Source of the DNA: an uncultured Lachnospiraceae bacterium
GTDB taxonomy: Bacteria > Bacillota > Clostridia > Lachnospirales > Lachnospiraceae
Assembly: GCA_948470905.1 (NCBI GenBank)
Contig: CAOKQK010000011.1
Location: forward strand, 1 to 57,839
Reading direction: 5' to 3'
DNA length: 57,839 bases
The translations under genes were made by a program, and so were the position numbers. Positions 1 through 57,839 of the stretch are shown here, one piece after another. The first letter of the stretch is position 1. Each line of letters starts with the position of its first letter. The notes under the pieces were generated by a model. The model ran no database searches and was not told the DNA's origin. It saw only the letters and a program-made list of their open reading frames with translations.

Positions 1-77
1 TCCCGGAAAATAAAGATTTTGTAGCCAAAAAGGAGTGTCAGATTTGACACTACCACCGGCAGAATGGAGGATAGAGT

Positions 78-197
78 ATGAAATGGTATGTAAATTTTAT
101 CAAAAACGGAAAGAATGCTTGTCATTGCTTTGAAGATGATGAAACACAAGCAAGACATTTTGCGAGCCTTGTGAATGGAGAAGTGGTTTACTGTTAA
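78..197 (+). CDS. Small protein of unknown function (39 aa)
   Basis: The ORF starts MKWYVNFIKNGKNACHC and stops at TAA 195-197. A good ribosome binding site (GGAGG, 66-70) sits 7 bases before the ATG, which is the main support for it being real. A perfect 6-bp hairpin (GTGTCA/TGACAC, 35-50) lies upstream. No domain is recognised; the protein is hydrophilic with no membrane segment. It is probably co-transcribed with the next small gene, 48 bases downstream. Small proteins of this size are common in phage and conjugative elements, which would fit the position at a possible element edge. That assignment is inference. Confidence 0.5.
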   Translation: MKWYVNFIKNGKNACHCFEDDETQARHFASLVNGEVVYC

Positions 198-245
198 CCA
201 CATCACCCACCCGGCGGGGATGCGCCGGGAGAAAGAGAGAATGAT

Positions 246-434
246 ATGAAGATGTATAAATACACCTATATTTTATTGGGTGACGAAACTCCTGCAATTC
301 TTAGAGCAGACACTGATGAGGAGGCTAAGAAAGTGTTCAAGGAAAAAATAGGCGATTACGAGATTAAAAGCATGAGACCATTTGAGGTCGATACGGAAAA
401 ATTTCGCCGATTGTTAAATGAGGCGGGATATTAG
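246..434 (+). CDS. Small protein of unknown function (62 aa)
   Basis: The ORF begins MKMYKYTYILLGDE and has a charged, probably helical second half with many Asp, Glu and Lys residues. An upstream in-frame-independent ATG at 241 is less likely; the purine stretch GGGAGAAAGAGAG just before serves as ribosome binding site. A 7-bp GC hairpin (CCCGGCG/CGCCGGG, 210-229) lies between this gene and the preceding small gene. A terminator follows within 15 bases. No family is recognised. The AT-rich composition matches the preceding small gene and differs from the downstream chromosomal genes. Confidence 0.55.
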   Translation: MKMYKYTYILLGDETPAILRADTDEEAKKVFKEKIGDYEIKSMRPFEVDTEKFRRLLNEAGY

Positions 435-445
435 ACGATATGAAA

Positions 446-475
446 AGGCGATAGGTTGACTCCTACCGCCTTTTT
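446..475 (+). terminator. Rho-independent terminator after the small genes
   Basis: Stem GGCGATAGG / CCTACCGCC with a 6-base loop (one A-C mismatch) followed by TTTTT. It lies 12 bases after the stop of the 62-aa gene. Confidence 0.75.
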
Positions 476-500
476 ATCAAGGCTCTTTTCTGTCTTTAGT

Positions 501-579
501 TACTACACCAATTTTTAAAATTTACTACACCATTCACTACACCAATAAGCCGTTAAATTACGTGAAATTACGTGAAATT
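501..579. repeat. Cluster of short direct repeats
   Basis: The motif ACTACACCA occurs three times (501-510, 523-532 and 536-544), the first two as TACTACACCA. It is followed by a tandem 10-mer, CGTTAAATTA then CGTGAAATTA and CGTGAAATTT (551-580). There is no ORF here. The arrangement resembles arm-type recombinase sites or iterons, but nothing in the window confirms a function. Confidence 0.5.
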
Positions 580-633
580 TTGCAATATTTGTAAATACTC
601 CAAACATGCATAAAACCTAGTAAAATCAAGCAT

Positions 634-1542
634 TTAGCCCCATTTATAAGGGGTGCTTTGGTATACATAATAATTGAGCCAGTTGCTGTACAGGTTATTG
701 CTGTGGGAGCGCCACTGGAGCAGGGGCTTTTGTCCCGGATCGTCACCGGGATAATAATTGTAAGGAATCTGAATGGGAAGCCCCTTGTTCAGATCCCTGT
801 GGTACTCGCTGTCCAGGGTGTACCTGTCGTATTCAGGATGCCCCGCCACGAACACTTTTTTACCACTCTCGGCGATGGCAAGGAAGACACCCGCTTTCTC
901 GGACTCCGCCAGGACAGTCAGTTCACTGCAGGCATGGATTGCCTCCGCCGGAGTCTCTGTATGTCGGCTGTGGGGAGCGAGGAAAATATCGTCAAACCCT
1001 CTCACAAGAGGAACTTTCCTGTTTGCAACCTTATGCTCATAGATGCCGAAAAGCTTCTCCGGCAGCTTTTTCTTATTGATGCCGTAATAGTGGTAAAAGC
1101 CTGCCTGCGCCGCCCAACAGATATGCAGGGTGGATGTGACATGGCTCTCCGCCCAGTCCAGAATCTCGCAGGTCTCCTGCCAGTAGTCCACTTCTTCAAA
1201 AGCGATGTCCTCCACAGGCGCCCCTGTGACGATCATTCCATCATATTTCCTGTCGCGTATTTCGTCCAGGGTAGTATAAAACTTATTCAGGTGACTTGCC
1301 GATGTGTTCAAAGAAACATGGCTTTTCACGTTCATAAAAGTCACATCCACCTGGAGCGGCGTGTTTGACAATACCCGCAGAAGCTGCAGCTCTGTGTCCT
1401 GCTTGACAGGCATATTGTTCAGGATCAGCAGCTTCAGGGGACGGATGTCCTGATGCATTGCCCTCTGCTCATCCATCACAAATATATTTTCATTCTCCAA
1501 AATGCCAAATGCCGGCAAATCGCTCTGTGTTCTGATCGGCAT
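634..1542 (-). CDS. metA: Homoserine O-acetyltransferase (MetA family)
   Basis: Activates L-homoserine by acylation for methionine synthesis in the cytosol. The 302-residue protein matches the MetA/HTS family in full. The nucleophile is Cys142 (HICWAAQAG), with His235 and Glu237 in GHPEYD completing the active site. Residue 111 is Glu (TGAPVED); studies of Bacillus and E. coli enzymes link Glu111 to acetyl-CoA and Gly111 to succinyl-CoA use, so acetylation is predicted. The start is supported by AGGAGGAG 7 bases upstream. A hairpin repeat (1553-1661) forms its leader. The last residues (TPYKWG) abut the possible mobile-element edge, so the C-terminal tail may have been altered. Confidence 0.93.
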   Translation of the reverse strand: MPIRTQSDLPAFGILENENIFVMDEQRAMHQDIRPLKLLILNNMPVKQDTELQLLRVLSNTPLQVDVTFMNVKSHVSLNTSASHLNKFYTTLDEIRDRKYDGMIVTGAPVEDIAFEEVDYWQETCEILDWAESHVTSTLHICWAAQAGFYHYYGINKKKLPEKLFGIYEHKVANRKVPLVRGFDDIFLAPHSRHTETPAEAIHACSELTVLAESEKAGVFLAIAESGKKVFVAGHPEYDRYTLDSEYHRDLNKGLPIQIPYNYYPGDDPGQKPLLQWRSHSNNLYSNWLNYYVYQSTPYKWG

Positions 1543-1552
1543 GTCAATCTCC

Positions 1553-1661
1553 TCCTAATTCCAGTACCGCCTCGCAGCTTCTACGCCCCCTTGGCTGGGA
1601 GAATTTTCAGCTGCAAAGTGCGCCGCTAAAAATTCTCCCGAGGCGTATCCGCTTCGAGGCT
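1553..1661 (-). repeat. Dispersed hairpin repeat in the metA leader (copy A)
   Basis: On the minus strand this element ends CTGGAATTAGGAGG, so it includes the metA ribosome binding site. Its core is an imperfect hairpin, GGGAGAATTTTCAGC / GCTAAAAATTCTCCC on the plus strand (1597-1639). Related elements lie at 5377-5530 and twice at 12718-12929, always just upstream of a gene start and in the same orientation to it. Confidence 0.6.
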
Positions 1662-1674
1662 GTTTTTTTATTCA

Positions 1675-1749
1675 GTTCCCGCAAGCGGGAACTTTTCCGC
1701 CTGCGGCAATTTGTTCCGCCCTCTCCGCTCAGTTCCCGCTTGCGGGAAC
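1675..1749. repeat. Two copies of an 18-bp perfect palindrome
   Basis: GTTCCCGCAAGCGGGAAC occurs at 1675-1692 and GTTCCCGCTTGCGGGAAC at 1732-1749. The second overlaps the 3' end of ligA and encodes its last residues. Similar palindromes occur near 5394 (TTTCCCACTTGTGGGAAA) and near 29387. They lack consistent T-tracts. Confidence 0.7.
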
Positions 1750-3741
1750 TTGCGCCTGCACCCCGTACTGTTCCATGAAATCCTCCTCGGACAGTATCGG
1801 CACGCCCAGCTCCTTCGCCTTCTTATTCTTGGAGGAAGATGATGCCACATCATTATTGATCAGACAGGTGGTCTTGCCGGTGACGCTTCCCGTCACCTTA
1901 CCCCCCTTCTGCTCGATAATGTCCTTTAAGTCATTCCTGCTGGCGAAATGTTCCAGGCTGCCTGTGATGCAGAAGCTTAGGCCGGACAGGGTCTGGCTGC
2001 CCTCCTCGATCACGGGAACCTCTATTTCAAGCTCCGTAAGGAGCGTCTCCAGCCTGCGCAGATTGTCACTGTCCCGCATATAATCCACAAATGCGTTGGC
2101 AATAACCTCTCCCACGCCGTCGATAGCGCTAAGGGTTTCCGCATCGGCTTCCTGCATCTGCTTTAGATCATAATCAAAATACTTGCAGAGCATCTTGGCA
2201 TTTGCGGCGCCGATGTTGGCAATCCCCAGGCTGTAGATCAGCCGGGGCAGCGTGGTATTCCTCGCCCGGCCAATGCTCTCCATGAGGTTTTGATATGACC
2301 TTTCTCCAAAGCCCTCCATCTCCACGATCTGATCTCTGTGCTGATCTAAGTGGAACAGATCGGCGTACTCATGGATAAAGCCCTGGTCGATAAACTTTTC
2401 CAGGGTTGCCTCCGAAAGCCCGTCGATGTTCATGGCATCCCTGCTGACAAAGAGTGTAAACGCCTTGATGCGCTTTGCCGGGCACTGCTCGTTGATGCAG
2501 TACAGCGACTGCACTTCATTGACCTGACGGATCTCTGTCTTACCTCCGCAGACAGGACAGCTCTCCGGGATCTCCAGGCTGTCGCTCTGTGTCAGGTTTT
2601 CCGCAATCTGGGGGATGATCATGTTCGCCTTATAGACTGTGATGCGGTCGCCAATCCCAAGCTTTAACCCCTTGAGGATGCTAATATTATGGACGGAAGC
2701 CCGGCTGACCGTGGTGCCCTCCAGTTCCACAGGTTCAAAGATAGCCACCGGGTTGATCAGCCCTGTCCGGCTGGCACTCCACTCCATCTCCTTCAATGTA
2801 GTCTCCCGCAGCTCATCCGCCCATTTAAAGGCGATGGAATGTCTGGGAAATTTTGCCGTCCTGCCCAGGGACTGTCCGTAGGAGATACTTTCGTAGGTCA
2901 GGACAAGCCCGTCGGAAGGGATGTCATAGGTTTCAATCTTTTTCTCAAATAATTCAATAACGTCCAGAATATTATCTTCCGTCACCCCGTAATGCTCTAC
3001 CACCTCAAAGCCCTGACCGGCAAGAAAACGATACTGCTCCTGGCGGGAATCATGAAAGTCCTCCCCCTCCGCGCTCACAAGGGTAAAGGCGTAAAAACGC
3101 ACGTTGCGCTTTGCGGTGATCTCGTTGTTCAGCTGGCGCACGGAACCGCTGCAGAGATTTCTGGGATTCTTGTATTTTGCCTCCGCATCCTCTATCTCGC
3201 GGTTTATCTTCTCAAAATCCGAATAGCTGATGACCGCCTCTCCCCGCAGTACCAATTCTCCGGGGAAAGAGATATTCAGGGGCAGGTTCACAAAGGTTCT
3301 GGCATTGTTGGTGATGACCTCCCCGATCTCGCCGTTTCCTCTGGTGACAGCCTTTTCCAGCCTGCCGCCCCGATAGGTCAGGACGATCGTCAGCCCGTCC
3401 AGCTTCCAGCTTAAGACCGCCGGATTGCCCTGCAGCCATTCCCGCAGGTCTTCCCTGCTCTTGGTCTTGTCAAGGGAGAGCATGGGGCTTTCATGCCGCT
3501 CTTTGGGAAGCTCATCCACCGCCTCATAGCCCACGTTCACGGTAGGGCTGCCGGCCAGCACAATGCCTGTCTCCTTCTCCAGCGCCGCCAGTTCATCATA
3601 GAGCGCATCATACTCCTGATTGCTCATGATCTCCCTGTCCTGGGCATAGTATGCCTTTGACGCCTGGTTCAAAAGCTCCACCAGCGCTTTGATCCTGTCC
3701 AATTTATCCTTTTCGTCCTCATTATAGTTTTCCGTCTGCAT
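1729..3741 (-). CDS. ligA: NAD-dependent DNA ligase LigA
   Basis: Seals DNA nicks in replication and repair using NAD+. From the chosen start the protein has about 670 residues, the normal LigA length. The adenylated lysine lies in WKLDG (about residue 113). A four-Cys zinc finger (CPVCGG ... YCINEQC, about 395-420), helix-hairpin-helix repeats and a C-terminal BRCT domain (from about 590) follow. The frame is open to 3804, but ATG 3741 (MQTENYNEDEKDKL) has GGAGAGG upstream and gives a family-like N terminus. It overlaps the end of rluF by 20 bases, so translation is probably coupled. Confidence 0.93.
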   Translation of the reverse strand: MQTENYNEDEKDKLDRIKALVELLNQASKAYYAQDREIMSNQEYDALYDELAALEKETGIVLAGSPTVNVGYEAVDELPKERHESPMLSLDKTKSREDLREWLQGNPAVLSWKLDGLTIVLTYRGGRLEKAVTRGNGEIGEVITNNARTFVNLPLNISFPGELVLRGEAVISYSDFEKINREIEDAEAKYKNPRNLCSGSVRQLNNEITAKRNVRFYAFTLVSAEGEDFHDSRQEQYRFLAGQGFEVVEHYGVTEDNILDVIELFEKKIETYDIPSDGLVLTYESISYGQSLGRTAKFPRHSIAFKWADELRETTLKEMEWSASRTGLINPVAIFEPVELEGTTVSRASVHNISILKGLKLGIGDRITVYKANMIIPQIAENLTQSDSLEIPESCPVCGGKTEIRQVNEVQSLYCINEQCPAKRIKAFTLFVSRDAMNIDGLSEATLEKFIDQGFIHEYADLFHLDQHRDQIVEMEGFGERSYQNLMESIGRARNTTLPRLIYSLGIANIGAANAKMLCKYFDYDLKQMQEADAETLSAIDGVGEVIANAFVDYMRDSDNLRRLETLLTELEIEVPVIEEGSQTLSGLSFCITGSLEHFASRNDLKDIIEQKGGKVTGSVTGKTTCLINNDVASSSSKNKKAKELGVPILSEEDFMEQYGVQAQVPASGN

Positions 3742-4465
3742 TTCGCCTCTCCAATCCTCCACAATCCCGATATAATCTCTCCACCTCAGCATCGGGAAGC
3801 TCATAATACTCTCCCGGCTTTAAGTTTCCCAGGGTAATATGCATCACGCGGATCCGCTTCAGGCTCCGCACCCGATAGCCGCAGGCCTCGCACATCCTCT
3901 TGATCTGCCGGTTCAGCCCCTGGGTTAATATGATATGAAAAGTAAATTTCCCTTTTTGCCTGATCCCGCACTCCCTTGTGGTGACATCCAGCTCCTTTAA
4001 ATATACGCCTCCTGCCATCTTTTTTAAAAAATCGGGAGTTATCTCCTTGTTGACCCTGACCACATACTCTTTTTCGTGGCGATTTGCTCCCCGCATCATC
4101 CCCTGGATCAGGTCCCCGTCATTGGTAAGCAGCAGAAGCCCTTCCGAATCTTTGTCCAGCCTTCCCGCATAGGTCACTCTGAGCGGATATTTTATGATGT
4201 CCGCTATCATTTTTTCCGCATGGGCATCCCTCTCCGTGCAGATTATGCCCACGGGCTTGTAAAATGCAAGAACCACGGTCTTTTTGCTCTCCTGAACCCT
4301 TTTTCCTGACACCGTGATCTCATCCTGTCCGGATACCATTTGTCCCGGCTGGGCGGTCTGCCCGTTGACCGACACCTTTCCCTGTTCGATCAGCCTGTCC
4401 GCATCTCTCCTGGAACAGACGCCGCAATGCGCCAGATATTTATTCAGCCTTATCTTCTGCTCCAC
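3722..4465 (-). CDS. rluF: 23S rRNA pseudouridine synthase, RluF type
   Basis: Isomerises a uridine in 23S rRNA to pseudouridine. An S4 RNA-binding domain fills residues 1-60 (IRLNKYLAHCGVCSRRDAD). The RsuA/RluF catalytic domain has its Asp in AGRLDKDSEGLLLLT. The stretches HEKEYVV and LNRQIKRMCEACGY favour RluF over RsuA or RluB. The start is GTG 4465 with GGAGGAGG 8 bases upstream, lying inside the end of the preceding RNase H gene (26-base overlap). The overlaps RNase H-rluF-ligA indicate one transcript. The exact target uridine is inferred from the family. Confidence 0.85.
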   Translation of the reverse strand: MEQKIRLNKYLAHCGVCSRRDADRLIEQGKVSVNGQTAQPGQMVSGQDEITVSGKRVQESKKTVVLAFYKPVGIICTERDAHAEKMIADIIKYPLRVTYAGRLDKDSEGLLLLTNDGDLIQGMMRGANRHEKEYVVRVNKEITPDFLKKMAGGVYLKELDVTTRECGIRQKGKFTFHIILTQGLNRQIKRMCEACGYRVRSLKRIRVMHITLGNLKPGEYYELPDAEVERLYRDCGGLERRNADGKL

Positions 4466-5165
4466 CCTGCGCCTCCTCCATATCCTCGAACCTGCGCACC
4501 TTGGGGATGCCCCTGCCCTGGGTCAGTCCCGTCTTTGCCGTCCTGTCCGCAAGTTCATTATAATACACATTGGAATGCGCCGCAACCTTGGTGAAGCGGA
4601 TGTCAATGCTCCTCCCCCACTCCCGCATGGCACAGGCATATTTCTGTGTCAGCTCTGTTTTGGAACGCCATTCCCCTGTGACCCATTTTTCGATTCCCTG
4701 ATAGTCATAGCGGATCTCCAGACACTTAAAATCATTTATCATCGCCGCTTTCACCGCAAACATAGCCCCAAGCATCTCGCCTGTCACATTTCGGTGCTGT
4801 AGCGACTGCTCATTATCGCCGTTCCCGTACTCCGTATAAATCCTGCCATCCGGCAGGAGGAACACACAGCCAAAGGCATACTTTTTCAGGGAATGGTCAT
4901 AGCTTCCGTCCACATAAGCCAGCAGGCAGCCTTCCTCCGGGATATCAAGATCTGCGCCTGCTTTGGCGTTCATCTGTGCCTTTGTCCCGGAACGGGCTAT
5001 GAGGGTATTGCCGCAGCCCAGATAAGCGTCCGCCTCCTCCCTGAGCGCAAATCCCCTATACTCCGCACCAGGATAGCCCTCCACAGCCGCCCTGCACTCT
5101 GCCCAGGTCCCAAACACGCCTGTTTTTCTTCCTTTTTTTACCGCATAGTACTTTTTCGCCGCCAT
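4440..5165 (-). CDS. RNase H with N-terminal viroplasmin (hybrid-binding) domain
   Basis: Predicted to cut RNA in RNA-DNA hybrids. Residues 1-50 (AKKYYAVKKGRKTGVFGTW) match the caulimovirus viroplasmin / RNase H hybrid-binding domain. After a linker comes an RNase H fold with acidic positions in AYVDGSYD, NVTGEMLGA and YDYQGIE, and the end AHSNVYYNELADRTAK. Length (241 aa) is typical for this Firmicute type. ATG 5165 is chosen because the family starts MAKK-YAVKKG; ATG 5174 is an alternative. It begins 10 bases after the stop of the small membrane protein and overlaps rluF downstream. Confidence 0.85.
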   Translation of the reverse strand: MAAKKYYAVKKGRKTGVFGTWAECRAAVEGYPGAEYRGFALREEADAYLGCGNTLIARSGTKAQMNAKAGADLDIPEEGCLLAYVDGSYDHSLKKYAFGCVFLLPDGRIYTEYGNGDNEQSLQHRNVTGEMLGAMFAVKAAMINDFKCLEIRYDYQGIEKWVTGEWRSKTELTQKYACAMREWGRSIDIRFTKVAAHSNVYYNELADRTAKTGLTQGRGIPKVRRFEDMEEAQGGAEDKAE

Positions 5166-5175
5166 ATTGCCCATC

Positions 5176-5370
5176 CTAACCCATAACCAGAAGTGCCGCA
5201 AGGATCATGGCAAGAAGGGAAAAGATCATAACGACAAAAAGCCCCATCAAGGCAAGAACCGACGCAATCCCCTCTTTGATCTTTTTGTCTTTCTTCAATC
5301 GAAGCAGCCCTATGATTCCCAGTATAAAGATTGCATCTATCAAAACAACAATGACAAAAACCTTACCCAT
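5176..5370 (-). CDS. Small membrane protein (64 aa)
   Basis: Two hydrophobic segments (about residues 3-22 and 38-62) flank a Lys/Asp-rich loop (RLKKDKKIKEG), giving a small two-pass membrane protein of unknown function. The start at 5370 has AGAGGAGAG 7 bases upstream; the longer frame to 5574 runs through a hairpin repeat and has no such site. It is the first gene of the unit with RNase H, rluF and ligA, and almost touches RNase H. No family is recognised. Confidence 0.65.
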   Translation of the reverse strand: MGKVFVIVVLIDAIFILGIIGLLRLKKDKKIKEGIASVLALMGLFVVMIFSLLAMILAALLVMG

Positions 5371-5376
5371 TTTCAA

Positions 5377-5530
5377 CTCTCCTCTTATTCCATTTCCCAC
5401 TTGTGGGAAATTTACCCACTTGCGGGATCTGTTTCCGCATCTTCCTTCTATGCCCACGGCTGGAAGGAATTCCAGCCGCTCACATGTCTTAAATTCCTTC
5501 CGGAACCTCTCCGTTCCGAGGCTGTTTTTC
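5377..5530 (-). repeat. Hairpin repeat in the leader of the small membrane protein (copy D)
   Basis: This 300-base gap upstream of 5370 has no gene. It contains a hairpin GGAAGGAATT / AATTCCTTCC (5462-5501), the shared end CCGTTCCGAGGCTGTTTTT (5511-5529), and a perfect palindrome TTTCCCACTTGTGGGAAA near 5394. The stem differs in sequence from the copies at 1597 and 12718 but keeps complementarity. Confidence 0.5.
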
Positions 5531-5660
5531 TGCAGACACCCAACCAGGCTGCAGGAATTTAACTGTACCAGCACTTAAGATTGTACCACAGATCCCCCCT
5601 GTATTCCATCCATTTTTGCCAGTATTTATATTTGTTTATAAAAATCATATAAATATCCAG

Positions 5661-5689
5661 AAAAAAAGCCTGCCCCTATTCAGCAGACT
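5661..5689 (-). terminator. Terminator overlapping the end of the GGDEF gene
   Basis: On the minus strand AGTCTGC / GCAGGCT (one G-U pair) is followed by seven T. The stem begins in the last codons of the GGDEF gene. Confidence 0.75.
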
Positions 5690-7355
5690 TCTTCCCCTCA
5701 TAAAACGCGAAATCGTTCTTCCCGTTCTTTTTCACCTGATACATTGCATCATCCGCACAGACGATCAGCTGCTCCAGATCCTCCGTATCCTTGGGATACG
5801 AGGCAATGCCGATACTCCCGCATATCTTTGCCGTATTCCCCGCCAGCTTAAATGGTTTTGCAAATATCTGCCTGCATGCGTAGGCTGTCTTTTCCACGAT
5901 CTTAAACTGGCTGCTCTGGAGGATGGCTATGAATTCATCTCCTGCAAAACGATAGGGGGTGAAAATCTGTGATTCCAAATCCTTCAGCCGCCCTGCCACC
6001 TGCTGCAACGCTTCATCTCCTGCCGTATGACCCAGGCTGTCATTGATCTTTTTAAATTCATCAATATCAAGCATCATTACGGTACATGGCTTCTTTTCCC
6101 TGATCAGCTCTGACAGGTCGCTCATAAATTTACTTCTGTTGGACAGCCCCGTCAGAAAGTCATGCTGGGATGCCGATTCCATGATCTTACGTGCGCTCTC
6201 CAGCTCCACCATCATCTTTTTCTGCCGCCTGTGGTCCACGGCGATCCAGAGCAGGACTATGACAAGCGCCACAACCAGAATACTGCAGGGTATCAGCACC
6301 GCCCGGTTTGCCTCCAGGAAAGACTCCTTATAATTGATGATCTTGGCATCCCTTGGCAGCACAGATAAGCTTATGCCATGCCTTGCCATCACCTCAGCGT
6401 CCACACAGTAAATATTCGGACTGTCCATTATGGTATTCATATCTTCCGCACGGAACCCACTGATGATCTTACGTGCAAGCTCCGCCGCCATCTCACCCGA
6501 CTTATACATGGATACCACATTGCCGCCCAGCAGACCGTCTCCGATACCAGCCTCCACCATTCTCAAAACGGGAACACCCGCGTTTTCCACGATCAGTTTC
6601 ACTGATTCCATACTTGTATACAGCTTTCCGTCGGCATCCTCAGTCATCACCACATAGATCAGGATACTGTCACTTGATACACCCTGCAGGGCATAGCGCA
6701 GAGACTGTGAGGACAGCTTTGACACATTGATCTCCTTAAAGGAAAGCTGCGGATATTTATCCGCACATTCGTAATAACGCTTTCTCTCCGCCTGGCCGGT
6801 AAGCGTGTCGTCCAGGATCGCTACGACCCTTGTAGCCGAAGGATTGATCTTCAGCCCAAACTCTATATTATTCTCCAGGGAAAGCTTTTCAATCACACCT
6901 GCCACCAGCGGTTCCCCTGCCGCCCTTCTGGCAAGCTCCTCGTCATTAACTCCTTCAAATACCAGCGGGATCCCCGCAAACAGTTCTTCCCTGTAATCCA
7001 ATGCAAACTGCAGAGCCGCATCATCACCCAAAAGTATCACATCATAAGGTTCAACCTTCGACAGTCGATATGCCAATCCCTCCCGGAACAGCTTCATGGC
7101 CTGTTCATCACTCACACGCTTTGTATCCATAAACTCATAATCCAGCGTTACATTCCTTCCCAGTCCCGCCTGGATTCCTTCTATCTGTGACTGGACCGTA
7201 TCCCACGCATAAGAATATGAACTGATGAACAGCGCCCTCTTTTCAACCTGCGGCCTGTCAGCCCGCACATAAACAGCCCCCTCCCAAAGACAGATCAATA
7301 ACAAAATAAACGACAACACCCCAATTGTCATTACATTTCTTTTTATTTTTACCAT
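5676..7355 (-). CDS. Membrane sensor with GGDEF (diguanylate cyclase) domain
   Basis: Predicted to make cyclic di-GMP in response to an external ligand. Order: N-terminal membrane segment (about 8-27), an extracytoplasmic domain to about residue 345 resembling ABC_sub_bind-type binding proteins (ALFISSYSYAWD, YDVILLGDDAALQ), a second membrane segment (about 350-375), then a GGDEF domain. The signature is AGDEF (about residue 471) instead of GGDEF, a variant known in some active cyclases. No RxxD inhibitory site precedes it. ATG 7355 follows GGGAGAGAAGG; a GTG at 7376 is possible. It appears monocistronic, and a MITE-like repeat lies between it and a possible promoter near 7600. Confidence 0.85.
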   Translation of the reverse strand: MVKIKRNVMTIGVLSFILLLICLWEGAVYVRADRPQVEKRALFISSYSYAWDTVQSQIEGIQAGLGRNVTLDYEFMDTKRVSDEQAMKLFREGLAYRLSKVEPYDVILLGDDAALQFALDYREELFAGIPLVFEGVNDEELARRAAGEPLVAGVIEKLSLENNIEFGLKINPSATRVVAILDDTLTGQAERKRYYECADKYPQLSFKEINVSKLSSQSLRYALQGVSSDSILIYVVMTEDADGKLYTSMESVKLIVENAGVPVLRMVEAGIGDGLLGGNVVSMYKSGEMAAELARKIISGFRAEDMNTIMDSPNIYCVDAEVMARHGISLSVLPRDAKIINYKESFLEANRAVLIPCSILVVALVIVLLWIAVDHRRQKKMMVELESARKIMESASQHDFLTGLSNRSKFMSDLSELIREKKPCTVMMLDIDEFKKINDSLGHTAGDEALQQVAGRLKDLESQIFTPYRFAGDEFIAILQSSQFKIVEKTAYACRQIFAKPFKLAGNTAKICGSIGIASYPKDTEDLEQLIVCADDAMYQVKKNGKNDFAFYEGKKSAE

Positions 7356-7382
7356 ACCTTCTCTCCCGTCGGCCACAATGGT

Positions 7383-7566
7383 CTAGAGCATGTTTGAAAA
7401 ATGCTTTCTGCCAGATGTGCGTCACAGTTTGTGGGAGATTAAATTATCTTACAGATAATTTGCCGAATGAAGGACACATAGCGGGCTATGCTGCCTGAAT
7501 TCGACGCAAATACCACGCAAAGCGGGGCGTACAGATGGCAGGAATGGTTTTTCAAACACACTCTAG
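7383..7566. mobile_element. MITE-like element, copy 1 (about 180 bp)
   Basis: Terminal inverted repeats of about 29 bp (7385-7413 and 7536-7564; inner ends TTTGAAAAATGCTTTCTGCCA-like and its near complement) are flanked by CTAG on both sides. The interior has a perfect hairpin AAATTATCT/AGATAATTT. A second copy lies in opposite orientation at 18118-18293. There is no transposase inside, so it would depend on one elsewhere. It occupies the gap upstream of the GGDEF gene. Confidence 0.75.
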
Positions 7567-7691
7567 TACTAGAGTACCGCATTTTTGATATATATTCAAG
7601 AGATTTTTGACCATTTTGTCTAAATTTTTAAGAATCAGGTTATGTTTACACATCATTTAGCCCAAATGCATTTTATGGAACCAATGCAACC
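7567..7691. other. Intergenic, possible promoter for the GGDEF gene
   Basis: AT-rich, no gene. On the minus strand TAGACA, 17 bases, TTGAAT near 7595-7625 is a weak sigma-A-like promoter pointing at the GGDEF gene; the MITE lies between it and the start. Confidence 0.25.
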
Positions 7692-7728
7692 AAAAAATTA
7701 CCCTGCGGGCATTTTGCCGCCCGCAGGG
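7692..7728 (-). terminator. Terminator of the SPFH/RHH operon
   Basis: On the minus strand CCCTGCGGGC / GCCCGCAGGG (10-bp perfect stem, 8-base loop), then TAATTTTTT. Confidence 0.85.
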
Positions 7729-7733
7729 GTTGT

Positions 7734-7931
7734 TCATTGAATATCCAGTTTTGGCGGTACGTCAATTTCTTCCGATACATATCTCCCATCTTTTTTCCGC
7801 TGTCTGACGCATTCTGACAACAAATATTCGATCTGTCCATTGACGGAGCGAAAATCATCCTCTGCCCACGCGGCAATGTCGGCATATAACTTTTCAGACA
7901 GTCTCAAAGGTATCTGCTTCTTTTCCGCCAT
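7734..7931 (-). CDS. Arc-type ribbon-helix-helix protein
   Basis: The 65-residue protein starts [18 protein letters not shown], the strand-helix-helix pattern of Arc/MetJ-like DNA-binding proteins, with the second helix around [15 protein letters not shown]. Its ATG shares one base with the TGA of the SPFH gene (TGATG), so the two are translationally coupled. An SPFH protein followed by a small Arc-like protein is a recurrent Firmicute pair. It may be an autoregulator or act on the SPFH partner; neither can be shown here. A strong terminator follows directly. Confidence 0.8.
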
Positions 7932-9010
7932 CAGTACAGGCTCCCCGAATTAACCACAGGCTGCACGTCATGGTTGCCGCAGAGAACCACCAACAGGTTC
8001 GATACCATAGCCGCCTTCCGTTCTTCGTCAAGATTCACAAGCTGTCTCTCATTCAGCCTCTCCAATGCCATCTCCACCATTCCCACCGCGCCGTCCACGA
8101 TCATCTTTCTGGCGTCGATGATAGCGGATGCCTGCTGTCTCTGCAGCATCACGGATGCAATCTCCGGCGCATAAGCAAGGTAAGTAATGCGCGCCTCAAT
8201 GATCTCCAGCCCGGCATCGTCCACCTTTCCCTGGATCTCGTCCCGTATCCTCTCAGCAACCACCTCCGCGGAACCTCTCAGGCTCCCCTCGTCTGCCATA
8301 CCGTCCCCGGTGGTATCCACATTCGCCGCCACGTCATAGGGATAGATGCGGACAATGTTCCTCAGCGCGCTGTCACACTGGAGGGACAGATATTCCTTAT
8401 AATTGTCTACATTGAAAACCGCCCTGGCAGTATCCGTCACACGCCAGATGACGGCGATGCCGATCTCCACCGGATTGCCCAGACAGTCATTGATCTTCTG
8501 CCTGCCGTTGCTCAGGGTCATTGCCTTCAGAGATATCTTCCTGCCCAGCCCCTCCGTCCCGACAGTGATTGCCGCCCCGTCCGAGGTAAGGCTCAAATGT
8601 GAATTATTCCTCTGAATATCGCCGCTCTGTGCCAGCTTGGTAGCTGCCGCGGGATTTACAGCCGTGCAGAACGGATTTACAAAATAAAATCCCTCCTCCC
8701 TGAGCGTACCAATATAGTTTCCAAAAAGTGTCAACACCAGCGCCTCCTGAGGCTTTAAAACCTTCAGCCCGCACCAGGGGATCCAGCCAAATATAAGATA
8801 CAGAATGCCGCAGGCAAGAAATACCGCACCGTAGCCCCTGCCTTCCTCGGAGAGTATCCCGCCGCACACTATAGCTGCAATTGCCAGAATGTACAACAGT
8901 AACGTCAAAAGCAGCACAGACAGCCCGTTCTTTTTTGCCGTATAAATTTTTTCCTCCATAAATTTTTTCCCTATAGGATTTTTTTCTTCCATACCAATCT
9001 TTCCTTCCAT
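7931..9010 (-). CDS. SPFH/Band 7 membrane protein
   Basis: Member of the stomatin/prohibitin/flotillin superfamily, probably organising membrane microdomains. Two hydrophobic segments (about residues 29-52 and 60-82) precede a Band 7 domain ([24 protein letters not shown] onward), with the helical stretch [16 protein letters not shown] typical of the family end. Length is 359 aa. ATG 9010 follows AGGAGGG by 7 bases. A consensus-like promoter lies at 9056-9084, and the downstream RHH gene overlaps the stop. The precise role is not predictable; proteins of this type are often linked to envelope stress. Confidence 0.85.
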
Positions 9011-9055
9011 AATACTGCCCTCCTGATGTAGAATTAATTTCTTTTTGATATCATT

Positions 9056-9084
9056 ATAATATCAAATTACTTGTAAAATGTCAA
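9056..9084 (-). promoter_or_regulatory. Promoter of the SPFH/RHH operon
   Basis: TTGACA (9079-9084), 17-base spacer, TATTAT (9056-9061) on the minus strand. An inverted sequence GATAT-N7-ATATC overlaps the -10 region and could be an operator. Confidence 0.7.
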
Positions 9085-9091
9085 GTGATTT

Positions 9092-9157
9092 TATTCCCGC
9101 AGGCAATGATACAGTTGCCATGCCTGCACGCGATTTCCCTCATTGCCCGCGGGAAAT
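9092..9157. repeat. Inverted GC-rich repeat
   Basis: TTATTCCCGCAGGCAATGA is repeated in inverted form as TCATTGCCCGCGGGAAATAA about 45 bases on. The same motif (TTATTCCCGCGGGCAATGA) recurs near 30500. It sits between the gdhA terminator and the SPFH promoter. Confidence 0.5.
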
Positions 9158-9200
9158 AAAAAAGTCCCGGAAATGCAGCAAATCCTACACCTCCGGAACT
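9158..9200 (-). terminator. gdhA terminator
   Basis: On the minus strand AGTTCCGGA / TCCGGGACT (one G-U pair) with a 20-base loop, then TTTTTT. Confidence 0.75.
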
Positions 9201-9234
9201 TTTCTTCAATCCTGTATCAAATTATAATGACGTC

Positions 9235-11138
<1,904 letters not shown>

Positions 11139-11321
11139 CCAAACCTCCCATAGTCAACAATCCCGCTGCAAACAATGATCCACCAGCCTTGCAGCGCTGC
11201 ACGGCAGAATGCAATTCTCTGAATCGCATTGGTATGTATCCCCCCACGGCATTCGCCAAGCTCCTGCCCGATGCCCATGGTGCATCAAGCAGCAGGCTTC
11301 CCCATACGGAGTCTGTGCCTC
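11139..11321. other. Intergenic gap, nothing recognised
   Basis: Contains short ORFs on both strands without ribosome binding sites or family resemblance. The only clear element in the wider gap is the terminator at 11322-11358. Confidence 0.4.
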
Positions 11322-11358
11322 AAAAAAGCCTTTTACTGTCCAATTACAGTAAAAGGCT
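11322..11358 (-). terminator. Terminator after the SH3-domain gene
   Basis: Perfect 13-bp stem AGCCTTTTACTGT / ACAGTAAAAGGCT with a 6-base loop, followed on the minus strand by TTTTT. It lies 70 bases after the stop codon. Confidence 0.85.
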
Positions 11359-11427
11359 TTCCATTTTTATCATATTTATACAACTTTACTCACATTCATA
11401 TGCATCCCTGCGGCAAGCTGATGCTTC

Positions 11428-12708
11428 TTACTCCTGAGTCACATACTCTGCGCTGATATACCCTATCTGCCCATTGTATATCACCTTGCACCAGCCGTCT
11501 TCCACTGACAGAAGTTCAAGAGTCTGCCCGCCTGAGAGAAGCCCCAGACGCTCCGCCTCTGAGCTGGCAGCCGCACGCACATTGATATTTGCCGTTGCCG
11601 TCACCTTGCCTATCACATTTGAAGTGGCTGTATTTTCTTCCATACTCAAATATTCCGATTTGATAAAGCCGTCCTGTCCTTCAAACACAATCCTGGTCCA
11701 GCCGTTAATCTGTACCTCCTGGACCTGCACCCTGGCGCCGCTGGCAACCTTGCCAATCTTGTCTGCCTTCTCACTGTCAGAGCCACGGACATTGACTGTG
11801 GCAGTCGTCACCGCATACTGTGGCCCAACTGCCACAGGCGGTTCTGGCGATACCACATCTCCAGCCGGAGAAGCTTCCGGAGCCCCTTCTCCTTCTGGCT
11901 GATCGTCTTCTCCCACATGCTGCTCCGCCATTGCCACGCCGATGGCCTCCAATTCACTTCCCACTGCCTTGTCAACCTGCTGCCCCAGCTCTCCCAGATA
12001 ATCCAGCAGCTCAGGCTGCCCCAGCATCAGCTCATTATATTCGTTGGTAACGCGGTTGTGAAATTCCTTTACATCATCCTGATTCGCGACCTTAAGGACA
12101 TACTCGTTTTCTTCTTCGGTAAAGTTTTCATCATTTTTAATATAAAGCTCTCCCTGGGCATTCCTGCACAGATACAGCATCTGATACCCTGGGAATTCTT
12201 CCGGGCGACCCAAAAATTCCACCCTGTAATACACACACGCCAGAACGGAATCCTCCTCCAGCCCCCGCTTGACATATACGTCAAACGCGGAATAGCCATT
12301 TATGAACTGTGACGTCTTTTCAAAGCGCAGGGCATCAGCTGTGGAAAGAGTGTCATGGATCGACGCCAGCGTCTCTGTGTCACCTGCTGCCATGGCGTTA
12401 TAATAATCCCTGACCAGCAAAAAGACTTCTTCATCCGTATTCTCCGCCATAGGAACTTCTTCCGGCGCCGGGACAGCCGTAGCAAGCTCGCTCATCTCCT
12501 GGACATTGTCCGCCGAGGTCCTGATCTGCTGTGGAGCCGGTGTATTCTCCACCACGGACACCACATCCTCTTCCGTCTCCTTGACCCTGTTGGCATTGAG
12601 AGCCGCGGACACCGTCACCGCCGCCATAATGATCACTATGACAGGGAACACGATGGCACAATGCCTTACTATACTGTTGCACACCCTTGCTATTTTATCT
12701 TTCAGCAT
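11428..12708 (-). CDS. Membrane-anchored protein with two bacterial SH3 domains
   Basis: Predicted surface protein of 426 residues. An N-terminal membrane segment (about 20-40, FPVIVIIMAAVTVSAAL) is followed by an acidic linker and a domain of about 150 residues (VRDYYNAMAAGDTETLASIHD, an NTF2-like pattern). A Pro/Glu/Ala-rich linker follows, then two SH3b repeats (TTATVNVRGSDSEKADKIGK and TATANINVRAAASSEAERLG, about 310-370 and 375-426). SH3b domains usually bind cell wall; no hydrolase domain is present. The start ATG 12708 has AGGAAGG; the longer frame crosses the leader repeats. It has its own terminator. Confidence 0.8.
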   Translation of the reverse strand: MLKDKIARVCNSIVRHCAIVFPVIVIIMAAVTVSAALNANRVKETEEDVVSVVENTPAPQQIRTSADNVQEMSELATAVPAPEEVPMAENTDEEVFLLVRDYYNAMAAGDTETLASIHDTLSTADALRFEKTSQFINGYSAFDVYVKRGLEEDSVLACVYYRVEFLGRPEEFPGYQMLYLCRNAQGELYIKNDENFTEEENEYVLKVANQDDVKEFHNRVTNEYNELMLGQPELLDYLGELGQQVDKAVGSELEAIGVAMAEQHVGEDDQPEGEGAPEASPAGDVVSPEPPVAVGPQYAVTTATVNVRGSDSEKADKIGKVASGARVQVQEVQINGWTRIVFEGQDGFIKSEYLSMEENTATSNVIGKVTATANINVRAAASSEAERLGLLSGGQTLELLSVEDGWCKVIYNGQIGYISAEYVTQE

Positions 12709-12717
12709 ACTTAACCT

Positions 12718-12929
12718 TCCTAATTCCAGCTTCGCCTCTCCACTACAGTCCCCTTTGGGGGAGAAATTTTCAGCTGCCAAGAGCGCATCTGTAAATTTTT
12801 CCCGGGAACTTTCGTTCTGAGGACTAAATTCCAGTTTCGCTACTTCACTACAGCCCCACTGGAGGGAATTTTTCAGCTTCTAAAACATATCCGTAAATCC
12901 TTCCCGGGGAGCTTTCGTTCTGAGAACAA
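12718..12929 (-). repeat. Tandem pair of the leader hairpin repeat (copies B and C)
   Basis: Two related units of about 105 bp (about 12718-12822 and 12827-12929) stand upstream of the SH3-domain gene. Each carries TTCCAG-TTCGC, ACTACAG-CCC, a hairpin around TTTTCAGC / GTAAAT, and TTTCGTTCTGAG. The proximal copy ends CTGGAATTAGGAAGG on the minus strand, i.e. in the ribosome binding site. Confidence 0.65.
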
Positions 12930-12973
12930 AAAATAAGAGAACCATGACTGTTACAGTACAGGATGATGTAAAA

Positions 12974-13045
12974 TGCACCCGACAGGAATCGAACCTGCAT
13001 TAAAGGCGTCGGAGGCCTTCGTTCTATCCGTTAGACTACGGGTGC
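12974..13045 (-). tRNA. tRNA-Arg (anticodon CCG)
   Basis: The minus strand gives a 72-nt cloverleaf: acceptor GCACCCG pairing with CGGGTGC, anticodon stem AAGGC/GCCTT around loop CTCCGAC (anticodon CCG, reading CGG), T arm GCAGG-TTCGATT-CCTGT, discriminator A. CCA is not encoded. A promoter lies 37 bases upstream. No strong terminator is seen. Confidence 0.95.
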
Positions 13046-13081
13046 AGTTAATTATTACAAATTTATTACATCACCCTGACT

Positions 13082-13110
13082 ATAATATCATAAAAAAAAC
13101 CGTGTGTCTA
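13082..13110 (-). promoter_or_regulatory. Promoter of tRNA-Arg
   Basis: TAGACA (13105-13110), 17 bases, TATTAT (13082-13087) on the minus strand. Confidence 0.6.
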
Positions 13111-13144
13111 CTTATTTTTTGAATTTTAAATTATAAAAAAATTA

Positions 13145-14059
13145 TTAACAAATGATCCTGATCTTTTTTTCCCTGGAATCATAATAATATAGATTGTCAG
13201 ACAGCACCTCCTCCGGTGCCAGGCAGGTAGTGTTTACCTCGGCGATCATTGCCTTAAGTTCCTCCGGCGTCTCTATCCCTGTCTCCGGCAGGAGAATGAC
13301 CTCATGGACAGAACTGGGCAGGATATAAAAATTTTTCCGCTCCTTTCCGGCGAGCTTTTCCAGCAGCCCCGGATACAACATGCAGACGGCGCCAAAGAGC
13401 CGTTTCGCATTGGTGAGTATCATCATTGGATTATACTCCAGGAAACCGTCCCTCACCACCTCCTCCAGCAGCTCCTGCATATCGTCCATATCCGGGCTCT
13501 CCCTTAAAATCTCGTCCATGGAAATACACTTCCAGCGAAAAATCCTTTCTGTGTTCTTCTCGGCAAGTCGTACCAGATCCACTGTTTTCACCCCCCACCT
13601 CTGGATATGTGAATTCTTGATCCTGATGGCGCCCTCGCCGATCTGTCCTTCGTATGCATAATAAAAGCAGAGCGCCAGATCCAGGAAATCAATATGAGGG
13701 CTTTCCCGGAGCAGTTCTTCATTCCCTTTTTGCCGGACCAGCCTGTAGCAGATACGCTCCTTCACCTTATCAAAGTATTGGAAAAAGCTCATATCGATGC
13801 TGGCCCTTGGAGTATCTTCCCTGTACAGCTTCAAAAGCTGCCTGATTACCGAGGCAAAACACTGTCCGCTTTTGTACGCCTCCCAGAAGCCGTCCAGGTA
13901 GATCGTTGGGACCACATTCCTGCTTCCGGAACAGATCAGCAGTCCCTGCATGACCACTCCGTTATTCTTCTTCACCTCCTTCAGCTCCAGTTTACAGCTC
14001 TCCCCTAACTCTTTCTGCATCACATTGTAAACATTTTCGATAAATTCCTTTTTTTCCAT
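13145..14059 (-). CDS. DUF5688 family protein
   Basis: The 304-residue protein (start MEKKEFIENVYNVMQKELG) resembles DUF5688 proteins, a family much expanded in Lachnospiraceae with no established function. Typical landmarks are the early VVMQGLLICSGSRNVVPTIYL and the C-terminal LYYYDSREKKIRII. It is predicted cytoplasmic, without signal or membrane segments. ATG 14059 has AGAGGAG upstream; the open frame to 14167 is not supported. It is a single-gene unit between the efp terminator and tRNA-Arg. Family assignment is by recall of pattern. Confidence 0.75.
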   Translation of the reverse strand: MEKKEFIENVYNVMQKELGESCKLELKEVKKNNGVVMQGLLICSGSRNVVPTIYLDGFWEAYKSGQCFASVIRQLLKLYREDTPRASIDMSFFQYFDKVKERICYRLVRQKGNEELLRESPHIDFLDLALCFYYAYEGQIGEGAIRIKNSHIQRWGVKTVDLVRLAEKNTERIFRWKCISMDEILRESPDMDDMQELLEEVVRDGFLEYNPMMILTNAKRLFGAVCMLYPGLLEKLAGKERKNFYILPSSVHEVILLPETGIETPEELKAMIAEVNTTCLAPEEVLSDNLYYYDSREKKIRIIC

Positions 14060-14244
14060 ACTATCTCCTCTTTCCGCACTGTCCTTCTCTCGCGCCGCCC
14101 GGCAGACAGTGCTGTCCCGGACGCCGTTTTTGTACTGTGCATGTGTCCTCCCGGCACATACGGGCAATGGAAAAGCTTTCCCATATTTGCCGCCCGATCC
14201 ACCTGCCGCGTCAGGAACAAACTTCCCCTGCAGGCATGTACATC
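14060..14244. other. Leader region of the DUF5688 gene
   Basis: No gene. An inverted pair GGGAAAGCTTTTCCATTGCCC-like lies near 14165-14185; no convincing promoter hexamers were found. Confidence 0.3.
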
Positions 14245-14282
14245 AAAAAGGCAACAGCCTCCCCCGGGAAACCATTGCCTTG
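14245..14282 (-). terminator. efp terminator
   Basis: On the minus strand AAGGCAA / TTGCCTT with a long GC-rich loop, then TTTTT. Confidence 0.6.
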
Positions 14283-14316
14283 CAAGTTTTGACAATATGA
14301 AAAATATGCAGCCCCA

Positions 14317-14874
14317 TCAGGCACGAGACAGATATTCGCCAGTCCTGGTATCAATCTTGATCTTGTCGCCCTGATTTACAAACAGGGGAACCGCAACCTG
14401 TGCCCCTGTCTCCACAGTGGCGGGCTTGCTGGCGCCTGTAGCGGTATCGCCCTTGAAGCCGGGTTCAGTATCGGTGATCTCCAGTTCCACGAACAGAGGA
14501 GGCTCCACGGAAAATACATTGCCGTTGTGGGAGCACACCTTGCACATCTCGTTCTCTTTCACAAATTTCAGAGCATCGCCCACTGTATCATTGTTCAGGG
14601 CAATCTGCTCATAATTCTCTGTATCCATAAAGTAAAACAGATCACCGTCACTGTACAGATACTGCATATCTTTTCTATCAATACGGGCCTGAGGGCACTT
14701 CTCCGTAGGACGGAAGGTTTTCTCCACCACACCGCCGCTCTTGATGTTCTTCAGCTTTGTTCTCACAAAAGCCGCGCCCTTGCCAGGCTTCACGTGCTGG
14801 AATTCAATAATCTGGTACACATTATTATCGTACTCAATGGTAATACCATTTCTGAAATCACCTGCAGAAATCAT
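14317..14874 (-). CDS. efp: Elongation factor P
   Basis: Binds ribosomes stalled at polyproline and promotes peptide bond formation. The 185-residue protein has the three EF-P domains: KOW-like N terminus ([20 protein letters not shown]), OB domain, and C-terminal OB domain ending [12 protein letters not shown]. Lys32 in the tip loop [10 protein letters not shown] is the position that is post-translationally modified in Firmicutes; no modification gene is in the window. ATG 14874 follows AGGAGGA. It is a single-gene unit with a terminator about 35 bases after the stop. Confidence 0.97.
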
Positions 14875-15039
14875 ATTATATTCCTCCTAATTTTATTCAC
14901 AACATAATTCCAGTATAGTGTAATATAAAAATGTCCTAATTTCAACCATTTTTTTCATTTTTATTTAAAAATTATAGCAGGTCCCACAGGTCACTGTGTC
15001 ATAAAATCACTTTTCATGCGGGGCAATTTCGTCTCCCTC

Positions 15040-15474
15040 TCAATTTCTCCCACTGATAATATAGTCGATCGCCTGCAGGTAGCCGTCCAGCCCCTGCCCG
15101 TAAATCTGTCTGTCGCAGACAGCCGCAGTCACGGACACCTTTCGGAATTCTTCCCTGCTGGTGATATCCGAAATATGGATTTCCACCTTGGGCACCGTTA
15201 TACTCGCCAGCGCGTCCCGGATGGCATAGCTGTAATGAGTGAAGGCGCCCGGATTGATCACGATCCCCTCCGTGCCGTCAAAATATGCCTCCTGGATCCT
15301 GTCGATCAAGGCTCCCTCGTGATTACTCTGAAATGTAAGGATCTCGCTGCGCGTCTCCTCCGCCTTCTTGCGTATCATCTCCAGCAGATACTGATAATCC
15401 TGGGTGCCGTACACCTTTTTCTCCCGGATCCCCAGAAAATTGAGATTGGGACCGTTTATCACTAATATTTTCAT
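15040..15474 (-). CDS. aroQ: Type II 3-dehydroquinate dehydratase
   Basis: Third step of the shikimate pathway: 3-dehydroquinate to 3-dehydroshikimate. The 144-residue protein has the type II signatures GPNLNFLGIRE, the catalytic Tyr in KVYGTQDY, FQSNHEGALID, INPGAFTHYSYAIRDAL and VEIHISD. ATG 15474 has AAGGAGATC upstream. It is the last gene of aroE-aroK-aroQ, starting 73 bases after aroK ends. Placement beside shikimate kinase and dehydrogenase confirms the pathway. Confidence 0.96.
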   Translation of the reverse strand: MKILVINGPNLNFLGIREKKVYGTQDYQYLLEMIRKKAEETRSEILTFQSNHEGALIDRIQEAYFDGTEGIVINPGAFTHYSYAIRDALASITVPKVEIHISDITSREEFRKVSVTAAVCDRQIYGQGLDGYLQAIDYIISGRN

Positions 15475-15547
15475 CGCTGATCTCCTTCCTGTCTCCTCCC
15501 ACAAAAAACTGCCCATCCTCTGCCCCGCCCGGCATTTGCCTACGATC

Positions 15548-16066
15548 CTACCGCCCTATTACCCTCATCAGTATGCTGTCCTGTATCTGCTCCAGCGTCA
15601 TGGCATCCACATCCAGAATCATATCCGCCGCCTCCTCGTAGGCTGCCTTCCTCTCCTGCATCAGCTCCCTTATCTTCCCCAGGGGGTCAGCACACTGCAG
15701 CAGGGGCCTGGTGTCATCCCCCTTCAGCCTCTCATACACCGTCTCCGGACGCACGCGCAGGTAGACCACCAGCCCCAGCTTCTTCAAAAGCTCCCTGTTC
15801 TCCTTCCTCACAGGCGTCCCGCCGCCTACGGAATATATCCTTACGGTGTCGGATGCTGCCAGTTCCCTCAGCAGCTCCGTTTCTGTCTGCCGGAAATAGT
15901 CCTCGCCCTTATCCCGGAAAATATCGCTGACAGAACAGCCTTCCCTGCGCTCTATCAGCTTATCCGTATCCTCTACAGGTATGCGCAGCCTGTAGGAAAG
16001 CTTTACTCCCACGGAAGTTTTCCCGCTCCCCATAAAGCCGGTCAATACCAGATTTTCCTGTTTCAT
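15548..16066 (-). CDS. aroK: Shikimate kinase
   Basis: Phosphorylates shikimate at the 3-hydroxyl with ATP. The 172-residue protein has the P-loop GFMGSGKTSVG, the shikimate-binding DTDKLIE, the Arg in FRDKGEDYFRQTE, the GGG motif of SVGGGTPVR and the lid Arg in DDTRPLL. ATG 16066 has GGAGGAG upstream and lies one base after the aroE stop (TAG-G-ATG), so the two are translationally coupled. A longer open frame to 16159 overlaps aroE and lacks support. Confidence 0.96.
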   Translation of the reverse strand: MKQENLVLTGFMGSGKTSVGVKLSYRLRIPVEDTDKLIERREGCSVSDIFRDKGEDYFRQTETELLRELAASDTVRIYSVGGGTPVRKENRELLKKLGLVVYLRVRPETVYERLKGDDTRPLLQCADPLGKIRELMQERKAAYEEAADMILDVDAMTLEQIQDSILMRVIGR

Positions 16067-16067
16067 C

Positions 16068-16946
16068 CTAATACTCCTCCAGCCCCATGGCGCGCCTAAT
16101 CTGCCTGTAAGCCTTCTGCGCCAGCTCCGTCCCCACCTTCGCGCCCGTCCAGAGCTCATAGGCTATGACACCCTGATAGAGCAGCATTTTCAGCCCGTTG
16201 AAAGCCCTGCCGCCACTCTCCTCCACCATGGACATGAACCGTGTCTTCGAGGGATTGAAGATCAGGTCATACCCTGTATGGATCTTCTCATAGAAGGACC
16301 TGTCCCCCACCGCCGCTTCCTCGATCCTGGGATACATGCCCAGGTTAGTGGTCTGTATGGCAAGATACCGCTCCCCCCCAGGCAGGGACACATGATCCGA
16401 AAGCGCCCTCGCCTCCGCAGGCTGTCTGCAGAAAGCGGCATTGACCTCCCCGGCAAGCCTCTCCGCCTTCTCCAATGTGCGGTTTAAGATTATGATCTGC
16501 GACGCGCCCCTCTCGGCAAGCAGCATCGCCACCGCCCTCGCCGCCCCGCCTGCGCCCAGGATCAACACCTTCTCGCCCTCCAGCTTCACACCGTCCTCAC
16601 ACATGGCGGAATAAAGTCCCGGCATGTCCGTGTTATAGCCCTTGAAACCGTCCTCTACGCGCACCAGGGTATTGACCGCGCCGATCTTCTCCGCCAGCGG
16701 ATCGATCTGGCTCAGGAAAGGGATCACCTGGCTCTTGTAGGGAACTGTCACGTTACAGCCCAGAAGGTTCAGCGCAAAAGCCCCCTCCACAGCCTCCTTC
16801 AGCTTTCCCTCCGGCACATGGAAAGGCACATAGACCAGATTCTCAGAGAGCTCCTCCGCCAATGTATTATGTATCGCCGGCGACATGGTATGCTCCACCG
16901 GATTGCCGATCAGCCCACAGGTGCGGGTATAGCCGTTAATCTTCAT
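16068..16946 (-). CDS. aroE: Shikimate dehydrogenase
   Basis: Reduces 3-dehydroshikimate to shikimate with NADPH. The 292-residue protein shows GLIGNPVEHTMSPAIHN, the catalytic Lys in CNVTVPYKSQV, AVNTLVRVEDGFKGYNTD and the Rossmann loop LILGAGGAARAV. ATG 16946 follows GGAGGGAGG. It is the first gene of the aroE-aroK-aroQ unit. The family also contains quinate/shikimate (YdiB) enzymes, but the operon context argues for AroE. Confidence 0.95.
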   Translation of the reverse strand: MKINGYTRTCGLIGNPVEHTMSPAIHNTLAEELSENLVYVPFHVPEGKLKEAVEGAFALNLLGCNVTVPYKSQVIPFLSQIDPLAEKIGAVNTLVRVEDGFKGYNTDMPGLYSAMCEDGVKLEGEKVLILGAGGAARAVAMLLAERGASQIIILNRTLEKAERLAGEVNAAFCRQPAEARALSDHVSLPGGERYLAIQTTNLGMYPRIEEAAVGDRSFYEKIHTGYDLIFNPSKTRFMSMVEESGGRAFNGLKMLLYQGVIAYELWTGAKVGTELAQKAYRQIRRAMGLEEY

Positions 16947-17002
16947 ATTGACCTCCCTCCGCGCTTTGCGCGCACATCAGAATGAATTCACAAAGGTAAG
17001 GC

Positions 17003-17509
17003 TTATTTACAGTTCCTTAGCCGCTTATGGTAAAAATACAGGACTATCCTCTCCAGCCTGCGTTTTAGCACGATCTGGATCTCCTCTTTGGGGTGAATGG
17101 GCCTGACCAGCCAGGTGACGATCCCCGCACGCTTTGCGCCCCAGACATCCGTAAACAGCTGATCCCCCACAAAGACCGTGCTCCGCGCATCGGTACCCAT
17201 GAGCTTCATTGCCCTCTCATAGCCCTCCCTGCCCGGCTTGCCCGCCTTGAAAATATATCGGGACCCCACCCCGTCGCCAAACATCTTCACCCTTGGCTCC
17301 TTGTTGTTTGACAAAAGCACCGTCCGAAAACCTGTCTCATGGAGGCTTTTAAAAAGCGCCGCCGCCCTTTCGTCCGCAGGCGCCCCATGAGGCACCAGCG
17401 TATTGTCTATATCAAAGATGATTCCCCGATACCCCTGCCTGTGCAGCGCGCCGTAATCTATCCCATAAGCGCTCTCAACCTCATTGTCAGGATAAAAAAT
17501 CTCCAGCAT
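17003..17509 (-). CDS. yqeG: YqeG family HAD phosphatase
   Basis: HAD-superfamily phosphatase of 168 residues. Motif I is FDIDNTLVPHG, motif II LLSNNKE, and the Lys of motif III lies in FKAGKPGREGYERA, followed by VFVGDQLFTDVWGAKRAG (motif IV). The family includes phosphatidylglycerophosphate phosphatases of the PgpP/Gep4 type, so a lipid role is possible but not shown. ATG 17509 has GGGAGG upstream; the open frame to 17617 is not used. It precedes aroE by 57 bases in the same direction and in Firmicutes often neighbours aroE. Confidence 0.88.
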   Translation of the reverse strand: MLEIFYPDNEVESAYGIDYGALHRQGYRGIIFDIDNTLVPHGAPADERAAALFKSLHETGFRTVLLSNNKEPRVKMFGDGVGSRYIFKAGKPGREGYERAMKLMGTDARSTVFVGDQLFTDVWGAKRAGIVTWLVRPIHPKEEIQIVLKRRLERIVLYFYHKRLRNCK

Positions 17510-17638
17510 ACAAAACCTCCCAAAATACCCCCTCTGGCGTCCCGGCACTCTCAAGTAAATACCGCTCCCGGGCTTCCCGTCTGCTCCCGCAGACATGCAG
17601 TCCGTCCAGACAGCCAAAACTCTCCGACCGCCCGTCGA

Positions 17639-18052
17639 TCACAGGCTTCCATCCGTCCCGGCAATCTTCTCCACCGCTTCCTTGATATAATCGCCCAGTT
17701 TCCGGCTCTCCACTCCCATCACCTGGGCGCTGCAGCGGTTCATGGGGATCAAAAGGATCCTTGCATCGCTGGAAGCCACCGCTTCCGCCATTTTGGGCGT
17801 AATCTCCCCCAGCATGGCATTTGCCATCACAATGCCCATGGGGCCCACGATCACATCGGCATTTCGACTGTTATAGACCACCGCGTTTTCACCGGTGGCG
17901 CCCAACGCCGTGCCGCCCTTCATCATATTGGAGGTTGCCGCAGCGTTGGTTCCGACAGCGACCAGCTCCGCCGCCGGATAACTCAGGCGTATTTCTTCAA
18001 TCAGGCTGCGGCCCACGCCGCCCCCCTGACCATCCATTACCATGATCCTCAT
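17639..18052 (-). CDS. DUF3842 family protein
   Basis: The 137-residue protein begins RIMVMDGQGGGVGRSLIEE, a glycine-rich nucleotide-binding-like start typical of DUF3842, and continues with ELVAVGTNAAATSNMMKGG and DVIVGPMGIVMANAMLGEITP. A Rossmann-like fold is likely; activity is unknown. ATG 18052 has AGAGAGG upstream. It is the likely first gene of the transcript leading to yqeG. The MITE-like copy 2 lies about 65 bases upstream of its start. Confidence 0.8.
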   Translation of the reverse strand: MRIMVMDGQGGGVGRSLIEEIRLSYPAAELVAVGTNAAATSNMMKGGTALGATGENAVVYNSRNADVIVGPMGIVMANAMLGEITPKMAEAVASSDARILLIPMNRCSAQVMGVESRKLGDYIKEAVEKIAGTDGSL

Positions 18053-18117
18053 TTTCCAAAGCCTCTCTTTTTCCACGCCGCACTGCCGCCTTCCGGGGCG
18101 CCAAAACGCATTCTTTT

Positions 18118-18293
18118 TGCGTGCCTGAAAAATCATCCCTGCCATCTGCACGCCCCATTCTGCGTTATTTTTCGCCGAATTCAGGTAACAATAGCCCGCA
18201 TGCGATCATCCGGCAAATTATCTGTAAGATAATTTAATCTCCCACAAACCGTGACCCACCTCTGGCAGAAAGCATTTTTCAAACACGCCCTGA
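18118..18293. mobile_element. MITE-like element, copy 2 (inverted)
   Basis: Reverse complement of the element at 7383-7566, sharing both terminal inverted repeats (ends near CGTGTTTGAAAAATGC and its partner) and a long conserved core around GGGAGATTAAATTATCTTA. It lies upstream of the DUF3842 gene. Scattered differences indicate separate ageing of the copies. Confidence 0.75.
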
Positions 18294-18303
18294 TACGAAA
18301 ACA

Positions 18304-18391
18304 TTGTACCATGATCACAGACCGATCATGGTATAGATGGCCATTCGACCGTTTCCTATTACAGAATAAGGATGTGTTTATTGTACCATGA
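18304..18391. promoter_or_regulatory. Palindrome and repeated half-site in a divergent gap
   Basis: A perfect 10-bp inverted repeat TACCATGATC / GATCATGGTA (18307-18333) is followed by another half-site TTGTACCATGA (18381-18391). Both lie upstream of the ECF promoter and could be an operator. No regulator gene is adjacent. Confidence 0.4.
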
Positions 18392-18426
18392 ACAACCTCT
18401 CCTGTCCAAGGATTTTCACAAAGTCC

Positions 18427-18455
18427 TTGACATTTCACCCTGTATTGAATAGAAT
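18427..18455 (+). promoter_or_regulatory. Promoter of the ECF S-component gene
   Basis: TTGACA (18427-18432), 17-base spacer, TAGAAT (18450-18455). Transcription from here leaves a leader of about 283 bases before the ATG at 18745. The leader holds a hairpin GGAAGCGG/CCGTTTCC (about 18553-18576), but no riboswitch class is recognised. Confidence 0.65.
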
Positions 18456-18744
18456 ATTTCCAGAAAATCGTTTTATGAAAAAACGGCGCATTTAGAAAAA
18501 TGCCATGCATCAAAAAATACTTTAAATTTAGAACTGACTGAACTGACTATCAGGAAGCGGCATAATCCGTTTCCTGTAAGGAATATTTAAAATCAAGGCA
18601 GCACAGGGTTTCTGTCCTATAGCACATGATCCAACACGCCAGGAAGGCTTGCGGCTCTCGGAAAAGGGCCTTTGCCTTTGTGGCTTTTTATATGTGCATA
18701 TGCCGGCATTCCTCTGCCCTGCCAGAAAAAGCGAGGTATCTGCA

Positions 18745-19305
18745 ATGAAAAAAACAACACAAATGACTCCTGTTACCAAATGCGCGTTGACAGCCGTATG
18801 CATGGCGCTGTGCGTAGTCCTTCCCATGGCACTCCACGCCATCCCCAACGCAGGCAAGCTGTTCTCTCCCATGCACATACCTGTGCTCCTCTGCGGGCTG
18901 CTGTGCGGCTGGCAGTACGGGCTTGTGTGCGGCCTTGCCGGTCCCGTGCTCTCCAGCATGCTGACCAGCATGCCCCCCATGGGAACACCCACACTGTACG
19001 GCATGATCATCGAACTTGCAGTATACGGGCTTGTGACCGGGCTGATGATGAAGCTCGTACACACCGGGAAACAGACTGCAGACCTGTATATCAGCCTTGT
19101 GACTGCCATGCTCGCGGGACGGGTTGTCGGCGGGCTCTCCAAGGCACTGTTCTTCTCCGCAGGCTCCTACACCTTCGGCGCATGGGCATCCGCCTATTTT
19201 GCATCCGGCTTCCCCGGTATCCTCACACACCTGATCCTGGTCCCGGTCCTGTACCTTGCCCTCTGCAAGGCGCACCTTGTTCCTGCACGGTACGCAAAGC
19301 CATAA
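18745..19305 (+). CDS. ECF transporter S component
   Basis: Substrate-binding membrane subunit of an energy-coupling factor vitamin transporter. The 186 residues form about six hydrophobic segments, with the recognisable stretches LFSPMHIPVLLCGLLCG, GLAGPVLSSMLTSMPPMG and ELAVYGLVTGLMMKL. The ATG follows GCGAGG. It stands alone; the A, A' and T subunits are not in this window, so it presumably shares a module encoded elsewhere (group II). The substrate cannot be told from sequence. The long leader may hold regulation. It converges on rsgA. Confidence 0.85.
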   Translation: MKKTTQMTPVTKCALTAVCMALCVVLPMALHAIPNAGKLFSPMHIPVLLCGLLCGWQYGLVCGLAGPVLSSMLTSMPPMGTPTLYGMIIELAVYGLVTGLMMKLVHTGKQTADLYISLVTAMLAGRVVGGLSKALFFSAGSYTFGAWASAYFASGFPGILTHLILVPVLYLALCKAHLVPARYAKP

Positions 19306-19306
19306 G

Positions 19307-19359
19307 TCCCGCCCCAGGCAAGGAGCCCTCAAACCGGAAATGCCCCAAAGGGGGCGGGA
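19307..19359. terminator. Weak terminator-like hairpin between ECF gene and rsgA
   Basis: TCCCGCCCC / GGGGCGGGA with a 35-base loop, then ATTTG. No real T-tract, so low confidence. Confidence 0.3.
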
Positions 19360-19365
19360 TTTGAC

Positions 19366-20265
19366 TCAATATCTTTTTCTGTCCTTCAGCTCCCGATATA
19401 AAAGACAGTAATTCTCATACCGCAGCCTGCTGATCTTTCCCTCCGCCACGGCATCCTTCACCCCGCAGCCAGGCTCACTCACATGGGCACAGCCGCCGAA
19501 CCTGCAGTTCCTTTCATAAACTGCAAACTCCGGATAATACCGCGCCAGCTCATCCTTCTCCAGGTCAAAGAGCCCCAGGGAGCTGAAGCCCGGCGTGTCA
19601 AGGATGTACGTGCCCTTCCCGGCGGCGATCAGCTCCGAATGCCGGGTGGTATGCTTCCCGCGCTGAATCCTTAAGCTGATCTGCCCTGTCTGCATGACAA
19701 CTGCTGACTGCAGACAGTTTACCAGGGAGGACTTTCCCACGCCGCTGGGCCCCGCCACAACGGTAGTCCTGCCAGCCAGCATCTCTCTCAGGCTGTCGAT
19801 GCCGCAGCCCTCTGCCGCACTGACATTGACCACACGGTAGCCACAGCCTTCATAGATCCGCCGGTAGCCCTCCCCGGCGTTCTCCCCGTCGATGTCTTTT
19901 TTATTAAAACAGATAACACAGGGAACCTCCTGCTGCTCCATCATGATCAAGAACCTGTCCAGCAGGTTAAAGTTAGGGCTGGGCTTCACGATGGAAAAGA
20001 TCACCAGCGCCTGGGACACATTGGCTACCGCCGGGCGGACCAGCTCGCTCTGCCGCGGGAGCAGCTCCACAATGCTGCCCAAAAGCTTCTCTCCATCCAG
20101 GACTTCCATCTCCACATCATCCCCCACCAGAGGCCTGCGGTGGTCTTTGCGGAAAATTCCCTTCGCTTTGCATTCATATATACCGGATCCGGCACTTTCC
20201 CCCTGGCCGCCATCCACATGCACATAATAAAAGCCCCCGATTCCCTTGACTATCTTTCCCCTCAT
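19366..20265 (-). CDS. rsgA: Ribosome small-subunit-dependent GTPase RsgA
   Basis: Circularly permuted GTPase that checks maturation of the 30S subunit. The 299 residues comprise an N-terminal OB domain (MRGKIVKGIGGFYYVHV), the permuted G domain with G4 FNKKD before G1 GPSGVGKSSL and G3 DTPGF, and the C-terminal zinc knuckle (CRFGGCAHVSEPGC). The ribosome binding site is weak (GGACGGACAG). In related genomes rsgA follows the PASTA kinase directly; here about 2.4 kb of other DNA separates them. Confidence 0.95.
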   Translation of the reverse strand: MRGKIVKGIGGFYYVHVDGGQGESAGSGIYECKAKGIFRKDHRRPLVGDDVEMEVLDGEKLLGSIVELLPRQSELVRPAVANVSQALVIFSIVKPSPNFNLLDRFLIMMEQQEVPCVICFNKKDIDGENAGEGYRRIYEGCGYRVVNVSAAEGCGIDSLREMLAGRTTVVAGPSGVGKSSLVNCLQSAVVMQTGQISLRIQRGKHTTRHSELIAAGKGTYILDTPGFSSLGLFDLEKDELARYYPEFAVYERNCRFGGCAHVSEPGCGVKDAVAEGKISRLRYENYCLLYRELKDRKRY

Positions 20266-20563
20266 CTGTCCGTCCTGACCCCCATACCGTCACAAATCCT
20301 TTCTTACTACAGCTTTTTCGTCCACCATATGTTCTTTTTATCCGTTAATTCAGACCACCCTCCCGCGAAGCGGCATGTACCCCCATGCCGCCAAGCATGT
20401 ATTTTACAGCCTCTATGGCAGTCCCTGCCAGTTCAACCTGCCCTCTCCCGGTAATTCTCATATTTGCGCCATCTGTATAATTTTTACCAAGCCGGGCAAT
20501 CTGACAGGCTGACCTATTGTATACAACCCTACATAAGCCTTGTAAAAGGCAGACACCTTTCCC
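20266..20563. other. Gap between XRE gene and rsgA
   Basis: No convincing gene. A 38-codon minus-strand ORF (20345-20461, start MRITGRGQVELAG) has no ribosome binding site, and its frame continues in phase from the XRE stop. It contains a perfect 8-bp hairpin GCGGCATG/CATGCCGC (20370-20391). It may be noncoding or a decayed gene end. Confidence 0.3.
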
Positions 20564-21829
20564 TTATACTTGGTCCGCTATACCGGCGTTTATCCCCTTT
20601 TGTATATATGATAAGGCAAGTTCCTCCTGCTCACTGCTTCTGCGCAGCAATTCAATGATATAATTTCTTTTTTCTTTCAAAATCCTGGAATCCCCGAAAA
20701 ATGAGTCACGCTGGTGAGCAATAGTCGCTATTTCTGTTGCAGAGGAGATAATGTCATTATATTGCGCGATTGCCAGACTCATTAACTCCTTATCAATACC
20801 TGGAATAATGTTGGTACATAATTCAAAAAACTGCTTCGTCCGCAGTTTATTTTCATAATGAATAAATGCATGTGGGTAAATACATTTCATTTGGGCTGCA
20901 TTCCTTTGATTTTCTTCCCTTAACAGGTCACACCAATTTCGGTAAATCACCAGACCATAGCCCTGCATTTTATTTTTCCCACGATGGTCGTTATTTCTTA
21001 ACAGTGTCAGCCCTCTAAGAAGCGCATTAACACATGCCTTTGCCACCGGCATTTTTTCATTTGCAGGTTTTAGGATCATCAAATCGCAGTCAGCCTTGTA
21101 CCAGCCTGCATACTGGTTAAGCCGGTCAAAGTTTATCCCTGCATTTTTTTGATCGTCTCCATCTAAAAAACCCAATCCTTTTAAAATCTGTCCGTGACCG
21201 GAAAACCCGATCGCAAAAACAGTATCCACATATTCTTTTGGGAGAATGATGACAGGATAACCGTGTTCAATCTGTTCGCAGGCAAAAGCAATAAATTCTT
21301 CTTCCGAATAATCTGTTTTTTTATATATCTCATAATCCAGCCCATAGATTAAAAAGCTGTCATGAACCCATTCATCAGGTGCATAAGAATACCCAAAACA
21401 TATATTAGTGATCGCTGACTGTAAAATGTATTCTTCATCATCGTTGATCTGACAGTCCTTACTATCCCTGCGCGGCTCCAATCCAAAAAACAATTTTACC
21501 GCAGCCAAAAGAGAAGCAGATGAAATGCTTTTGGGCCATTGGGAACCGGAAAAATCAGCTACAGCTATCCGTGGCTTAACAAGAAATTCACAGTCAAAAT
21601 CCATATTGCGTAAAACGCATGAAGACGGGTCAAGTATCCTGTCCACAGAACAATCAAAAAGCTTAGACAGCTCACAAAGCATGGGGACTTCTGGCACTGC
21701 CTTACCGTTCTCCCATTTGCTTACGGCCTGAGGTGAAACATTTAATTTTTCTGCCAGTTGTTCCTGTGTAAAGCTTTGTCTCATGCGCAGATGTGCAATC
21801 TGCTCCCCCATTTTTTTAGCATCAAACAT
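20564..21829 (-). CDS. XRE-family regulator with large uncharacterised C-terminal domain
   Basis: Residues 1-65 are a classic HTH_3 domain (IAHLRMRQSFTQEQLAEKLNVSPQAVSKWENGK), so DNA binding is expected. The remaining 350 residues have no clear match. The segment EQIEHGYPVIILPKEYV ... AIGFSGHGQILKGLGFLDGD resembles BtrH/C39-peptidase-like folds, without an evident catalytic Cys-His pair; the C terminus is helical. ATG 21829 has AAGGAGA upstream. The gene is more AT-rich than its neighbours and interrupts the conserved prkC-rsgA order, so acquisition by transfer is likely. Targets are unknown. Confidence 0.7.
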   Translation of the reverse strand: MFDAKKMGEQIAHLRMRQSFTQEQLAEKLNVSPQAVSKWENGKAVPEVPMLCELSKLFDCSVDRILDPSSCVLRNMDFDCEFLVKPRIAVADFSGSQWPKSISSASLLAAVKLFFGLEPRRDSKDCQINDDEEYILQSAITNICFGYSYAPDEWVHDSFLIYGLDYEIYKKTDYSEEEFIAFACEQIEHGYPVIILPKEYVDTVFAIGFSGHGQILKGLGFLDGDDQKNAGINFDRLNQYAGWYKADCDLMILKPANEKMPVAKACVNALLRGLTLLRNNDHRGKNKMQGYGLVIYRNWCDLLREENQRNAAQMKCIYPHAFIHYENKLRTKQFFELCTNIIPGIDKELMSLAIAQYNDIISSATEIATIAHQRDSFFGDSRILKEKRNYIIELLRRSSEQEELALSYIQKGINAGIADQV

Positions 21830-22109
21830 AATGGTTTTCTCCTTGTTTATCGTCGCAGTTATAAGTTGCGCTATCATTATGGTTGTTATACGCAGTATTG
21901 TCCATATCCAATAGGTTGTTTTTTTAATAAAGCCTCAACTCACAGTTGTAAACCTGCTGAATCCCCCAAAAAATCAAAAACCCCCCTACACTCTCGCCAA
22001 ATTGCGCTTTCCGCTTGATTTTGCGCGGAATCAGGTATAAAATATTTTTGCAACAGTTCAGCCTTCTGCTGAACTGTTACATATTTTTCAGCGGATTGCT
22101 CTGCAGCGT
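21830..22109. other. AT-rich gap upstream of the XRE gene
   Basis: No gene. On the minus strand TGGACA-17-CATAAT (about 21870-21900) could be the XRE promoter. A perfect 11-bp hairpin AACAGTTCAGC/GCTGAACTGTT lies at 22052-22078 without a good T-tract. Confidence 0.4.
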
Positions 22110-22138
22110 TTGACAGGAACGGGGAAATCTGCTACAAT
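22110..22138 (+). promoter_or_regulatory. Promoter of the antisense (antitoxin) RNA
   Basis: TTGACA (22110-22115), 17 bases, TACAAT (22133-22138): close to consensus, pointing toward the 3' end of the toxin gene, with no ORF behind it. Confidence 0.75.
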
Positions 22139-22144
22139 AAAAGC

Positions 22145-22236
22145 ACAAAAGGGAATACTGCCGATAGACGGTCAGCCCTAAGAATTAATTACTAACAAAA
22201 GTAACCGCAACCTTTGGCTTGGGCGGTTACTTTTTT
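22145..22236 (+). ncRNA. Candidate type I antitoxin RNA
   Basis: Predicted RNA of about 90 nt from the promoter at 22110-22138 to the hairpin AAGTAACCGC/GCGGTTACTT followed by TTTTT (to 22236). It runs convergent to the toxin mRNA, so the two would be complementary over the last toxin codons and the shared terminator. The first 45 nt (ATACTGCC, GATAGACGGTCAGCCC) repeat the 5' end of the toxin mRNA in the same sense, because the promoter regions are an inverted repeat. Confidence 0.6.
22197..22236. terminator. Bidirectional terminator shared by toxin and antisense RNA
   Basis: Stem AAAAGTAACCGC / GCGGTTACTTTT; T-tract on the plus strand (22231-22236) and TTTTGTTAG on the minus strand. Confidence 0.75.
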
Positions 22237-22319
22237 GTGTGATTTATGTAAGCTATCAAAATCGACACGATGATTCCAAGAATCATCAGAACGACTGTCA
22301 GCAATTCATAGTCACTCAT
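22227..22319 (-). CDS. Holin-like toxin peptide (type I toxin, 30 aa)
   Basis: The peptide MSDYELLTVVLMILGIIVSI followed by LIAYINHTKK is one hydrophobic helix with a short acidic N terminus and basic tail, matching the putative holin-like toxin (Hol-Tox) family of Firmicutes, which includes TxpA-like type I toxins. Such peptides damage the membrane when made in excess. The ribosome binding site AGGGGGG is very strong, and the mRNA leader is about 97 nt. An antisense RNA converges on its 3' end. It sits in the inserted stretch between rsgA and prkC. Toxicity is inferred from family and layout. Confidence 0.75.
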   Translation of the reverse strand: MSDYELLTVVLMILGIIVSILIAYINHTKK

Positions 22320-22422
22320 AAGCAATCCCCCCTTTCCCGGTTTTACCCGTAGTCAGAGGGGCTGTCCCCTCTGCTGAGAAGGACTGACCGCCTATCCCGT
22401 TATGGCAGTACCCCATAGATGT

Positions 22423-22451
22423 ATTTTAGCAGAAAATGTCAGCCCCTGCAA
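22423..22451 (-). promoter_or_regulatory. Promoter of the toxin mRNA
   Basis: TTGCAG (22446-22451), 17 bases, TAAAAT (22423-22428) on the minus strand. Sequence from the spacer to about 75 bases downstream is an inverted copy of the antitoxin promoter region (TCTGCTA-AAT, TACTGCC, GATAG-CGGTCAG). Confidence 0.6.
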
Positions 22452-22564
22452 GATACAACTGTATTCTCAATTTTCTTAATCCTTCCAAATGACTGCAAAG
22501 GACAGCTTCAACCGCTTCCGGTTTGCCCTCATGTGCCTTGACAATGGTTTCATACGGCAAATAC
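22452..22564. other. Gap between the toxin promoter and the prkC terminator
   Basis: Nothing recognised; no ORF with a ribosome binding site. Confidence 0.4.
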
Positions 22565-22596
22565 AAAACGCAGGACAAGCAATGCTGTCCTGCGTT
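22565..22596 (-). terminator. prkC terminator
   Basis: AAACGCAGGACA / TGTCCTGCGTTT with an 8-base loop and TTTTGTATTT on the minus strand, about 75 bases after the prkC stop. Confidence 0.7.
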
Positions 22597-22669
22597 TCCA
22601 GGAATAGTGGTCTGTGGGCTATCAAATTCTTGCGTGTTACCCTATGGCACATGGGAATCTGCCGCAGGC

Positions 22670-24799
22670 TTATTGTTCCCTGACAAAAGTAATCCTCCTG
22701 GTAAAAGAACGCGGCTCTGCGGTTCCGGGAATATTAATGATCTCCCCCGTCTCAGGGTCAACGGTAGTAGTCCCTCCCTGCACGGCATCATAGGTCATGG
22801 TGATCGTCCCCGCCGCGGACTTCAGCCCATAATAATTTGCCGACTGGGGGAAATCGCTGGTGGTCTTCTCCAGAAGCTGCTGCCCGTCATCTGTAACCAG
22901 TGTGATCTTCACCTGCGTCCCCGGCACATAGTCAGGTGCCTCCTCCGCCGTGGGAGCCGGTATACTGGCATTACACCTATATGTCGCCTTCTCCGATCCC
23001 CGACTGACCTTGATATCTATCCTGGTCCCGGCATCCACATAAGAATCCTGGGAATAACTCTGATAACAGATTATATCTTCTGCATATTCCGAGCTATATA
23101 CATAGCTCACATCCCCGATTTCCAGCCCTTTCTCCACCGCAGCCACAGTGCCGTCCATCTCGGAAAGCCCGATCAGCTTGGGGACAGGCACCTTTCCCCT
23201 CCCCTGGCTTACCGTCAGCGTAATATTGCTGCCCTTAGGCGCCATGGTCCCGACATTCGGCACCTGGGCAATGACAAATCCCTCCGCAATGTCGTCAGAA
23301 AAACCGTCCATCTTTGTGACGGTGAAACCCATTGCTTTAAGCCTGCTCTCCGCGTCCGCATAGGATTCCCCCGTCACCCTGGGCACTTCCTGCGCACTTA
23401 CGCCCAGGCTGGCAGTCAGCGTCACGGTACTCCCCGCAGGAAGCTCTACATCCGTCGCCACATCCGCTCCGATGACCAAGCCTGCCTCCGTATCCTCGGA
23501 TTCCTCGTACCTTACCTCCGCCACAAGACCCTGTACTGCAAGCGCACTCCTGGCATCCTCCACGCTCTTTCCCTTGACGTCCGGCATCTTTACATAGGTG
23601 TCTCCAACCTGTGACCCGCCAGGACTGCCTGCGGAAGACGTCCCGGAAGGATCCTGGTTCCCCTCTCCGGAATTTCCAAAAAACCTCACTGCCAGGATCA
23701 CCACGATGATGCAGATGATGATGCCGGCAATAACTGCCAGGACAGTCGTGACTCTCTCCAGCCGGGGATTATAGTCATATTCATCCCCATCCTCATACTC
23801 GTCCCCGCCCTCCTCGTACTCAGACAACTCGTCCTCATTCAGGATAAGTTCATCCTCCCGGGCATATTCCTCTCCCTCCTGATATGCCGTCCTGCGCTTG
23901 ATCTGTTCAATCTCGCTGTCTGTGATCATCCGCGTACCGCCTTCCATATCCGGGGTATTCTGCACCACGAAATACTCATCCGGATTCATCAGCGACTGTT
24001 TCAGATCAGCCACCAGCTCCTGCATATTCTGGTAACGCCTGTCCGGCGACTTCTGGCAGCACTTTATCACGATTCCCTCCACACTGGCAGGGATTTCCGG
24101 CACGAAATCCCTGGGAGACGGAAGCTCCTCCTGGATATGCTTGATGGCGATCGCCACTGTAGTCTCTCCGTTAAAAGGCACCCTTCCGGTGAGCATCTCA
24201 AATAAAGTAATGCCAAGGGAATAGATATCGCTTTTTTCGTCACTGTAACCGCCCCTGGCCTGCTCCGGGGAGGTATAATGGACAGAACCCATGACATTGG
24301 AGGTGATCGTATTGCTGGTCGCCGCCTTGGCGATACCAAAATCCGTCACCTTTACCTTGCCTTCCTTGGAGATAATGATATTCTGAGGCTTGATATCCCT
24401 GTGTATGATATGGTTGTTATGCGCCGCCTCTATGCCCATACTGACCTGTATCGCAATGCTGACTGCCTCCTTGTAGGACAGCCTCACCTTTTTTTCGATA
24501 TATTTCTTGAGGGTGATTCCCTCCACCAGCTCCATGACAATATAATGGATACCGTTTTCCTCTCCCACATCGTAAACATTCACAATGTTAGAGTGCATCA
24601 GCCCGGCCGCCGCCTGGGCTTCCACGCGGAATTTTGAGACAAAATTGGCATTCTCGCTGAACTCCTGTTTCAGCACCTTCACCGCCACAAAGCGGTTGAG
24701 CTTATGGCACTTCGCTTTATATACATCTGACATTCCGCCGGTGCCAATCTTTTCCAATATCTCATACCGGTCGCCTATCATCATTCCTATCTTAACCAT
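22670..24799 (-). CDS. prkC: PASTA-domain Ser/Thr protein kinase
   Basis: Membrane kinase sensing peptidoglycan fragments and controlling growth and wall synthesis. Residues 1-275 are the kinase: glycine loop GTGGMSDVY, Lys in VAVKVLK, catalytic HRDIKPQN, DFGIAKA. An acidic juxtamembrane stretch (ELILNEDELSEYEEGG), one membrane segment (about 365-387, VLAVIAGIIICIIVVILAVRF) and three PASTA repeats follow (VKMPDVKGKSVEDARSAL, QEVPRVTGESYADAESRL, VPVPKLIGLSEMDG), then a Thr-rich tail domain. ATG 24799 has GGAGATT. It begins 19 bases after stp, its cognate phosphatase. Confidence 0.95.
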   Translation of the reverse strand: MVKIGMMIGDRYEILEKIGTGGMSDVYKAKCHKLNRFVAVKVLKQEFSENANFVSKFRVEAQAAAGLMHSNIVNVYDVGEENGIHYIVMELVEGITLKKYIEKKVRLSYKEAVSIAIQVSMGIEAAHNNHIIHRDIKPQNIIISKEGKVKVTDFGIAKAATSNTITSNVMGSVHYTSPEQARGGYSDEKSDIYSLGITLFEMLTGRVPFNGETTVAIAIKHIQEELPSPRDFVPEIPASVEGIVIKCCQKSPDRRYQNMQELVADLKQSLMNPDEYFVVQNTPDMEGGTRMITDSEIEQIKRRTAYQEGEEYAREDELILNEDELSEYEEGGDEYEDGDEYDYNPRLERVTTVLAVIAGIIICIIVVILAVRFFGNSGEGNQDPSGTSSAGSPGGSQVGDTYVKMPDVKGKSVEDARSALAVQGLVAEVRYEESEDTEAGLVIGADVATDVELPAGSTVTLTASLGVSAQEVPRVTGESYADAESRLKAMGFTVTKMDGFSDDIAEGFVIAQVPNVGTMAPKGSNITLTVSQGRGKVPVPKLIGLSEMDGTVAAVEKGLEIGDVSYVYSSEYAEDIICYQSYSQDSYVDAGTRIDIKVSRGSEKATYRCNASIPAPTAEEAPDYVPGTQVKITLVTDDGQQLLEKTTSDFPQSANYYGLKSAAGTITMTYDAVQGGTTTVDPETGEIINIPGTAEPRSFTRRITFVREQ

Positions 24800-24818
24800 A
24801 CATAATCTCCGTTCTGAG

Positions 24819-25592
24819 TCAGTCAACAGCCCCGCTGCAGGCAGCATGGCAGCGATCGGCATCCTTCACAGGCTCTATCAGAATAACACTGATATTGTCG
24901 CTGCCTCCGCGCTCATTGGCTGCCCATACAAGCTTCTCTGCCTTTTCCACGATATCCCTTGAACTCTCCAGTATCATCCTGATTTCTTCGTCTTCCAGCA
25001 TATTCGTCAATCCGTCCGTACACATCAGGACGATGTCGCCCTCCTCCAGGGTTACATGGAAATAGTCGATGCGGACCGTTTCTTCAGGTCCTACCGCCCT
25101 GGTGATGATATTTTTATGTTCGTTATTCCTGGCCTCCGCCCTGGGTATGCCGCCTCTCTGGACCATCTCCTCCACCCAGGAATGGTCTCTCGTAACCTGT
25201 ATGATCTCTCTGCTGTTCTCCACATAAAGCCTGCTGTCCCCCACATTTGCCACAAAGAGCTCCCTGCCCCTGCAGACGGCGGCAACAATGGTTGTACCCA
25301 TACCCTCCAGATCAGGCCGGTTCTTCGCCTCCTGGCGCACACGGGTATTTGCCGCCAGGATCGCCTCCTCCAGGATCAGCCGGGGTTCTGTCTCCACCGA
25401 GACGGAAATCTTTTCCACGATAGTCTCCACGGTCATCTTAGAAGCATAATCTCCTGCATTGTGTCCGCCCATTCCGTCCGCCACCAAAAATAAATTCGGC
25501 AGCATGCCTACCTGCTGCTCCGATGTGAAGACATAATCCTGATTCATTTTTCTCTTTTTTCCTATATCAGTTATGGAAAACGTCTTTAACAC
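24819..25592 (-). CDS. stp: PP2C-type Ser/Thr phosphatase Stp
   Basis: Removes phosphate from proteins phosphorylated by the adjacent kinase; metal dependent and cytosolic. Motifs of the PPM family are present: KKRKMNQDYVF, VADGMGGHNAGDYAS, EGMGTTIVAAV, VANVGDSRLY, VLMCTDGLTNML and GGSDNISVILI. Length is 257 residues. The start is GTG 25592 (VLKTFSITDIGKKR) with GGAGG 9 bases upstream; the frame extends to a TTG at 25610 that lies inside the ribosome binding site. It has a promoter at 25700-25728 and is the first gene of stp-prkC. Confidence 0.95.
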   Translation of the reverse strand: MLKTFSITDIGKKRKMNQDYVFTSEQQVGMLPNLFLVADGMGGHNAGDYASKMTVETIVEKISVSVETEPRLILEEAILAANTRVRQEAKNRPDLEGMGTTIVAAVCRGRELFVANVGDSRLYVENSREIIQVTRDHSWVEEMVQRGGIPRAEARNNEHKNIITRAVGPEETVRIDYFHVTLEEGDIVLMCTDGLTNMLEDEEIRMILESSRDIVEKAEKLVWAANERGGSDNISVILIEPVKDADRCHAACSGAVD

Positions 25593-25699
25593 GTTTCTTT
25601 TCCTCCGCAAAACATAACTCTTATGCCGCCTGACAGCCGTAAATCCCGCAAAAGATCCCCATGTCTGCTAAATATATTTTTCCAATAAATGCATTTAGT

Positions 25700-25728
25700 A
25701 TTCTATCACACTAAGATCAAAAGGACAA
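25700..25728 (-). promoter_or_regulatory. Promoter of stp-prkC
   Basis: TTGTCC (25723-25728), 17 bases, TAGAAT (25700-25705) on the minus strand, between the rlmN terminator and stp. Confidence 0.55.
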
Positions 25729-25775
25729 GTCACATTTCCCGTTCGCCGGTAACAGTCCAGGCGGCGACCGACCTG

Positions 25776-25816
25776 AAAAAATCCCTCTGAAAGCGTGCCT
25801 GCTGACTTTCAGGGGG
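25776..25816 (-). terminator. Terminator at the end of full-length rlmN
   Basis: CCCCTGAAAG / CTTTCAGAGGG with a bulge, then ATTTTTT on the minus strand. It sits exactly at the distal TGA (25809-25811), supporting that position as the ancestral end of rlmN. Confidence 0.65.
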
Positions 25817-26849
25817 AATTCATATGCCTGCGGCGCAGCTGCCCGCAGGCGCCGTCGATATCCCTGCCCATTTCCCTTCTGACCGTGCTGTTTATTTTTT
25901 CTGCCTCCAGTTTCTTTTGAAAAGCACGTATCCTGGCGCCCTCTTACTGCACGAAATCCCGCTCCTTTATAGGGTTCACAGGGATCAGGTTCACATGACA
26001 GCGAAGGGGTCCCGCCAGCGCAGCCAGCCTGGCGGCATCCTCGTCTGTATCGTTGACTCCGCCCACCAGGCTGTACTCAAAAGTAATCCGTCTGCCTGTC
26101 TTCTCAAAATAATAAGCGCACGCCTCCATCAGCTCTTTAATGGAGTATCGGTTGGCAATGGGCATCAGCTCTTTCCGCTTCCCGTCCGCAGCGGCATGCA
26201 GGGACAGGGCAAGGGTGAGCTGCAGCTTCTCGTCTGCCAGCCTGTACATTTCCGGCACAATGCCGCAGGTTGACACAGTGACGTTCCTCTGGCTGATATG
26301 CAGCCCATTCTCATCCGTCAAAAGCCTGATGAATTTCAGCAGGTTGTCAAAGTTGTCCAGGGGTTCTCCCGTTCCCATCACCACCACATTGGACACCCGC
26401 TCTCCCGTAAGCAGGGTGATGGTATAGACCTGGTCCAGCATCTCGGAAGGGCTCAGGTTCCTCTCCAGCCCGTCCAGGGTGGAGGCGCAGAACCTGCAGC
26501 CCATTCTGCAGCCCACCTGCGAAGAAATGCACACGCTGTTCCCGTGCCTGTATTTCATCCAGACGCTCTCCACCACATTCCCGTCAGATAGCCCAAAGAG
26601 GAATTTCCTGGTGCCGTCCAGCCCTGACTGCTGCACACGAACCTCCTCAAGGGCTGTATAGTCATAACGCTCCCGGCATTTTTCCCGAAAGGCTTTGGAC
26701 AGATCCGTCATCTCATCAAAGCCTCTGGAAAGCTTCACATGCATCCAATCATAGAGTTGTTTTGCCCGAAAAGCCTTCTCTCCAAGACCTGTGATCTCCT
26801 CTGTCAGTTCCTCAAGGCTCAGGGATTTGATATCTGTCCTTTGTTCCAT
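25809..26849 (-). pseudogene. rlmN: rlmN (23S rRNA A2503 methyltransferase) interrupted by an in-frame stop
   Basis: Radical SAM enzyme that methylates A2503 of 23S rRNA and A37 of some tRNAs. The frame starts MEQRTDIKSLSLEELTEEI and has the cluster motif CRMGCRFC and MGTGEPLDN. It hits TAA at 25944-25946 right after KERDFVQ. The same frame then runs on for 44 codons (EGARIRAFQKKLEAEK ... REMGRDIDGACGQLRRR) to TGA 25809, restoring the usual 346-residue length. The lost part holds the Cys of GACGQL, equivalent to methyl-carrying Cys355 of E. coli RlmN. Without readthrough the product should be inactive. A sequencing error is the main alternative. Confidence 0.85.
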
Positions 26850-26937
26850 TTCTAACCATACTCCTCCCGCCATCCGCGAGTTAATTATCCTGCTGCAGGC
26901 ACTAAAGTTGTGCCGACGCTGGTTTTTCTCTGCTGGA

Positions 26938-27054
26938 GGCTTCGCTTTGCTGCCGACACTGCTTCACTCTGCCGCAGGCTTCGCTTTGCTGCCAACACTG
27001 CTTCACTCTGCCGCAGGTTTCGCTTTGCTGCCGACGATGCTTCACCCTGCCGCA
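26938..27054. repeat. Tandem array of three 39-bp units
   Basis: Units 26938-26976, 26977-27015 and 27016-27054 (GGCTTCGCTTTGCTGCC ... CTCTGCCGCA) differ at a few positions. The array lies between the rsmB stop and rlmN. The period is a multiple of 3 and an antisense frame is open, but no ribosome binding site supports a gene. Confidence 0.85.
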
Positions 27055-27058
27055 GACT

Positions 27059-28639
27059 TCACTGCCTGTACCGGGCAGCATCTTCCGTCGGCCGACGAAA
27101 GCGCGCAATGAAAAAGCCGTCGCACTCCATAAATCCCGGCAGAAGCTGGATACAGGCGGCGGCTTCCGCCTCCGTAAGCCCGCCGCACGCCGCGCTTCCC
27201 ATTTCCGACTGCCCACGCCCCTCTGCTGCCGCGCCTCCTGCTTCCGGCTGCCCACGCCCCTCTGCTGCCGCGTTTCCCGCTTCCGGCATCTTTCCGCCGC
27301 TCTGCATGGGCTCCTTACTCCTCAGGGCAGCGACCCGTTCCTTCTGTGCCAGCACTGCCTCCGGCAGGATGCCCTCCAGGGATACCGGCTCAAAACCAAG
27401 CTCCCCCGCAATAAAACGCACCATGTCCTCATTTTCTGCCCTATGTATGGTACAGGTGCTGTAGAGAAGCGTCCCGCCAGGCTTTACATAAGCCGCGGAA
27501 GCCGCGACAATCCGTCTTTGCAGCTCAACAAGCCGTTCCATATCCGTCTCTGAAACCCGATATTTGATATCGCGCTTCTTGCCCGTCACTCCAAGACCCG
27601 AACAGGGCACATCCAAAAGCACCACATCCGCCCTGCCCACAAGCTCCCCGTCCGTCTGCTGTCCGTCAAACACCTGGATTTCTATATTATCCGCCCTCAT
27701 CCGCTCCGCATTCTCACAGATCAGGGCTGTCTTTTCCTCCGATACGTCCCTGGCAAGCACTCTGCGCGCCTTTTCCGAGGCAAGGAGGCTCTTTCCTCCC
27801 GGCGCGGCACACACGTCGACCACAAAATCCCCATCCTTCAGCCCTGCCGCCTCCACTGCAAGGGCCGAGCTCACATCCTGCACCAGGAAGCTCCCTTCTT
27901 CATAGCCGGGAAGCCTTCTGATATTATCTGCGTGTTTCAGGAAAAAGCAATAGGGAAGGTATCCGCTGGGCGTAATTTCCACCCCCTGCTCCCGAAACAG
28001 CTCCAGGTACTCCCGCCGCCTGCCGTCAGACAGGCGGGTGCAGAAGCGCAGGCACACGGAATGTTCCTTCAAAAGCCCATCCAAAAGCGTCTCCGTAATT
28101 TTCCTCCCGTATTCTTCCAGCCACAGTCCCACGATCCATTCCGGCATGGAATACTTCACGGAAAGGTATGTTACAGGCTCCCTGCCCTGGTCCGGAAGGG
28201 GCAGGCTGTCCTTATTTCTGGATAGATTGCGCAGCACGCCGTTGACAAAGCCCCTCAGGTTCTTAAATCCTCTCTTTGCCGCCAGCTTACATGCCTCATC
28301 GCACGCCGCTCTGTCCGGCACAGTGTCCATGTAAAGCAGCTGATAAGCCCCCAGCCGCAGAAGACATCTGATCAAGGGCTTCATTTTATTCACTGGCACG
28401 GAGGAAAGGGCATTTAAATAATAGTCCAGCTCCAGCCGCCTCTCTATCGTGCCCTCGGTAAGGCGCTTGAAAAAAGCCTTGTCACGGCCCTCCAGATAAT
28501 CGTACTTGTCCAGCACATCCCTGATCAGCCGGCTGGAAAACCCTGCTCCCGCCTCATGCCCGTCTTGTGTTTTTTCGACATTCTTTTTTTCCAGCGCCAG
28601 GAGCACATCCAACGCCAGTTCCCTGATATTCTCCGCCAC
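27059..28639 (-). CDS. rsmB: 16S rRNA (cytosine-967, C5) methyltransferase RsmB
   Basis: Methylates C967 of 16S rRNA using S-adenosylmethionine. An N-terminal NusB-like RNA-binding domain (residues 1-150) precedes the Rossmann domain with VVDVCAAPGGKSLLAS, the catalytic Cys pair in LDVPCSGLG and YSTCTIH, and the ending PGFMECDGFFIARFRR. At 526 aa it exceeds the usual 440-450, mainly from a low-complexity insert (about residues 455-490) containing two 13-residue repeats (AAAEGRGQ) encoded by a 39-bp tandem duplication. GTG 28639 is the start, 2 bases after yugP ends. Confidence 0.93.
   Translation of the reverse strand: MAENIRELALDVLLALEKKNVEKTQDGHEAGAGFSSRLIRDVLDKYDYLEGRDKAFFKRLTEGTIERRLELDYYLNALSSVPVNKMKPLIRCLLRLGAYQLLYMDTVPDRAACDEACKLAAKRGFKNLRGFVNGVLRNLSRNKDSLPLPDQGREPVTYLSVKYSMPEWIVGLWLEEYGRKITETLLDGLLKEHSVCLRFCTRLSDGRRREYLELFREQGVEITPSGYLPYCFFLKHADNIRRLPGYEEGSFLVQDVSSALAVEAAGLKDGDFVVDVCAAPGGKSLLASEKARRVLARDVSEEKTALICENAERMRADNIEIQVFDGQQTDGELVGRADVVLLDVPCSGLGVTGKKRDIKYRVSETDMERLVELQRRIVAASAAYVKPGGTLLYSTCTIHRAENEDMVRFIAGELGFEPVSLEGILPEAVLAQKERVAALRSKEPMQSGGKMPEAGNAAAEGRGQPEAGGAAAEGRGQSEMGSAACGGLTEAEAAACIQLLPGFMECDGFFIARFRRPTEDAARYRQ
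27202..27279. repeat. In-frame 39-bp tandem duplication within rsmB
   Basis: Two units, 27202-27240 and 27241-27279 (TTCCG-CTGCCCACGCCCC ... GCTGCCGCG), encode two 13-residue repeats. The period equals that of the array just downstream at 26938, but the sequence is different. Confidence 0.8.
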
Positions 28640-28641
28640 TG

Positions 28642-29343
28642 TCAGTCATCCCTTCTGCGCCCGCCAAACAATAGAACCAGCCTAAGCAGCTGCAGTATAG
28701 AGGATGCCGCTGCCGCCACATAAGTCAGCGCCGCCGCTGTCAGCACCTTCTTGCAGCCCTGGTTCTCACTCTGGGACACCAGCCCGTACTGTTCAAGCTT
28801 TGCCACCGCCCTGGAAGAAGCGTTGAACTCCACCGGCAGGGTCACGAGCTGAAAGAGCACCGCAAGGGCAAACGCCCAGATCCCGATCTGTATCAGGATC
28901 TGATTCCAGCTCAGTATCACGCCCAGAATAATAATCGGAAGCCCCAGGCTGCTGCCGATGTTTGCCACCGGCACCAGAGCGCTCCTGATGTTTATCAGGG
29001 CATAACCCTTTGCATGCTGGATAGCGTGCCCGCACTCATGTGCCGCCACACTCACCGCCGTCACGCTGGGCTCATTATAATTCCTGTAGGACAGACGCAC
29101 CGTGTTGGTGCGCGGGTCATAATGGTCGCCGCTGTCCTCCCGCAGACATTCTATCTGCACATTGTACAGTCCCTCGTTATTTAAAATACGCTGTGCCGCT
29201 TCCGCTCCGGTAATGCCGGTACTGTTGCGCACCCTGCTGTACTTGTTCATCGAACTGTTCACCAGCGCACTGGCGCCAAGGCACAGCACCATGCCGATGA
29301 TAACCAGCAAATATGTGGGATCCCAATAATAATAAAAAGGCAT
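28642..29343 (-). CDS. Membrane zinc metallopeptidase (YugP/PF04298 family)
   Basis: Neutral zinc metallopeptidase with an N-terminal membrane segment (LLVIIGMVLCLGASALVN), the zinc motif HECGHAIQH (about residues 105-113), and two more hydrophobic helices (LPIIILGVILSWNQILIQIG and the C-terminal AAALTYVAAAASSIL). 233 residues is the usual length. ATG 29343 follows AGGAGAA. It sits between fmt and rsmB, its conserved place in Clostridia, and is probably co-transcribed with both. Its substrate is unknown. Confidence 0.9.
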   Translation of the reverse strand: MPFYYYWDPTYLLVIIGMVLCLGASALVNSSMNKYSRVRNSTGITGAEAAQRILNNEGLYNVQIECLREDSGDHYDPRTNTVRLSYRNYNEPSVTAVSVAAHECGHAIQHAKGYALINIRSALVPVANIGSSLGLPIIILGVILSWNQILIQIGIWAFALAVLFQLVTLPVEFNASSRAVAKLEQYGLVSQSENQGCKKVLTAAALTYVAAAASSILQLLRLVLLFGGRRRDD

Positions 29344-29442
29344 ATCAATTTCTCCTAATATAAGTCCCGTTTCGAGACTGTTTATAGTTCCCGCCTGCAG
29401 GAACCTGCTATGATTTATCGTACTGCGTTGCGCAACGCATTA

Positions 29443-30447
29443 CTACCTTCCCAGCACTTCTCCGGGCTGCATCCTCACGCCCCGCAGAAACTCCTGCGCG
29501 TTCATCCTCTTTTTCCCTTCCAGCTGCATCTCCAATATACGCAGCGCCCCTTCACCTGTGGCAACCCACACCGCATCCTTCTCCACCCTCAGGATTTCTC
29601 CCGGTTTCGGGATACCTGAACCGCCATAGGGACCCAAAGCCCCATCATCCAGACAGCTGTCCGGTTCCAGCACAGGCGAATCTGACACTGCCGACACTAC
29701 AGGCTCCGCGCGCCAGATTTTAAGCTGCTTTCCCTGATAGCTCGTAAAGGCGCTGGGCCAGGGCGTCACTCCCCGGATCAGCCTGTCTAAGGCCACCGCA
29801 GGCTTTGCGAAATCCAGCCTTCCAAACGCCTTTTCAATCAGGGGCGCGTAGCAGCTCAGGGCGTCCTCCTGCTTCTTGGGAACCAGCTTCCCCTGCTCCA
29901 AAAGCGCCAGCGCCTCCGTGACTGCCACCCCTCCAAGCACCATCAGCTTGTGGTGCAGCGTCTCATAGTTGTCATCCGCCTCGATGGGAATGCTCTTTTT
30001 GTACAGCATATCCCCCGTGTCCAGCCCCGCGTCCATCTGCATGATGGTGACGCCTGTCTCCTTCTCACCGTCTATGATCGCATGCTGGATAGGTGAGGCT
30101 CCTCTGTATTTTGGCAGCAGGGACGCATGGATATTCAGGCAGCCATACTCAGGGATATCCAGGATCTCCTGGGAAAGGATCTGCCCAAACGCCGCCACAA
30201 TATAGATATCCGCCGGATAAGCTTTAAGCTCCGCAACCGCCTCTGTAGTCTTGATACGCTTAGGCTGCATCACGGGTATTCCCGCCTCCTGTGCGCAGAC
30301 CTTCACAGGCGTGGGCACAGGCTCCCCGCTCCTTCCCTTCGGTTTATCCGGCTGCGTCACCACTGCCGTCACCTTATGCCCTGCCTCAAGCAGTGCCTTC
30401 AACGCTCCGGCCGCAAAGTCCGGAGTCCCCATAAACACTATTTCCAT
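29443..30447 (-). CDS. fmt: Methionyl-tRNA formyltransferase
   Basis: Formylates Met-tRNA-fMet for translation initiation. The 334-residue protein has VFMGTPDFAAGALKALLEAG, the formyl-THF site (NIHASLLPKYRGASPIQHAI, with catalytic Asn/His) and MDAGLDTGDML, then the C-terminal tRNA-binding domain (LIRGVTPWPSAFTSYQGKQL). A Gly/Pro/Asp-rich stretch (VLEPDSCLDDGALGPYGG) interrupts the C-terminal domain and makes it slightly longer than usual. It follows def, but a strong hairpin at 30591 separates them. Confidence 0.95.
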   Translation of the reverse strand: MEIVFMGTPDFAAGALKALLEAGHKVTAVVTQPDKPKGRSGEPVPTPVKVCAQEAGIPVMQPKRIKTTEAVAELKAYPADIYIVAAFGQILSQEILDIPEYGCLNIHASLLPKYRGASPIQHAIIDGEKETGVTIMQMDAGLDTGDMLYKKSIPIEADDNYETLHHKLMVLGGVAVTEALALLEQGKLVPKKQEDALSCYAPLIEKAFGRLDFAKPAVALDRLIRGVTPWPSAFTSYQGKQLKIWRAEPVVSAVSDSPVLEPDSCLDDGALGPYGGSGIPKPGEILRVEKDAVWVATGEGALRILEMQLEGKKRMNAQEFLRGVRMQPGEVLGR

Positions 30448-30590
30448 CTCTGATCTTACCTATTCAAAATCCTTTTTTTCAAGGTCTTCCGCCTTTCTAT
30501 TTATTCCCGCGGGCAATGAGTCATCAGTCCAAGGAAGTAAACTTCCTTAAAGTTTACTTCTCTGGGACCTTGACGAATGCCGCGAGGGTC

Positions 30591-30620
30591 AAAAACCCCG
30601 CAGCTTGCTGCGGGGTTTTT
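30591..30620. terminator. Terminator between def and fmt
   Basis: AAAAACCCCGCAGC / GCTGCGGGGTTTTT, near-perfect and effective in both directions. An upstream inverted repeat AAGTAAACTT/AAGTTTACTT (about 30535-30558) and the shared motif TTATTCCCGCGGGCAATGA (about 30501) fill the rest of the 240-bp gap. Confidence 0.85.
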
Positions 30621-30686
30621 GATTCCCCTGTCCGATCGTTGTTGCCGCTCATGACTTCACCGTTCATGGCAGCCAGGCATTACTGC

Positions 30687-31166
30687 TCACTCCTCTTCCT
30701 CGTCATACTCCACATCCTTCAGCGGTCCCTCCACCTTCTCCACGTAGAGATGACCGTCCAGATGATCCAGCTCATGGCAGACAGCACGTGCGAGAAGCTC
30801 CGTGCCCTCCAGCTCAAAAGGCTTCATATTCACGTCCAAAGCCGCCACTTTCACATAATTCGGACGCGTCACCTGGCCGGACTTGCCCGGGACGCTTAAG
30901 CACCCCTCCTGCCCTACCTGTTCCCCGCTGGACTCAACAATCCTGGGATTGACAAGAATATGCGGTTCCTCCCCGGTGACATCCACCACTACCACTCTCT
31001 TTAAAACTCCCACCTGAGGCGCTGCAAGCCCTACCCCGTTGGCCTCGTACATGGTATCCAGCATATCCTCAATAAGCTCCCTGATGCGGGGCGTCATCTC
31101 TGTCACCGGCCTGCATTTTTTTGTGAGCACTTCCTCTCCGATTTCCCGTATGTTCCTGATTGCCAT
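30687..31166 (-). CDS. def: Peptide deformylase
   Basis: Removes the N-formyl group from nascent proteins; metal dependent. The 159-residue protein has the three motifs GVGLAAPQVG, EGCLSVPG and CHELDHLDG (metal ligands Cys and two His, catalytic Glu). The acidic tail EYDEEEE is common in Clostridia. ATG 31166 follows GGGACAGG. It lies between priA and fmt, with a terminator after it and a tandem-repeat spacer before it. Confidence 0.96.
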   Translation of the reverse strand: MAIRNIREIGEEVLTKKCRPVTEMTPRIRELIEDMLDTMYEANGVGLAAPQVGVLKRVVVVDVTGEEPHILVNPRIVESSGEQVGQEGCLSVPGKSGQVTRPNYVKVAALDVNMKPFELEGTELLARAVCHELDHLDGHLYVEKVEGPLKDVEYDEEEE

Positions 31167-31206
31167 TTTCCTGTCCCTTTTATCCTTTCTTTGTCTGTTC
31201 TTTTAT

Positions 31207-31306
31207 CATGTGCTGTCTGACCACGGAGCCTTCTGCCTGTTCTTCTCCATGCGCTGTCTGACCACGGAGCCTTCTGCCTGTTCCTCTCCATGCGCTGTCT
31301 ACCACC
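31207..31306. repeat. Tandem array of a 41-bp unit between priA and def
   Basis: Units 31207-31247 and 31248-31288 (CATG-GCTGTCTGACCACGG ... TCTTCTC) are nearly identical and a third partial unit follows. No supported gene lies here. Confidence 0.8.
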
Positions 31307-31366
31307 GACGTTGCTTCGGGTCATTCCGCCTGCCGCATCCGACTCCGCTGCAAAGCTCACCATACA

Positions 31367-33610
31367 TCATAATGTATTCATGGGGTCAAAGTCAAACTGT
31401 ACTGTCTCCTGTTTCAGCTCAATCCCCTGCAGCGCCTCCTCCAGAGAATCCTTTACCTGTATCAGTGTACCATAATTTGAACATTTCACATAGAAGACAA
31501 ATCTAAAAATATCATTAATTCTTCCGATAGCTGCAGGCGCCGGCCCAAGAAGCTGCATTTTACCGGCCTCTGCGCCGGAATTTACCCTGCCGGCGCGCCC
31601 TGCCAGCCATCCGGCAAGCCTTATCCCCCGGTCTTCTTCCCTGGCAAAGACCTGTACCGCCAGCAGGTGCGACACGGGAGGATATCCCATCATTTCCCGA
31701 AATAAGATATCTTCCTCATAAAAACCCTCATAATCCTGCTTTGCCGCATGGACCACCGCGTAATGGTCAGGCTGGTAGGTCTGGATGACCGCCTCCCCAG
31801 GAAGGCTTCCTCTCCCTGCCCTGCCCACTGCCTGGGTCAGCAGCTGGAAGGTTCGCTCACTCGCATGATAATCTCCCACACTTAAGGACAGGTCCGCCGC
31901 CAGCACCCCCACCAGGGTTACTCTGGGAAAATCATGCCCCTTGACGATCATCTGCGTGCCGATGAGCACATCCGCCTCCCCATTGTAAAACGCCGACAGG
32001 ATCTGCTCATAGCTGTCCTTTGTCCTGGTGGTGTCCGCGTCCATCCGCAGGGTGCGCACATTTGGATACAGCTCCTTCAGCTTTTCTTCTATCTGCTGGG
32101 TCCCCGCCTTGAAGCCGCTGATATATTTAGAGCCGCACTCCGGACAGACCCCAGGTTTTATCTCGCTGTAGCCGCAGTAATGACAGATCAGCCTGCCGTT
32201 TTTGTGCTCCGAAAGAGACACATCACAGTGGGGACATTTCATCACATGCCCGCAGGCCCGGCAGGAGACAAAGCCCGCATAGCCCCGCCGGTTCAGGAAA
32301 AGTATGCTCTGCTCCCCCTTCCCCAGCCTGTCAGACAGAAGCTCCTGCAGCTTTCTGCTGAAAATGGACCGGTTCCCCTCCCTCAGCTCCTTCCGCAGGT
32401 CTACGGTATAAACCGTGGGCAACTGCCCTCCGGTAAGCCTCTCTTTCAAGGTAAAAAGCCGATATTCTCCCTTCCCCGCCCGATAATAAGCCTCCAGCGA
32501 GGGCGTTGCCGAGCCCAGCACAAGGCTTGCACCATGGAGCCTGGCAACTTCCTGGGCTGTCTCCCGGGCATGGTACTTGGGAGAGCTTTCACTTTTATAG
32601 CTGTTCTCATGTTCCTCATCTATGACGATAATGCCGATCCTGGGAAAAGGAGTAAAAAGCGCGGATCGGGGACCGATGATCACATCGATCTCCCCGTTTT
32701 TTGCCCTCTGGCACTGATCATATTTTTCCCCGGCGGAAAGGGTGGAATTCATCACGCTGACCCTGTCCCCGAACCGTCTGTAGAACCGCAGCAGGGTCTG
32801 ATAGGTCAGGGCAATCTCCGGTATGAGTACGATCGCCTGCCTGCCCCTCTCCGTCATCTCCTGGATGAGCTGCATGTACACCTCCGTCTTGCCGCTTCCC
32901 GTGATGCCATGAACCAGATAAGTGCCCGGGTGTCCCCCGTCAAAATCTGCCATCACCTGTTCCACGATGTACCTTTGTGCCTGGCTTAAATCTTTCCTCT
33001 TGTCCCCCGCCTGCTCCAGCCTCACAGGGTTCCTGTAGGCAAGGGAGCTGACGACCTTTACCGCTCCGGCCTTTTCCAGGCTCCTTATGGTCTGTGCGGA
33101 GACGCCAAGCTTCCCTGTCACCCATTCATAGGGAATGCTCTCCTGCTCCAGAAGCTCCTGCAGGAGACGCTCCTTTGCCACCTGCTTCTTCCGCCTGCTC
33201 TCACCCAGAAGGGAAAGGATCTCCTCCCGGCCCATCAGCCGCTGAAGCGTCCTGTGCTCCAGCTTTTTCACAGACTGCCTGGCGGGCAGCACCGTCTTCA
33301 GCGCCTGGATCATGGTGGAGCCGTAGTTCCTGCGAAGCCACCCCGCAAGCGCTATCATCCTGTCCTCCACCTCCACGCTGTCCTTGACCAGTCCCTGTAT
33401 CTCCTTCATCCGTGCCGGATCGAACTTACACTGGCTTCCGATATCCATCACATAACCCTTGATCAGCTTGTTGCCGTTCCCAAAAGGGATTACAACGCAC
33501 ATCCCTGTCTCCAGCACACCGCAGAGCCTCTCCGGCACCCGGTACTGAAAGGTCTTATCCAGTTTCTCATGAGAGATATCCACAATGATATCCGCATAAA
33601 GTTCCTGCAC
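31367..33610 (-). CDS. priA: Primosomal helicase PriA
   Basis: Restarts collapsed replication forks by loading the replicative helicase. The 747-residue protein has Walker A GITGSGKTEVY, Walker B IVIDEEHENSYK, helicase motifs LNRRGYAGF and QAVGRAGRG, and the eight zinc-binding Cys (CRACGHVMKCPHC ... CHYCGYSEIKPGVCPEC). The best start is GTG 33610 (VQELYADIIVDI), with CGGAGG 7 bases upstream; the frame also opens at ATG 33640 but that has no ribosome binding site. It heads the conserved priA-def-fmt group. Confidence 0.95.
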   Translation of the reverse strand: MQELYADIIVDISHEKLDKTFQYRVPERLCGVLETGMCVVIPFGNGNKLIKGYVMDIGSQCKFDPARMKEIQGLVKDSVEVEDRMIALAGWLRRNYGSTMIQALKTVLPARQSVKKLEHRTLQRLMGREEILSLLGESRRKKQVAKERLLQELLEQESIPYEWVTGKLGVSAQTIRSLEKAGAVKVVSSLAYRNPVRLEQAGDKRKDLSQAQRYIVEQVMADFDGGHPGTYLVHGITGSGKTEVYMQLIQEMTERGRQAIVLIPEIALTYQTLLRFYRRFGDRVSVMNSTLSAGEKYDQCQRAKNGEIDVIIGPRSALFTPFPRIGIIVIDEEHENSYKSESSPKYHARETAQEVARLHGASLVLGSATPSLEAYYRAGKGEYRLFTLKERLTGGQLPTVYTVDLRKELREGNRSIFSRKLQELLSDRLGKGEQSILFLNRRGYAGFVSCRACGHVMKCPHCDVSLSEHKNGRLICHYCGYSEIKPGVCPECGSKYISGFKAGTQQIEEKLKELYPNVRTLRMDADTTRTKDSYEQILSAFYNGEADVLIGTQMIVKGHDFPRVTLVGVLAADLSLSVGDYHASERTFQLLTQAVGRAGRGSLPGEAVIQTYQPDHYAVVHAAKQDYEGFYEEDILFREMMGYPPVSHLLAVQVFAREEDRGIRLAGWLAGRAGRVNSGAEAGKMQLLGPAPAAIGRINDIFRFVFYVKCSNYGTLIQVKDSLEEALQGIELKQETVQFDFDPMNTL

Positions 33611-33772
33611 CGTTATCCTCCGTATTGCCCATTTTTTCATATCACAGGTGCTGCACCTGTCCCGTCTTTGTCCGTTTCCAGGGCCATATGTCCCGGGCTT
33701 CTTACCTATCCTCAGCCCTGCCCATATCCCGGGCTGTCCTCCTGCCCTGCAGGCCCTCCCGAACAGGCAGGC

Positions 33773-35251
33773 TCAGATATGCTCAAGCCCCGCCTCCAAA
33801 AGCTCCTGTATGATAATTCTCTCATCCATGGGATATTTCACGCCCTTTATCTCCTGATAATCCTCATGCCCCTTTCCTGCAAGCACGATCAGGTCCCTTT
33901 CCTGCGCGTGGGAGATGGCATAGGCAATTGCCTCCTTCCTGTCGCAGATCTCCATATATTTTCCATCCGTCTTCTCGATCCCTGTTCTGATATCGTCGAT
34001 GATCGCCTGGGGTTTTTCAAACCGCGGATTGTCCGATGTGATGATGGTGAAGTCCGCCAGCCTGCCGCTGACCTCCCCCATTTCAAAACGCCTCTGCCTG
34101 GAGCGGTTGCCGCCGCAGCCAAAGACACAGACCAGCCGCCCCGGTTCGTATTCCTTCAGTGTCCCAAGAAGGCTCTCCAGCGCCATGGCATTGTGGGCAT
34201 AATCGATCAAAAGAGTAAATTTATCGGAAATCTCCACTTTCTCTATCCGCCCCTTCACCTTTGCGGATCCCAGCGCAGCCTGTATCCCGCCCCGCTCCAC
34301 CTGAAAATGACGGCATATGGCGATAGCACAGAGGGCGTTGTATACACTGAACCTGCCCGGCGACGGCACATCCACATCCATTTCCAAAAGCCCCGACACA
34401 TGGAACCGGATGCCCAGGGAGCCGGGGACATGAAGCAGCTCAAGCCCTTCCGCCCGCAGCATGCATCCTTCCCCCATCCCGTAGGTTTCCAGCTCACAGG
34501 TATGCCCTTTCGTCACATCTCCCACATGGACATCGTCCCCATTGACGATCCCCACCCTGCACTGCCTGAACAAAAGCCCCTTGCATGCCATATATTCTTC
34601 AAAACCGGCATGTTCATTGGGCCCAATGTGATCCGGCTCCAGATTGGTAAAGATGCCGTAATCAAACACGAAACCCTGGGTCCTGTGCTGCTTCAGCGCC
34701 TGTGAGGATACCTCCATCACCACGGTGTCCAGCCCCGCCTCCACCATCCGGGCAAAATACTCCTGCAGGCAGTACGACTCCGGAGTGGTATTCTCTGCAT
34801 GGATATGGGTGTCTCCGATCACTGCCTCAATGGTGCCTATCAGCCCCACACGGGAACCGGTCTGTTCCAGAATTGATTTTACCAGATAGGAAGTGGTAGT
34901 CTTCCCCTTAGTGCCGGTGATGCCGATGGTCCTTAGCTTTTCCGCCGGATGCCCAAACCAGGCAGCAGAGATAAAAGCCAGGGCATAACGGGTGTCCTCC
35001 ACCAGGACCACCGTCACATCAGTATCCTTCACTGCCTCCACAGGCCTTGACACCACCAGCACCGATGCGCCTTTTTCCACCACCTCAGCCCCGTAATCGT
35101 GACCGTCATAAACCGCCCCCACCGTACAGACAAAGAGAGTCCCCTGCTTTTGTACCTTTCTGGAATCATAGGCAACCGCCTCTATGTCCACGTCCGTATT
35201 TCCCTGTATGCATTCAAATTCCAGCCCCTGTAAAAGCTGTATTAATTTCAT
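33773..35251 (-). CDS. murE: UDP-MurNAc-tripeptide synthetase MurE (DAP-adding)
   Basis: Adds meso-diaminopimelate to UDP-MurNAc-L-Ala-D-Glu in the cytosol. The 492-residue Mur ligase has the P-loop GITGTKGKTTTSYL, the carbamylated-Lys region, LLIDYAHNAMALESLL and CGGNRSRQRRFEM. The substrate motif DNPR (TSDNPRFEKP) marks a DAP enzyme rather than a Lys enzyme, which tells that this organism has DAP-type peptidoglycan. ATG 35251 follows CGGAGATGG. It stands upstream of priA in the same direction with 160 bases between. Confidence 0.95.
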   Translation of the reverse strand: MKLIQLLQGLEFECIQGNTDVDIEAVAYDSRKVQKQGTLFVCTVGAVYDGHDYGAEVVEKGASVLVVSRPVEAVKDTDVTVVLVEDTRYALAFISAAWFGHPAEKLRTIGITGTKGKTTTSYLVKSILEQTGSRVGLIGTIEAVIGDTHIHAENTTPESYCLQEYFARMVEAGLDTVVMEVSSQALKQHRTQGFVFDYGIFTNLEPDHIGPNEHAGFEEYMACKGLLFRQCRVGIVNGDDVHVGDVTKGHTCELETYGMGEGCMLRAEGLELLHVPGSLGIRFHVSGLLEMDVDVPSPGRFSVYNALCAIAICRHFQVERGGIQAALGSAKVKGRIEKVEISDKFTLLIDYAHNAMALESLLGTLKEYEPGRLVCVFGCGGNRSRQRRFEMGEVSGRLADFTIITSDNPRFEKPQAIIDDIRTGIEKTDGKYMEICDRKEAIAYAISHAQERDLIVLAGKGHEDYQEIKGVKYPMDERIIIQELLEAGLEHI

Positions 35252-35395
35252 GACGCTTAACCATCTCCGATCTCATTTATTTTTACACTTTATTTTACTC
35301 TACTTTGAGGATTTCTACCACCCCCTTTTTCCCTATTTTATGTCAATCAGGCAGAAGGCTGGCAAGTGTAGTCCAGTTTCGCTGGACACACGCAT

Positions 35396-35446
35396 AAAAA
35401 AAGGAATCTCTTCTCGATTTTACAATCGGGAAAAGATCCTTTTTTG
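35396..35446 (-). terminator. Terminator of the chemoreceptor gene
   Basis: AAAAAAGGATCTTTTCCCGATT pairs imperfectly with AATCGAGAAGAGATTCCTTTTTT; 20-bp arms with T-runs on both strands. Confidence 0.7.
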
Positions 35447-35485
35447 CGAAATGCAGCGGCACAAAATGTATTTCCGCAAGACCGT

Positions 35486-37153
35486 CTATTTTAAACGGAA
35501 CATACTCGTCAGCTTCTTGAGCAGGCTGGCCTGGGAAGACAGCTCCTGGCTGGCAGCGGCACTTTCCTCACTGGTCGCAGAATTGGTCTGGACTACGGAG
35601 GAAATCTGATCAATGCCCTCTGTCACCTGGTTGATAGAGGTGGTCTGGTTTTCCACCGCCTCCACGACAATCCCCATTCTCTCCGTCACTCCCGCAGCGC
35701 TCTCGCTGGTGCGCTGCAAAGCTTCTGTTACCATACCCACCACACGGCTGCCCTCAGTGACGGCGGCAATGGAGCTTTCAATCAGATTCTTGGTAGCCTT
35801 GGCGGCCTCATCGGACTTGGTCGCCAGGCTGCGCACTTCATCAGCCACCACAGCAAAGCCCTTGCCGGCCTCACCTACCCGGGCAGCCTCCACAGCGGCG
35901 TTCAGGGCAAGAATATTGGTCTGAAAAGCTATATTCTCAATGGTAGCAATGATTTTGCTGATTTCCTCGGAGGAGCTGGAAATACGCTCCATGGAGATAT
36001 TCAGGTTCCTGACATACTCCATGCTGACACCCAGCTGCCCGCCGGCCTGCTCTACAAACTGACCCGCCTCCCTGGTGGCAAGGGCTGTCCGCTGGGCGTT
36101 ATCTCTGATCTCGTTCATGGTGGCAGACAGTTCCTCTACCGCACTGGCCTGCTCCGTAGCCCCCTGTGCCAGAAACTGCGCGCCGTTGGACACCTGGTCA
36201 GAACCGGCATAGACCTGCTCGGCGCTGGCAGCAATCTTGGCCATAGTATCGTTCAGTTTTTCCCCGATGCTTTCCATGGAGTGCCTGATAGATATAAAGT
36301 CGCCTACATAATCCTGCTGCACATGGCCGGTCAGATCGCCCTTGGCAATCTTGCCAAGTATGCCGGAAATTTCGTCTATGTAGCCTTTGAGGCGCTGAAT
36401 CGTTTCCCGGAACATTTGAGCCAATACTCCCACTTCATCGTTGGAGCGAATATTGATATGTATTTCCTCGCCGCTGACCAGGCCAAAATCCCCTTGTTCC
36501 AGCCGCCCGGCCGCCTGGGTGATCACCGCCAGAGGGCCGGAAACCCTCTTTTTCAGGTATGCAGCCAGGATTATAATACAAATAAGGACAACAACCCCGC
36601 TCACAGCAGCGGAAACCATCACTGACGTCGTAATCTGCCGGTTGACCTCCTCGCTGGAAATACCTGCGAAAATCAGCCCGTTCACATTTCCGTTATCATC
36701 CCTTGTGGGGACATAGGAGCAGAGATACTCTTCGTCCAGAATATAGGCATTTCCCACATAAGACTGTCCCTGTTGGAGCACAATGGATGCCAGCTCGTCG
36801 GACAACCGGGTCCCTACCACCCGATTCCCGTTCTGGATCACCGTAGTATAAGCCCGGGTAGCCCCTTCAAAAATAGTAAATTCACAGCCCATGCGGCTCT
36901 TCAGATCATCCAGCGCCTGGTTCATATCATCGCCGTCGTCCATCTGGCTGAGGACATACGCCAGCATGTTCGTACCGCTGGTACATCTTTCTTTCAACAT
37001 CTCTGTGGTAAGGTCGCGAAACATGATAATACATACGGCCACTGCAAGGAAAATTGACACTACCTGCATGATGACCACTATGTTACCAATCTTTTGACCG
37101 ATGCGCCTGTGCTTTCTTCCGCCTCGTCCCTGAGACAACTGATTTTTTTCCAT
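35486..37153 (-). CDS. Methyl-accepting chemotaxis protein
   Basis: Transmembrane receptor signalling to CheA/CheW. Order: membrane segment (about 22-46), an extracytoplasmic Cache-like domain of 150 residues ([20 protein letters not shown], a single-Cache pattern), membrane segment (about 178-202, [19 protein letters not shown]), a HAMP domain and a long signalling coiled coil with the conserved tip [20 protein letters not shown]. Length is 555 aa. The ligand is unknown. It has its own consensus-like promoter (37200-37228) and terminator. No other chemotaxis or flagellar gene is in the window. Confidence 0.93.
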
Positions 37154-37199
37154 TATCCTTCACCCCGTCTTAAAAACCTGTTTATCCGCAACTCTTTTT

Positions 37200-37228
37200 A
37201 TTATAGTGGAAACTGGACACTTTTGCAA
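37200..37228 (-). promoter_or_regulatory. Promoter of the chemoreceptor gene
   Basis: TTGCAA (37223-37228), 17 bases, TATAAT (37200-37205) on the minus strand. This is sigma-A type; no flagellar sigma-28 motif was seen. Confidence 0.7.
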
Positions 37229-37355
37229 GAGGGATTTCCCTTTTGGCTCTAATACCCCTCTTATACTTCCCACATCCAGCAGGGACAGCATTATCGTAAT
37301 CTGTTCCCACTGACATGTGCCTCCCCTCGCATTAACCTGCCCGGGCACTGCCGCA

Positions 37356-37386
37356 AAAAGACCCCGGCTTTCACCGAGGTCTTTTC
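37356..37386 (-). terminator. recJ terminator
   Basis: AAGACCTCGG / CCGGGGTCTT with a 6-base loop and TTTTT on the minus strand. The rest of the 37229-37520 gap holds no gene. Confidence 0.8.
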
Positions 37387-37520
37387 GCTATTTTCTTATG
37401 AGGGGGGAGATAGTGAGTTCATCAACTATCTGATATACATATTACAGAAGAAATGTGTCCAAAGTGTGTTCATTCTCTAATCAAAAAATAAAAACAAGAT
37501 AAAAAAGAAAGAAACAGCAC

Positions 37521-39308
37521 TCAGCAATAATGCTGCATCACAAGCTGCAGCTCGGTTTTTCCTCTGTAGGTGTTTTTTCCCAGCCGATACACCACAGACA
37601 TCCGGAAAGTCCCCAGCCCTCCATAGAGCTGCGCTGCGCTTTCCACACCATACTTTTCCTCCAGGAACAGGTCAAACCGCTCCAGATCCCCAAAATACAC
37701 CAGCTGCTTTATGGCGCCCTCCGGCGTCTTTACCTTAAATCTGGCAAAGTTTTTGTTGGCCCCCATCCTGACGCCCGCCTGAAAGATCAGATCCCTCTGG
37801 GCAAACAGCGGCTTGGGATTACCCACCCCGAAGGGCTCCAGAAGCTCCAGCTCCCCCGCCAGCTCCTCATCTGCATAGACAAGGGGCATGGGCACATCAA
37901 TATGCACCCTGGGGATAAAATCCTCCTCGGAAAGCCTGCAGTTTCGGTTCAGCTCCTCCCGGAAGGGCTCAATGTCCTCCTCTTTCATGGACAGCCCCGC
38001 CGCCATGGCATGCCCTCCAAACTTGGTGAAATAACGCTTCACCTCCGTCATGGCGTCATACATATGGTAGCCTTCCACAGAGCGCCCGGAGCCCTTGACT
38101 CCCTCCTCGCCCTGGGTCAGGATAAACACAGGATGATTGTAACGCTCCCTGACCCTTCCTGCGATAATGCCCGCGAGGCTCTCATGTACCTGAGGCAGAA
38201 AAACCACCAACACCTTGTCCCGCTCCATGTGATGTTCCTGTATGTAGCCCTCCGCCTGCGCCACCCCCTTTGAGGTCAGGCTCTTTCTGCTGTCATTTAA
38301 GTCCTTCAGCTCCCTGGCCGCGTTCATGGCATCCGCCTTTGTACCGCTCTGCAGAAGCTCCAGCGCCCGCCCTGCGGTGTCCAGCCTTCCGGTTGCGTTC
38401 AGGCAGGGTCCCAGCACAAACCCCAGATGATAGACACTCAGCTTCTCCGGCTCAATGCCGTTCACCTCCATTAACGACCTCAGTCCCAGATTGCCTGTAT
38501 TCCTGAGCCGCGCTAAACCTTCCTTCACAAGAATCCGGTTCTCGTCCTTCAGCTCCATGACATCACAGACTGTAGCCAGCGCCGCAAATTCCAGGAATTC
38601 CCCCATGGCAGCCTTGAGCCTGTCGCTGCCCGTCCTCTCCGCCAGCGCCCCCATGACCTTGAACGCCACTGCAGCCCCGCAGATACCTGCAAAGGGATAG
38701 CTGCACTGCTCCTGTTTCGGATCTATGACTGCCAGCGCAGGCGGAAGAAGCTCTCTGCGGATCTCCTCCCCGGTCCCCGACTTATCCTCCAGGACAAAAG
38801 GCACCTCATGATGATCCGTGACGATCACCTTAATGCCGTAAGAGCCGGCAAGCTCAATCTGCGGCGCCGCGGCAATGCCGTTGTCACAGGTGACGATCAT
38901 GCCTACCCCGTCCCCGGCAGCCTCCTCGATCAGGCTGTCATTGAGCCCATAGCCGTCATGGATGCGGTGCGGGATCGCCGTGTCCACCCTTGCCCCCAGA
39001 AGCTGCAGTCCCCTTGTCAATATGTAGGACGAACAGATGCCGTCCACATCATAATCCCCGATGACACGGATAAACCGCCCCTCCGAGACTGCCTCCAGGA
39101 TCTCAGCAGCAGCCTTGTCCATATCCTTCAAAAGCCAGGGGGAATAGCAGTCTTCAAGTGACCCATGCAAAAATTTTTGAACCTGCCCTTCCTCTGTCAG
39201 ATCCCTGTTCCGCAGGATCCTTGCCAGTATGGGGCTGATGCCGAATTGCCGCCCCCACGCCTCAAAATCAGCCTTTTTTGCCGCAACAAACCATTTTTCC
39301 TGTTCCAT
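37521..39308 (-). CDS. recJ: Single-stranded-DNA exonuclease RecJ
   Basis: 5'-3' exonuclease in recombination and repair. The protein of about 595 residues has the DHH-family motifs IGDYDVDGICSS, VTCDNGI, VTDHHEVP and LGPCLNATGRLD, then the DHHA1 domain (GIIAGRVRERY, GRSVEGYHMYDAM, FGGHAMAAGLS) and an OB-like end. ATG 39308 (MEQEKWFVAAKKADFEA) has GGAGATTGGAG; the frame to 39395 overlaps the lipoprotein gene and is less likely. It lies 34 bases after the lipoprotein gene. Confidence 0.93.
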   Translation of the reverse strand: MEQEKWFVAAKKADFEAWGRQFGISPILARILRNRDLTEEGQVQKFLHGSLEDCYSPWLLKDMDKAAAEILEAVSEGRFIRVIGDYDVDGICSSYILTRGLQLLGARVDTAIPHRIHDGYGLNDSLIEEAAGDGVGMIVTCDNGIAAAPQIELAGSYGIKVIVTDHHEVPFVLEDKSGTGEEIRRELLPPALAVIDPKQEQCSYPFAGICGAAVAFKVMGALAERTGSDRLKAAMGEFLEFAALATVCDVMELKDENRILVKEGLARLRNTGNLGLRSLMEVNGIEPEKLSVYHLGFVLGPCLNATGRLDTAGRALELLQSGTKADAMNAARELKDLNDSRKSLTSKGVAQAEGYIQEHHMERDKVLVVFLPQVHESLAGIIAGRVRERYNHPVFILTQGEEGVKGSGRSVEGYHMYDAMTEVKRYFTKFGGHAMAAGLSMKEEDIEPFREELNRNCRLSEEDFIPRVHIDVPMPLVYADEELAGELELLEPFGVGNPKPLFAQRDLIFQAGVRMGANKNFARFKVKTPEGAIKQLVYFGDLERFDLFLEEKYGVESAAQLYGGLGTFRMSVVYRLGKNTYRGKTELQLVMQHYC

Positions 39309-39342
39309 TCTCCAATCTCCAGCAAAAGCCGTTTCGTCCCTT

Positions 39343-39927
39343 TTATCCCACCACTCCTGATACATATTCGATAGAGGTAATGTCATCTCCGCCAAAGATA
39401 AAATTCAGCTTCATGCCGCCCTTCTCATACGAAATCCTGTTATCGCTTTCCTCGCTGGCCTGCCCATACGCCTTGATGATATCCGCCCTGGTCTTGGACA
39501 GGTCGATCCCCTCGGGGGTTGCTACCGTATCATCCTTTAAGATTATATATGCGATCCTGTTCTTCTCCCCGTCCGGATAAGTCTCTATCTCATAAGAGCC
39601 GTAACTGTACACATATGCGGTTCCCTGGGCGGCGCAGCTGGGCGCCTCAAAGACACTCTTTGCCTCCCCCAGTTCAGGGACAAGCTCATTCATATCCATA
39701 TCCACCCCCAGAGTGACGCCGTTTATCTCAAACAGGTATCCCGCCTGCTTATCTGCCTCACTTCCGGAGGGCGTGCTTCCCTGCCCGCTGCTCTTGTCAT
39801 CATCTGGACCCGGCTTTGAACTGCACCCTGTCAGCGCAAAAGAAAACGCGATGCCCGCCACAAGCGCCGCGGCACACACTGCCTTCTTTGTCCTCATACC
39901 CATTAACTTTAACTCTCTCGTTTTCAT
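39343..39927 (-). CDS. Lipoprotein of unknown function
   Basis: A lipoprotein signal peptide (KKAVCAAALVAGIAFSFALTGC, lipobox ALTGC about residues 31-35) is followed by a Ser/Gly/Asp linker and a domain of about 140 residues (YLFEINGVTLGVDMDMNELV ... FGGDDITSIEYVSG). The surface domain has no recognised catalytic residues. ATG 39927 is preferred: AAGGAG stands 7 bases upstream, while ATG 39933 touches it. It may be co-transcribed with recJ. Confidence 0.75.
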   Translation of the reverse strand: MKTRELKLMGMRTKKAVCAAALVAGIAFSFALTGCSSKPGPDDDKSSGQGSTPSGSEADKQAGYLFEINGVTLGVDMDMNELVPELGEAKSVFEAPSCAAQGTAYVYSYGSYEIETYPDGEKNRIAYIILKDDTVATPEGIDLSKTRADIIKAYGQASEESDNRISYEKGGMKLNFIFGGDDITSIEYVSGVVG

Positions 39928-40083
39928 GTTCATTCTCCTTTATGATAATTATTCGCCACCTGTGACAGACTGTTCTGTCTCTGCATTTCACCGCTCCCGG
40001 CATGCGCTCTCATTTAAAACAGTATATATTACTCTGTAATCCCTCTCTTTGTCAACATTTCAGGCTTGCAGCAGGACCTTTGA

Positions 40084-41136
40084 TTATCTGGCGGACTGCA
40101 GGCCATAAAACTTTTTCTGCCGCTCAATCTCCGCCCGGTAGTCGGCGAGCTTCTTCTCCCACTCCCGCTCCAGGGCTTCTTCTCCGCGCCGGCTCTCCAG
40201 CCCGCAGTCCCTGGCAAGGATTTCCCCGAAGTATCTGCTGAGCTTCTCCGCACCCCACAGGTTCAGATGCAGTCCCCCGTCATAGGTGTCCTCGTTAAAG
40301 TCCAGCCCGATCTCCTCCGTCACCTCAAGAAAATTGTAATATTTCAAGCCATGCCCTGCGGCGTAGTCCTCCATCTGCTGCTCCCACTGATCATACCAGT
40401 AAGGGTAGAGGCTGGGCGCCTTGACCAGCACCAGCTCCACATCATTTTCCCGGCAAAGCTCCGTCATCATATCCAGATATTTATAGGCATTATCTCCAAA
40501 CTGATAATCCGCCAGCGGCCTTCCCGCAGGAACATTCTCCGCAGGAAGCGCATCCACCCTCATATAATAGCCGTTGAAGGTGACATCCTCCTTCTTCCAG
40601 AAGTATTTGAAATCCTCCGGTATCAGCTGGTTCCATCTGCTGTGATAGCGCAGGATGGGAAAGACATATTCAATAAAGCTCTCCTCCTCCGTCATGGAGG
40701 CCAGGATGCTTTTCACCTTGGGCATGGACCATTTCATCCCGTCCAGGGTCATCCTGTTATAGCTCTCCTTCTGGGGCTCATTGTATTTTAAAGAGAGGAT
40801 GTTAAACACAACCACCTCCGGCTTCTCGTATTTGAAGGTTTCCTCCATCAGATAATAGGACTGCCAGATCAGCTGCTCCGCGCTCCCCCGGATATAGCTG
40901 TTGATCCCGTACTCCTCCCACAGGACCGCCGGAGAAATATTTTCGTACAGCTCGCAGTCTCCGATAAAGATGACATCGTGATCCTTCCTCTCATCATAGT
41001 ATTCCTGGATCATGCCGCCTTCCAGCACGTCATCCATATACTTGGGCATCAGCAGCCTCTGCAGGGCTGCCAACACCGTCCCCAATATGAATATCGTAAC
41101 TATCCACCTTACTATTTTCCTGCCCATATCCTCCAT
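40084..41136 (-). CDS. SGNH-like acyltransferase/esterase with Cys nucleophile (DltD/AlgJ-like role)
   Basis: Last gene of the acylation operon. A signal anchor (about residues 8-28) exports the rest. The SGNH block I reads VIFIGDCELYEN, with Cys61 where Ser is normal; block V is DGGLHLN (Asp286, His290), so a Cys-His-Asp triad is plausible. The family role, by analogy with DltD and AlgJ/AlgX, is moving an acyl group from the MBOAT shuttle to the envelope polymer. The C terminus is a charged coiled coil (EEALEREWEKKLADYRAEIE). It begins about 140 bases after the racemase ends. Function is inferred from context. Confidence 0.75.
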   Translation of the reverse strand: MEDMGRKIVRWIVTIFILGTVLAALQRLLMPKYMDDVLEGGMIQEYYDERKDHDVIFIGDCELYENISPAVLWEEYGINSYIRGSAEQLIWQSYYLMEETFKYEKPEVVVFNILSLKYNEPQKESYNRMTLDGMKWSMPKVKSILASMTEEESFIEYVFPILRYHSRWNQLIPEDFKYFWKKEDVTFNGYYMRVDALPAENVPAGRPLADYQFGDNAYKYLDMMTELCRENDVELVLVKAPSLYPYWYDQWEQQMEDYAAGHGLKYYNFLEVTEEIGLDFNEDTYDGGLHLNLWGAEKLSRYFGEILARDCGLESRRGEEALEREWEKKLADYRAEIERQKKFYGLQSAR

Positions 41137-41277
41137 GCCTTTCCGAAGCCTGCGAACCCGGGCTCACAGACACAGCTCCGCCATATTCCGCATTGATACC
41201 TTTTATGTCCGCCCCGGCGAACATTATGGAAATTAATTTCCATAATCACCCTCGCGCAAGCTTCAACAGAAGCCCTC

Positions 41278-41994
41278 TTAAACTGTGATCAATTCACGGT
41301 ATCCTGCCTTCAGCCTTCCGCAGCCCTCCACTGCACACTTTGCCATCAGCTGCATGGCGTCCAGGTATCCTGCGCCTATCCCATAATTTTCCCGCACAAC
41401 CGACAGCTCCGTGCAGCCGAGAATGATCACCTCCGCCCCAGCCTTCTGCAATTCCTCCGAAGCTGCCCGGAAACGCTCCATCTCCACCGGACGGTTCGCC
41501 TTCACATTCTCATATATGATGTGCATCACGTCCTGCTGCCTCTCTGCCGACGGCACTGCCAGGCTGCAGCCGCTTTTCTCAAAGACCCTCTGGAACAGCC
41601 TGCTCTCCAGCGTCCCTGATGTAGCCATGAGTCCCGCACACCGGATATTCCTCCGGACAAGGTACGCGCAGATCTCATGAATGATATCTATGATCTCCGC
41701 CTGAATCTCACGGGACAGCCTCTCATAAAAGTAATTTGCAGTAATACAGGGGATTGCGATGACCTCCGCCCCCTGCTCCGCCAGCTTTTTGCCTATCCCT
41801 ATCATCTCCGGCGCAGGGTCCTGACTGCTCTGTCCCAGGATAAACCTGGTCCTGTCCGGTATCTGGGGGCAATTATATATGATCATTTCTATATGCTCCT
41901 GATCCGTAACTGCGTCTGTCATCTCGATGACCATCTTCATAAACAGCGCCGTAGCCATGGGGCCCAAGCCGCCAATAACGCCCAGTTTCCGCAT
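41278..41994 (-). CDS. Aspartate/glutamate-type amino-acid racemase
   Basis: PLP-independent two-Cys racemase fold. From ATG 41994 the protein has about 238 residues, starting RKLGVIGGLGPMAT. Both catalytic cysteines are present: Cys83 in IPCITANYF (usual PCNTAH) and Cys194 in ILGCTELSVV. The changes next to the first Cys (Asn to Ile, His to Asn) suggest altered specificity. It is cytosolic and lies inside the acylation operon, pointing to supply of a D-amino acid for the adenylating enzyme; that link is inference. The frame extends to 42072, but an extension lacks family support. Confidence 0.85.
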   Translation of the reverse strand: MRKLGVIGGLGPMATALFMKMVIEMTDAVTDQEHIEMIIYNCPQIPDRTRFILGQSSQDPAPEMIGIGKKLAEQGAEVIAIPCITANYFYERLSREIQAEIIDIIHEICAYLVRRNIRCAGLMATSGTLESRLFQRVFEKSGCSLAVPSAERQQDVMHIIYENVKANRPVEMERFRAASEELQKAGAEVIILGCTELSVVRENYGIGAGYLDAMQLMAKCAVEGCGRLKAGYRELITV

Positions 41995-42079
41995 TTTATT
42001 TTTACCCCTTTTTGTCTCAGAATCTGTCATTTCACTTCCAGACATATACTCCGGCGTGCTCTCGGCACACACCAGCCTG

Positions 42080-43303
42080 CTACTTTATCTCCGGATAGAG
42101 ATCCCTGTTATAATTGTGTGAATTATCATTGGCCAGGGAATATTCCATCAGCTCCGCATCTGTCTTGTAAAAGAAGGTGGAGCCGTCCTTTCTCCGGCAG
42201 GTATCAAAGTGGTGCCAGCCATCCCCCAGGTCGATCAGATTCCAATAATGCATGGTATCCGACGGGATCTTTTCGATATCCATATTAGGGATCCCTGCCC
42301 TGGTCAGCAGGCATTTCGCCGTAGCCGCATACACATAACAGTCACCCTTCCGCTCCACAATGCCATTGTAGGCGCCCTGGACCCATTCACCCTTGGGCGT
42401 CCCGTCAGAATAAGATATCCTGTCATGGCACCAGTCATAGATTGCCTTCGCCTTCTCATACTGGCTCATGGAATCATTCAGGATCGTCTCAAGCACCTTG
42501 TCCGCCTCCGCATATATGATCTCCTCCGTGACCGTATCTATGGTGACAGGCTCCACATGCAGGACAGTGGACACTGACGCCGCATTTCCCGCGCTGTCCA
42601 CCGCGTTATAAATCACAGTATAGTCGCCCGGCGTGCCGGTATCCACCCGGCTGGTATCCACATCCAGCCTTACATCCTGGTCATAGTCATCCGTCACGGT
42701 AATTCCCTTCTTATAAGAGACGCTCCCTCCCGCGGTCATGTACAGCTCGCTCACCCCGTGGATCACCGGAGGCTCCGTGTCATAAACCACCCTCAGGCTT
42801 GCCTGAGCCACAGTGACATTTCCACCTTCATCCTGCACCTCCAAGGATACCGTGCTGACCCCTTCGGTCACACAGTCCGGCTCCTGCACAAAGCGCACCG
42901 AATAGGGCGTCGTTTCCTTTATCTCCACCAGAAAATCTTCGATTTCAACGCTTCCCCCTCCAAATAGAGTGACATCCTGTGTGACTACCTCCGGCGCAAC
43001 CGTATCCCTTATATGAAGGACGCTTGACATATCCCTCCCGTAGACACGGACAACTACATCGTAATCCCCCACATGATTCAGCAGGGCATCCTCCTGGACG
43101 CCGGATACCAAACGGGCATTCTTATTCTCCCATTTTAAGAACATTCCCGCACTGGCACGGACTTCCCCTGCCTCCACTGTCACTTCCTCCAAAACACAGC
43201 AGTACGGCAGGAGGAAATAGACCACTCCCGCAAGCACCGCCAACATGATAATTAACCTGATACGGCGCGCCTGCCTGCGCCTTCTTGAACGTCTTCGACC
43301 CAT
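42080..43303 (-). CDS. Exported transglutaminase-like protein with Ig-like domains
   Basis: A basic N terminus and one membrane segment (about residues 15-34) anchor the protein outside. Two or three Ig-like/DUF5011-type domains (DTVAPEVVTQDV, DTEPPVIHGVSELYM, GDYTVIYNAVDSAGN) lead to a transglutaminase-like domain with a Cys-His-Asp triad, Cys322 (RKGDCYVYAA), His352 (DTMHYWNL) and Asp367 (WHHFD). Such domains cut or form isopeptide bonds. ATG 43303 has GGAGAGGGG. It is the fourth gene of the acylation operon and may act on the modified polymer or wall; the substrate is unknown. Confidence 0.82.
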   Translation of the reverse strand: MGRRRSRRRRQARRIRLIIMLAVLAGVVYFLLPYCCVLEEVTVEAGEVRASAGMFLKWENKNARLVSGVQEDALLNHVGDYDVVVRVYGRDMSSVLHIRDTVAPEVVTQDVTLFGGGSVEIEDFLVEIKETTPYSVRFVQEPDCVTEGVSTVSLEVQDEGGNVTVAQASLRVVYDTEPPVIHGVSELYMTAGGSVSYKKGITVTDDYDQDVRLDVDTSRVDTGTPGDYTVIYNAVDSAGNAASVSTVLHVEPVTIDTVTEEIIYAEADKVLETILNDSMSQYEKAKAIYDWCHDRISYSDGTPKGEWVQGAYNGIVERKGDCYVYAATAKCLLTRAGIPNMDIEKIPSDTMHYWNLIDLGDGWHHFDTCRRKDGSTFFYKTDAELMEYSLANDNSHNYNRDLYPEIK

Positions 43304-43374
43304 TTCCCCTCTCCATAGTCCCAATGACTTATCCTACAATTCCTTAAGGAAGCGCCGATCAAATCACCGTTTCC

Positions 43375-44967
43375 CTAAAACCTGTTATAAATGAACTGAC
43401 TGGCGTCATATCCGATCCCGTAAGCGCCAAAGAGCAGCACGGCCAGGAAAAGTACAGACCATACCACAGCCCGCACCGGATACGGCCTCGCCGCGATCCG
43501 CTCCCTGACGCCGCCTCTCCGGTGCAGTATCCCTATTATCACAAACAGTACAGCCCCGGCCGCCAGAACGCCGTAATCCCCTGCCGTGATGCCCAGCTCC
43601 AATAAAGCCCCATTCCACAGAATGTTCCAGTTCTTCGCCGTAAACATGGAGCCAAACATACGAAACGTGGTTCCTATATCGCTGTAGCAGTCAAACATTT
43701 TCAGGACACTGATCAGCAGAAAAGTACGCGCCACCTGAAAAATATTATACAGCCTTGTGTTGCTGAACCGAAAGCGCTTGTGGAAGCGTCCGTAAAGAGG
43801 TTCCAGCTCCTCGGAGATCATCAGGACAAAATAGTTCGCCAGCCCCCACACCACAAAGTTCCAGCTGGCGCCATGCCAGAAGCCGGTGGCAAACCAGACC
43901 ACAAATGACGACAGATACACCGGCAGCCTCATCCCTATCTTTTTCCCCAGATGATTGCGGGAAAATTTGGAGATCTTCTGCATGGGCTTACAGATAGAGA
44001 TCGGATAGAAAAGATAATCCTTAAACCAGGTCCCCATGGTGATATGCCATCTGCGCCAGTATTCCTTGAGGGACATGGAGAAATAGGGCGTCTCAAAGTT
44101 TTCCTGCAGCCTGATCCCCAGAACCTGCGCTATGCCTATGGTGATATCAATGCCGCCTGTGAAATCCGCGTAAAGCTGCACGGTATAGAACAGCATCCCC
44201 ACAAAGGCATAGGCCCCATGGTACTCCCCGGGCGCGTCAATGATACAGCTTAGAGCCGGCAGTATCCTGTCTGCGATCACCATCTTTTTAAAATATCCCC
44301 ACAGCATGCGCTGCAGCCCGAAGCTCACCGTCCGGGCATCAAAGACATGTTCCGCGTACAATGTCCTGGACAGGTCATCAAAACGGCTGATCGGTCCCTG
44401 GACCAGCTGCGGAAAAAAGGAGACAAACAGGGCAAACCTGAAAAAGTTCTTCTCCGCAGGAACGGTCCCCCGATATACATCTATCAGATACCCCAGCGCC
44501 TGGAAGGTATAGAAGGAAATACCCATGGGCAGCACCAGCGTAACAAAAGAAAGCCTCTCCGTCCCCCCGAAGGCATTCATGATCCCATTTACATTCGAGA
44601 TAAAGAAGTTGGCATACTTCAATGTGGCGAGAATGCCCAAATTAATGAGAAGACCAAGAAGCAGCCACCGGAAACGTACCCTGTGCCTGCTCTCTTTGTA
44701 GGACTTTTTCCCGTCCCTGTCCATCTCCGCCTTGTGCTCCCGCAGATAGGCTGTCTGCCGTTCCTGGTCGCGCTCTATGATGCGCGCCGTAAAATAGATT
44801 GTCACTGTGGTCGCCAATATATATATCAGGAACCTCGGATCTGCGGCAGCATAAAAAATCCAGCTCGCCGCCAGCAGAAGCATCCACTGCACCTTTTTCG
44901 GCACAAGATAATATACCAGGAACAATACACCGACAAACCCTAAAAACTCGTATGACGTAAAGAACAT
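43375..44967 (-). CDS. AlgI-type membrane-bound O-acyltransferase with C-terminal acyl-shuttle motif
   Basis: Carries acyl groups from a cytosolic thioester across the membrane. The 530-residue protein has about 10 membrane segments, the MBOAT motif EYWRRWHITMGTWFKDYLFYP and catalytic His365 in GFWHGASWN. Length and motifs are closer to AlgI/PatA than to DltB. The protein ends in FIYNRF (525-530). Work on the Dlt pathway showed that a C-terminal hexapeptide with a Tyr, on DltX or fused to the MBOAT, carries the acyl group, so Tyr527 is the predicted shuttle residue. ATG 44967 follows GGGAGG. A separate DltX is not needed. Confidence 0.88.
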   Translation of the reverse strand: MFFTSYEFLGFVGVLFLVYYLVPKKVQWMLLLAASWIFYAAADPRFLIYILATTVTIYFTARIIERDQERQTAYLREHKAEMDRDGKKSYKESRHRVRFRWLLLGLLINLGILATLKYANFFISNVNGIMNAFGGTERLSFVTLVLPMGISFYTFQALGYLIDVYRGTVPAEKNFFRFALFVSFFPQLVQGPISRFDDLSRTLYAEHVFDARTVSFGLQRMLWGYFKKMVIADRILPALSCIIDAPGEYHGAYAFVGMLFYTVQLYADFTGGIDITIGIAQVLGIRLQENFETPYFSMSLKEYWRRWHITMGTWFKDYLFYPISICKPMQKISKFSRNHLGKKIGMRLPVYLSSFVVWFATGFWHGASWNFVVWGLANYFVLMISEELEPLYGRFHKRFRFSNTRLYNIFQVARTFLLISVLKMFDCYSDIGTTFRMFGSMFTAKNWNILWNGALLELGITAGDYGVLAAGAVLFVIIGILHRRGGVRERIAARPYPVRAVVWSVLFLAVLLFGAYGIGYDASQFIYNRF

Positions 44968-45003
44968 AGTCTACCTCCCGTGCATGGAATGCACAGTCCG
45001 CCC

Positions 45004-45234
45004 TTAATCTTCCTCCTCGATCTCCTGAATCAGGGCATACAGGGCCTTTGCCGAATTGAAATTCTCAGGCAGTATCCTCTTTGCGTCGATGGTCACATCG
45101 AACACATCCTGGATCTCCGCAATCAGCGTGACAATGTCGAAGGAATCCAGGATCTCATCATCCACCAGATGCTGCTCCGTCTCAAAATCCACCTCGGGAT
45201 GCAGTTCCTTCAAAATTTCCAATAAATCTTCCAT
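45004..45234 (-). CDS. Acyl/aminoacyl carrier protein (DltC-like)
   Basis: The 76-residue acidic four-helix protein has the phosphopantetheine Ser31 in ILDSFDIVTLI, like DltC (LLDSF). It would carry the amino acid as a thioester from the adenylating enzyme to the MBOAT. ATG 45234 follows GAGGAGA. It lies 42 bases after the adenylating enzyme gene and 36 bases before the MBOAT gene. A general fatty-acid ACP is unlikely in this setting. Confidence 0.9.
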   Translation of the reverse strand: MEDLLEILKELHPEVDFETEQHLVDDEILDSFDIVTLIAEIQDVFDVTIDAKRILPENFNSAKALYALIQEIEEED

Positions 45235-45276
45235 TTTTTCAATCTCCTCTACTTATTTAACATATTTTTCAATCTA

Positions 45277-46791
45277 TCAGTTTCCACTTTGCATCTGCTT
45301 TAAAGCAACCCTGTCGATCTTCCCGTTGGCTGTAAAAGGCATGCTCTCCAGCCGCACCGTCCTGTTGGGGAGCATGTACCTGGGCAGCTTTGTCTTCATC
45401 GCCAGGACAACCTCCTTCTCGGTGATATCCCCCACATAATACAGCACGATCTTGCCTTTATCCATATCATAGATACATGCCGATAGCTTGATCCCGGGAA
45501 GCATGTTCACATTCACCTCGATCTCTCCCAGCTCTATACGGTGCCCCATGTGCTTGATCTGGAAATCCCTGCGGGACACGAAGCAAAGCTCCCCGGCCTT
45601 ATTGATAACGCCCATATCCCCTGTCCTGTAGATCAGCTCCGGGTAGGCACTGTTCAAAGGATTCTGCACAAAAGCCTCCCCTGTCCTGACAGGGTCATTG
45701 TAATAGCCCAGCGTCAGCGCAGTTCCCCTGACACAGATCTCTCCCTGCTGTCCCTTAGCCGCCAGCCTGCCCTGCTCATCCAGGAGCAGGATCTCACGGT
45801 TGGGAAAAGGATGCCCGATGGGAATCACCTCATTGTCCTCAAACTCCCGCTCCACCCTGTAATAGCAGCACATCCCGGTGCTCTCCGTGGGCCCGTACAG
45901 ATTGGTAAATACAGCCTTGGGCAATGCCTGGCGCCAGATTCGGAACTGTTTGATGGGAAATACCTCGCTGCCAAAGGCAATCGTGTGCAGATATTCCGGC
46001 TTCACAGAGTCAAAAGTCCCAAAGGCGCTGACCATAGTCAGGGCGGAAACCACCCAGCAGATCGTATTGATCCTGTGCTCGTTCAAAAATTCCACCAGGG
46101 CCGTAGGAATGGAGAAAAGGCTCTTGGGGATGAGATAGGTGGTGGCGCCGAATTTCAGGGTGGGATATATCTCCTTCAGGCAGGCGTCAAAGTACAGCGG
46201 CGACTGGTTTCCGAACACAGTGTCTTCATGAAAGCCCAGGATCTCGGAGAGCTGCTCCACATAATCGATCACTGACCTGTGGCAGGCGGCAACCCCCTTG
46301 GGGATGCCGGTGGAACCGGACGTGAAGACAATATAGATCGGGTCTGTGTCGATGGCTCTCCTGTATATTGCATCCAATGCCCCGTCGTCGATGTCCGTGT
46401 GTACGATATCCTCATAACACACGATCTCGCCGTCCCCGATCTCAAAATCCTTCGCCTTCTCCGCCGTGGTGCTGTCACAGATGATCAGGGGAGACTTTAC
46501 ATTGTCCAGGATGAGCTGGATCCTGCCTGCCGGCATTTCCTCATCAATGGGCACATAGAAATCCCCTCCTGCGATAATGCCGTAGAAAGCAGTGATCTCC
46601 TGGGGCGATTTCTTCATAAATACCACCACAGGCTTTTTGCAGATACCCTTCCGGCTTAAATAACTGCCGATGCTGCGGCAACGCCTGTACACCTCTTCAA
46701 AAGTATATTCCGTCGTGCCGTCCGAGTACGCCTTCTTGTCCGGCTTCTTCTTTACAATCTCGTATAGATACCTTAAGACATTATTCTGCAT
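45277..46791 (-). CDS. Amino-acid adenylating enzyme (DltA-like)
   Basis: Activates an amino acid as its adenylate and loads it on the carrier protein. The 504-residue stand-alone A domain has FTSGSTGIPKG (156-166), NLYGPTEST, YRTGDMG, RRDFQIKHMGHRIELGEIE and the A10 Lys in TANGKIDR. Asp202 (FDACLKE) is the amino-group ligand. By eye, GrsA position 239 aligns with Lys206, where DltA has Met; Lys there occurs in some Glu-activating domains. So the substrate may be an acidic or other amino acid rather than D-Ala. First gene of the operon, with promoter at 46835-46863. Confidence 0.87.
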   Translation of the reverse strand: MQNNVLRYLYEIVKKKPDKKAYSDGTTEYTFEEVYRRCRSIGSYLSRKGICKKPVVVFMKKSPQEITAFYGIIAGGDFYVPIDEEMPAGRIQLILDNVKSPLIICDSTTAEKAKDFEIGDGEIVCYEDIVHTDIDDGALDAIYRRAIDTDPIYIVFTSGSTGIPKGVAACHRSVIDYVEQLSEILGFHEDTVFGNQSPLYFDACLKEIYPTLKFGATTYLIPKSLFSIPTALVEFLNEHRINTICWVVSALTMVSAFGTFDSVKPEYLHTIAFGSEVFPIKQFRIWRQALPKAVFTNLYGPTESTGMCCYYRVEREFEDNEVIPIGHPFPNREILLLDEQGRLAAKGQQGEICVRGTALTLGYYNDPVRTGEAFVQNPLNSAYPELIYRTGDMGVINKAGELCFVSRRDFQIKHMGHRIELGEIEVNVNMLPGIKLSACIYDMDKGKIVLYYVGDITEKEVVLAMKTKLPRYMLPNRTVRLESMPFTANGKIDRVALKQMQSGN

Positions 46792-46834
46792 AAATCACTC
46801 ATGCCTTCCTGCAGCACTTATTTTTACTGCACAT

Positions 46835-46863
46835 ATTATAATCACAATGCATCTGTTTTGCAA
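46835..46863 (-). promoter_or_regulatory. Promoter of the acylation operon
   Basis: TTGCAA (46858-46863), 17 bases, TATAAT (46835-46840) on the minus strand, in the gap between secDF and the adenylating enzyme gene. The leader is about 36 bases. Confidence 0.7.
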
Positions 46864-46900
46864 GAGCCTTATTGTTAAGCTTTTATGAATTCGCAGCTGT

Positions 46901-49174
46901 TCAGCCTTTCCCCTGCTCCTGCGCCTTCCTGGGCGCAAACTTAACACGCAGCAGATGCCACAGGCTGCCTGCAAGGAAGATGGAGGAATATGCGCCGCAG
47001 ACAATACCCACCATCAAAGGCAGCGCAAAATCACGGATGCTGGTAACACCCAGGATATAAAGCACCGCCACCATGATGAAGGTGGTCAGGGAGGTAAAGA
47101 TACTCCTGGACATGGTCTGTGTGATGCTCCTGTCCACCACCTCCGCCAGATCCTCCTTGTGCGACATGCCCTTCATATTCTCGCGGACACGGTCAAAGAT
47201 GACAATGGTGGCATTGATGGAATAACCTACGATAGTCAGCATGCACGCCACAAAGGTATTGCTCACGGAGACCCTTGCAGCCGCATAGAACGCCAGCACT
47301 ACCAGCACATCGTGGAGCAGCGCGATAACGCTGCTGATGCCGAAGCGCACATCGCTGAAGCGGATCCGGATATAGATCAGCATACATACGATCGCCACTG
47401 CCACCGCCAGGATCGTGTCTGACTTCATCTCATCGCTGATGGTTGAACTGATGGTCTCCGTCTCGATCCTCCCCGCATCCACACCGAAGTTATCGGCAAG
47501 CATCTTCTCTACAGACTCCCTCTGGTCCACATCCAGAGTACCTGTCTTGAAAATGATCTCGCTGGAATCCTGGACAGTCTGTACCTGCACCGCGCCGCCT
47601 GCAATCTCCTCAATATAGGGCACTACCCGGCTCGTCGCCTCCTCCAGCGTCATGGCTTCCCGGAAAGTGACAGTGGTCGCCGTACCGCCCTTAAAATCCA
47701 GGCTGTAATTCAGCGCATCCCCGGTAGATGCCTTGTTGATGCCCATCATCACAAAGCCCCCAAGGATCAGAACGCCGGAAATCCCGAAGCATACAGCCTT
47801 TTTTGACAATATCTTCAGAACCTTTCCCCCCTTGCCCACACCGTAGAATTTTTCCTTCTTGACACCCAGGGCATACAGGGCCTGTATGAGATACCTTGTC
47901 ACCACAAGGGAAGTGAACATGGAGAGCACAATGCCCAGCGCCAGTGTCTGCGCAAATCCCTTCACGCTTCCCGGACCCAACAGCAGCAGCACTGCCGCCG
48001 CGATCAAAGTGGTGATGTTTCCGTCGATGATGGCGGACAACGCCTTGTCAAAACCCGCCTTGATGGCGCTTTTCACTGATCTGCCCTCTCCCAGTTCTTC
48101 GCGGATGCGGGCAAATATGATCACATTTGCGTCCACCGCCATACCGATGGACAGGATAATGCCGGCGATGCCGGGCAGGGTAAGCGTCATGTCAAAGCCA
48201 TTCAGCAGGAGAATGACCAGCGCCACATAGGATAACAGCCCCACCACGGAAGCCGCACCCGGCACGCGGTACACCGCGATCATGAACACGATAACGATCG
48301 CCAGTCCAATAAGAGCCGCCTTCAGACTGGTGTCGATGGCATCCACGCCCAGCTGCGCGCCCACTACTTTGGAATGCAGCTCCTCCAGCTCCAGCTTCAG
48401 GCCGCCGATACGGATGGTGGAGGCAAGATTCTCCGCCTTTTCATAGGATTCCATAGGGGAGATCTGCGCGCTGCCGTCCGAGATCACAGACGTTACATTA
48501 GGTGCGCTGATAATACTGCCGTCATAATAGATTGCCAGAGTCTCGTTTTTGTCCTTCGCATTCAGGGTCGCCTGATAAAATTTCTGCCGCCCCTCCTCCG
48601 TCATGGTCAGGCTCACCGCGTACTCGCTGCCCATGCTGGTCTGCACGGTACCTGCGTTGGCATCCATGACATCCGTGCCCTGGACCAGGATGGAACCGTT
48701 TGCCAGCAGCTCATCGATGGACTTGTCCAACACATAAGCATATCCGTAAGTGCCGTCCGCATTCTGCACAGCCTGCATGTGATAGTTGGTGTTTCCCTCC
48801 GGGTCGGTCTGCGCGATAAAGTACAGGGAGCCCGGCCTGCCCAGCTCCTGCAGGATCGCGTTGGCATCATTCACACCGGGGATCTCGATGTTGAGCCTGT
48901 CCGATCCCTCCTGGTACACGATTGCCTCTGTGCTGTAGCCCTCCACACGCTTCTGGAGCTTCGCCCTGGTGTCAGCCATGTCGGTGGCGCTGGGCGTCTC
49001 ATCTCCCACCACCTGATAGGTGATGCTGACACCTCCCGCCAGATCCAGCCCCAGCTTGATATCGGAGGCGCTTCCGTCCCCTTCCGCATTCCATCCGAAG
49101 ATGTCAATGTAAGTGACTCCTGCCAAAAGCAGGAAAATGCAGAGCAAAATGGCAACTGCCTTGTTCTTCTTCAT
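46901..49174 (-). CDS. secDF: Fused protein translocase subunit SecDF
   Basis: Proton-driven helper of Sec protein export. The 757 residues join SecD (1-440) and SecF (450-757), each with six membrane segments. Landmarks are DIKLGLDLAGGVSITYQV and the SecD stretch GIAGIILSIGMAVDANVIIFARI, and in SecF LDFKGGTATTVTF and SINATIVIFDRVRENMKG. ATG 49174 has AAAGGA upstream. It lies downstream of the SCIFF maturase gene, the conserved arrangement in Clostridia, and the Sec link may reflect export of the mature peptide. Confidence 0.95.
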   Translation of the reverse strand: MKKNKAVAILLCIFLLLAGVTYIDIFGWNAEGDGSASDIKLGLDLAGGVSITYQVVGDETPSATDMADTRAKLQKRVEGYSTEAIVYQEGSDRLNIEIPGVNDANAILQELGRPGSLYFIAQTDPEGNTNYHMQAVQNADGTYGYAYVLDKSIDELLANGSILVQGTDVMDANAGTVQTSMGSEYAVSLTMTEEGRQKFYQATLNAKDKNETLAIYYDGSIISAPNVTSVISDGSAQISPMESYEKAENLASTIRIGGLKLELEELHSKVVGAQLGVDAIDTSLKAALIGLAIVIVFMIAVYRVPGAASVVGLLSYVALVILLLNGFDMTLTLPGIAGIILSIGMAVDANVIIFARIREELGEGRSVKSAIKAGFDKALSAIIDGNITTLIAAAVLLLLGPGSVKGFAQTLALGIVLSMFTSLVVTRYLIQALYALGVKKEKFYGVGKGGKVLKILSKKAVCFGISGVLILGGFVMMGINKASTGDALNYSLDFKGGTATTVTFREAMTLEEATSRVVPYIEEIAGGAVQVQTVQDSSEIIFKTGTLDVDQRESVEKMLADNFGVDAGRIETETISSTISDEMKSDTILAVAVAIVCMLIYIRIRFSDVRFGISSVIALLHDVLVVLAFYAAARVSVSNTFVACMLTIVGYSINATIVIFDRVRENMKGMSHKEDLAEVVDRSITQTMSRSIFTSLTTFIMVAVLYILGVTSIRDFALPLMVGIVCGAYSSIFLAGSLWHLLRVKFAPRKAQEQGKG

Positions 49175-49272
49175 GATTTTTGTCCTTTCTTACTCATCTT
49201 TATCCGGATTTATCTGAATTTTATCCGGCTTTCTCCCTGAATCCAGACTCCCTGATCCGTCCTCTCCACGCA

Positions 49273-50670
49273 TCAATCTCCTTCCTGGTCCTCCATCTCG
49301 GCAACCTTCAGCATGATCGCACACTCCACGCGCTTTCTCTCCAGCTCGCAGCCCACCTCATAGACGTCGTTGATCTTTCCATGGAAGTTGTACGAGTTGG
49401 CAGCGCAGCCGCCGCTGCAGTAAAACCTGGCAAAACATTTCCTGCACTTGTCCTTGGCGTAGACATTGCAATGCTTGAAATCGTCCCGGATGTCCTCTCT
49501 GACGATCCCCTGATCCACATTCCCCATGAGAAACTTCTCATTTCCCACAAACTGGTGGCAGGGATACAGGTCCCCCCAGGGAGTGACAGCCAGGTACTCC
49601 GTCCCCGAGCCGCAGCCGGACAGCCTCTTTGCTACACAGGGGCCGCCCTCTAAATCTATCATAAAATGGAAGAAATGAAAAGCCCTTCCTTCCCTTCTGC
49701 GTCTTATCATCTCCGCCGCAAGCCTGTCATATTCTTCCTTCAGCTTCGGCAGATCCGCCTCTGTGATGGCGTAATCGTCCTCAGGCTGCGCCACCACCGG
49801 CTCCACGGAGATCTGTTCAAAGCCCAGGTCGGCAAGGTGCAGCACATCCTGTGAAAAATCCAGGTTGTTATGGGTAAAGGTCCCTCTGACATAATACCTT
49901 TCCTGCCCCCTGCTCTCCGCCACCTTCCGGAATTTGGGCACGATCAGGTCATAACTCCCCTGCCCGCCCCTAAAGGGCCTCATCCTGTCATGGATCTCTT
50001 TTCTCCCGTCTATGCTCAGCACGATATTTGCCATTTCACGGTTCGCAAATTCCAGGATATCATCATTTAACAGCACACCGTTGGTAGTCAGGGTAAAGCG
50101 GAACTTTTTATTACAGGGTCCCTCAAGGCTCCTGCCATACTCCACCAGGTCTTTTACCACCTGCCAGTTCATCAGGGGCTCACCGCCAAAGAAGTCCACC
50201 TCCAGGTTGATCCTGTTCCCGGAGTTTGCCACCAGGAAGTCCAGCGCCTTCTTCCCCACCTCAAAGCTCATCAGTGCCCGTCTGCCGTGATACTCCCCCT
50301 CCTGTGCAAAGCAGTACCTGCAGGCGAGGTTGCAGTCATGGGCAATATGCAGGCAGAGCGCCTTTACCACGGTCTTTCTGTTCTTAAAGTCAAACACATA
50401 ATTTTCATAGATATCGGGGGCAAAGAGCTGCCCCTGCTTCTCCAGCTCCAAAACTTCCTCTACAGCCTCCTCAATCTCCTCCGGCGGATAGGGGATGTCC
50501 GCCAGATGCAGGACCGCCGTCTTGATTGTATCCGCGTCCTTGATGCCTTCATTGACAAGAGGCTCCACCAGGGGGATCATGGAGTAGACTATGTCGTCCA
50601 CCACATGGACAGAGCCGCTGTTCACATCCAGCACAATGTTGTACCCATTGCTTTTATATTGATGTATCAC
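49273..50670 (-). CDS. scfB: SCIFF peptide radical SAM maturase
   Basis: Forms thioether cross-links in the SCIFF peptide. Residues 1-85 form a RiPP-recognition-like domain. The radical SAM cluster motif is CNLACRYC (Cys113, 117, 120). The C-terminal SPASM region provides Cys for auxiliary iron-sulfur clusters (SGCGSGTEYL, DLYPCHQF, CRKCFARFYCSGGCAAN). Length is 465 aa. The start is GTG 50670 with AAAGGA upstream. The peptide gene lies 123 bases upstream with a hairpin between, and secDF follows. Confidence 0.95.
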   Translation of the reverse strand: MIHQYKSNGYNIVLDVNSGSVHVVDDIVYSMIPLVEPLVNEGIKDADTIKTAVLHLADIPYPPEEIEEAVEEVLELEKQGQLFAPDIYENYVFDFKNRKTVVKALCLHIAHDCNLACRYCFAQEGEYHGRRALMSFEVGKKALDFLVANSGNRINLEVDFFGGEPLMNWQVVKDLVEYGRSLEGPCNKKFRFTLTTNGVLLNDDILEFANREMANIVLSIDGRKEIHDRMRPFRGGQGSYDLIVPKFRKVAESRGQERYYVRGTFTHNNLDFSQDVLHLADLGFEQISVEPVVAQPEDDYAITEADLPKLKEEYDRLAAEMIRRRREGRAFHFFHFMIDLEGGPCVAKRLSGCGSGTEYLAVTPWGDLYPCHQFVGNEKFLMGNVDQGIVREDIRDDFKHCNVYAKDKCRKCFARFYCSGGCAANSYNFHGKINDVYEVGCELERKRVECAIMLKVAEMEDQEGD

Positions 50671-50735
50671 GAGTTGATTTCCTTTCGCATTTTAATCGGG
50701 CAGGGGAAAGCCCTTCCCTGTGCATACAAAGAAAG

Positions 50736-50759
50736 AGCAGCGATCTTCTCGCTGCTTTT
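50736..50759 (-). terminator. Attenuator-like hairpin between scfA and scfB
   Basis: AGCAGCGA / TCGCTGCT with a 5-base loop and CTTTCTTTG on the minus strand. The poor T-tract suggests partial termination, which would give more peptide than enzyme. Confidence 0.5.
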
Positions 50760-50793
50760 CCCCGGTTTACCAAATTCTCTGTTAAAATATGAG

Positions 50794-50940
50794 TTACTTA
50801 TTAACCTTCTCGCAGCTTTGATTCCCCACAGTGCAGGAGGTCTTGCAGGCAGACTGACAGGAAGTCTGGCATTCGCCGCATCCGCCCTTCTTCATAGATT
50901 CCTTTAAATTTCTTGTTGTCAATGTCTTAATGTGCTTCAT
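50794..50940 (-). CDS. scfA: SCIFF precursor peptide (six Cys in forty-five residues)
   Basis: The 48-residue precursor starts MKHIKTLTTRNLKESMKKGG, the strongly conserved leader of the SCIFF family, and has six Cys at 21, 24, 28, 32, 36 and 43 (CGECQTSCQSACKTSC ... SC). The maturase downstream makes thioether bonds between Cys and Thr. SCIFF is nearly universal in Clostridia, but its role is unknown. ATG 50940 follows GGAGAG. The open frame to 50985 has no support. Its own promoter is at 51027-51054. Confidence 0.96.
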   Translation of the reverse strand: MKHIKTLTTRNLKESMKKGGCGECQTSCQSACKTSCTVGNQSCEKVNK

Positions 50941-51026
50941 GATCGATACTCTCCATTCCCGCCTCTTTCCCTGAAAACAGGGCACAGCGTATATTTTTCC
51001 AAACCTTTAACAGGAAAACTGAGCGT

Positions 51027-51054
51027 AGTATACCATAAAATCAGTTATTGTAAA
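51027..51054 (-). promoter_or_regulatory. Promoter of scfA-scfB
   Basis: TTTACA (51049-51054), 16 bases, TATACT (51027-51032) on the minus strand, about 85 bases before the scfA start. Confidence 0.6.
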
Positions 51055-51134
51055 AGACTTTTTTGTAAAATAGCACATTTTTTTCAAAAATTTTCCATCC
51101 CTCATCCCCAAAACGTATATTTTCCCACATTTTC

Positions 51135-51512
51135 TCAGCTTATCATCCCTCCCAGCATACCGCCTCCCGCACAGAGCACCAGGGTGGTAAAAAAAGATCT
51201 TCCCACCTGGATGCTGCCCTGGTCAAAGACGATGGAGACCACTGCCAGGATCACAAAGTATGCCGCGCCCACCAGAAGCCCCCACAGAAACCTGCGGTTC
51301 CGCATCCGCCTGCCGGCGATAAACCCTCCCAGCACCGTCGCCAGCACATAGATGGCAATGATCGCCCCCGACACGAACTTCTCTCCGAGCCCCAGCTTAT
51401 ACAGCAGGAACGCCAGCACCGCCAGCAGCACCACCGTCACTATGTACGCAAAGAGCAGACACTTCAGCAAAAATAACACCGGGACCTTCTCATTTCCTGC
51501 AGCCTGTTCCAT
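51135..51512 (-). CDS. TIGR04086 family membrane protein
   Basis: A 125-residue protein with four hydrophobic segments (FLLKCLLFAYIVTVVLLAVL, ISGA-type second helix, RFLWGLLVGAAYFVILAVVS and a glycine-rich end GGGMLGGMIS) and a basic loop (AGRRMRNRR). The family is recognised by its place next to SCIFF and sec genes in Clostridia; function unknown. ATG 51512 follows GGGAGG; the longer frame to 51572 is not supported. It transcribes toward scfA and is divergent from the CNNM gene. Confidence 0.85.
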   Translation of the reverse strand: MEQAAGNEKVPVLFLLKCLLFAYIVTVVLLAVLAFLLYKLGLGEKFVSGAIIAIYVLATVLGGFIAGRRMRNRRFLWGLLVGAAYFVILAVVSIVFDQGSIQVGRSFFTTLVLCAGGGMLGGMIS

Positions 51513-51614
51513 ATCACACCTCCCTGTCCTACTATCAGCTTTTATCCACGCGCAATCTGTGATTTGCCGCATGGCTGAACTGTTACTAAATTATATGCTT
51601 CATATGCGCGGAAC

Positions 51615-51643
51615 TTGACACCGCCGCCTGAGTATAGTATATT
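51615..51643 (+). promoter_or_regulatory. Promoter of the CNNM gene
   Basis: TTGACA (51615-51620), 17 bases, TATATT (51638-51643). A small hairpin GCCCG/CGGGC (51655-51675) lies in the leader. Confidence 0.7.
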
Positions 51644-51708
51644 AAATTATAACTGCCCGGCTTTTATTACGGGCGCGTTAATATTTATAAAAAAGGAGTG
51701 AATTTTTT

Positions 51709-53022
51709 TTGGACGTTCCGGTTGTCATACAACTTATTTCTCTTTTGGTCCTGGTAATCCTATCCGGCTTTTTCTCTTCAGCGGAAACGGCTTTAACCAC
51801 TGTAAGCCGCGTAAAAATGCGCACTCTCGAAGAAGAAGGGAACAAACGAGCCGCGCGGGTCAACAAAATACTGGAGAATTACAGCAAGATGCTCAGCGCG
51901 ATCCTGATAGGCAACAATGTGGTAAACCTGTCAGCCTCTGCCCTTGCTACTACCCTGGCAATGCACATCAGCCTGCCTGTGGGAATTGCTACCGGTATAC
52001 TGACTGTCGTGGTCCTGCTCTGCGGTGAGATTGTCCCCAAGACATGGGCAATGATCTCCGCAACAAAGCTTTCCCTCGCTTACAGCGGTATTATCTACGG
52101 CTTAATGCAGCTTCTGACCCCGATCATCTTTGTGATCGACAAGCTCGCAAACGGCATCCTGCGCATAATGCACATTGACCCCAGCAAAAAAATCACCACC
52201 ATGACCGAGGCCGAGCTTCGGACTTATGTGGAGGTAAGCCACGAGGACGGCGTCATTGAGTCCGAAGAACGCGAAATGATCTACAACGTGTTCGATTTCT
52301 CGGATGCGCTGGCAAAAGACATCATGATCCCCCGCATCAATATGGTGACTGTGGACATAGAAGACAGCTACAGCGAGATCCTCTCTGTATTCCGTACTTC
52401 CATGTATACCCGCCTTCCCGTGTATCAGGACGACAAGGACAATATCATCGGTCTGATCAATATCAAGGACTTCATCCTGACAGTAGATGAAAATAATTTT
52501 CATGTAAAGGACATCCTGCGCGATGCCCACTATACATATGAGTACAAAAAAGTAGCTGACCTGCTGATCGAAATACGCGAAAAGACCACTAATGTTACCT
52601 TCGTCCTCAACGAATACGGCGCCACTGTGGGCATGATCACTCTGGAAGACCTTCTGGAGGAAATCGTTGGCGAAATCCGTGACGAATACGATGCCGACGA
52701 GGAGGAGCTGATCAAGAAGATCGACGAGCGCATCTATCTGGTGGAAGGCAGCTTGAAGCTGGACGACATCAACGACGAGCTGGACACCAGCCTTGAGAGC
52801 GAGGATTACGACTCCATCAGCGGACTGATCATCGAATGCCTGAACAGCCTTCCTGAAGACAACGAAGAAGTCACTTTAAAAAACGGCATCAAACTCAAGG
52901 TTCAGGGTATCGACCAGAACCGTATCCAGAAAGTGCTTATGACACTTCCCGAAAACAGGGAGACGCCTGAGCTCCCGGAAGAAACCACAGAAGCGGAAAC
53001 GCCTGCCCAGGGCGCCTCATAG
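51709..53022 (+). CDS. CNNM/CorC-type membrane transporter (hemolysin family)
   Basis: Probable Mg2+ or other divalent-cation exporter. A four-segment CNNM (DUF21) domain (residues 1-180, ILSGFFSSAETALTTVSR) precedes a pair of CBS domains (about 200-330, MIPRINMVTVDIEDSYSE and FVLNEYGATVGMITLEDLLEEIVG) and a CorC_HlyC domain (345-420). Length is 437 aa. The start is an unusual TTG at 51709 with AAGGAG about 12 bases upstream. It converges on pstB, with only 10 bases between the two stops. Confidence 0.9.
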   Translation: MDVPVVIQLISLLVLVILSGFFSSAETALTTVSRVKMRTLEEEGNKRAARVNKILENYSKMLSAILIGNNVVNLSASALATTLAMHISLPVGIATGILTVVVLLCGEIVPKTWAMISATKLSLAYSGIIYGLMQLLTPIIFVIDKLANGILRIMHIDPSKKITTMTEAELRTYVEVSHEDGVIESEEREMIYNVFDFSDALAKDIMIPRINMVTVDIEDSYSEILSVFRTSMYTRLPVYQDDKDNIIGLINIKDFILTVDENNFHVKDILRDAHYTYEYKKVADLLIEIREKTTNVTFVLNEYGATVGMITLEDLLEEIVGEIRDEYDADEEELIKKIDERIYLVEGSLKLDDINDELDTSLESEDYDSISGLIIECLNSLPEDNEEVTLKNGIKLKVQGIDQNRIQKVLMTLPENRETPELPEETTEAETPAQGAS

Positions 53023-53032
53023 CATAAAGCAC

Positions 53033-53791
53033 CTATCCAAAGCGCCCCATAATGTAGTCGTTTGTCTTCTTTTTTCCGGGTCTGGTAAAAAGAGCCCTGG
53101 TAGCACCAAATTCTACCACCGACCCCTGCAGAAAAAAGGCGGTGTCGTCCGATACACGCGCCGCCTGCTGCATGTTGTGTGTCACCACCACCACGGCATA
53201 TTTCTCCTTAAGTACCGTCATAAGATCCTCTATTTTCGATGTGGATACCGGATCCAGCGCAGAGGTAGGCTCATCCATCAACAGGACTTCCGGCCCAACT
53301 GCCAGAGCCCTGGCGATACAAAGCCTCTGCTGCTGTCCCCCCGACAATCCCAATGCCGATCTTTTCAGCCTGTCCCTGACTTCTTCCAGGATTGCCGCCC
53401 CTTTCAGAGATTCCTCCACAATCTCATCCAGCCTGCTCCTGTCCCTTATCCCATGCAGCCTGGGCCCATAAGCTACATTATCATAGATGCTCATGGGAAA
53501 AGGATTCGGCTGCTGAAAAACCATCCCCACTTTCTTGCGCAGCAACGTGGTATCCACCCTCCTGTCATAGATATCCTCTCCGTCCAGCAGCACCTGCCCC
53601 TGGACCCTTGCGTCCTCCACCAGATCGTTCATCCTGTTGAGGCATTTCAGAAAAGTAGACTTCCCGCAGCCGCTGGGACCGATAAAGGCTGTGACAGCAC
53701 GGTCTTTGATCTCCATGCTGACATCTTTCAGCGCATGCTTCCTGCCATAATAAAAATTTAAATTGCTGACAGCTATCTTGATCCTGCCCAT
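53033..53791 (-). CDS. pstB: Phosphate ABC transporter ATP-binding protein PstB
   Basis: Drives high-affinity phosphate uptake. The 252-residue ATPase has Walker [20 protein letters not shown], the PstB-typical [19 protein letters not shown], signature [14 protein letters not shown] and Walker [14 protein letters not shown]. It is the last gene of pstS-pstC-pstA-pstB, 120 bases after pstA. No phoU or two-component genes follow, which is unusual for this operon; they may be elsewhere. Confidence 0.96.
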
Positions 53792-53911
53792 ACTGTTTCC
53801 AACCCTGTCCGTTTCTCCGCCATTTTCCGTCCCATCCCTCCGCTCCTGTTCTCCTATGCTTCTTGCCTCCTTCCCAATGCTTTTTCCCTTTTTACTACAT
53901 TCCTATCCTCA

Positions 53912-54811
53912 TCAGTGTCCCCCTCCGCCCCTGCGAAGCGCTCCGACGGCTGCTTTCAACAGCCCATTGACTAAAAATACGACAACAATCAATACACACC
54001 CTATCCCAAATGCGAGCTCGTACCTCCCGTCCTGCATCTGGAGATACAGCTCCACCGTCAGCGTCCCTCCCGACTGGAACACTTTTCCAAACAGTTTTTC
54101 CAGATTTTCCGCAAGATTTCTGCCGAGCCTGGGAAGCGCCCTGGCACTGCCCGCCGTGAAAAGCAGCGCCGCCGACTCCCCCACGATCCGCCCTGCAGCC
54201 AGGATCACCCCCGTCAGGATTCCCGGTGCGGCACTCGGCAAGAGCACTGTCCTGATCATATACCACTTGCCGGCTCCCATTCCCAGGCTTCCGCTTCTGT
54301 AGCTGTCCGGCACTGCCCGCAGTGCCTCCTGGGTATTCCTCACAATCAGGGGCAATACCATCAGCGACAGCGTCAACGCACCATTCAACAGAGAATACCC
54401 CAGTCCCAGAACACTCCCGAAAAACCGATAGCCAAACAGGCCAAACAACACAGAAGGAATGCCGGAAAGAACCTCCGTGGCAAAATTCACTGTCTTTACA
54501 AGCCATCCCTGCCTGGCGTACTCATTCAGATAAATTGCCGCTCCCACCCCAACGGGTGTGGCTATGAGCAGTGTAATGACCACAATATATAACGTATTGA
54601 CCAGGCTGCCCGCAATTCCCACAGTGCCCTTCCATTCGCTGGTGACATTGGTAAAAAATCCCCAGTCCAACTGCCCGAAGCCCCTGTAAAACACATAACC
54701 TATGATAACGGAAAGGAGAAGCACTGACAGAAGCCCCGCAGCATATACGGCCGCGGAAATCATAGCCTCCCTCAATTTTTTCCGCCTATGAAAAAGTGTC
54801 TTCCCCGCCAC
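53912..54811 (-). CDS. pstA: Phosphate ABC transporter permease PstA
   Basis: One of two membrane subunits of the phosphate importer. The 299 residues contain six membrane segments and the EAA-type loop ALRAVPDSYRSGSLGMGAGKW. The start is GTG 54811 with GGGGGTG upstream; the coding region overlaps the end of pstC by 26 bases, so translation is probably coupled. The C terminus is rich in Arg and Gly (RRGGGGH). The family is clear from length, topology and operon position. Confidence 0.95.
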   Translation of the reverse strand: MAGKTLFHRRKKLREAMISAAVYAAGLLSVLLLSVIIGYVFYRGFGQLDWGFFTNVTSEWKGTVGIAGSLVNTLYIVVITLLIATPVGVGAAIYLNEYARQGWLVKTVNFATEVLSGIPSVLFGLFGYRFFGSVLGLGYSLLNGALTLSLMVLPLIVRNTQEALRAVPDSYRSGSLGMGAGKWYMIRTVLLPSAAPGILTGVILAAGRIVGESAALLFTAGSARALPRLGRNLAENLEKLFGKVFQSGGTLTVELYLQMQDGRYELAFGIGCVLIVVVFLVNGLLKAAVGALRRGGGGH

Positions 54812-55847
54812 CTTCAGACACCCCCTTTTTCAGGATATGGCTCAGTGCCATATTGGTCAACATGATAAACACAAACAGCACCAGCCCCACCGTAAAGAGC
54901 ATCTGCCTGTGAGTCCCCTGGGAATAGCCCATCTCACTGACGATTGCCGTCGTCAGGAAACGCACGGACCGAAAGGGCAGAGGCGGATTCACACTGCTGC
55001 CCGACACCAGCGTAACCGCCATGGCTTCTCCGACCGCTCTCCCCACGCCCAGCACCGCTGCTGTCACAATACCGGGCCTTGCGGCCGGCAGGACGGACTT
55101 AAAAATTGTCTGTATGTGCGATGCCCCAAGAGCCAGCGACGCCTCCCTTACACTGGAGGGCACCGCCCGTATGGCATTCTCGCTGATATTGATCACCGTC
55201 GGCAGAATCATGACCGCAAGCACCAGCACCGCCGACAGAAGATTCGCTCCCCCGGTGAACTGATGGGTGTTGGAATCCGCAAACGCCTTCATTTCCAGCT
55301 TATACATCAGAGGATTTATGAGATATAGCCCCAATAGCCCATAGATGACGGACGGAATCCCCGCCAGCAGCTCCACCACGGACCTCACCGCCGACGCAGC
55401 CCGCCTGTCCGCCACTTCCGCCAGGAACACGGCCGTCAAGACTCCCACCGGCATACCGACCATCATTGCCAGAAAAGTTCCCACAACAGAAGTCAGTATG
55501 ATATAAAGAATACCATATTTCGGATCTGCAGCCGTAGGCATCCACTCCGTTTCAAGCAGGATATTTTTCAGCCCCACCCTGCCGATCGCCGGCATCCCTC
55601 CCATGACCATATACATCGTAATAAGGGCAACCACCGCCACCGCAGACAAAGCACAGGCCCTGAAGACCGCCTGCGCCGCCTTCTCCACTGCTTTCCTGTT
55701 CCATCGGGTGCCTTCCTTACCCAGCCCGCTCCCTTCCTTTCTCCACCGGCTTTCTTCCTTACCCAGCCCGCTCCCCCTATTTGTGGATCTCACACTTGCT
55801 GCACCCATTTTGCTTTCCATGTAACTTTCTATGTATCCATTTCCCAC
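54786..55847 (-). CDS. pstC: Phosphate ABC transporter permease PstC
   Basis: Second membrane subunit of the phosphate importer. After an N-terminal extension come six membrane segments with GIPSVIYGLLGLYLINPL and the EAA loop AVPSSVREASLALGASHIQT. The protein (353 aa) is about 50 residues longer than usual because of a charged N terminus with a 14-residue repeat (GSGLGKE, RW). The start is uncertain: GTG 55847 has AAAGGAA upstream, while ATG 55820 and 55808 are alternatives. It overlaps pstA. Confidence 0.93.
   Translation of the reverse strand: MGNGYIESYMESKMGAASVRSTNRGSGLGKEESRWRKEGSGLGKEGTRWNRKAVEKAAQAVFRACALSAVAVVALITMYMVMGGMPAIGRVGLKNILLETEWMPTAADPKYGILYIILTSVVGTFLAMMVGMPVGVLTAVFLAEVADRRAASAVRSVVELLAGIPSVIYGLLGLYLINPLMYKLEMKAFADSNTHQFTGGANLLSAVLVLAVMILPTVINISENAIRAVPSSVREASLALGASHIQTIFKSVLPAARPGIVTAAVLGVGRAVGEAMAVTLVSGSSVNPPLPFRSVRFLTTAIVSEMGYSQGTHRQMLFTVGLVLFVFIMLTNMALSHILKKGVSEGGGEDTFS
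55713..55796. repeat. 42-bp tandem repeat in the pstC N terminus
   Basis: TTCCTTACCCAGCCCGCTCC occurs at 55713 and again at 55755, a 42-bp period, encoding two copies of a 14-residue cytoplasmic repeat. Confidence 0.7.
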
Positions 55848-55976
55848 ATCTTAAATTCCTTTCTCTACACTGCTTATGGCACTCCTGCTCAGGGGCTGTT
55901 TGACAGCTTATATCTTGCCTGTCCGAATTCAGGAGCGGTTCCCTATCTCACATCGTACACATAAGATATTGGGGGA

Positions 55977-56846
55977 CTACCTCCTGTCGCTTACCGTTAT
56001 CAGCCCAATCTGTTCCACAATACTCTGCCCTTCCCCTCCATACACAAAAGCAAACCACTCCCGGACCAGCTCTCTCTGCCCGGAAATATTTCCCCTTGTA
56101 GCCATCACAAAAGGGCGGCTTAAAAGATAACTCCCCGCCCTGATATTCTCCGCCGCAGGCTCCACGCCCTCCAAAGACACCGTCTTCACAGACTCGTTCA
56201 CCACATCCAGCGACACATAACCAATGGCCCCGGGCGTAGATGCTACCCGTGCCATCACAGCCCCCGTGCTGTCCAGCTCATTGGCATAATCACACCTGTC
56301 TTCCACCCCCAGGATTTTCTCAAATGCCATTCTGGTGCCGCTGCCCGCCTCGCGTCCCACAACGACCACAGGAAGCTCTATCCCCCCAAGCTCTGACCAC
56401 CTGGTGACGGCGCCTGTATAGATATCCGCAAGCTGCTGCCCAGTCAGCCCGCTTACCGTGTTTCCCCTGTGAACACACACGGCAATGCCGTCCAGCGCTA
56501 TAATATTTTCCACCGCTCCCTTCGCCTTCTCACCGTCTGTGAGCTGTCTGGACGCGTTCCCGATATCCGCGTTGCCGTCTGCCACAGCCTCGATCCCCGC
56601 GCCTGAGCCGGTACACTCCACAGTAACCGACACATTCGGATATTTATCCATAAAGCTCTCTGCAAGGCAATCCGTGAGCTTCTTCATAGAAGTGCTCCCC
56701 ACAATCTGGAGACAGCCGGAAAGCTCCGCTTCCTGCCCTTCCTCCGCTGCGTCCACCCCACCTTTCCACTTACAGCCTGAAAGACAGCCCATCACAAAAG
56801 CCGCAATTCCTGCAAGCGCCAGTAATTTATATGTATATTTCTTCAC
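55977..56846 (-). CDS. pstS: Phosphate-binding lipoprotein PstS
   Basis: Captures phosphate outside the cell for PstCAB. A lipoprotein signal (KKYTYKLLALAGIAAFVMGC, lipobox with Cys about residue 25-30) precedes the PBP domain with LQIVGSTSMKKLTDCLAE, VECTGSGAGIEAVADGNADIG and GREAGSGTRMAFEKILG, the phosphate-contacting loops. Length is 289 aa. The start is GTG 56846, with AGGAGGG 7 bases upstream. It is the first gene of pstSCAB. No Pho box was recognised upstream; the gap instead holds a tandem array. Confidence 0.94.
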   Translation of the reverse strand: MKKYTYKLLALAGIAAFVMGCLSGCKWKGGVDAAEEGQEAELSGCLQIVGSTSMKKLTDCLAESFMDKYPNVSVTVECTGSGAGIEAVADGNADIGNASRQLTDGEKAKGAVENIIALDGIAVCVHRGNTVSGLTGQQLADIYTGAVTRWSELGGIELPVVVVGREAGSGTRMAFEKILGVEDRCDYANELDSTGAVMARVASTPGAIGYVSLDVVNESVKTVSLEGVEPAAENIRAGSYLLSRPFVMATRGNISGQRELVREWFAFVYGGEGQSIVEQIGLITVSDRR

Positions 56847-56930
56847 AACAGCCCCTCCTGACAAGCCTTCTTACTCTGCCGTCCCTCCCTGCCACATCTC
56901 CGCAGCCTCCCGGCAACCTCACTCTGTCCC

Positions 56931-57069
56931 CTTTGCCATACTCCTCCGCACCTCGTCTTACTACTTCTCTTTGCCACGCTCCCCACATCTCACCTCGCTC
57001 CGTTTCCTTTGCCACGCTCCCCACACCTCGTCTTACTACGTTCCCTTTGCCATACTCTCACTCCGTTCC
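56931..57069. repeat. Tandem array of a 38-bp unit upstream of pstS
   Basis: Units 56931-56968, 56969-57006 and 57007-57044, then a partial unit from 57045 (CTTTGCCACGCTCCCCACA ... TACTACGTTCC). Units are partly diverged. It fills the 260-base gap between the amidase stop and pstS; no gene is supported. Confidence 0.75.
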
Positions 57070-57090
57070 CTCCGCCATGGACGCAGGCAG

Positions 57091-57125
57091 AAGCCCCGCC
57101 GCACCCTGGCAGCACGCCGGGGCTT
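57091..57125. terminator. Weak hairpin after the amidase gene
   Basis: AAGCCCCG / CGGGGCTT with a GC-rich loop; short T-run only on the plus strand, so doubtful as amidase terminator. Confidence 0.3.
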
Positions 57126-57130
57126 TTGCC

Positions 57131-57664
57131 CTATGCGCCCCAGACTGTGGCAAGGATACCGTCCGCTATTGCCTGCGCTATATCATCAAATCTCTCATCA
57201 AACAGCTGATTGTCTGCGTCCGTGTTGATAAAGCCCACCTCCACCAGCACCGCCGGCATTTTGGTCCTGTTCAGGACAACCAGATTCTGCCGTTCGTTGA
57301 CGCCCTGATTCTCAAAGCCGATATCCACCAAACGGGAATTGATGTTATATGCAAGCCTCGCCGCCTCGCCATAGCGGTTATATACCAGTGTCTCCACTCC
57401 TGTATATTGGTTCGGATAGGGGCTGGAATTTCGATGGAGGGATACGAAATAGTCCGCGTTCACAGCGTTTCCCTCCATGGCTTTCTGATAAGGGGACTCA
57501 TATATGTCCGAAGTTCTCGTATAATATACCCTGACACCGTTTTGCTCCAAAATGCCTCCCACCGCCAGGGCAAGGGCAAGGGCATCATCCTTTTCCTGCC
57601 TGCCGTTATACACCGCCCCCGGATTTCCCCCGCCATGCCCTGCGTCGATCACTATCAAAGCCAT
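57131..57664 (-). CDS. N-acetylmuramoyl-L-alanine amidase (Amidase_3)
   Basis: Zinc amidase that cuts the bond between MurNAc and the stem peptide. The 177-residue protein is a bare catalytic domain: VIDAGHGG (zinc His), GRQEKDD (zinc Glu), FVSLHRNSS (zinc His) and VLVEVGFINT (catalytic Glu). It has no signal peptide and no wall-binding domain, like CwlC-type mother-cell amidases or phage endolysins; it may act after cell lysis or leave by another route. ATG 57664 follows AGGAGG, but that site lies in a strong hairpin (57672-57708). Confidence 0.9.
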   Translation of the reverse strand: MALIVIDAGHGGGNPGAVYNGRQEKDDALALALAVGGILEQNGVRVYYTRTSDIYESPYQKAMEGNAVNADYFVSLHRNSSPYPNQYTGVETLVYNRYGEAARLAYNINSRLVDIGFENQGVNERQNLVVLNRTKMPAVLVEVGFINTDADNQLFDERFDDIAQAIADGILATVWGA

Positions 57665-57671
57665 AAAAACA

Positions 57672-57708
57672 GCCTCCTGCATATCTTTCTATAAGATATG
57701 TAGGAGGC
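57672..57708 (-). promoter_or_regulatory. Hairpin enclosing the amidase ribosome binding site
   Basis: On the minus strand GCCTCCT-A-CATATCTT pairs with AAGATATG-C-AGGAGGC (15 pairs, one mismatch). The 3' arm contains the AGGAGG, and TGTTTTT follows before the ATG, so it could work as a translational lock or as a terminator in the leader. Confidence 0.6.
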
Positions 57709-57839
57709 TTGCCATATGTGCAGGGTTCCGCGGCCAATTATCTTTCTCTCTTTTCGGAGAAGTGTTCCTGTATCAACTGCTCTGTAAATTTATTTATGTC
57801 GTGGATATTCAGGCATCAAATCAATCAATCTTGTTGTCC
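57709..57839. other. Window edge, nothing firm
   Basis: Minus-strand frames end at TAA 57790-57792 and at a later TAA near 57739. Either could be the tail of a gene outside the window, but too little is visible to name one. Confidence 0.25.

Follow-up and report, generated by a model that had tools for sequence, protein, structure and literature searches.

Seven genes on the minus strand of a 57,839-nucleotide window from an uncultured Lachnospiraceae bacterium make up the locus described here (Table 1). Six of them, from the adenylating enzyme (A) to the SGNH-fold transferase, lie in the order reported in an earlier note on this DNA, and a small lipoprotein gene is the seventh member of the set. 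The short gaps described in that note are present from A to the racemase (42, 36, 50 and 7 bases) but not beyond it, where 141 bases separate the racemase gene from the SGNH gene and 150 bases the latter from the lipoprotein gene. The idea that one promoter serves all genes was not borne out, given a second promoter-like site (40055-40026) ahead of the lipoprotein gene and a scan that yielded 13 such sites versus 8.4 ± 3.1 in shuffled sequences. A better start for the racemase is the ATG at 41994, the point at which the solved aspartate racemase 1jfl begins, and the sequence places the probable starts of the transglutaminase-like protein (TG) and of the SGNH protein at 43303 and 41127, respectively.

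Table 1. Genes and promoter-like site of the locus, with the match or observation on which each assignment rests (scores in bits).
Feature	Position	Strand	Basis
Adenylating enzyme A, DltA-like, 504 aa	45277..46791	-	AMP-binding 215 (cut-off 29.9)
Carrier protein, 76 aa, phosphopantetheine Ser in LDSFD	45004..45234	-	PP-binding 22.6 (cut-off 20.8)
MBOAT, 530 aa, fused C-terminal acyl-shuttle motif FIYNRF	43375..44967	-	PF03062 45.3 (cut-off 27)
Transglutaminase-like protein (TG), membrane-anchored, Ig-like domain	42080..43324	-	PF01841 Transglut_core 42.2 (cut-off 23)
Asp/Glu-type racemase	41278..42072	-	PF01177 Asp_Glu_race 125.5 (cut-off 31)
SGNH-fold transferase, membrane-anchored, Cys61 replacing catalytic Ser	40084..41136	-	Predicted fold
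Lipoprotein lp196, one invariant extracellular Cys	39343..39933	-	Recurrence at loci
Promoter-like site TTGCAA-17-TATAAT, 5' of the adenylating enzyme gene	46863-46835	-	Consensus match only

When 200 genomes were sampled evenly across the family, 35 of them proved to encode an ortholog of the SGNH protein. Among the named loci, which are the best 80 of 579 and were fished with two patterns, one containing G[DN]CE, all six genes occur at 42 of the 47 with enough flanking sequence, and 35 of these 42 loci also have the lipoprotein gene. Cultured strains with such a locus include Pseudobutyrivibrio xylanivorans MZ8 (L135) and P. ruminis DSM 9787 (L108). A set that many genomes share, arranged in several gene orders, is not a product of chance; racemase and TG genes, whose conservation beside the others had been proposed as a check, are both kept there in relatives. 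The locus sets overlap, some loci belonging to the same genome (e.g. L089 and L048). The tree of the loci leaves out L077 and L085, labels L081 'noA' despite its cut A gene, and labels L054, L059 and L065 by gene set, their A genes being cut or located elsewhere. In the open-licence literature nothing was seen on this gene set as a system.

The locus has in common with DltABCDX an adenylating enzyme, a carrier, an MBOAT and an SGNH-fold transferase, an amino-acid donor and, by implication, its D-form. A plain dlt operon is nevertheless rejected, as the Dlt models score far below their cut-offs and DltD is missing. The DltA models gave 288 (cut-off 476) and 286.6 bits (cut-off 559.85) on A, the DltB model 134.5 bits (cut-off 375) on the MBOAT, and the DltC models 29.7 (cut-off 68) and 19.1 (cut-off 52.35) on the carrier. 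PF04914 (DltD) matched neither the SGNH protein of the window nor any other protein of the 90%-complete genome, with positive controls in B. subtilis and L. lactis. In this respect the earlier note, which had set the operon apart from dlt, was right. Further differences from DltABCDX are a predicted pocket for an acidic residue, a shuttle motif fused to the MBOAT instead of residing on DltX, a Cys where the Dlt system has a Ser, a racemase of its own, and the TG and lipoprotein partners. Mutual exclusion with DltD was considered and dropped, since full-length DltD is found in 9 of the 200 genomes and in none of the 35 (p 0.36).

The pocket code of A, with positions taken from a motif alignment, reads D-A-K-S-I-F-L-G-M-K and suggests a better fit to an acidic amino acid than to Ala. 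Every A protein read of the racemase-linked type has a Lys or Arg at what we take to be position 239, a residue position at which Lys occurs in Glu-type codes; a search of the open-licence literature for Lys239 in acid-activating A domains yielded nothing usable. The residue in question is Lys206 of the window A. Lys239 is also present in the A proteins (code DVK) of L086, L087, L179 and L180, whose genomes show no racemase. The Ser of the carrier is conserved in all 31 carriers aligned. One could still regard the locus as a divergent dlt operon in which A activates D-Ala, the product is D-alanylated teichoic acid and the adjacent racemase serves a separate function. The DltA models are among the best matches of A, the DltB model is the sole NCBIfam match of the MBOAT, and a genome lacking a DltD match has its D-alanylation slot vacant; against this stand the low scores of every Dlt model, the basic residue at position 239 and a racemase linkage that persists through rearrangement, and we consider such an operon distinctly unlikely. 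To our knowledge, DltA has no charged residue at position 239.

The racemase goes together with the pocket type. It is encoded in 21 of 23 genomes with an acid-type A pocket versus 2 of 14 others, and is linked in place in 20 of the 23 versus none of the 14, which supports the earlier proposal that it belongs with this adenylating enzyme. Three genomes in which a contig end truncates the A gene (G016, G055, G199) are left out of these counts; with G199 included, the racemase is found in 2 of 15 genomes lacking the acid-type pocket (p 2e-6). As to exceptions, two genomes with a DAK pocket (G065, G076) contain no racemase match, a third (G002) has only an unlinked, ordinary racemase, and G117 and G198 have a racemase and no such A. 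At L140, L149 and L162 a DAK pocket occurs with an asparagine-synthetase-like gene, and no racemase was found at the locus.

The window racemase exceeds its family cut-offs (PF01177, see Table 1; TIGR00035, 187.6 with a cut-off of 93.1), and it has both catalytic cysteines, which are present in 17 of 17 racemases read; L050 was left out of this reading, and the first motif had no match in L198. Linked racemases mostly contain PC[IVF]T and ordinary ones PCNT, so the substrate of the former could differ. The same machine might use another acidic donor, be it D-Glu, cysteate or an L-form; in this last case the racemase would have a different task. In line with this, the cysteate racemase (CuyB) model NF052483 (cut-off 190) scores 202.3 on the window racemase and is over cut-off in five of six relatives (L048, L057, L067, L049, L064; L058 falls below with 184.2), and the pocket Lys has a counterpart in Glu-type codes. 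By contrast, the nearest solved racemase in the PDB is the aspartate racemase 1jfl, and the asparagine-synthetase-like partner, though present at only 17 of 149 loci, points to Asp. On balance D-Asp is most likely the donor, and a different acidic donor is the lesser possibility.

The C-terminal end of the MBOAT fits the acyl-shuttle motif FxYxxF. For the SGNH protein an SGNH fold is predicted; Pfam Lipase_GDSL_2 matches it weakly (19.1, below the cut-off of 32.9), and a PDB sequence search returned nothing useful. DltD is absent from the 50 VIA-align matches listed for the fold and present in the Foldseek listing. In 34 of 35 clade loci the catalytic Ser is replaced by Cys, whereas all seven outgroup loci retain it; since the one remaining clade member, L078, has Ser, the Cys is not absolutely required. 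All 80 named loci (best 80 of 579) have the Cys, in part by construction, as a search pattern contained G[DN]CE, and the clade and outgroup counts, which come from evenly drawn family genomes, are the fairer figure. No Cys-type SGNH transferases were seen in the open-licence literature. Such an enzyme could equally form an amide as the ester named in the earlier note.

An MBOAT with a fused C-terminal FxYxxF and a separate extracellular SGNH protein is an arrangement shared with PatA/PatB and AlgI/AlgJ. Judged by gene content, the donor here would be bound to a carrier, not to CoA, and the nucleophile is a Cys, the catalytic Ser being absent from the window partner. In the available portions of PMC12148441 and PMC9487903, MBOAT-SGNH pairs act on envelope polymers; those of PMC12148441 do not describe a donor supplied by a carrier together with an MBOAT bearing its own Tyr shuttle, the pairing seen here.

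Taking these data together we propose, with somewhat more confidence than doubt, that the locus encodes a cell-envelope aminoacylation system whose donor is an acidic D-amino acid, most likely D-Asp. The racemase would provide the D-form, which A would activate and load onto the carrier. By analogy with Dlt and PatA/PatB, the MBOAT would then carry the group through the membrane and transfer it to the Tyr in its own tail, which as in PatA would take the place of a separate DltX. From there the group would pass to Cys61 of the SGNH protein, forming a thioester, and on to an extracellular acceptor, not necessarily teichoic acid. TG and lipoprotein may serve the outer, acceptor side, in common with systems handling other acyl groups. 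The use of D-Asp has a precedent in the peptidoglycan cross-bridges of lactococci and enterococci, which depend on an Asp racemase, a D-Asp ligase and amidation by AsnH. The likeness lies in an Asp-type racemase by an activating enzyme and, sometimes, an asparagine-synthetase-like amidator; there, however, an intracellular ATP-grasp ligase acts in place of a carrier-loading A and export via an MBOAT.

If the proposal is correct, D-alanine is not the sole amino acid put on the bacterial envelope by carrier-MBOAT-SGNH transfer, and in a family abundant in gut and rumen many members would display an acidic D-amino acid on their surface. The effect on surface charge would be very different from that of D-Ala, with possible consequences for resistance to antimicrobial peptides and for recognition by the host. 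Through the natural Ser-to-Cys switch the proposed acyl-enzyme intermediate becomes open to a direct test.

The window TG belongs to the transglutaminase-like superfamily PF01841, having both the core domain and the Cys-His-Asp triad, which is intact in 30 of 30 rows; a PDB sequence search gave one weak match, to the Ig-like part only. A lone Cys (Cys100 of the 196-residue frame) is likewise invariant in 29 of 29 lipoprotein rows. The lipoprotein has no Pfam family, and a profile for which 26 of the 35 clade genomes supplied the sequences detected it in all nine clade genomes left out versus 11 of 165 others. Structural modelling describes it as a two-lobed alpha/beta lipoprotein, with YjgB/DUF4309 (E 0.006) and YfeY (E 0.018) as the best Foldseek matches and none at E 0.001, and no closer fold is claimed.

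The assignment of TG to the D-amino-acid chemistry in the earlier note had to be given up, even though two of its other points (distinctness from dlt, linkage of the racemase) stand. Within the same SGNH clade, TG and lipoprotein persist at L071, L072, L075, L078 and L080, where A, carrier and racemase were not found at the locus. The genomes of the last four contain no A match at E 1e-60, and for L071 an A of the DVK type is encoded on a different contig. TG also occurs next to AlgI/AlgJ-like pairs, and together with the lipoprotein it is found with MBOATs lacking adenylating enzyme and carrier. It is conceivable, if unlikely, that D-aspartylation proceeds by an extracellular thiol relay, from the MBOAT Tyr via SGNH Cys61 to thioester stations at the lipoprotein Cys and the TG Cys, ending in an amide on the acceptor; TG and lipoprotein would then be a shared terminal module for different acyl donors (acidic D-amino acids, other carboxylic acids, acetyl). 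We regard it as highly unlikely that the amino acid is instead attached to a secreted or surface protein or a small molecule, with TG as the final ligase. The invariant triad and lone Cys and the retention of both proteins with different donors would suit such a ligase, but the MBOAT-SGNH pairs in the portions of PMC12148441 and PMC9487903 mentioned above argue for an envelope acceptor, and the TG of L080 bears wall-binding repeats.

The gene set operates like a hybrid of the Dlt and PatAB systems while belonging to neither, and it likely transfers an amino acid to the envelope. It is not a Dlt or PatAB member because matches to the Dlt equivalog models and to DltD fail and because the serine usual in SGNH transferases is absent from the window's protein. 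The six genes and the names proposed for them in the earlier note were confirmed, and a lipoprotein gene is a seventh member of the set. The starts of three genes are better placed slightly downstream: that of the racemase because it then coincides with where an aspartate racemase of solved structure begins, and those of the transglutaminase-like and SGNH proteins because, on our reading of the sequence, ribosome-binding-like GGAGG and GGAGAGGGG precede them. A perfect palindrome occurs once in the window and in none of 100 shuffles; could it be an operator or a processing site?

Coordinates of the genes and sites discussed (in the window unless another contig or locus is named)
Feature	Position	Strand	Remarks
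Six-gene set	40084-46791	minus	names agree with family-model searches
Transglutaminase-like gene, preferred start	43303		
Racemase gene, preferred start	41994		
SGNH gene, preferred start	41127		
Lipoprotein gene	39343-39933		196 residues; downstream of the six-gene set
Palindrome	41223-41246		24 bases; between racemase and SGNH genes
SCIFF radical-SAM peptide maturase	49273-50670	minus	TIGR03974, 797 bits (cut-off 425)
Small Cys-rich SCIFF-like peptide ORF	50794-50985	minus	directly upstream of the maturase
Locus L009, own genome	C19, 2891-8044		FkbH-like protein, carrier, MBOAT ending in FIYQIF, Ser-type SGNH protein
Locus L016, own genome	C26, 4493-7051		Antibiotic_NAT-family protein, second DltA-like enzyme, carrier
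Transglutaminase partner, locus L080	6077-6967		choline-binding-type wall repeats

The C-terminal end of the MBOAT reads FIYNRF. According to PMC12148441, FxYxxF is an acyl-shuttle motif whose tyrosine bears the acyl group; the Dlt pathway, which is carrier-fed, has it on DltX, and pathways using acyl-CoA, such as that of PatA, have it fused to the MBOAT. Compared with the arrangements described there, the window's set combines a carrier with an MBOAT-fused motif. Among 40 aligned MBOATs, FIY is invariant and the strict motif is kept in 36.

The SGNH protein has GDCE whereas relatives carry serine at that site. Within its clade (support 97/98), cysteine occurs in 34 of 35 loci (the window and L048-L081) and serine only in L078; all seven more distant loci (L009, L082-L087) have serine. 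The predicted structure (pLDDT 93.1) is SGNH-like, and residue 1 of TesA aligns with its residue 52. By arithmetic from this pair, Ser10, which we take to be the catalytic serine of TesA, would correspond to Cys61. A second conserved cysteine, Cys228, is probably structural because the Ser-type outgroup proteins share it. A literature search found no Cys versions of such SGNH transferases.

The window's family was sampled evenly for 200 genomes, and 35 of these, the window's own among them, have an SGNH ortholog (E 1e-100 or better); the orthologs outside its own genome are 45-75% identical to the window's protein, the next-best match being 37%. Across the phylum, 3 of 398 genomes match at E 1e-70: the genome that holds the window and two others from its family. 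By record title, the closest named loci (best 80 of 579) are mainly from Lachnospiraceae, Butyrivibrio, Pseudobutyrivibrio or Acetatifactor, with a few under Oscillospiraceae-type names. The same seven genes recur in several orders (tblastn). Where the flanks of a named locus reach at least 8 kb upstream and 6 kb downstream (47 loci), all seven genes are present in 35 and all but the lipoprotein in 7; in 3 the racemase alone is missing, and 2 are more reduced. When neighbouring ORFs of 114 loci were clustered, for which the carrier gene is too short, six families of the set ranked first, followed by an asparagine-synthetase-like gene in 17 loci (one an unrelated copy on the opposite strand); the remaining clusters comprised at most 12 loci each.

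The adenylating enzyme is DltA-like, but its scores with the DltA models reach roughly half the cut-off values. Motif alignment gives its pocket as D-A-K-S-I-F-L-G-M-K. In amino-acid A domains the first-position aspartate anchors the alpha-amino group. Position 3 is lysine in all 17 enzymes read beside a racemase, and lysine (62) or arginine (4) in the 66 readable of the best 80 named loci; this conserved positive charge argues for a substrate with an acidic side chain. The racemase keeps both catalytic cysteines and has an aspartate racemase as its nearest solved structure, although it also exceeds a cysteate-racemase cut-off. Of 40 genomes searched (three with a cut adenylating-enzyme gene were left out), a racemase is present in 21 of 23 with a DAK pocket against 2 of 14 without (p 4e-6, optimistic given shared ancestry), and at the SGNH or adenylating-enzyme locus in 20 of 23 against none of 14. 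However, position-3 lysine also occurs in racemase-free genomes (L086, L087, L179, L180), which speaks against a strict rule. The racemase beside the adenylating-enzyme gene of genome G134 is of a different lineage, with ACNTSH in place of PC[IVF]T, and seems to have been recruited independently. Loci L070, L073, L076 and L079 form a sister group with its own version of the system. Their adenylating enzymes have a different pocket, three of the four without the first aspartate, and their genomes yielded no racemase; the substrate of these enzymes may not be an alpha-amino acid.

In 17 of 149 loci the asparagine-synthetase-like gene shares the strand of the set and is found next to it or within it. 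Its products (16 compared) are 60-98% identical, and the protein scores above the TIGR01536 cut-off. Of the 35 clade genomes, 2 contain a close relative and one more a match at 40% identity; a search of the genome that holds the window found none at E 1e-120. This partner makes aspartate the best guess for the donor. We consider an acidic amino acid probable, and D-aspartate in particular an evenly balanced call.

The transglutaminase-like protein retains Cys-His-Asp in all 30 aligned rows, and the lipoprotein its lone cysteine (SC or NC) in all 29. A lipoprotein profile, built with 26 of the 35 clade genomes, matches all 35 and 11 of 165 others; the nine genomes outside the profile all have the lipoprotein (p 5e-10), on a different contig from the SGNH gene in five. 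Both genes persist in loci without adenylating enzyme or carrier (L071, L072, L075, L078, L080), a donor-less state for which the tree needs three changes; strong branch support makes at least two of them necessary (L081 being mislabelled). In L185, L186 and L188 they stand beside an AlgI-type MBOAT and a differently built SGNH protein, AlgJ/DHHW-like by our own motif reading; the pair is thus a more general accessory. Taken together, these settings tie both proteins to the outer, acceptor side of MBOAT-SGNH systems and not to the D-amino acid, which contradicts the earlier proposal that the transglutaminase belongs to D-amino-acid chemistry. The repeats in L080 hint at action at the wall.

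The window also encodes a SCIFF maturase and its candidate peptide. In its own genome no MBOAT was seen beside the L016 genes on contig C26, whose DltA-like enzyme has the pocket DAPSVFMYAK. L009 is a second carrier-fed MBOAT set, with perhaps a glyceryl donor.
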